A stretch of 20,834 nt of DNA from a virus, in IMG/VR virus record IMGVR_UViG_3300037247_001843, positions 1 to 20,834 of that record, one strand, 5' to 3'. The notes beneath the pieces were generated by a model. The model made no database searches. It was not told the origin of the DNA and worked only from the letters and a program-made list of their open reading frames with translations. Numbering within the stretch: the first letter of the stretch is position 1; each line of letters begins with the position of its first letter. A program made the position numbers and the translations under genes. Positions 1 to 20,834 of this stretch are shown here, piece by piece.

Positions 1-858
1 CCAAGTGTTGGCGGCGATCACGAGACCGGGCTCGATGAAGGATGCGATGAAGATGTCTGGAGGGATCACCGCCGTATTCACGAGCCATGCCTTCGAACCG
101 ATTTCCGGGATCGCGCACCGCCAGTTCATTTCGGCATTTGTGTTACCTGGACCCCCTGGTAAGTCGCCTGCTCGGAGGAGTCCATCGTGGTTCTGGCCCG
201 TGTTGAATCCAGTATCCGCATCGCTTTGAATGTGGAAGAGATCATCCCACAGAGCTCGTACATCCATGATGTGACTGTTCAGAACCGGACCGCCCCCAGC
301 AGGACGAAACACGATCGCCACCGGAACGAAGTCGCCTCCCGTTGGGGTCGGCGCGTTTGTCGACGTTCCGGCAAGGAACGAGAAGACTGGCACGCGCTCG
401 GTCCGCTTTGTCTCAAGCGTTGGAACAAAAAGGCCGGTCCCTGGATCGAAAATGTCGACGATGACCGAGCTCGCGATGACCTCGCTCATATTTGCTTCCA
501 GCAGAAAATACGTGTTTCCGGCTGGCGACGGCGCCGTAACGATCTCAGTGGCCTTCAAAAGAGCCAATCGATAGCTCGAGTCCAACGCTCCGGGTGTTGG
601 CGCGAGTGTCAGGCTTTCCTGTAGAAGAACCCCTTCTGAAACGGCGACATCATTGCCCGATGGAGAGACGACATAGCCGCTAAGAAACACATTTCGCGAG
701 CTTTCCACTACTGGGCTCGCACCTCCTGCTACTCGAGATGAGGTCATCGACCGGAGGGCATCTAGAATCGTCCGGTCTTTGAGACTCTGGAGATCATTGA
801 TATCCCCCGAACTCGCACGTTCGCGAGTGTTCACAACTATCTGATCGAATCCGCTCAT
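1..858 (-). CDS. Tail-fibre-like structural protein, N-terminal 286 aa (3' end outside window)
   Basis: ATG at 858 with GGAG 6 nt upstream; the frame stays open through all 286 codons to base 1, so the gene is cut by the window edge. Seen: MSGFDQIVVNTRERASSGDI and NDLQSLKDRTILDALRSMTS at the start, then FLSGYVVSPSGNDVAVSEGV, LLQESLTLAPTPGALDSSYR, a TYFLLEANMSEVIASS strand, TGGDFVPVAIVFRPAGGGPV and, late in the visible part, NTGQNHDGLLRAGDL and CAIPEIGSKAWLVN. Known: the 'eRa.S.DiN.lqsl..r...da...m' start, followed by a 'Gl.v.p.g....v..G.ll' module, recurs in collar/fibre attachment proteins at the end of baseplate operons. Inferred role: connects fibres to the baseplate or is itself a fibre. 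Plus-strand frames here look like shadows. Confidence 0.7.
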   Translation of the reverse strand, partial: MSGFDQIVVNTRERASSGDINDLQSLKDRTILDALRSMTSSRVAGGASPVVESSRNVFLSGYVVSPSGNDVAVSEGVLLQESLTLAPTPGALDSSYRLALLKATEIVTAPSPAGNTYFLLEANMSEVIASSVIVDIFDPGTGLFVPTLETKRTERVPVFSFLAGTSTNAPTPTGGDFVPVAIVFRPAGGGPVLNSHIMDVRALWDDLFHIQSDADTGFNTGQNHDGLLRAGDLPGGPGNTNAEMNWRCAIPEIGSKAWLVNTAVIPPDIFIASFIEPGLVIAANTW

Positions 859-873
859 TTTCTGCTCCGTCTA
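857..873 (-). repeat. 17-bp junction repeat (copy B) carrying the ribosome site of the last gene
   Basis: TAGACGGAGCAGAAAAT, identical to 9837-9853. Here the final AT begins ATG (858-856), so GGAG lies 6 nt before a real start. This copy is functional as a ribosome site, whereas the one at 9837 leads to ATC. Confidence 0.8.
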
Positions 874-2145
874 CAGTAAGGCGAGATCGAGCACGATATC
901 GAAGCACACTCCGGCCGCGCGCGCCGCGTTGACCTGGTCATACAACGCCCCAAGGGCCGCAGCATACTCGATCGCAAAACCATCGAACGCCATGACATCC
1001 CACGCGTTCGGATTCGGCACCAGCGTCGCATCATATGGCGCCCCGAACTCCCCCGCCGCCGAGAGCCCAACGCAGAGCACAAACGCGGTCGTGATCTCGC
1101 ATCCGCCGACGTACCCATCGAAGGGCGTCCCAACATCGTACGCGCTCTCGTCGTAGATGAAGCCGGGCCATGTCGACGGATCGCGCGTCTCCTTCAGGAC
1201 GAATTTCACCCCAAACGGATCGAGGATCCGCCGGGCAATCCGGTTGATTGCCCCCGGACTGATCGTGTCCGGGAGCTCGGCGATTCGATCCCGATACGCA
1301 TCGTCGCTCTCGCCGAGCCGTCGGAAGATCCGCCGCTCTTCGCCAAGCGCGTCGAGCCACGCGTCACGACCGCCCGTGAGCGTGTCCGGCTGCACCACCG
1401 TGATCCCCAGATCGTTGAACGCGAGGACGCGACCCGCCGCCGGTACCCCGACCACTGCATACGCCACGTCGACCGTAATCGTCTGGCCACCGATCGCCGT
1501 AATCCGTCGGGGGATCTCCCGGTCGACGATGATCGGAGTCGTCGTATCGAAAACGAAGTACCGGCCGACATGCGAGTCGAAGAATGGATCGCGCGCGCCC
1601 GCGTTCGTCACCTCGGTGAGCCCTGCGCTGATCGTCGCATCCTCGATCTCTGCGACCGTCTGCGCCACGAACGCCCGCACGCTCCCCTTGACCACGTTGC
1701 CTGAGAAGCCACCCGAGATCGCCTGCACCTCGAGCGAGAAGGGCCCCACGCTCCCCACCGGCATCGTGAGCTCGGTCGTCACCTCGTAGAGAGCTCCCTC
1801 GCGCTCGACCCCGAAGGTGTCCGTGAAGAACGCCTGAAGCCGATTCCCCACAATCAGCGTGAGCGCGAAGTTCACCGGAGCCGTGCGCGCGAGCGTGAGC
1901 GTCCCGGCCGCCTTTCCGAGCCCCGCCGCCGGCTCGCCCGTCTGCAACGTACTGGGCTTCAGGTAGTAGCGCTGGATCGTGTAGTCGATCGCGCGGTCGA
2001 CACGAGCCCAGATCGCCGCGAACGCCGCGATCGTGTCGAGCCCCTCGCCTTCGTTTTCTTCCTCGATCGGCCTCGTGTAGCTCCGCGGATAGAGCCTGCG
2101 CCAGAGATCGAGGAAGTCGGCAGCGGTCCAGGCGGGAGTAGGCAT
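871..2145 (-). CDS. Second baseplate wedge protein, J/gp48-like, 424 aa
   Basis: ATG at 2145 overlaps the J-gene stop. Seen: an N-terminal helix with Trp/Tyr residues (FLDLWRRLYPRSYTRPIEEE), a second helix (WARVDRAIDYTIQRYYLKPS), residues 75-170 a beta domain like the J-family insert (GTLTLARTAPVNFALTLIVG; GPFSLEVQAISGGFSGNVVK), then DAWLDALGEERRIFRRLGES and DDAYRDRIAELPDTISPGAI at 261-300, and a C-terminal part with FIYDESAYDVG. Known: the 'L...G..R...R..gE.d..yR.Ri..lpd..spgai' segment is typical of J-like wedge proteins. Two consecutive J-type proteins suggest an asymmetric wedge heterodimer as in T4 gp6/gp7-like or Mu gp47/gp48 sets. Exact assignment is inference. The TAG stop starts the 17-bp repeat. 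Confidence 0.75.
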   Translation of the reverse strand: MPTPAWTAADFLDLWRRLYPRSYTRPIEEENEGEGLDTIAAFAAIWARVDRAIDYTIQRYYLKPSTLQTGEPAAGLGKAAGTLTLARTAPVNFALTLIVGNRLQAFFTDTFGVEREGALYEVTTELTMPVGSVGPFSLEVQAISGGFSGNVVKGSVRAFVAQTVAEIEDATISAGLTEVTNAGARDPFFDSHVGRYFVFDTTTPIIVDREIPRRITAIGGQTITVDVAYAVVGVPAAGRVLAFNDLGITVVQPDTLTGGRDAWLDALGEERRIFRRLGESDDAYRDRIAELPDTISPGAINRIARRILDPFGVKFVLKETRDPSTWPGFIYDESAYDVGTPFDGYVGGCEITTAFVLCVGLSAAGEFGAPYDATLVPNPNAWDVMAFDGFAIEYAAALGALYDQVNAARAAGVCFDIVLDLALL

Positions 2146-3257
2146 CAGACCGCCGTCACGAGGTCGATTCGAGTTCGAATCACCTCTCCCGGAGCCGGCA
2201 CAACGTCGCCCACCGGGACCACGATCGCGTCAGCGAGGACGATCACGCCCTCGATGCTCTCAGCCGAGGAGAAGAGCAGGGCCCGCTCAAGCGTCTTCTG
2301 CGGCGCCAGAGCGTTGACATTTGCGATCGTCCTCGAGCGCACCTGATCGAAGGCGAGCGTCGAATCGATACCCGTCTCGAAACGCAACCGATAAGTGATC
2401 GGCTCGAAGCGCGGGGTTGATCCGAAGACGTCCACCACGATCCCCCCCGCCCGGAACTCGACGAGCGCATTCCGCACAAGATCGGCCAGTGCAACGTTGC
2501 CGGCGCCGGAGACGTCCGAGATGAAGAGCGAGACGCGACCTGTCGGATCGCCGCTCGTGTCGACCTCTTCGACCGCGGTCGCCAGCCGGACGCCCGCCAC
2601 CGTTCGAGCTCCAAACTCGATCGCGAAGATCGTTCCACGCCGAGCTGCCGTGAAGAAGTCTCGAGCACGCTCCCGCAGCCGCGCGTCCGACTCGATGTCG
2701 TCGCCGCCCGCCGCCTTCTCGGGATTCGTGACCGTCACCTCGGGATCGTTCGGAATGAGCTGCTCGATCGTTCCCGCCTCGACGTTGCCCGCGGGACCCG
2801 TCTCGATGGCCTGCGATCGAAGCGTGGTCGTTCCGCCTCCCGCCGTGATCGAACCGGCGACAAGCGTCCGGAACTCGACCCCTTGCAGGGTCCGGATCCG
2901 GGTGTCGACCGGGTAGGTCTTCGCCACCGCGCCCACCTGGCTCGTGAAGACCAGATCCGTCAATGCGGCGCTCGCCTCGAGCCGCGCCAACGTCGGAGAG
3001 AAGCGATCCGAGACGAACCGGTCGAGATCCTCGCGCTCCGCACTCCGAACCAGCAACGCCGAAAGCCGCCGCGCCGTCCTGGCCACGACCTCCTCGCCCA
3101 TGCTCGAGCTCGCCGCTACAAGCAGGTTCACATCAGAGCCGGCCGTGAAGACCTCCTCGGGACTCACCCGCGTCCCTGGAGGCCGCGCCTCCGATCGGGC
3201 GAAGAGCTCGTCGGCGCCCGTCTGGAAAAGGTCGGCCCGAGTAGGAAGATCTGCCAC
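2145..3257 (-). CDS. Baseplate wedge protein, J/gp47 family, 370 aa
   Basis: Main wedge protein arranged around the hub. Start GTG at 3257, with AGGGGC upstream. Seen: N-terminal helical part (residues 1-95: LLVRSAEREDLDRFVSDRF), then GVEFRTLVAGSITAG and TGPAGNVEAGTIEQLIP at 127-168, the variable beta domain, then GGDDIESDARLRERARDFF at 184-202, and the C-terminal AALSVD-like barrels (ITYRLRFETGIDSTLAFDQV). Known: 'aG..gNv..g.i..l' followed by 'GGtd.Esd..lR.R' is the hallmark of Baseplate J proteins (P2 gpJ, Mu gp47). Length is typical. It overlaps the next gene by one base (TGATG). Confidence 0.9.
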   Translation of the reverse strand: MADLPTRADLFQTGADELFARSEARPPGTRVSPEEVFTAGSDVNLLVAASSSMGEEVVARTARRLSALLVRSAEREDLDRFVSDRFSPTLARLEASAALTDLVFTSQVGAVAKTYPVDTRIRTLQGVEFRTLVAGSITAGGGTTTLRSQAIETGPAGNVEAGTIEQLIPNDPEVTVTNPEKAAGGDDIESDARLRERARDFFTAARRGTIFAIEFGARTVAGVRLATAVEEVDTSGDPTGRVSLFISDVSGAGNVALADLVRNALVEFRAGGIVVDVFGSTPRFEPITYRLRFETGIDSTLAFDQVRSRTIANVNALAPQKTLERALLFSSAESIEGVIVLADAIVVPVGDVVPAPGEVIRTRIDLVTAV

Positions 3258-3260
3258 CGT

Positions 3261-4109
3261 TTACGCCCCTGGAGTACTTCCCACTGCGAGGTCGGTCGTC
3301 AAGGTGATCGCAGGAAGCAGCGTCCCCGTGCGATCCGTGATCTGAATCGTCGTTCGCAGAATACCCGGAACCGGCCGAACCACCGAGACCGTCACCGCGC
3401 GCACGTCTGGCTCGAGCAGGATCTGCGCACGGAGCTCGGCTCGGAATTCGGCGATCTCACTGGCCGAGATCGTCATCTTGAGCCGCGTCCCGGCGCCGTA
3501 GTTCGGCAGATGCAGGATTGTTCCTTGAACCGTCGTCGCGCGCCGCAGCACTCGTTTCCGCAGGTAGGTCTCGCCGCTCTCGTTCTCGAGATCGCCCGTC
3601 TCGTCGTATCGGTACGTCCCGCCGATCTGGGACGCGTCCCCCGCGCTCGCGATGTCGGTCCGGTCATCGAATGGCACCTCAGCAAATACCGGCACAAAGC
3701 CCCGTGCGGCCGTGAGGAAGTCTGCTGAGAGAGGAGCCGTGATTCCCGCGCCCGACAGCGTCTCGATCGCCGGGTCCGCCGTGATCCGATAGGTCACGTT
3801 CGGATCGAGGTCGGCGTCGAAGAAGAGCCGGACGATCGTCTTCGTGACGCCTTCGGTCGGCGAGCCCTGCACGAGCTGCGTCGTTTGCAGGAGCGGGATC
3901 AGCGATGTCGTCGGATCAACCGCCGTCAACGTCCAGTTCGCCGTGTTCAAAGCGTCAGCCGGATCGGTCGGGTCGAACGCCGTCACGAGCCCCGAAAACT
4001 GGACGTCGACTGCATTCAGCAGAGCGTGGGTCGCGCGCTGAACGCTAGCCGCAGTGCCGAATGCAGCGGCCCACGGAAACGCGCCCCATGCTCCGGCGCC
4101 CCAGGACAT
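3261..4109 (-). CDS. Baseplate wedge gp25-like protein fused to an N-terminal Ig-like region, 282 aa
   Basis: Wedge protein that joins baseplate to sheath initiation. ATG at 4109 follows the previous TAG directly. Seen: residues 1-20 Trp/Gly/Ala-rich; residues ~22-145 beta-rich (VDVQFSGLVTAFDPTDPADA, VRLFFDADLDPNVTYRITAD), typical of an Ig/Big-like fold; residues ~164-270 gp25-like: YRYDETGDLENESGETYLRK, then LHLPNYGAGTRLKM, then AELRAQILLEPDVRAVTVSV. Known: gp25 family members are usually 110-150 aa and carry exactly this '...qIl.EpdV..v.v' segment. The extra N-terminal half is therefore a fusion. It lies 3 nt before the J-gene start. Confidence 0.85.
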   Translation of the reverse strand: MSWGAGAWGAFPWAAAFGTAASVQRATHALLNAVDVQFSGLVTAFDPTDPADALNTANWTLTAVDPTTSLIPLLQTTQLVQGSPTEGVTKTIVRLFFDADLDPNVTYRITADPAIETLSGAGITAPLSADFLTAARGFVPVFAEVPFDDRTDIASAGDASQIGGTYRYDETGDLENESGETYLRKRVLRRATTVQGTILHLPNYGAGTRLKMTISASEIAEFRAELRAQILLEPDVRAVTVSVVRPVPGILRTTIQITDRTGTLLPAITLTTDLAVGSTPGA

Positions 4110-5288
4110 CTAATCGACGCGAATCCCGCGCACGTCCCAAAAGTCGAGCGAGAGCGTTCCGACGCCCGCAACGCGGTTGATTTGTGAGAACGGAGCCAAC
4201 GGATCCAGAGCATTCGGGATGGTATTCGCGGTGCTCAGAGTCCCGAGATCTACCTCGACACCCCCGATCGGCTGAACGAAGAACCGCGCTTCGGTCCCGT
4301 CCGTCACTTCGATCCGCACGTCGTAGATCACATTGACGGAGGCTGCGACGGCCGTCGCCGCATCGTTGCTAGAGCCACCATTCGCACTCTGAACCGACCG
4401 TACCCAGAAGCCCGCAGCGTTCACGAAGAGCCTGGCATACGAGAGATCTGATCCGTCAGCGAGCCCGAAAAACGGGCTCGCATCAGCGAAGCTCAAAGGC
4501 ATCTGAACTCGAGCTCGGAAGACCGGATTCTGCATGCCGTTGATCATGTCGACTCGAAGAGCGATTCGCGCGAGCGCCCCCCCGGCGTTTGGCACCGTCA
4601 GATTGACCCATCCGAAACCGTTGAAATTCTGCGGATTCGTAACCCCGTCGGGCGTCGTTGCCGTTCCGCCCGCCGCGAGCGTTGTCACGTTTGGTCCATC
4701 AGCCGCGGTCGCTCGAAGAGCTGTAAAATCGTCGCTGTAGGTGTAGGTCGTCGCGCCAGGAACCGGCGCACCCCCTCCGACCGAATTCCGCAGAAGAGCA
4801 TCGAACTCGGCGAAGTACCCGAAGGGATAGCCGTTCGGGAAGCCCGCTCGAGGTTCGTTCAACTCGTTCGCCTGGATGAACGCGATCAGCTTCGCCGAGT
4901 CGGAGAGATCCGGCACGTTCGCCTGAGGATCAGCGACGAGGCCAAAGCTCGGAAAGAGAAATCCGAGACCGTCCCGGATACCGAAGACGCGCACCTGCCG
5001 GTCTTCGCTCGGGAGACCCCGATCGGTGACGAGTTCGATGCGCCACATCCCATCGATGCCCGCATTCGGGGTGAAGGTCCACGTAGGGGGGCTCGAGCCC
5101 GTCTGCGTGAACGTCGAGATCGAGGTCGTGTCCGTCTCAGGAAGCGTGAGGATCCTCGCCTCGTGCGTCGTCGCAACGCCGACGCTCTGGATCGTCACGA
5201 GTGCGCCCGTGATGAGCCCGTCGGTGCGCGCAAAGCCCGAAGAACCCGCCGGAAGCCCGGCCTGATCGATGAGTAGGACGGCAGTCAC
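4110..5288 (-). CDS. Probable tail-fibre/decoration protein with ConA-like C-terminal region, 392 aa
   Basis: Start GTG at 5288, after a CGGCGG stretch that is a poor ribosome site. Seen: residues 1-110 beta-rich, with WTFTPNAGIDGMWRIELVTD at 70-89 and VRVFGIRDGLGFLFPSF at 99-115, a pattern found in phage tail surface proteins. Residues 120-170 form a linker with YPFGYFAEFDALLRN. Residues ~185-392 have the strand pattern of a lectin/ConA-like jelly roll (YSDDFTALRA start, ARIALRVDMIN, FRARVQMPLSFAD, FFGLADGSDLSYARLFVN, DVRIEVTDGTEARFFVQP, and a closing LDFWDVRGIRV). Inferred role: sugar-binding or capsid/tail decoration near the baseplate. Domain naming is from pattern recognition only. The stop TAG abuts the next ATG. 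Confidence 0.6.
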   Translation of the reverse strand: MTAVLLIDQAGLPAGSSGFARTDGLITGALVTIQSVGVATTHEARILTLPETDTTSISTFTQTGSSPPTWTFTPNAGIDGMWRIELVTDRGLPSEDRQVRVFGIRDGLGFLFPSFGLVADPQANVPDLSDSAKLIAFIQANELNEPRAGFPNGYPFGYFAEFDALLRNSVGGGAPVPGATTYTYSDDFTALRATAADGPNVTTLAAGGTATTPDGVTNPQNFNGFGWVNLTVPNAGGALARIALRVDMINGMQNPVFRARVQMPLSFADASPFFGLADGSDLSYARLFVNAAGFWVRSVQSANGGSSNDAATAVAASVNVIYDVRIEVTDGTEARFFVQPIGGVEVDLGTLSTANTIPNALDPLAPFSQINRVAGVGTLSLDFWDVRGIRVD

Positions 5289-5319
5289 CCGCCGAGCGTA
5301 GCAGGCGCGCGCGCTGGAC

Positions 5320-5496
5320 TCACCTGTGACGTTCTGCGCGTCGGATTCGTATCGCCTCCGCGAGAGCGCTCTCGGCCTTGTACTCGCTGAGCTTCATGCA
5401 GTCTCGGCAACATGGGCGCCCATCACGACGTCCCATTGGTGGCCGATCGTCGAAACAGAATGCGCACTCGAGACAACACTGTTTTCGTCGTTTCAT
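5320..5496 (-). CDS. Small Cys-rich (zinc-finger-like) protein, 58 aa
   Basis: ATG at 5496 overlaps the TGA of the 45-aa gene (ATGA). Seen: MKRRKQCCLECAFCFDD with C7, C8, C11 and C14; then GRPCCRDCMKL with C29, C30 and C33; then a charged helix (SEYKAESALAEAIRIRRAER). CxxC pairs separated by 18 residues, the second preceded by 'G+P', resemble a zinc knuckle/ribbon. The basic ends (KRRK, RIRRAERHR) would suit nucleic-acid contact. Function unknown; it is out of character among baseplate genes. A 31-nt gap follows before the next GTG. Confidence 0.7.
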   Translation of the reverse strand: MKRRKQCCLECAFCFDDRPPMGRRDGRPCCRDCMKLSEYKAESALAEAIRIRRAERHR

Positions 5497-5630
5497 CGCT
5501 TGAGTCGTGCGATCAGATTCCAGAACGCCTCGTGAAGAGAATCTCCAAAAGCGACTTTCCCGCCACCTTCAGCAATCCAGGTTCCGATCGGCCATCGTCC
5601 GTCGTGCAACTTGTGAACGTAGACGGTCAT
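5493..5630 (-). CDS. Small hypothetical protein, 45 aa
   Basis: ATG at 5630 overlaps the spike-gene TGA (ATGA), and its own stop overlaps the next ATG (ATGA). The product reads MTVYVHKLHDGRWPIGTWIA, then EGGGKVAFGDSLHEAFWNLI, then ARLKR. Two short strands with Trp residues and a C-terminal helix suggest a compact beta-beta-alpha miniprotein. No family is recognised. Tight coupling on both sides makes it a real gene despite its size. Confidence 0.7.
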   Translation of the reverse strand: MTVYVHKLHDGRWPIGTWIAEGGGKVAFGDSLHEAFWNLIARLKR

Positions 5631-6391
5631 TCGCCCTTGATTTTCGTCGAGAGCGTCGGCTCGAAGTCGATCTGAACGAGGCTCTGCGTGAGCGTCGTCA
5701 CCGCTACGATCACATCAGCGACCGTCAGAGCGCCGTTCGGGGGCGCCGGCGTCGAGGCTGCGAGGTCGGTACCGAACTGCTGAAGAGCATCCTTCAACTT
5801 GTCGAGCTCGGTCTTCTGATCGTCTCCTCGAACGAACGCTTGTCCGGCGCCCTCGTCGGCAAGCTCGATCGTCTCCCCAAGGATCCGGTGCGTCTTCCCA
5901 TCCCCCGTCTTGATCCGCCGATCGCCCCCAATCTGCTCATCAACGTCGAGTCCGGTCACGAAAAAATGCGTCGCCAGCGCGTACGCCTCATTGAGCTCGG
6001 TCCCGTTCACCTCTGAGGGGGGCGCGCAGCCGTCAGTCGGAAGCTCCCCGATGATCGTCGGCTCGGTGTTCAGGTTCCCGCACGGAAGCGCCACGAGCAT
6101 GAAGCACCCCCGCGCCGGCGGATCGCTCCGCAGCTCGCCGTCCCGCGCGTACGCCGCGCCGAGGCGACACGGGATCTCCGGTTCCTGATCAAGGTCGCCC
6201 CCCTGGATCGTGCAGTCGACGATCCATCCGAGCGGGCCGTCTTCGCCGTCTGGGCCCGACCATCGGATCGCATCGTCGTCGTCATCGACGCGCGCAAGCA
6301 CGATCCACGATCGGGTATCGATCCCGGGCTGCGAGGCAAGCATCCCGAGACGACCCCGGTCGAAGCTGCGTCTGATTCTGCTGATCGTCAT
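5627..6391 (-). CDS. Baseplate spike / OB-fold central spike protein, 254 aa
   Basis: Cell-puncturing spike at the tip of the tail tube. ATG at 6391; the 41-nt gap before it is A-rich and lacks a ribosome site. Seen: residues ~25-120 beta-rich with RSWIVLARVDDDDDAIRWSG, CRLGAAYARDGELRSDPPAR and GCFMLVALPCGN then PTIIGELPTD, matching an OB fold that ends in 'p.ii..lp'. Residues ~155-190 carry a short Gly/Asp strand repeat (RRIKTGDGKTHRILGETIEL), and ~193-215 a coiled coil. No lysozyme or peptidase domain is visible. Known: minimal spikes (gpV/Mu gp45-like) have an OB fold plus a short beta-helix. Six Cys residues in the OB part are unusual. It overlaps the next gene by ATGA. Confidence 0.75.
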   Translation of the reverse strand: MTISRIRRSFDRGRLGMLASQPGIDTRSWIVLARVDDDDDAIRWSGPDGEDGPLGWIVDCTIQGGDLDQEPEIPCRLGAAYARDGELRSDPPARGCFMLVALPCGNLNTEPTIIGELPTDGCAPPSEVNGTELNEAYALATHFFVTGLDVDEQIGGDRRIKTGDGKTHRILGETIELADEGAGQAFVRGDDQKTELDKLKDALQQFGTDLAASTPAPPNGALTVADVIVAVTTLTQSLVQIDFEPTLSTKIKGE

Positions 6392-6432
6392 CCGTTTTTA
6401 GTTTCTGCGCAGTTGGCTTCGTTTTTTTTAGT

Positions 6433-8427
6433 TCAACCCGCCTGCACGTCCCCCACCCGCTGCCGCTCGAGCATCGTCAGTTCGTCCATTCGTCGAAAAT
6501 ACTGCTCTTCGGTGAGCGATCCGCCCTCGCGCATCTGCGTTGCCAGCGTACGATTCGCCGAGATCCGCCGCAACTCTTCGGCCGCTTCATCGCTGCGTCC
6601 CTCAGTCAGATCGGAGACCTCTGGGCTCGGCGACTCCCCGCGGGGCGACTCCTGCCCGAGTTCGCGGATCTCGAGGAAATTCACGAAGTCGAGTTCGACC
6701 GAGAGCCCATCGTCGACATTCCACACGATCCGCAGGTTCTGCGCCCGAAAGATCGTCTGAAACGCAGTCGCGTCCTGCAACCGAGCGAAGCGCTCTGCCA
6801 CCTGGCGCGACCACCCAATCCCCTCGAGATAGTTCGCGCGCGCTTCCCGCTGCAACCCGCGGAGTTCGCTCGCGCTCGTGAGCGTGGTTCCCCTCGAAAG
6901 CTCTTCCGTTTCCGGACTCGCTACGAGCAGCTCGATCGCATCCCCGGGCCGAAGACGCAGCAGATCGACGCCGTTGATCGGTTCCTCCCACGACCACGCG
7001 TCCGTTGTCTTAAGCTTTCCCTCGATCTCCTGCCGTCCGACCTGATGCCAGATTGACTCGGCCGCGTCCGCGAGCGTCGCCGGATCCGTGATCCCGTCGA
7101 GCGTGAACGTCAGGATCCGATCATCCGGATTCTGTCCCGACGGAGGTACCTCGTTCGCTCGAGCGACCCGAGGCGGATCAGTCTGACCGAAGACCCCCGA
7201 TCGCGGGGCCGTCCCCGGAACGGGATACCGTGCCCACCGCACGCGCCCGAGCGCCGGGTCGTAGGCGCGCATTTCGATCGTCGGGACTTTCGTGCCGCCG
7301 AGCTTCCGCGAAAACCCGAGCGACTCGAGATTGCGCCCGTAGACCATCCGCCGAGCGATGTCCCGATTCGCGTAGAACGTCCGAGGCCGGATCAACCGCA
7401 GCTCGTTGTCCTCGAAGACCGGCACGAGCCCGACCTGCGTTGTCGTCTCCGTGATGTGATCCCAAAGTGAGAGCTGCTGGCCGCCTTGTCGTCCACGCCG
7501 TGAACCGCGCCCCCGCCGAGCGCGCCTCGAGCGAGGAACGGCCGATCCCAGCGTCGGGGCGTCGCTCTCCTCCCCCGCGATCCCGAAGCGCACGCTCGTT
7601 CCCCGCGTGCTCGCCTGCCGCCCGAGCAGCTCACGCACGCCTCGGTCGATCGGCAGATCCATCTCGATCCCGTCGCCAGCCGGCAGCGGAGTATCGATAA
7701 GGATCGCCGTCAGATCTCGACACGCGAGGTCGATCGTGTCTCCTTCCTGCCCGTCGAGCGAGACAGTCCACTCGTCGACGAGCCCGATAAAGCGCGTGGT
7801 GCCCTCAGGCGACCCTGCGGCGCCCGCCAGCCCCCGAGGCACGAGAGAGAGCAAGGTCCCGTCTTCGCGCGTCTGGCCCCCTACTCCGGCCTCGTACGAG
7901 GTCGCATCGACGAGCCCGATGATCACCTCGATTGCCACCGACCGGATCAGCCGTGGATCGAAGGGCGCGTCGCGGTAGTCGATCGTCACGCTTGCCGTGT
8001 CGGCGGTCCGGATCCCATTGCGCTCGATCGTGCAGTTCTGCGGAAGGATGGTCCCGAGCACGATCCGATCGTCGGGGGGCGCGCCCGCGGTCGCGTCCGG
8101 CGCGTTCCCGGTCGCGGTCGTCGTAAGCTGCTCTTGCAGGGAGTCGCGCTCTCGATCGAGATCCGAAAGGAAGAAGTCAGTCGTCTGCGGATCGAACGTG
8201 TCCCGATTCTCGATGAGGAACGTTCGACGACCCTGCACGAGCTCGAGCTGCCCTTCGATGTCCTCTCTCGAGCTCGCTCCCGCGGGTTGCCGGCCCTGTA
8301 GGCTCTCGGTCTGCCCCGCTGGCGCCGTCGAGCCCTGATCGAGCCGACCGTCGAGCGCGGCCGTATCGGCCCCCTCGTCGAGTCGGATCGCGAGCCTGAC
8401 GCGCGCGCTCGGTCGATACGTCGGCAT
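6433..8427 (-). CDS. Baseplate hub protein with coiled-coil insertion, 664 aa
   Basis: Forms the hub that links tube, spike and wedges. ATG at 8427, no clear ribosome site. Seen: residues 1-16 begin a strand (YRPSARVRLAIRL) that appears to resume at ~121 (RIVLGTILPQNCTIERNGIR), interrupted by a ~100-residue polar/coiled-coil insertion. Residues 125-260 match the first hub barrel (ASVTIDYRDAPFDPRLIRSV, IGLVDEWTVSLDG). There is an Arg/Gly-rich tract at 299-317, then a middle part with YGRNLESLGFSRKLGGTKVP at 363-382, a C-terminal barrel with LRLRPGDAIELLV at 490-502, and a helical tail (605-664). Known: this two-barrel layout with 'r.G..i.v' turns belongs to gp27/gpD-type hubs. It is followed by the spike gene, as usual. 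Confidence 0.8.
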   Translation of the reverse strand: MPTYRPSARVRLAIRLDEGADTAALDGRLDQGSTAPAGQTESLQGRQPAGASSREDIEGQLELVQGRRTFLIENRDTFDPQTTDFFLSDLDRERDSLQEQLTTTATGNAPDATAGAPPDDRIVLGTILPQNCTIERNGIRTADTASVTIDYRDAPFDPRLIRSVAIEVIIGLVDATSYEAGVGGQTREDGTLLSLVPRGLAGAAGSPEGTTRFIGLVDEWTVSLDGQEGDTIDLACRDLTAILIDTPLPAGDGIEMDLPIDRGVRELLGRQASTRGTSVRFGIAGEESDAPTLGSAVPRSRRARRGRGSRRGRQGGQQLSLWDHITETTTQVGLVPVFEDNELRLIRPRTFYANRDIARRMVYGRNLESLGFSRKLGGTKVPTIEMRAYDPALGRVRWARYPVPGTAPRSGVFGQTDPPRVARANEVPPSGQNPDDRILTFTLDGITDPATLADAAESIWHQVGRQEIEGKLKTTDAWSWEEPINGVDLLRLRPGDAIELLVASPETEELSRGTTLTSASELRGLQREARANYLEGIGWSRQVAERFARLQDATAFQTIFRAQNLRIVWNVDDGLSVELDFVNFLEIRELGQESPRGESPSPEVSDLTEGRSDEAAEELRRISANRTLATQMREGGSLTEEQYFRRMDELTMLERQRVGDVQAG

Positions 8428-8443
8428 CCGCGAAGTCTAGCGG

Positions 8444-8683
8444 TTATTCTTCCTCGTCGGGAAGACCAGCCCCGCAGACATCGCAGGCCCATCTTCGAGG
8501 GTCAGTCTTAGCACCACAGTCGACGCAGGTGAGCGGTTCTGGGTCCACCGACAGAGCTCCCGGCTGCGGGCCGCCCAGCGACCGGAGTCGCGCCTGCGCG
8601 TCGGCGTCGAACATCGACTCCCCGTCGTGATTGCACGGGTAGCACTGATCGAAGGCAATCCCATGTCGACAACCACCGCTCAT
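8444..8683 (-). CDS. Small zinc-ribbon protein, 79 aa
   Basis: ATG at 8683 overlaps the upstream TGA (ATGA). Seen: an N-terminal Cys/His cluster (C5, H7, C14, C17, H19: CRHGIAFDQCYPCNH) and a C-terminal four-Cys ribbon (C53-x2-C56 and C67-x2-C70: CVDCGAKT, then ACDVCG), joined by a Pro/Gly linker and ending in DEEE. Known: paired CxxC knuckles of this spacing form zinc ribbons, used for nucleic-acid or protein contacts. Two metal sites in 79 residues is dense for a gene in a baseplate operon. It is last in the small-gene cassette; the stop is TAA, 16 nt before the hub ATG. Confidence 0.75.
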   Translation of the reverse strand: MSGGCRHGIAFDQCYPCNHDGESMFDADAQARLRSLGGPQPGALSVDPEPLTCVDCGAKTDPRRWACDVCGAGLPDEEE

Positions 8684-8964
8684 GACGCCACCACCCGCAC
8701 GTCGATCCGCTGCCACGCAGGCCGAGCCCACCGCGAACCTCGAAGAGCGATCTCGTCGAATCCCTTCTCACGGAGCGAATCCATGTCGCGAACCATCGTC
8801 TGGCTCGGGGGAACAAAATAGATTCCGTAACCCGCAGAAACGAGCTCGCCGGCGGCCGCATGGTCGTTGCGCCCAATGACGGCGGAGCCGCTCTCGTAAA
8901 TCTCATCGAGGAGAGCCTGGGCGCGGTTGCTGTTGATACCCTCGGTCTTCGTGTTCTCGTTCAT
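8680..8964 (-). CDS. Small hypothetical protein, 94 aa
   Basis: Not recognised. ATG at 8964 with a strong ribosome site (AAGGGAAGGGGAG). Seen: a polar N-terminus (MNENTKTEGINSNRAQ), helix ALLDEIYESGSAVIGRND, helix AAAGELVSAGYGIYFVPP, then TMVRDMDSLREKGFDEIALR and a C-terminus ending QRIDVRVVAS. The helix-helix-strand order with a Gly-Tyr-Gly turn could be a small winged-helix-like or alpha/beta fold. I make no functional claim. It overlaps the zinc-ribbon gene by ATGA. Confidence 0.65.
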   Translation of the reverse strand: MNENTKTEGINSNRAQALLDEIYESGSAVIGRNDHAAAGELVSAGYGIYFVPPSQTMVRDMDSLREKGFDEIALRGSRWARPAWQRIDVRVVAS

Positions 8965-8978
8965 CTCCCCTTCCCTTC

Positions 8979-9242
8979 CTATTTGAGCGGCTCGACGGCG
9001 TGAGCCGCCAGGCGCGCGGTGATCTCGAGGCGCTCGGTCTCGCTGGGCTCGGAGCCATCGACGCGTCGCACGAAGATGTGATGACCCAGTGCGCAGGTGC
9101 TGCCGGGCATCTGGTAGAGAGAGCCGAGCGGGATCCCCAACGACGAGCCAATAGTCACCCTGAGTTCCAGCTCGCCGTCGTCGTGACTCTCGCGGAGCCA
9201 GCGCGCGAGCGCGGGGGTCAGGCGGGTGTCTCGAATCAGCAT
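8979..9242 (-). CDS. Small hypothetical protein, 87 aa
   Basis: Not recognised. I choose ATG at 9242 (MLIRDTRLTPALARWLRESH), which overlaps the upstream gene by 7 nt; the longer in-frame start at 9281 would overlap more. Seen: an N-terminal helix, a beta part (DGELELRVTIGSSLGIPLGS), a loop with Cys and two His (STCALGHHIFVRRVDG), and a C-terminal helix (TERLEITARLAAHAVE). The Cys-His-His group could be structural or could bind metal, but it does not match a named motif. It ends TAG inside the ribosome site of the next gene. Confidence 0.65.
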   Translation of the reverse strand: MLIRDTRLTPALARWLRESHDDGELELRVTIGSSLGIPLGSLYQMPGSTCALGHHIFVRRVDGSEPSETERLEITARLAAHAVEPLK

Positions 9243-9472
9243 GCGACTACCCGCCGAAGAAAGTCCCAATCGGCAGAACAATTCGGGATAGTGAGTGCCG
9301 TCGCCCTGTCGTTGATCTCAGCGGTGGCCCTCGCGAACGATTCGCTCAGCCGCCGCCGGGCCCGCTCTTGCGCTCTCAGAAGTGCGACGCCTGCGGCGGG
9401 ATCGTGGTCGAGAGCGGTGCCAATCGCGTCATAGGCGGCGAGAGCAGTACGAGTCTGGGCCCAGTCAATCAT
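9236..9472 (-). CDS. Small hypothetical helical protein, 78 aa
   Basis: Not recognised. ATG at 9472 overlaps the upstream TGA (ATGA), which fixes the start; the open frame extends further upstream, but only over the previous gene. Seen: MIDWAQTRTALAAYDAIGTA, then LRAQERARRRLSESFARATA, i.e. two amphipathic helices, then NCSADWDFLRRVVAC with two Cys residues. Almost certainly all-helical and soluble. It overlaps the next gene by 7 nt. Confidence 0.7.
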   Translation of the reverse strand: MIDWAQTRTALAAYDAIGTALDHDPAAGVALLRAQERARRRLSESFARATAEINDRATALTIPNCSADWDFLRRVVAC

Positions 9473-9759
9473 GCTGCGATCCTCCGGCGAGCCTGGCTCC
9501 GGTCCAGGTTGGCAGGTGTGAGCCGAAACGGGTCCAGTGCCGAGATGGGGACTTCGACGCCTCCAGCGGCGGCCGCTTCGGCGGCGACGAGCGCCTTCTC
9601 GACCGCTTCCTCCGCGCGGTTGGCCACGGCCACCTCGGCCCACTCGGCCTCGGTGAGGGTGCAGAGCGGGGCCGGATTAGCAGCGTAGTAGGCGGCACGC
9701 CGCGAAATGTTGGCAGCGAGGCGGAGACTCTCTCGTCGCGCTGCATGCTCTTTTCTCAT
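9469..9759 (-). CDS. Small Ala-rich helical protein of unknown function, 96 aa (116 aa from an upstream start)
   Basis: I do not recognise it. Preferred start is ATG at 9759, with an outstanding ribosome site GGAAGGGAAGGGAAG at 9764-9778. A second in-frame ATG at 9819 (MLLHRDEILLRLGV) has GGAG 4 nt upstream and would give 116 aa. Seen: a basic N-terminus (MRKEHAARRESLRLAANISR), a helical middle with TEAEWAEVAVANRAEEAVEK, an Ala run, and a C-terminus ending LDRSQARRRIAA. No signal peptide or membrane segment. It is the first gene of a five-gene cassette of small proteins and overlaps the next by ATGA. Confidence 0.7.
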   Translation of the reverse strand: MRKEHAARRESLRLAANISRRAAYYAANPAPLCTLTEAEWAEVAVANRAEEAVEKALVAAEAAAAGGVEVPISALDPFRLTPANLDRSQARRRIAA

Positions 9760-9763
9760 CGTT

Positions 9764-9778
9764 CTTCCCTTCCCTTCC
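9764..9778 (-). promoter_or_regulatory. Strong purine-rich ribosome-binding site
   Basis: GGAAGGGAAGGGAAG ends 4 nt before the ATG at 9759 and decides that start. Its core AAGGGAAGGG (9767-9776) recurs exactly before the ATGs at 8964 (8968-8977) and 13956 (13962-13971). The latter is the chaperone gene, the first gene after the hairpins. Confidence 0.7.
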
Positions 9779-9817
9779 ACACCTAACCTAAGCAGTATTT
9801 CGTCCCTGTGAAGCAGC

Positions 9818-9830
9818 ATTCTGCTCCGTC
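9818..9830 (-). repeat. Partial third copy of the ACGGAGCAGAA box
   Basis: GACGGAGCAGAAT, ending in the first two bases of the ATG at 9819. GGAG lies about 4 nt before that ATG, so this copy can act as the ribosome site for a longer form of the next gene. It looks like a local tandem duplication of 9837-9853. Confidence 0.6.
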
Positions 9831-9836
9831 CTGCCG

Positions 9837-9853
9837 ATTTTCTGCTCCGTCTA
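9837..9853 (-). repeat. 17-bp junction repeat (copy A): TAG stop plus ribosome-site box
   Basis: TAGACGGAGCAGAAAAT, starting with the stop codon of the LysM gene. The same 17 bases occur at 857-873 across the stop of the J-type gene. Here the ribosome-site box leads to ATC rather than ATG, so it no longer serves a start. A 13-base partial copy follows at 9818-9830. Confidence 0.8.
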
Positions 9854-10906
9854 GCACTCTGAATCTTCGACCGGAGCCGAGAGCGGAGGGATCACGATCA
9901 GCGTCCCCGCAGCCACCACCGAATCCGGCAGCCCGTTGACGTCCGCGATTCGCCGCCACTCGTCCGCCGTCCCGTAGACTTCCCGCGCGATCCGCCTCAA
10001 CGAGTCGCCCCCGCCCCGAATCGTCACCACAGCCAGCGGAGAAGGCCGCGTAAGGCGCCGCAAGTCCCGGGCGACTCTCTGTCCCTCCGCCTGCACACGA
10101 CGGCTCCTGCGGCCCTGCTCGCGCCGCCAGACCTCCACCCCAAGCCGGTCGACGAGCCCCTCGAAGTTCGTCGCCACCTCGACCGGCGTCTCGATCAAGT
10201 CGACCGCGAGCGCGTTCCCGAGTAGCCGAAGCGCCTCCGCATCCGCCAGAGCCCCTCGAACCGCCGTCAGAGGGATCGCCACCACGCTCTGCGCCGCCCT
10301 CACCCGGTCGAAGATCGCCCCTACACGCGCTCGCATCCCCCGCACCTGCGCACGAATCACGTCGGCGTAGTCCGTGCGAACCGCCTTTGGCTCGAAGGCG
10401 AGCTGATCGTCGGTCTGGTTCTGCCGCGTCCGGAGCTCCGCCGAGTTCGGGGGCTCGTCGAGCGTCGCCCGCGGCACTTCCTGATCGTCTCGTCCGAACC
10501 ACGAGAACCGCATGGTCCACTCGACGTCCTGCTCCCGGAGCCAGACCGGCTCGAACTCGGCGAGGATGCCCATCCGGACGACCTCACCCCACTGGAAGCG
10601 CAGGGCATTCCCAGAGCGCTGAAGCGTGTCGAAGATCGCGACGACGTCTCGAGCGAGCTCGGGCGTTTCGAAGCCGTTCGTTTCGACCTGGCCGCCGATG
10701 AACCGATCGTTCCAGATGCCCCGGAGCTGCATGTCGTTGTCCTGCGCTCCGAGCACCTGCAACGTTGCGACATTGTTCCCCGCGTACCAGGTCTTTTTCT
10801 CCCGGAGCTCGCCGCCGGCCGGGAGGGATCGGTTCGGCAGAGCTCGACCGCCGAGCGTCACCGAACGCTGCGACCCGGTGAGCTCTCGGATGATGACGGC
10901 GGGCAT
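9851..10906 (-). CDS. LysM-domain baseplate protein, 351 aa
   Basis: Baseplate or tail-tip protein that carries a LysM fold. ATG at 10906 has no visible ribosome site (upstream is pyrimidine-rich CTCCCTCCC). Seen: residues 1-145 beta-rich with a WTMRFSWFGRDDQE segment; residues ~160-290 a helical linker rich in Arg and Ala; residues ~300-341 a LysM: GDSLRRIAREVYGTADEWRR followed by IADVNGLPDS and GTLIVIPP. Known: LysM proteins sit between the tape measure and hub genes in contractile tails (gp53/XkdP-like), where the domain binds the tube initiator or the peptidoglycan. Context agrees. The stop TAG is followed at once by the ACGGAGCAGAAAAT repeat. Confidence 0.8.
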   Translation of the reverse strand: MPAVIIRELTGSQRSVTLGGRALPNRSLPAGGELREKKTWYAGNNVATLQVLGAQDNDMQLRGIWNDRFIGGQVETNGFETPELARDVVAIFDTLQRSGNALRFQWGEVVRMGILAEFEPVWLREQDVEWTMRFSWFGRDDQEVPRATLDEPPNSAELRTRQNQTDDQLAFEPKAVRTDYADVIRAQVRGMRARVGAIFDRVRAAQSVVAIPLTAVRGALADAEALRLLGNALAVDLIETPVEVATNFEGLVDRLGVEVWRREQGRRSRRVQAEGQRVARDLRRLTRPSPLAVVTIRGGGDSLRRIAREVYGTADEWRRIADVNGLPDSVVAAGTLIVIPPLSAPVEDSEC

Positions 10907-10916
10907 GGGAGGGAGT

Positions 10917-11021
10917 CTAGCACCCGCGCGCTTGGCCTCGGACCACCTCGACTGCGAGGGAACCCCCGCGGGCCGCTCCCATCATGGGAAGCGCGTAGGG
11001 CCGACCGTCGGTCAGCGCCAC
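10917..11021 (-). CDS. Possible micro-gene, 34 aa, between tape-measure region and LysM gene
   Basis: GTG at 11021 opens a frame reading (M)ALTDGRPYALPMMGAARGG and then SLAVEVVRGQARGC, ending TAG at 10919-10917. It is in the same frame as the upstream 67-aa gene, nine codons beyond its TAG. Third positions are strongly GC-biased and the composition is protein-like, unlike the Arg/Ser/Pro-rich alternative frame here. There is no ribosome site before the GTG. It could be a real tiny gene, a decayed C-terminus of the upstream gene, or a chance frame. Confidence 0.35.
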   Translation of the reverse strand: MALTDGRPYALPMMGAARGGSLAVEVVRGQARGC

Positions 11022-11048
11022 CGTCGACGGCGCGCGGGCACACGCAGT

Positions 11049-11252
11049 CTACCGCGGATCGCGCTCTTCTATCAGAGCCATGGCGCGATCTATCGATTCG
11101 CGCGCACGGCGGAGATCGTCTTTACTCACCCCGAGCGCCGCACGAGCGGTCTCCTCGGTCGCATCAGAAGGGAGAAGACCCATCCTCTGAAGCTGCGCCA
11201 CGAACGGATCCGGCTTTTCTTCCATGCAGCACCGTCGCCCGTGTCGGACCAC
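11049..11252 (-). CDS. Small hypothetical protein after the tape measure, 67 aa (or 58 aa)
   Basis: I do not recognise it. Candidate starts are GTG at 11252 (67 aa) and ATG at 11225 (58 aa, MEEKPDPFVAQLQRMG). Neither has a clear ribosome site; the first nine residues of the long form (Arg/Cys-rich) look non-native, so I lean to 11225. The body is helical and charged: TEETARAALGVSKDDLRRARESI in separate segments, ending IEERDPR. It lies 23 nt after the tape-measure stop. Possibly a small structural or accessory protein; no function is evident. Confidence 0.5.
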   Translation of the reverse strand: MVRHGRRCCMEEKPDPFVAQLQRMGLLPSDATEETARAALGVSKDDLRRARESIDRAMALIEERDPR

Positions 11253-11275
11253 GAAGCAAAGGAACTAAACTACCG

Positions 11276-13246
11276 TCACCTGGTCAAACTCGGCGCGAAG
11301 CCACTCTGAACTCGTCGTTCCGCCTGCGCGTCGATGTCGTTGATCATCCGCACCATCACCCGATCCGGGTCGGCTTGTCGGAACTCCTGACGCACCGTCA
11401 CGCTCCCTCGGTGGAAGTTGTTCACCGTCTGGGGACGCGCCTCCGGAGTTGCCCCCATGAGCTCCTCAGGAGTACGCCCAGCAAGAGCTCCCGCCAAACC
11501 AGGAAGCTGACGCCCTGTTGGCCCCATCTCTCCACGACCGATTCTGCTTACAAGACGCTCAGTAGCAGGATCTCGCATTAGTCTTTGCTGAACACCCGCC
11601 ATTCGCTCCTGTGCTGCCGCCTGCTGTACTGCCTGCTGTCCAGTCAGCCGAGCAGGTTCTTGCCCAAGAATATCAGCCCACATTCTCGAGAGGGCCGCAC
11701 CGATTGCGAGAATCCCCTCGATGAACGGATCGACGATCCATTCTTCAAGGAAGTTCGCGATTGCCGCGAAGAACGTCAAGATATTCCGAACGATTCTGAT
11801 CAGAACGCGAAGAACAATAGCCAGCATGATGAGAGCCGAGATCAGCATCACAATGAAAACGGTCCCGATGACTTTCAAGACCGGACGAAGGACTTCCCAC
11901 AACAGCGCCGCAACCACCTGAAACTCCGCCCAGAGCTGCTCGAAAATCGGCAGCATCGGCTCGATGATCTGCAACCACTGATCCCAGTACGCCGTCAGAG
12001 AAACCACGGCACCCGCGACGAGCGCTACGACGATTGCTAGGGGTCCCAAAACGGAACTCAGACCGGCTACACCTCCCGCTGCCGCTCCTCCGCTCACCGC
12101 TGCTTCAGCACCCACTGCACCTGCTCCCACGAGGCCGAGCGCCTCGAGCCCCGCGATCAGCGTCGAGAACATCGAGATCAGCGGCGCGATGAAACCTCGA
12201 GCCGCCGACAGAACTCCGAGCGCCGCCGCAAGCTGCCCGAGTTGCGGTCCGTGTGCTCGAAGCTGGTTCCCGAACTCCTGCATCCGTGCACTGATCTCGT
12301 CCCAGTGCGTGATCAAAAAATTGAAGGCCACGAATGCTTGATCAGCCACCTGCGAAAACGCTGCTGCCGCCGCGTTGCCCGCTCGAGTGAGCACCTGCTC
12401 GATCGCGTCTCGATTCGCGAGGATCAGGTTGTTGATCCGGTTCAAAAACGCCGTCACTTGTTCAAACACAGGTCCGGCGAGAGACGCGCTGAGCTGCTGC
12501 ACGATATCGCGGAACGAGCTCGTCACACCCGCGAAGCTCTGCCCATATGCCGCGGCCGCCTCATCAAAGTTTCCGAGCGCGCGCTGAAGTTCCGTGATCC
12601 GCTCCTGCGTCGTCAGATTCCGGTTCCACTCCTCCGTGGTTTGATTGATCAGATTCATCGATCGCAGGAGCGAGAAGAGACGCGTATCCATACCCGCGGT
12701 CCCGCGTACCATCAGGCCGATATCGCGCTGCGCTTGAGCGAAGTCGACTCCGAGCGCGCTCGCCGCTGCAACCGTCGAATTGGTGATGTCCCTCACCGTC
12801 TGTAGCGACTGACCAGCCGCGCGGATCGGTCCCACGATCCCCTGAAAAATATCAAACATCTCCTGCGTCGTCGCCGTCGACCGCAACGCATCTTCGGCGA
12901 GAGCTTTCCATACCGCCTCGGCGCTCGCGCGCGCCTCTTCGAATGAGATCCCGTCGATCGCCGAAATGATCGACTGCAACCCGATCCGGGTCTGTTCCAC
13001 AGATCGCTGAAAGTCGAGCATGCCCCCGACCATGAAACGGATTCCTCGACTGAGCGCCTGAAACCCAACATACCCAGCGCCGAGCGAGATCAGCGACCGC
13101 AGTAGTCCCCCGGCGATCGTCTGGGTTCCACGAAGCCGGTCAGCGAATGAGCGAACACGATCGCTGAGCCGACCCATCGAGCGCGCGAAACCCGCTCCGC
13201 CACCGCGAAGCCGCAGGTTGGCCGTGATTTCGTACTGAAGAGCCAT
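11276..13246 (-). CDS. Tail tape measure protein, 656 aa
   Basis: Sets tail length and may help the genome pass the membrane. ATG at 13246, preceded by a weak GGGGCG. Seen: N-terminal basic coiled segment (FARSMGRLSDRVRSFADRLR), then residues 60-260 with the tape-measure pattern GFQALSRGIRFMVGGMLDFQ and repeated small-residue helices (VAAASALGVDFAQAQRDIG). Long hydrophobic stretches occur at ~345-425 (Ala/Gly-rich) and ~440-500 (VIGTVFIVMLISALIMLAIV), enough for several membrane-spanning helices. The C-terminal ~100 residues are polar. Known: tape measures are the long helical gene after the chaperones, with central hydrophobic segments. At 656 aa it is short for the family. The commonly used ~0.15 nm per residue implies a tail near 100 nm. 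Confidence 0.9.
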   Translation of the reverse strand: MALQYEITANLRLRGGGAGFARSMGRLSDRVRSFADRLRGTQTIAGGLLRSLISLGAGYVGFQALSRGIRFMVGGMLDFQRSVEQTRIGLQSIISAIDGISFEEARASAEAVWKALAEDALRSTATTQEMFDIFQGIVGPIRAAGQSLQTVRDITNSTVAAASALGVDFAQAQRDIGLMVRGTAGMDTRLFSLLRSMNLINQTTEEWNRNLTTQERITELQRALGNFDEAAAAYGQSFAGVTSSFRDIVQQLSASLAGPVFEQVTAFLNRINNLILANRDAIEQVLTRAGNAAAAAFSQVADQAFVAFNFLITHWDEISARMQEFGNQLRAHGPQLGQLAAALGVLSAARGFIAPLISMFSTLIAGLEALGLVGAGAVGAEAAVSGGAAAGGVAGLSSVLGPLAIVVALVAGAVVSLTAYWDQWLQIIEPMLPIFEQLWAEFQVVAALLWEVLRPVLKVIGTVFIVMLISALIMLAIVLRVLIRIVRNILTFFAAIANFLEEWIVDPFIEGILAIGAALSRMWADILGQEPARLTGQQAVQQAAAQERMAGVQQRLMRDPATERLVSRIGRGEMGPTGRQLPGLAGALAGRTPEELMGATPEARPQTVNNFHRGSVTVRQEFRQADPDRVMVRMINDIDAQAERRVQSGFAPSLTR

Positions 13247-13255
13247 CAGGCGCCC

Positions 13256-13485
13256 CTACCGCCTGAGCCCGCGCGTCTCTTCCTCGATGAGCTCGCCGAT
13301 CGCATCCGCGTAGGCCTGAAGGTACCGCAGGTCTGCATCGAGCGAAAACGGAGGAACGAAGTTCCCATAGCGCCCGCAGAAGCCGATCAACTTCATGATC
13401 GCCGCGTAGTAGGCCTCGTGGTCGGTCAGCGCCCACCCGAGGATCCACATCGCGTGGAAGTCGGCCTCTGCGAGCGCTATCCGTT
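13256..13485 (-). CDS. Tail assembly chaperone frameshift extension (gpT-like, -1 frame)
   Basis: This is the C-terminal part of a GT-type fusion made when ribosomes slip at GGGAAAC. The complete fusion would run from 13956 to 13256, about 233 residues: 158 zero-frame residues plus 75 in the -1 frame. The extension starts RIALAEADFHAMWILGWALT and continues with aromatic-rich helices (YYAAIMKLIGFCGRYG, LRYLQAYADAIGELIEEET). It contains an internal ATG at 13450, but no ribosome site precedes it, which favours frameshifting over independent initiation. It ends in TAG 9 nt before the tape-measure ATG. Known: the T domain of GT contacts tube protein while G contacts the tape measure. Confidence 0.8.
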
Positions 13486-13956
13486 TCCCTCTTCGTCTGC
13501 CGTCGAAGGCTCAGTGAGCTTGTCGTACTCGCTCGAGATGAGGTTCCGGCCACGCTGAGAAAGCGCCTTCCAGAGCCACTCGCGCTTCGCCCGCTGCAAC
13601 GGCATCGCTCGAGCGTCCCGCGCTTCGTCGCTGTCCTCAGGCTCATCCGTCGAGAGCCGCTCCGCCTCATCGGCCACCGTGCGGATCGCGTCGCGCACCA
13701 TCGCCGAGCCGCGCGCGATGTTCATCTCACCGCGCTTCCCCATCGCCTTCTGAAGGATCGCCTGCTCCTGCCGCAACCCATGCGACTCGAGCAGGAGCCA
13801 GAACCCGACCTCCTCGCTGCCGCGCATGAAGACACCCGGTGCGCTCACCCCAGGCGGCACTTCGATCCACCGCCGATGCCGCGGGATGTCCGTCGCTCCT
13901 CCATCTGCGAGCGAGCCCGTGTGCCGCTCAAACGCCTGCTCAAAAACGTTGCTCAT
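13477..13956 (-). CDS. Tail assembly chaperone (gpG-like), 159 aa, zero-frame product
   Basis: Start is the ATG at 13956, 5 nt after a strong ribosome site (AGAAGGGAAGGG). An upstream in-frame start at 14001 would sit inside hairpin 2. Seen: MSNVFEQAFERHTGSLADGG, a VPPGVSAPGVFMRGSEEVGF segment, helices through residues 75-140, and an acidic Ser/Glu/Asp-rich C-terminus ending EEGNG. Known: the gene between tube and tape measure in long-tailed phages encodes chaperones G and GT, made from one gene through a programmed -1 frameshift, that coat the tape measure and recruit tube subunits. The slippery sequence GGGAAAC lies three codons before the stop. I am sure of the role from context and frameshift site more than from sequence similarity. 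Confidence 0.8.
   Translation of the reverse strand: MSNVFEQAFERHTGSLADGGATDIPRHRRWIEVPPGVSAPGVFMRGSEEVGFWLLLESHGLRQEQAILQKAMGKRGEMNIARGSAMVRDAIRTVADEAERLSTDEPEDSDEARDARAMPLQRAKREWLWKALSQRGRNLISSEYDKLTEPSTADEEGNG
13483..13489 (-). promoter_or_regulatory. Programmed -1 ribosomal frameshift site GGGAAAC
   Basis: The zero frame reads GAG GGA AAC GGA TAG; the heptamer G GGA AAC is in the correct X XXY YYZ phase to slip back one base to GGG AAA. After the slip, translation continues CGG ATA GCG and stays open for 75 codons to 13256. Known: lambda gene G uses GGGAAAG in the same position. A 5-bp hairpin (TCCAC/GTGGA, 13444-13458) lies about 24 nt downstream; it is too weak and far to claim as the stimulator. 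Confidence 0.85.
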
Positions 13957-14000
13957 CGCTACCCTTCCCTTCTGCCCCGAGGGGCTCCGATGTAATAGCA

Positions 14001-14032
14001 CGGCCCCGCCAGGATGGAGACCGACGGGGCCG
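14001..14032 (-). terminator. Terminator-like hairpin 2 before the chaperone gene
   Basis: CGGCCCCG at 14001-14008 pairs perfectly with CGGGGCCG at 14025-14032 around a 16-nt loop. The minus-strand 3' flank reads TGCTATTAC, close to that of the hairpin at 14118-14153 (TTATGATC after CGTG). It lies about 45 nt upstream of the chaperone ATG at 13956. Together the two elements would reduce transcription from the abundant sheath/tube genes into the low-copy chaperone, tape-measure and baseplate genes. Confidence 0.5.
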
Positions 14033-14117
14033 CTACGCCCGGTGTTTCATGGACCACAATCACGAGAGCCGTCCGGAGATCTCCTCCGGCACCATGCCGA
14101 GTGCGCGGAGATCATAA

Positions 14118-14153
14118 CACGACCCCTCCGAGTTGGGGTTCGAAGGGGTCGTG
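14118..14153 (-). terminator. Terminator-like hairpin 1 after the tube gene
   Basis: CACGACCCCT and AGGGGTCGTG form a perfect 10-bp GC-rich stem (14118-14127 with 14144-14153) around a 16-nt loop. On the minus strand the stem is followed by TTATGATC, a weak T-containing tail rather than a full U-run. It lies about 90 nt past the tube stop. I read it as a leaky terminator or mRNA 3'-end stabiliser; a processing site is an alternative. The gap 14244-13957 has no gene I would call. Confidence 0.55.
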
Positions 14154-14244
14154 GGATCCGGTTGCCCTGTACGGACTGCTGCCGGGCTCACGTAGCCTTT
14201 GGCGGCGCGTTCCCCCGCCCGGATCAGACGGGACGCACTTCCTT

Positions 14245-14676
14245 CTAGATGAAGCGGCCCTCGTTGCTCTCCGCCTCGATACGGACCGTCACGTACTCAT
14301 CCCGACCGCCGACCGCCACCGGGATCGAACCGAAAAAGAGGTTCTCCACCGAGATCCGCGGCCGCTCCCCGTTCGGGAACTGCATCGTCATCAGCGCGTT
14401 GAACTGCTCTTCCGCCGGCGTTCGACGCTGAGCCCGATCCTTGATCCGCGTGATCAGCTCGGTGAATTGCTGCGTCTCGAGCTGCACCTCCATCTCGAGT
14501 CGAACCCCGCGGAAGATGTCGTCTCGACGATCGCTCGTCTCGTTCAGCAGCCCCTGCGTGAGGATGTCGAGCTGGAACTCGATCGTCCCCGAGACCACGT
14601 CCCCGAGGCCCTCTTCGCGACCCGCCGGCCCGACGACCTGTAGCTCGATTTCCTGCCCCTTGATCCTGCTTCCCAT
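14245..14676 (-). CDS. Tail tube protein, 143 aa
   Basis: Forms the inner tube inside the sheath. ATG at 14676 with ACGGAG upstream. Seen: a short beta-rich protein starting MGSRIKGQEIELQVVG, a DVVSGTIEFQLDIL strand, a central ETQQFTELITRIKDRAQRR helix, and closing strands (NALMTMQFPNG, EYVTVRIEAESNEGRFI). Known: contractile-tail tubes are ~140-170 aa beta-barrel proteins encoded right after the sheath gene. Size, position and strand-helix-strand layout agree. It is followed by a 288-nt gap holding two hairpins rather than by another overlapping gene, which is unusual for this operon. Confidence 0.8.
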   Translation of the reverse strand: MGSRIKGQEIELQVVGPAGREEGLGDVVSGTIEFQLDILTQGLLNETSDRRDDIFRGVRLEMEVQLETQQFTELITRIKDRAQRRTPAEEQFNALMTMQFPNGERPRISVENLFFGSIPVAVGGRDEYVTVRIEAESNEGRFI

Positions 14677-14703
14677 GGTTCCGTTTCTCCGTTGCTGCTG
14701 AGG

Positions 14704-16902
14704 CTAGACCGTCGTGCTGATGATCGCGTTGGGACCGATTTCCGTTCGAATCACAAGCGCGTCGAGGCTCGAGAGCGTCCGCACCGTGGTGAGCCAGATC
14801 GCGATCCCGAGAGCGAGCCGCTCGGGAGTGTTCCCCTGCTCATCATCGATCGCGAAATTCTCGATCCGCTGAAGCTCGAGCGCGGTCAGGCTCCGCAGGC
14901 CGGAGAGGAACGAATCGAATCGCGACGTCACCGCATCACGGTTTGAGCGCCGGTTCAACTTTTTCGAGAACGGCTTCCCCAGCCGCGCAAGTGAGTCCTG
15001 GATGAAGTCGGCCATCTTACGACGCGCGAGCGTCTCACGACCGCTGACGAGCGAGCTCGTGACGCCCGACTGGTACTGCGGTCCGTCGTCCTCGTCGACG
15101 ATCGGAGCCGCGATCCCCGCCGCCTTGAATGCCCGATAGAAGTCGATGTCGAGCGTCACCCCGATATCCTCGAGTTCGAAAAACTGATCGATGAGGTCCG
15201 TCGCCTGCCCCGGGTTCTCCTCGGGGTTGAGGAGCGCGCAGAGGGTCGTCAGAGGCCCGTCGCTACGAACCGTGATGATCCCATCGTCCGTAAACCCAAC
15301 GCCCCCTGCGGACCCACGAGACGCGATCTCGGGGCTGCGCATGAGCCAACCCGGATAGGTGTACGCCAGCCGATCCGTCCGGAACTGCACGACGTCAGCG
15401 AGAGCTTGATCAGGACTGAAGCCAAGCGGCGCGCTCGCCATGTACTTCCGACCAACGAGGCCCTTCGTCTCCGCGTCGAGCGCGTTCTGCCGCGAGTCGC
15501 GTACGACCGATTCCGTCCGACGCGCCACAAGCAGATAGTCCGCGTTTTTCGACGGGTTGCGATTCATCGCCAGCGTCGGAGCGAGCGCGAGCGTGTACCG
15601 AGAATCCTTCTGCGGGCCCGTCAAAGCCGCCGTGATCGCCAGCGCGTTGTTGACCCCGACGTCGGAGAAGTCGGGCTGATCCGTCACCGTGTTGACGGTG
15701 CCTGCGCCCGCACCCACTCCGAGACCGTCGTCGAGCGCATGACGCACCTTCACCGTGATCCCCGCCACCACCGCACTCGCAAAGTCGATCGTCTGCATCG
15801 TGAGATAGGTCGTCGTCGAGTCCGTGACCCGCGTCCCCGCCAGCACAGATCCCGCACCCTGATCGCCGACGCTGACAATCGTCGTGTCCCAGCCTGGGAT
15901 CGTGATCTGCGTGCCGCTCGCGAGCACTGAGACATCCGCCGAGATGCAAACCTGCTGCGACGCGTCCACGCGCGCGAGCCCACTCGTTGCCGAGAAGCCT
16001 GCCGTCCCATTGAGGATCGCGACGAGCTCGGCCGCCGTGACGCTCGAGAGGTTTCCGACGTTGCCAACGCCGATCGGCGTTATGGGTGGGCCTCCCGCAA
16101 ACCCCAGCTTGACGACTGTGCCGGCAACCACATCGTCCATCACCAGGCGTCCATCACTGCCCAGAATCTGCCCAGTGAGCGCGAGATTTCCGCCCGAATC
16201 GCTCGCGATCGTTGCTCCGAGAGCCGTATTGATCGTGAGCACCACATCCGCGATTGCCGAACTTACACCGTCGAAAACCACCGTCACGGGTGCCTGACTG
16301 TCGACTGCGATCGTTACTGCGTCACCAGCCACGAGACCGGCCGGAGCTCCGCCAGCGGTAATCGTGGCCGGGATCGCCGCAATCGCATCGATGGCCACCG
16401 GACCGCCGGCGTCGATATCGAAGCTCGCCCACGCCCCGACAACGAAGCCGGCGAAGGGTCCCGAGTTCGTTCCGCAAAGCGTCGCCCTCGGCGTGATCTG
16501 CACCTCGCCTACGCTCGTGTCGACACGCCCGATGAAGAGACGTCGAGCCTTCAGGAACTTCAGCTTCAGAAAGCCGTTGCCGTTCCAGAACTCTCCGGCC
16601 GAGAGCCGTGCCGCCGGATCATTGTAGGAGATCCCATTTCGAACGAATCCGAAGCTGCCGTACTTCTGCTCGAGATCGCCGCTCGTGAATGCTTCGAGCA
16701 CACCGCGCCGATTCGGGTTGTAGCCGAGCGAGTCACCACCGGCCGCGAAGGGCCCATCTTCGTGCTCGCCGACCTCAAGCACGTTCCCGGTTCCAACGCC
16801 TGTCGCGGGCTGCGGGGGAGCGATGTCGACGATCGCAAGCTGCTCGATGCTCGTGAGCTGCTCGAGTGTGGGATCTGTGCGGTAGCGTTGAACGAACGTC
16901 AT
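14704..16902 (-). CDS. Tail sheath protein with inserted beta modules, 732 aa
   Basis: The contractile outer sheath of the tail. ATG at 16902 follows the previous TAG with no gap; AGGAG about 9 nt upstream is a good ribosome site. Seen: N-terminal part (residues 1-135) with YNPNRRGVLEAFTSGDLEQK and a 'FLKLKFLKARRLFIGRV' strand. Residues ~140-405 are an Ala/Gly/Thr/Val-rich beta insertion. The C-terminal half (residues ~430-732) carries YTYPGWLMRSPEIASRG, a long helical segment and a final strand ALVIRTEIGPNAIISTTV. Known: sheath proteins keep a conserved C-terminal domain ending in a strand exchanged between subunits and tolerate surface insertions in the N-terminal half. Length is well above the ~400-500 aa common in P2-like sheaths, which the insertion explains. 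The tube gene follows, as expected. Confidence 0.85.
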   Translation of the reverse strand: MTFVQRYRTDPTLEQLTSIEQLAIVDIAPPQPATGVGTGNVLEVGEHEDGPFAAGGDSLGYNPNRRGVLEAFTSGDLEQKYGSFGFVRNGISYNDPAARLSAGEFWNGNGFLKLKFLKARRLFIGRVDTSVGEVQITPRATLCGTNSGPFAGFVVGAWASFDIDAGGPVAIDAIAAIPATITAGGAPAGLVAGDAVTIAVDSQAPVTVVFDGVSSAIADVVLTINTALGATIASDSGGNLALTGQILGSDGRLVMDDVVAGTVVKLGFAGGPPITPIGVGNVGNLSSVTAAELVAILNGTAGFSATSGLARVDASQQVCISADVSVLASGTQITIPGWDTTIVSVGDQGAGSVLAGTRVTDSTTTYLTMQTIDFASAVVAGITVKVRHALDDGLGVGAGAGTVNTVTDQPDFSDVGVNNALAITAALTGPQKDSRYTLALAPTLAMNRNPSKNADYLLVARRTESVVRDSRQNALDAETKGLVGRKYMASAPLGFSPDQALADVVQFRTDRLAYTYPGWLMRSPEIASRGSAGGVGFTDDGIITVRSDGPLTTLCALLNPEENPGQATDLIDQFFELEDIGVTLDIDFYRAFKAAGIAAPIVDEDDGPQYQSGVTSSLVSGRETLARRKMADFIQDSLARLGKPFSKKLNRRSNRDAVTSRFDSFLSGLRSLTALELQRIENFAIDDEQGNTPERLALGIAIWLTTVRTLSSLDALVIRTEIGPNAIISTTV

Positions 16903-17724
16903 CTAGCTTTCTCCTGCAACAACGGCGGCGAGCGCCTCGAGCTCCGCACCCGTCCCGAGCGTGAGCCGGTATCCGACGTCGAGCAAGGTAGCACAGCGAA
17001 GGTCTACGACATCGACCGATGCACGAACGCGCACGATCGCGCGCCGCTCGTGGCTGTAGACCGGCTCCGGCTCATCGATCCTAGCGATCGCGTCCGGCTC
17101 GAGCGAAGCGCGGATCGGCAGATTCCAGTAGGACGGCGTACCCGTCAGCATGACGCGCGCGCTACCTTCTTCGGGCGCGAATGCCGACTGCATCCGAGCA
17201 AGCACGGCCTCACGCTTCGCGACGTCGCGTGTCCAGACATCGACCTGGAACGCCGCGTCGAGCTCGGCCGTCTTCCAGAGCACCGTACCCCGCATTGCGC
17301 CCGGCACGTCGTAGAGGCCAAACGTGCCATCGAGAGGAGTCGGTACGAGTGCATGGTGCGAATACGGCGCCTCTGCTGCGTGCACCGTCGCACACGGATA
17401 CGGGAGTTCTCGATCGGCTTCCGGCCACTCGTCAAAGACTTTCTCGAACTGAAACTGCTGGGTCGGCAGCGGAGGATCGGACTGCGGCGCTCGATTGTTC
17501 ACGAAGAAGGTGAGCGTCCTCAGGTAGGACGCGAGCACATCCGCGGCCGCCTGCTCGGGGTCGATCGCGTCCGTCGGAACGAGCGTTACCCCAAGCCCGT
17601 CATCGAGGATCGGCGTTCCGATTGCCTGTCCCGCTCCACGTCGTGGCGTGAGTTGCGCCATCTGCCGCATTGACTGCGGCGAGCCGGGGGGCTGGCAATT
17701 CGTAAGTTCGGCCTCGTGCGTCAT
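16903..17724 (-). CDS. Probable tail terminator / tail completion protein, 273 aa
   Basis: ATG at 17724 overlaps the upstream TGA (ATGA). The first ~55 residues are polar and Gln/Pro-rich. The body has helix-strand alternation (AADVLASYLRTLTFFVNN, later GTVLWKTAELDAAFQVDVWTR as separate shorter segments, then RDVAKREAVLARMQSAFAP). The C-terminal half is beta-rich. Known: tail terminators cap the tube/sheath and sit immediately upstream of the sheath gene; they commonly show a strand ending in 'vdvWt.d...r..i...i...f'. That pattern is visible here around residues 155-185. At 273 aa it is longer than small terminators (130-180 aa), so extra domains are likely. The stop TAG directly abuts the sheath ATG. 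Confidence 0.6.
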   Translation of the reverse strand: MTHEAELTNCQPPGSPQSMRQMAQLTPRRGAGQAIGTPILDDGLGVTLVPTDAIDPEQAAADVLASYLRTLTFFVNNRAPQSDPPLPTQQFQFEKVFDEWPEADRELPYPCATVHAAEAPYSHHALVPTPLDGTFGLYDVPGAMRGTVLWKTAELDAAFQVDVWTRDVAKREAVLARMQSAFAPEEGSARVMLTGTPSYWNLPIRASLEPDAIARIDEPEPVYSHERRAIVRVRASVDVVDLRCATLLDVGYRLTLGTGAELEALAAVVAGES

Positions 17725-18203
17725 CCGCGGACCCGATTCAGCTCGTTCACGATCTCACGCGGGATCAGCGGCTCGACGCGACGCACCGCCTTCTGGAAAA
17801 AATGCCGCGGCTCGATTCCGTCCTCCGCGATCTTCAACGCCACCGCGTACGCGATCCGTTTCACCGATGCATCGTCCTGCGCGAACCCCTTGACCCGTAC
17901 CCAGTCCTCGAGCGGTTGCAACGGCGGAAAATGAGGTCGTGTCCCCTCCTCCATGAAGTGCCCGTGAGGCGCCTCCACTTTGACGATTGCTCCATCCTCG
18001 ACCCGCGTCGTTACGACCGAACCCGCGAGTTCACCCGTCGCCACCGCGGGCCGCGGCTCGGCGGTCGTAATCTCCTGCACCGCAAAACCCTCGAGCAGCA
18101 TCCCCGACGAACGAAGCCCCCGCACCACGGCTTCCGTGATCTCGTCGGGAAGATCTTCCATCGCCTGCGCGAACTCACCGAGCGACAGCGATCGTGTCGT
18201 CAT
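17721..18203 (-). CDS. HK97 gp10-like tail-completion / neck protein, 160 aa
   Basis: Start is the ATG at 18203, which overlaps the previous TGA (ATGA) and follows a strong ribosome site (GGGAGG, about 7 nt spacing). An upstream in-frame ATG at 18284 would add 27 residues over the previous gene. Seen: N-terminal helix (residues 8-45), then GHFMEEGTRPHFPPL at residues 81-95 and a C-terminal helix RHFFQKAVRRVEPLIPREI. Known: 'h..ye.vE.GT+PH' followed by a final '..+.ff..A' segment is the signature of HK97 gp10-like proteins that join head and tail. Neighbours on both sides are neck genes. I am confident of the family type, less so of the exact position in the neck. Confidence 0.75.
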   Translation of the reverse strand: MTTRSLSLGEFAQAMEDLPDEITEAVVRGLRSSGMLLEGFAVQEITTAEPRPAVATGELAGSVVTTRVEDGAIVKVEAPHGHFMEEGTRPHFPPLQPLEDWVRVKGFAQDDASVKRIAYAVALKIAEDGIEPRHFFQKAVRRVEPLIPREIVNELNRVRG

Positions 18204-18751
18204 CGCTGCGACCTCCCGCCTTGCTGCTGCGGAAGACCGTTCGCCCCTCTCGGATCGTCCTGCGGCCGCACTCGCACCGTCCACTGAAAGCGCCGCGGGA
18301 TCTCCAAGTTCGGCACGCTCGCGATCGTGAATCGACGTCGCTGCGACTCGCCCTGGTTTCGTCCGTCGAAACGCTGCTCGATGTAGGCGTACTGACCCGC
18401 ATCAAGGTTCGTCGGGAAAAACGAGCGGATCTCTTCCTCTGTGTAGCGCGCGGAGATCCGCTCAAGCGTCAGATCGCCGCGCTCGACAACGCCCGCGCTC
18501 TTCATATCGCGCCGCAGCTTTCGGTACCGCAGCACCGGAGGCGGAGTAAACTCGAGCTCGCTGATGATCCGCACCTCCCCGCGCCCACGCGTGCCGCCAG
18601 TCCACTGCTCGATGATCGAGAAGACCCGATACGGTCGCAGCCCCAGATCTGCGACGAGCTGCATCGCCTCATCGACGACCTCGGGCAGCTCATCGCCGAG
18701 CGACCGATCTGCCTCCCATGGCTCGAGTCCACCTGCGCCCCGCGCGCCCAT
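18200..18751 (-). CDS. Putative neck / head-closure protein, 183 aa
   Basis: I choose ATG at 18751 because it overlaps the stop of the upstream 54-aa gene (TGATG). An upstream in-frame ATG at 18829 would place 26 extra residues wholly over that gene. Seen: an N-terminal helical part (LPEVVDEAMQLVADLG), then beta-rich segments (residues ~40-130: RVFSIIEQW, GEVRIISELEFTPPPVL, GDLTLERISARYTEEEI) and a Gln/Arg-rich tail. The sequence family is not one I can name. The position between capsid and sheath, and the beta-barrel-like strands, fit a head-closure or adaptor protein. It ends in an ATGA overlap with the next gene. Confidence 0.6.
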   Translation of the reverse strand: MGARGAGGLEPWEADRSLGDELPEVVDEAMQLVADLGLRPYRVFSIIEQWTGGTRGRGEVRIISELEFTPPPVLRYRKLRRDMKSAGVVERGDLTLERISARYTEEEIRSFFPTNLDAGQYAYIEQRFDGRNQGESQRRRFTIASVPNLEIPRRFQWTVRVRPQDDPRGANGLPQQQGGRSQR

Positions 18752-18915
18752 CAGCTCAACGGCTCCACGTGCCATCCCTTCGCACGCATCTGGCGTTTGA
18801 TGGCGCCCCAGGAACGGTTCTGCGTCCATCCGAGAATCGGGGCAGCCTCACGAACGCGACCATTCTCGACGATGAGACCCGCCACGAAATGCGGCGCTAC
18901 GATTCGCCAAAGCAT
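18751..18915 (-). CDS. Small hypothetical protein, 54 aa, in the neck cluster
   Basis: ATG at 18915-18913 overlaps the preceding TGA by one base, and its own TGA at 18753-18751 overlaps the next ATG by one base; both junctions read TGATG. The product starts MLWRIVAPHFVAGLIVENGR and continues with REAAPILGW, a Trp/Arg-rich helix and KGWHVEPLS. This 'vAPHFvAG...gRv.eAaPIL.w...kGW.v.p' layout looks like a conserved small phage protein type found among structural genes, with no established function that I know. The two perfect coupling junctions and the high-GC third positions make it a real gene. It is short enough to be missed by automatic callers. Confidence 0.8.
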   Translation of the reverse strand: MLWRIVAPHFVAGLIVENGRVREAAPILGWTQNRSWGAIKRQMRAKGWHVEPLS

Positions 18916-19355
18916 CAGCTCGGGATCCTCACGGCGTTGATGCCGCCCGGCATCCCCGTGTAGTCCATCTGCGAGTACGGATTCGGCACCACCCCGAGCG
19001 TGTCCGCAATCCGCTTCGTCCAGAATTCGAGTCGCTTCGTCAGAGCATCAAACTCGTCCTTGCGGATCGTCACCTCACCGACCTTCGACGTCTTCACCCG
19101 CGAATTGCTCTGCGCGATCTGCTCTTCGACTGCGAGCGCACGGCAGAGATCCTGACGCAACCGAGCTCGGCTCTCAGGCCGGATCCGATCGAAGCTGTCG
19201 AAGACAAGAAAAAGCGGCTGGCTCGCCGCCGGAAACCCAAGCTGAATCGACTGCGCGAGGTTCGCCCAGTTCGGGTATCCGAGCAGTCGCAGCGTCGCAT
19301 CCTTCTCGTCCTCGGTGAGCGGCTCTTTCGACTGCGTGACTTCTGCTACGGACAC
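18915..19355 (-). CDS. Probable head-tail connector / neck protein, 146 aa
   Basis: Start is GTG at 19355, preceded by a good ribosome site (GGGAGGTG, about 5 nt spacing). Seen: LTEDEKDATLRLLGYPNWAN near the N-terminus, a mostly helical middle (residues ~60-115), and a C-terminus reading FWTKRIADTLGVVPNPYSQ. Known: this pattern, with a 'LGYP' start, a helical core and a final 'lgv.pNP', recurs in small proteins just after the capsid gene in several myovirus-like genomes, where they are taken as connectors. The functional name is inference from position and helical content. The gene ends TGATG, overlapping the next start by 1 nt, so translation is probably coupled. Confidence 0.6.
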   Translation of the reverse strand: MSVAEVTQSKEPLTEDEKDATLRLLGYPNWANLAQSIQLGFPAASQPLFLVFDSFDRIRPESRARLRQDLCRALAVEEQIAQSNSRVKTSKVGEVTIRKDEFDALTKRLEFWTKRIADTLGVVPNPYSQMDYTGMPGGINAVRIPS

Positions 19356-19405
19356 CGACGCACCTCCCTACGAGACAAGGGTACCGCGCCCGGGTCCCTC
19401 CCGCT

Positions 19406-19927
19406 CTAGCCTCTGCTGATCAGCGTGAGCTGGATCCCCTGCAACCGAAGATTTTCGAGGTCGTGCGTCAATCGCGTGATCCGAGCGCCCTCTTTGATCT
19501 GGCAGAGCCGACCGCTGATCATCGCTTTTCCGCCCTTCGTAACGCGGTGCATTTCGACCGGTGCGACTGTCGTCGTGTCGCCCTTGTCGATGCCACGTGC
19601 GAGCACCTGCTGAAGAGCGCTCGCCCCCGGCTTCGTCGACATGCCGGGGTGACGACCCTTCGTTGGTGCAGCCTTCTTCGGCGCCAGATTGCGAAGATCC
19701 TTCTTCGTCTTCTTCGCTTTCTTCGGTGGTTCCACGCGCGTCTCACGATCGCTCGCTGAGCCCGGCATCGGCTGCGGGCCAGACGCTACCGCTTCCGCCG
19801 GCGCGGGCTCGCCCTCAGGCGTAGCCGCACTGTCGAGCAGCTCGGCGACGTCGTCACTCGCCTCCACTGTCTCGCCCGCATCCTTCTCGGATACCGGCTT
19901 GCTCCGCCCTCGCTTGCTTCGTGCCAT
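19406..19927 (-). CDS. Hypothetical Lys/Pro-rich protein with a small C-terminal domain, 173 aa
   Basis: I do not recognise the family. The first ~110 residues are low complexity: a basic start (MARSKRGRSK), an acidic Glu/Asp/Ala stretch, a Pro/Ala stretch, then a basic Lys-rich run (PPKKAKKTKKDLR). The last ~50 residues look folded, with alternating hydrophobics (GGKAMISGRLCQIKEGARI, then LQGIQLTLISRG). The ATG at 19927 has GGGAG about 11 nt upstream and a closer GAGGA that is probably too near. It lies directly after the capsid gene, so a head-associated structural or assembly role is plausible, but nothing in the sequence proves this. Confidence 0.65.
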   Translation of the reverse strand: MARSKRGRSKPVSEKDAGETVEASDDVAELLDSAATPEGEPAPAEAVASGPQPMPGSASDRETRVEPPKKAKKTKKDLRNLAPKKAAPTKGRHPGMSTKPGASALQQVLARGIDKGDTTTVAPVEMHRVTKGGKAMISGRLCQIKEGARITRLTHDLENLRLQGIQLTLISRG

Positions 19928-19951
19928 GTCCTCGGTGCTCCCTTTCGAAGT

Positions 19952-19981
19952 CGACCCAGACCCCTCTCAGAGCCTGGGTCG
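19952..19981 (-). other. Hairpin in the gap between capsid gene and next gene
   Basis: CGACCCAG at 19952-19959 pairs perfectly with CTGGGTCG at 19974-19981 across a 14-nt loop. It lies in the 80-nt gap between the capsid stop and the ATG at 19927. No T-run follows on the minus strand, so termination is uncertain. A leaky attenuator or an RNA-processing/stability element would fit a highly expressed capsid gene followed by low-copy neck genes. Confidence 0.4.
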
Positions 19982-19997
19982 GCCTCATCCTAGCACC

Positions 19998-20040
19998 TTC
20001 AAACGGGTCAGGAATGCTCGATGCAAATTGCCCGTTTGAA
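19998..20040 (-). repeat. Perfect 10-bp inverted repeat spanning the capsid-gene stop codon
   Basis: TTCAAACGGG at 19998-20007 is exactly complementary to CCCGTTTGAA at 20031-20040, separated by 23 nt. In the transcript the stem encloses the last codons and the TGA stop (20010-20008) of the capsid gene. The loop is long and no U-run follows, so it does not look like a standard intrinsic terminator. It could be an mRNA-stabilising 3' structure or a protein-binding site. Confidence 0.5.
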
Positions 20041-20834
20041 CGTACTCGGACCATCTGTCGTCCCGTCGCTCGGCACCGGCCAGTCACCCGACCACGACCA
20101 CGCCTGACCCACCACCTGCTGCAAGCGATCTTGCGGAGCTCGGAGGATGAATCGGATGCCCTCGGTCATGATCTGCACGCCGTTGTTGACGACGTTGAAC
20201 TCGCCGATTCGGCCCTGCACACCCGCCTCCGTGATGTACGCGCCCTCGTCGATCGCCTTCTCGTAGATGGCGCCTGCGCCGACGACGATCGCACGACGGA
20301 TCTCGATGCCACCCTGGTTCCGGATCTCGGCACCGATCTCCGGAGCTCCCTCCGCCAGTCCACCGCCGCCCGACGTATCGACGAGATCGCCGACGTTCGT
20401 GGCCTTGGGGTTCTCCCGGTTGCGATAGAAGTAGCAGCCGATCTGATCGCCGATGACCAGTTCCTTGTAGGCCATACCTTCGGGCAGCGACTGTTGCAGA
20501 CGCTGCCACTGGTTGTCGGCGAAGATCTCGGCCTCGCCCTGCGGCGAGAGGTGCACGTGGTAGCGCCCATCCGGGAACGTGGGGACGTTGTTGTCTCGGA
20601 GGATCGCCACCGCGTTGATCACGTCCTGCAACGTGAGGATCTCCGTGCCCGTCAGCGCGTCGACCGTCAGGCCGCCACCCACGCGAACGATCTCCGTGCG
20701 GAAGGCGCTCTTCACGCCCTCGCGAAGCGCGACGCCTACCGTCAGCACGTCCGCCAAGGTGATGATCCCGGGACCGAAGGGATCGTCGGCGTCGAGCGGA
20801 ACCGCCGCAATCACCTGGCTGTCTGGCTCCGCAC
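20008..20834 (-). CDS. Probable major capsid protein, C-terminal part (5' end outside window)
   Basis: The reading frame stays open to the window edge; a GTG at 20814 lies inside it, so I treat the gene as truncated at its 5' end. About 274 residues are visible. Seen: an Ala/Leu helix followed by DGRYHVHLSPQGEAEIF, then W-x2-L, a GDQIGCYFYRN strand, a Gly-rich loop and a C-terminal beta region. Known: this order (long helix, 'dGrY.v.l.P' strand, then a surface-loop region) resembles the HK97-fold capsid proteins grouped as N4-gp56-like. It sits upstream of the neck, sheath and tube genes, which is where the capsid gene lies in myovirus late operons. Inferred role: coat subunit of the head shell. 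The alternative is another abundant head protein. The family assignment is from pattern memory only. It ends with TGA inside a 10-bp inverted repeat. Confidence 0.7.
   Translation of the reverse strand, partial: AEPDSQVIAAVPLDADDPFGPGIITLADVLTVGVALREGVKSAFRTEIVRVGGGLTVDALTGTEILTLQDVINAVAILRDNNVPTFPDGRYHVHLSPQGEAEIFADNQWQRLQQSLPEGMAYKELVIGDQIGCYFYRNRENPKATNVGDLVDTSGGGGLAEGAPEIGAEIRNQGGIEIRRAIVVGAGAIYEKAIDEGAYITEAGVQGRIGEFNVVNNGVQIMTEGIRFILRAPQDRLQQVVGQAWSWSGDWPVPSDGTTDGPSTFKRAICIEHS

Follow-up and report, generated by a model that had tools for sequence, protein, structure and literature searches.

A probable moron-like gene cassette between the LysM and baseplate hub genes of a contractile-tail phage

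Morons are extra genes that stand between genes adjacent in related phages, and Mu-like Pseudomonas phages carry fixed plastic regions with short genes, some of which are anti-CRISPR genes (PMC4378225). In addition, homing nucleases have been documented near structural genes and at the boundaries of exchange (PMC10448857). Small accessory genes in a variable slot are already a well-known kind of feature, and the five-gene cassette described here, located between a LysM-type gene and a baseplate hub gene, fits the moron kind in its position and its absence from relatives, as judged from sequence comparison.

The cassette shares with described morons (PMC4378225) an insertion between two genes that adjoin one another in relatives, a codon usage unlike that of the neighbours, and dispensability for assembly in relatives. 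However, it comprises five genes instead of one, has no recognisable promoter or terminator, does not differ in G+C content, and is predicted to be expressed late. Similarly, the plasticity regions of the Mu-like Pseudomonas phages are fixed sites between core genes that hold different short genes in different phages, although they belong to another phage group, the site in our case is the LysM-hub junction, and no anti-CRISPR match was found here. HEG insertions and islands (PMC10448857) also have a counterpart, in that an HNH gene lies at exactly this junction in two relatives and at nearby junctions in others, whereas the cassette itself is without a recognisable nuclease. The insertion, its absence from relatives and the repeated use of its site were shown by sequence comparison. 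We consider that these are best explained by a lineage-specific, moron-like accessory cassette at a junction that has repeatedly been given unrelated genes, and we put the probability of this reading at roughly 80%.

Layout and coding support of the cassette

The window, that is, the whole stretch of DNA analysed, is a 20,834-base virus record (IMG/VR IMGVR_UViG_3300037247_001843) with almost all coding on the minus strand, and it encodes the tail of a contractile-tail phage. On the basis of gene order and general knowledge, we take three minus-strand genes to be those of the sheath (16902-14704), the tube (14676-14245) and the tape measure (13246-11276). The cassette is flanked upstream by the gene of a LysM-type baseplate/tail protein (9851-10906) and downstream by that of a baseplate hub protein (6433-8427), both on the minus strand and both recognised by a weak profile match; the hub start, MPTYRPSARVRL, is conserved in relatives, and the window contains further baseplate genes. 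From the LysM stop to the hub start, the whole insertion occupies 1,423 nt (8428-9850, minus strand).

All five cassette genes are ATG-started, lie on the minus strand and tile positions 9759-8444. Gene 1 (9469-9759) encodes a basic, Ala-rich and probably helical protein of 96 aa, and its start at 9759, with a strong purine-rich ribosome site at 9767-9778, is better placed than a start at 9819. The start of gene 2 (9236-9472; 78 aa, probably helical) overlaps the gene 1 stop by 4 nt, and gene 3 (8979-9242; 87 aa, mixed alpha/beta) in turn overlaps gene 2 by 7 nt. Gene 4 (8680-8964; 94 aa) follows after a 14-nt gap and has its own strong purine-rich ribosome site at 8968-8979, whereas gene 5 (8444-8683; 79 aa), which encodes an acidic protein (pI 4.4) with two Cys/His clusters, overlaps gene 4 by 4 nt. 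Altogether, the chain spans 1,377 nt of the 1,423-nt LysM-hub interval. None of 400 dinucleotide shuffles reached such a chain (best ATG-only chain 1,113 nt, median 336 nt), and the arrangement is therefore not a matter of chance, which bears out the tight chain of five genes of 78-96 aa described in the initial annotation.

Codon usage gave a less uniform picture. The synonymous codon usage of the five genes (0.11 to -0.18 bits) is below that of the core genes (0.12-0.33 bits), and the coding support that it provides is clear for gene 4, the best of the five, and within the range of spurious ORFs for the other four. The G+C content of the cassette (61-68%) does not differ from that of its surroundings (64%). 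In our reading, these are real genes, although of a foreign style. An antisense reading of the region was also considered and rejected: on the plus strand, the long frames begin with GTG or TTG and are rich in Arg, and the chain of ATG frames on the minus strand, with its ribosome sites, makes a far better case.

The initial annotation had further held that the core of the cassette ribosome sites differs from that of most neighbours. The motif GGAAGGGAAGGG indeed precedes two of the five genes, against a chance expectation of 0.06; however, a copy with a single mismatch also precedes the core gene that starts at 13956, and the motif is thus not specific to the cassette.

A scan of positions 8300-10000, which covered sigma-70-type promoters only, found no promoter or terminator consensus. 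Together with the strand of the genes and their closeness to LysM, this suggests late co-transcription and translational coupling. The five genes would ride the late tail-operon mRNA, with translation beginning at the strong ribosome site that lies 91 nt past LysM, and the overlapping stops and starts would couple the translation of successive genes, a second strong site being available before gene 4. A 12-nt direct repeat, TTCTGCTCCGTC, was also observed at 9819-9851 of the window, with a 21-nt spacing; it touches both the LysM stop codon and the cassette leader.

The LysM-hub junction across related lineages

Related loci were collected with sheath pattern scans, which led to 32 viral loci, and with a sheath alignment, which led to 78 and, in bacterial genome bins, to four prophage-like loci. 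After removal of near-duplicates, the LysM-hub junction could be compared across 49 lineages, including the window. The hub start was taken as the earliest in-frame start, as the profile model begins inside the hub, so that each resulting gap is a lower bound. Measured in this way, the gap has a median of 1 nt and is below 100 nt in 40 of the 49 lineages, with the LysM stop and the hub start usually touching or overlapping. In the nearest relative (L002), the two genes overlap by 1 nt; with only 48% of its hub residues in common with the window, this relative is not a near-identical empty site.

Gaps of at least 100 nt were found in the remaining nine lineages (134, 198, 256, 383, 456, 1,004, 1,035 and 1,280 nt, and 1,423 nt in the window), and the content of the eight other enlarged junctions is unrelated and differs from case to case. 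One holds a reverse-strand DNA methyltransferase gene (L029, 18493-19170, minus strand; phrog_111, E 7.5e-16) and two hold reverse-strand HNH endonuclease genes (L052, 19558-20196, minus strand, E 7.2e-48; L087, 5838-6143, minus strand, E 5.3e-28). The others contain an 84-aa Cys-rich protein near DUF7455 at an E value of 6e-4, below the cut-off (L016), a reverse-strand protein with weak similarity to phrog_1590 (L065), a small protein whose N-terminus is hydrophobic (L083), a reverse-strand frame of 62 aa (L050), or no clear gene (L021).

On the hub tree, the distribution of insertions needs nine changes, at least seven of which are forced by well-supported branches. The window groups with L002 in a set of 11 lineages, and the other 10 are without an insertion. 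As the tree thus places the window among lineages that lack an insertion, and as the content varies from one lineage to another, the insertion is most readily explained as a gain, and the junction as one that has been reused; on this comparison, the cassette is specific to its lineage and occupies a site used repeatedly. The locus was found to be variable, not invariant, among relatives. Moreover, as most relatives have nothing at the site, the cassette appears dispensable for assembly in the group, in agreement with the earlier proposal that none of the five genes is needed for that purpose.

Other junctions of the tail module are enlarged as well. Of 53 lineages, 32 have an enlarged junction between the tape measure and LysM, of up to 2.3 kb (e.g., L021, L029 and L074), so that enlargement is more frequent there than at the LysM-hub junction; one family found there is common to 10 loci and may belong to the core proteins of a subgroup. 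In addition, a single reverse-strand HNH family occurs at three late-tail junctions, namely at LysM-hub (L052 and L087) and at the tape measure-LysM or sheath-tube junction (L021, L060, L078, L084 and L088).

The visits of this HNH family to the three junctions in relatives would be consistent with a different origin of the cassette, as debris of homing or mobile elements that was brought in as cargo or flotsam, with some of the frames decaying or newly arisen. The overlap in codon usage between four of the five genes and spurious frames points the same way, as do the nuclease genes documented at the boundaries of exchange (PMC10448857). Nevertheless, we regard such an origin as unlikely, as profile searches detected no nuclease signature in the five cassette proteins, and decaying DNA is unlikely to keep a chain of five intact, overlapping ATG frames served by two strong ribosome sites.

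Cassette proteins and their relatives

Searches of Pfam, PHROGs, NCBIfam and PADLOC revealed no relative of any of the five cassette proteins, with sub-threshold noise only, and no homologue of any of them was found in the 87 related phage and prophage loci, in which the flanking genes are widely represented (hub in 57 and LysM in 61 loci, and tube in 81, counting the window). When proteins 3, 4 and 5 and the hub, LysM and sheath proteins were compared with sequenced phages by tblastn, no match was obtained. Several candidates were rejected. Pattern scans of viral contigs had pointed to L034 as a relative of gene 4 and to L035 as a relative of gene 3, where the match crosses stops or sits in an unrelated frame; weak matches of genes 3, 4 and 5 in the whole records of relatives were likewise not accepted, the best of them (5.7e-4), for the Cys-rich gene 5, running through two stops.

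These results also bear on whether the five proteins might have been added to the tail of this phage as tail or baseplate parts specific to its lineage, or as assembly chaperones, for instance to suit a particular host surface. The cassette lies inside the run of baseplate genes on the same strand and would be made with it, and the hub and LysM genes beside it evolve rapidly. However, the absence of all five from the 87 loci, the lack of any match to a tail family, the small size of the proteins, one of which is Cys-rich, and the mostly non-structural nature of the identifiable content of this site in other lineages together make a virion role improbable. No homology to known baseplate parts was found, and the description of the proteins as unlike virion components was upheld. 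Under the accessory-cassette reading, the products would instead be small soluble cytoplasmic proteins, one of them probably zinc-binding, and not parts for virion assembly.

The features of the individual proteins are in line with the initial annotation on two further points. None of the five contains a hydrophobic run of sufficient length to form a membrane helix (the highest 19-residue mean is 1.43), in agreement with the proposal that they look soluble, and the two zinc-type clusters reported for one protein are present in gene 5, as paired Cys/His knuckles (C5/H7/C14/C17 and C53/C56/C67/C70). From these pairs, gene 5 probably encodes a small zinc protein; its comparison with the curated zinc-ribbon family DZR gave an E value of 0.017 and 15.7 bits, below the cut-off of 27.3.

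Structure modelling of genes 3 and 4 yielded no confident fold, the model of gene 4 being of low confidence and without a structural match. The model of gene 3 (pLDDT 57, with no alignment behind it) resembles the HPr fold, and almost every one of its top matches among solved structures is an HPr or Crh protein (Z 5.5 over 76 of 87 residues, rmsd 2.9; best Foldseek probability 0.72, E 0.21). That gene 3 is HPr-like and interferes with host sugar uptake or nitrogen regulation, so that the cassette rewires host metabolism, is nevertheless very improbable, as a Z below 8 may reflect a common arrangement only, the sequence gave no signal of the PTS-HPr family (no Pfam or PDB sequence match; shuffle z 0.85), and the catalytic histidine is not evident; we keep it as a weak lead only.

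Possible roles and other orphan genes

The initial annotation had named host takeover, anti-defence and superinfection exclusion as possible functions. An accessory nature fits the insertion and its absence from relatives, but two of the three functions fare worse: superinfection exclusion is less likely because the proteins have no membrane segments, and early takeover is argued against by the position and strand of the genes, which would favour late expression along with the tail genes. In addition, PADLOC, Pfam and fold comparisons, including Foldseek, provided no evidence for takeover, anti-defence or exclusion, although a new family would escape such a match. Anti-defence or host modulation is plausible, and the cassette may be considered a candidate for either. 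It is a tentative guess that the cassette tunes the host, or blocks its defence or a rival phage, late in infection. More doubtful is the wider proposal that the LysM-hub junction is a late-operon slot at which genes for counter-defence and competition between phages are swapped, with the five orphan families serving as new inhibitors of host defence.

The LysM-hub slot offers a simple handle on accessory genes in an uncultured phage group, with anything between the two genes being extra. As the slot holds a DNA methyltransferase and HNH endonucleases in relatives, the orphan genes found there are sensible candidates for functional screens.

Small orphan genes were also observed at two other enlarged junctions of the window, one encoding 58 aa with CxxC pairs (5320-5496, minus strand) and one encoding 67 aa (11049-11252, minus strand). 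The codon usage of both is unlike that of the core genes, and relatives of them were found in 0 of the 87 loci. Finally, related tail modules were found in bacterial genome bins (L036, L037, L038 and L039) that carry the labels delta proteobacterium, Armatimonadetes, proteobacterium and Methylocystis, hinting at a wide host range of this phage group.
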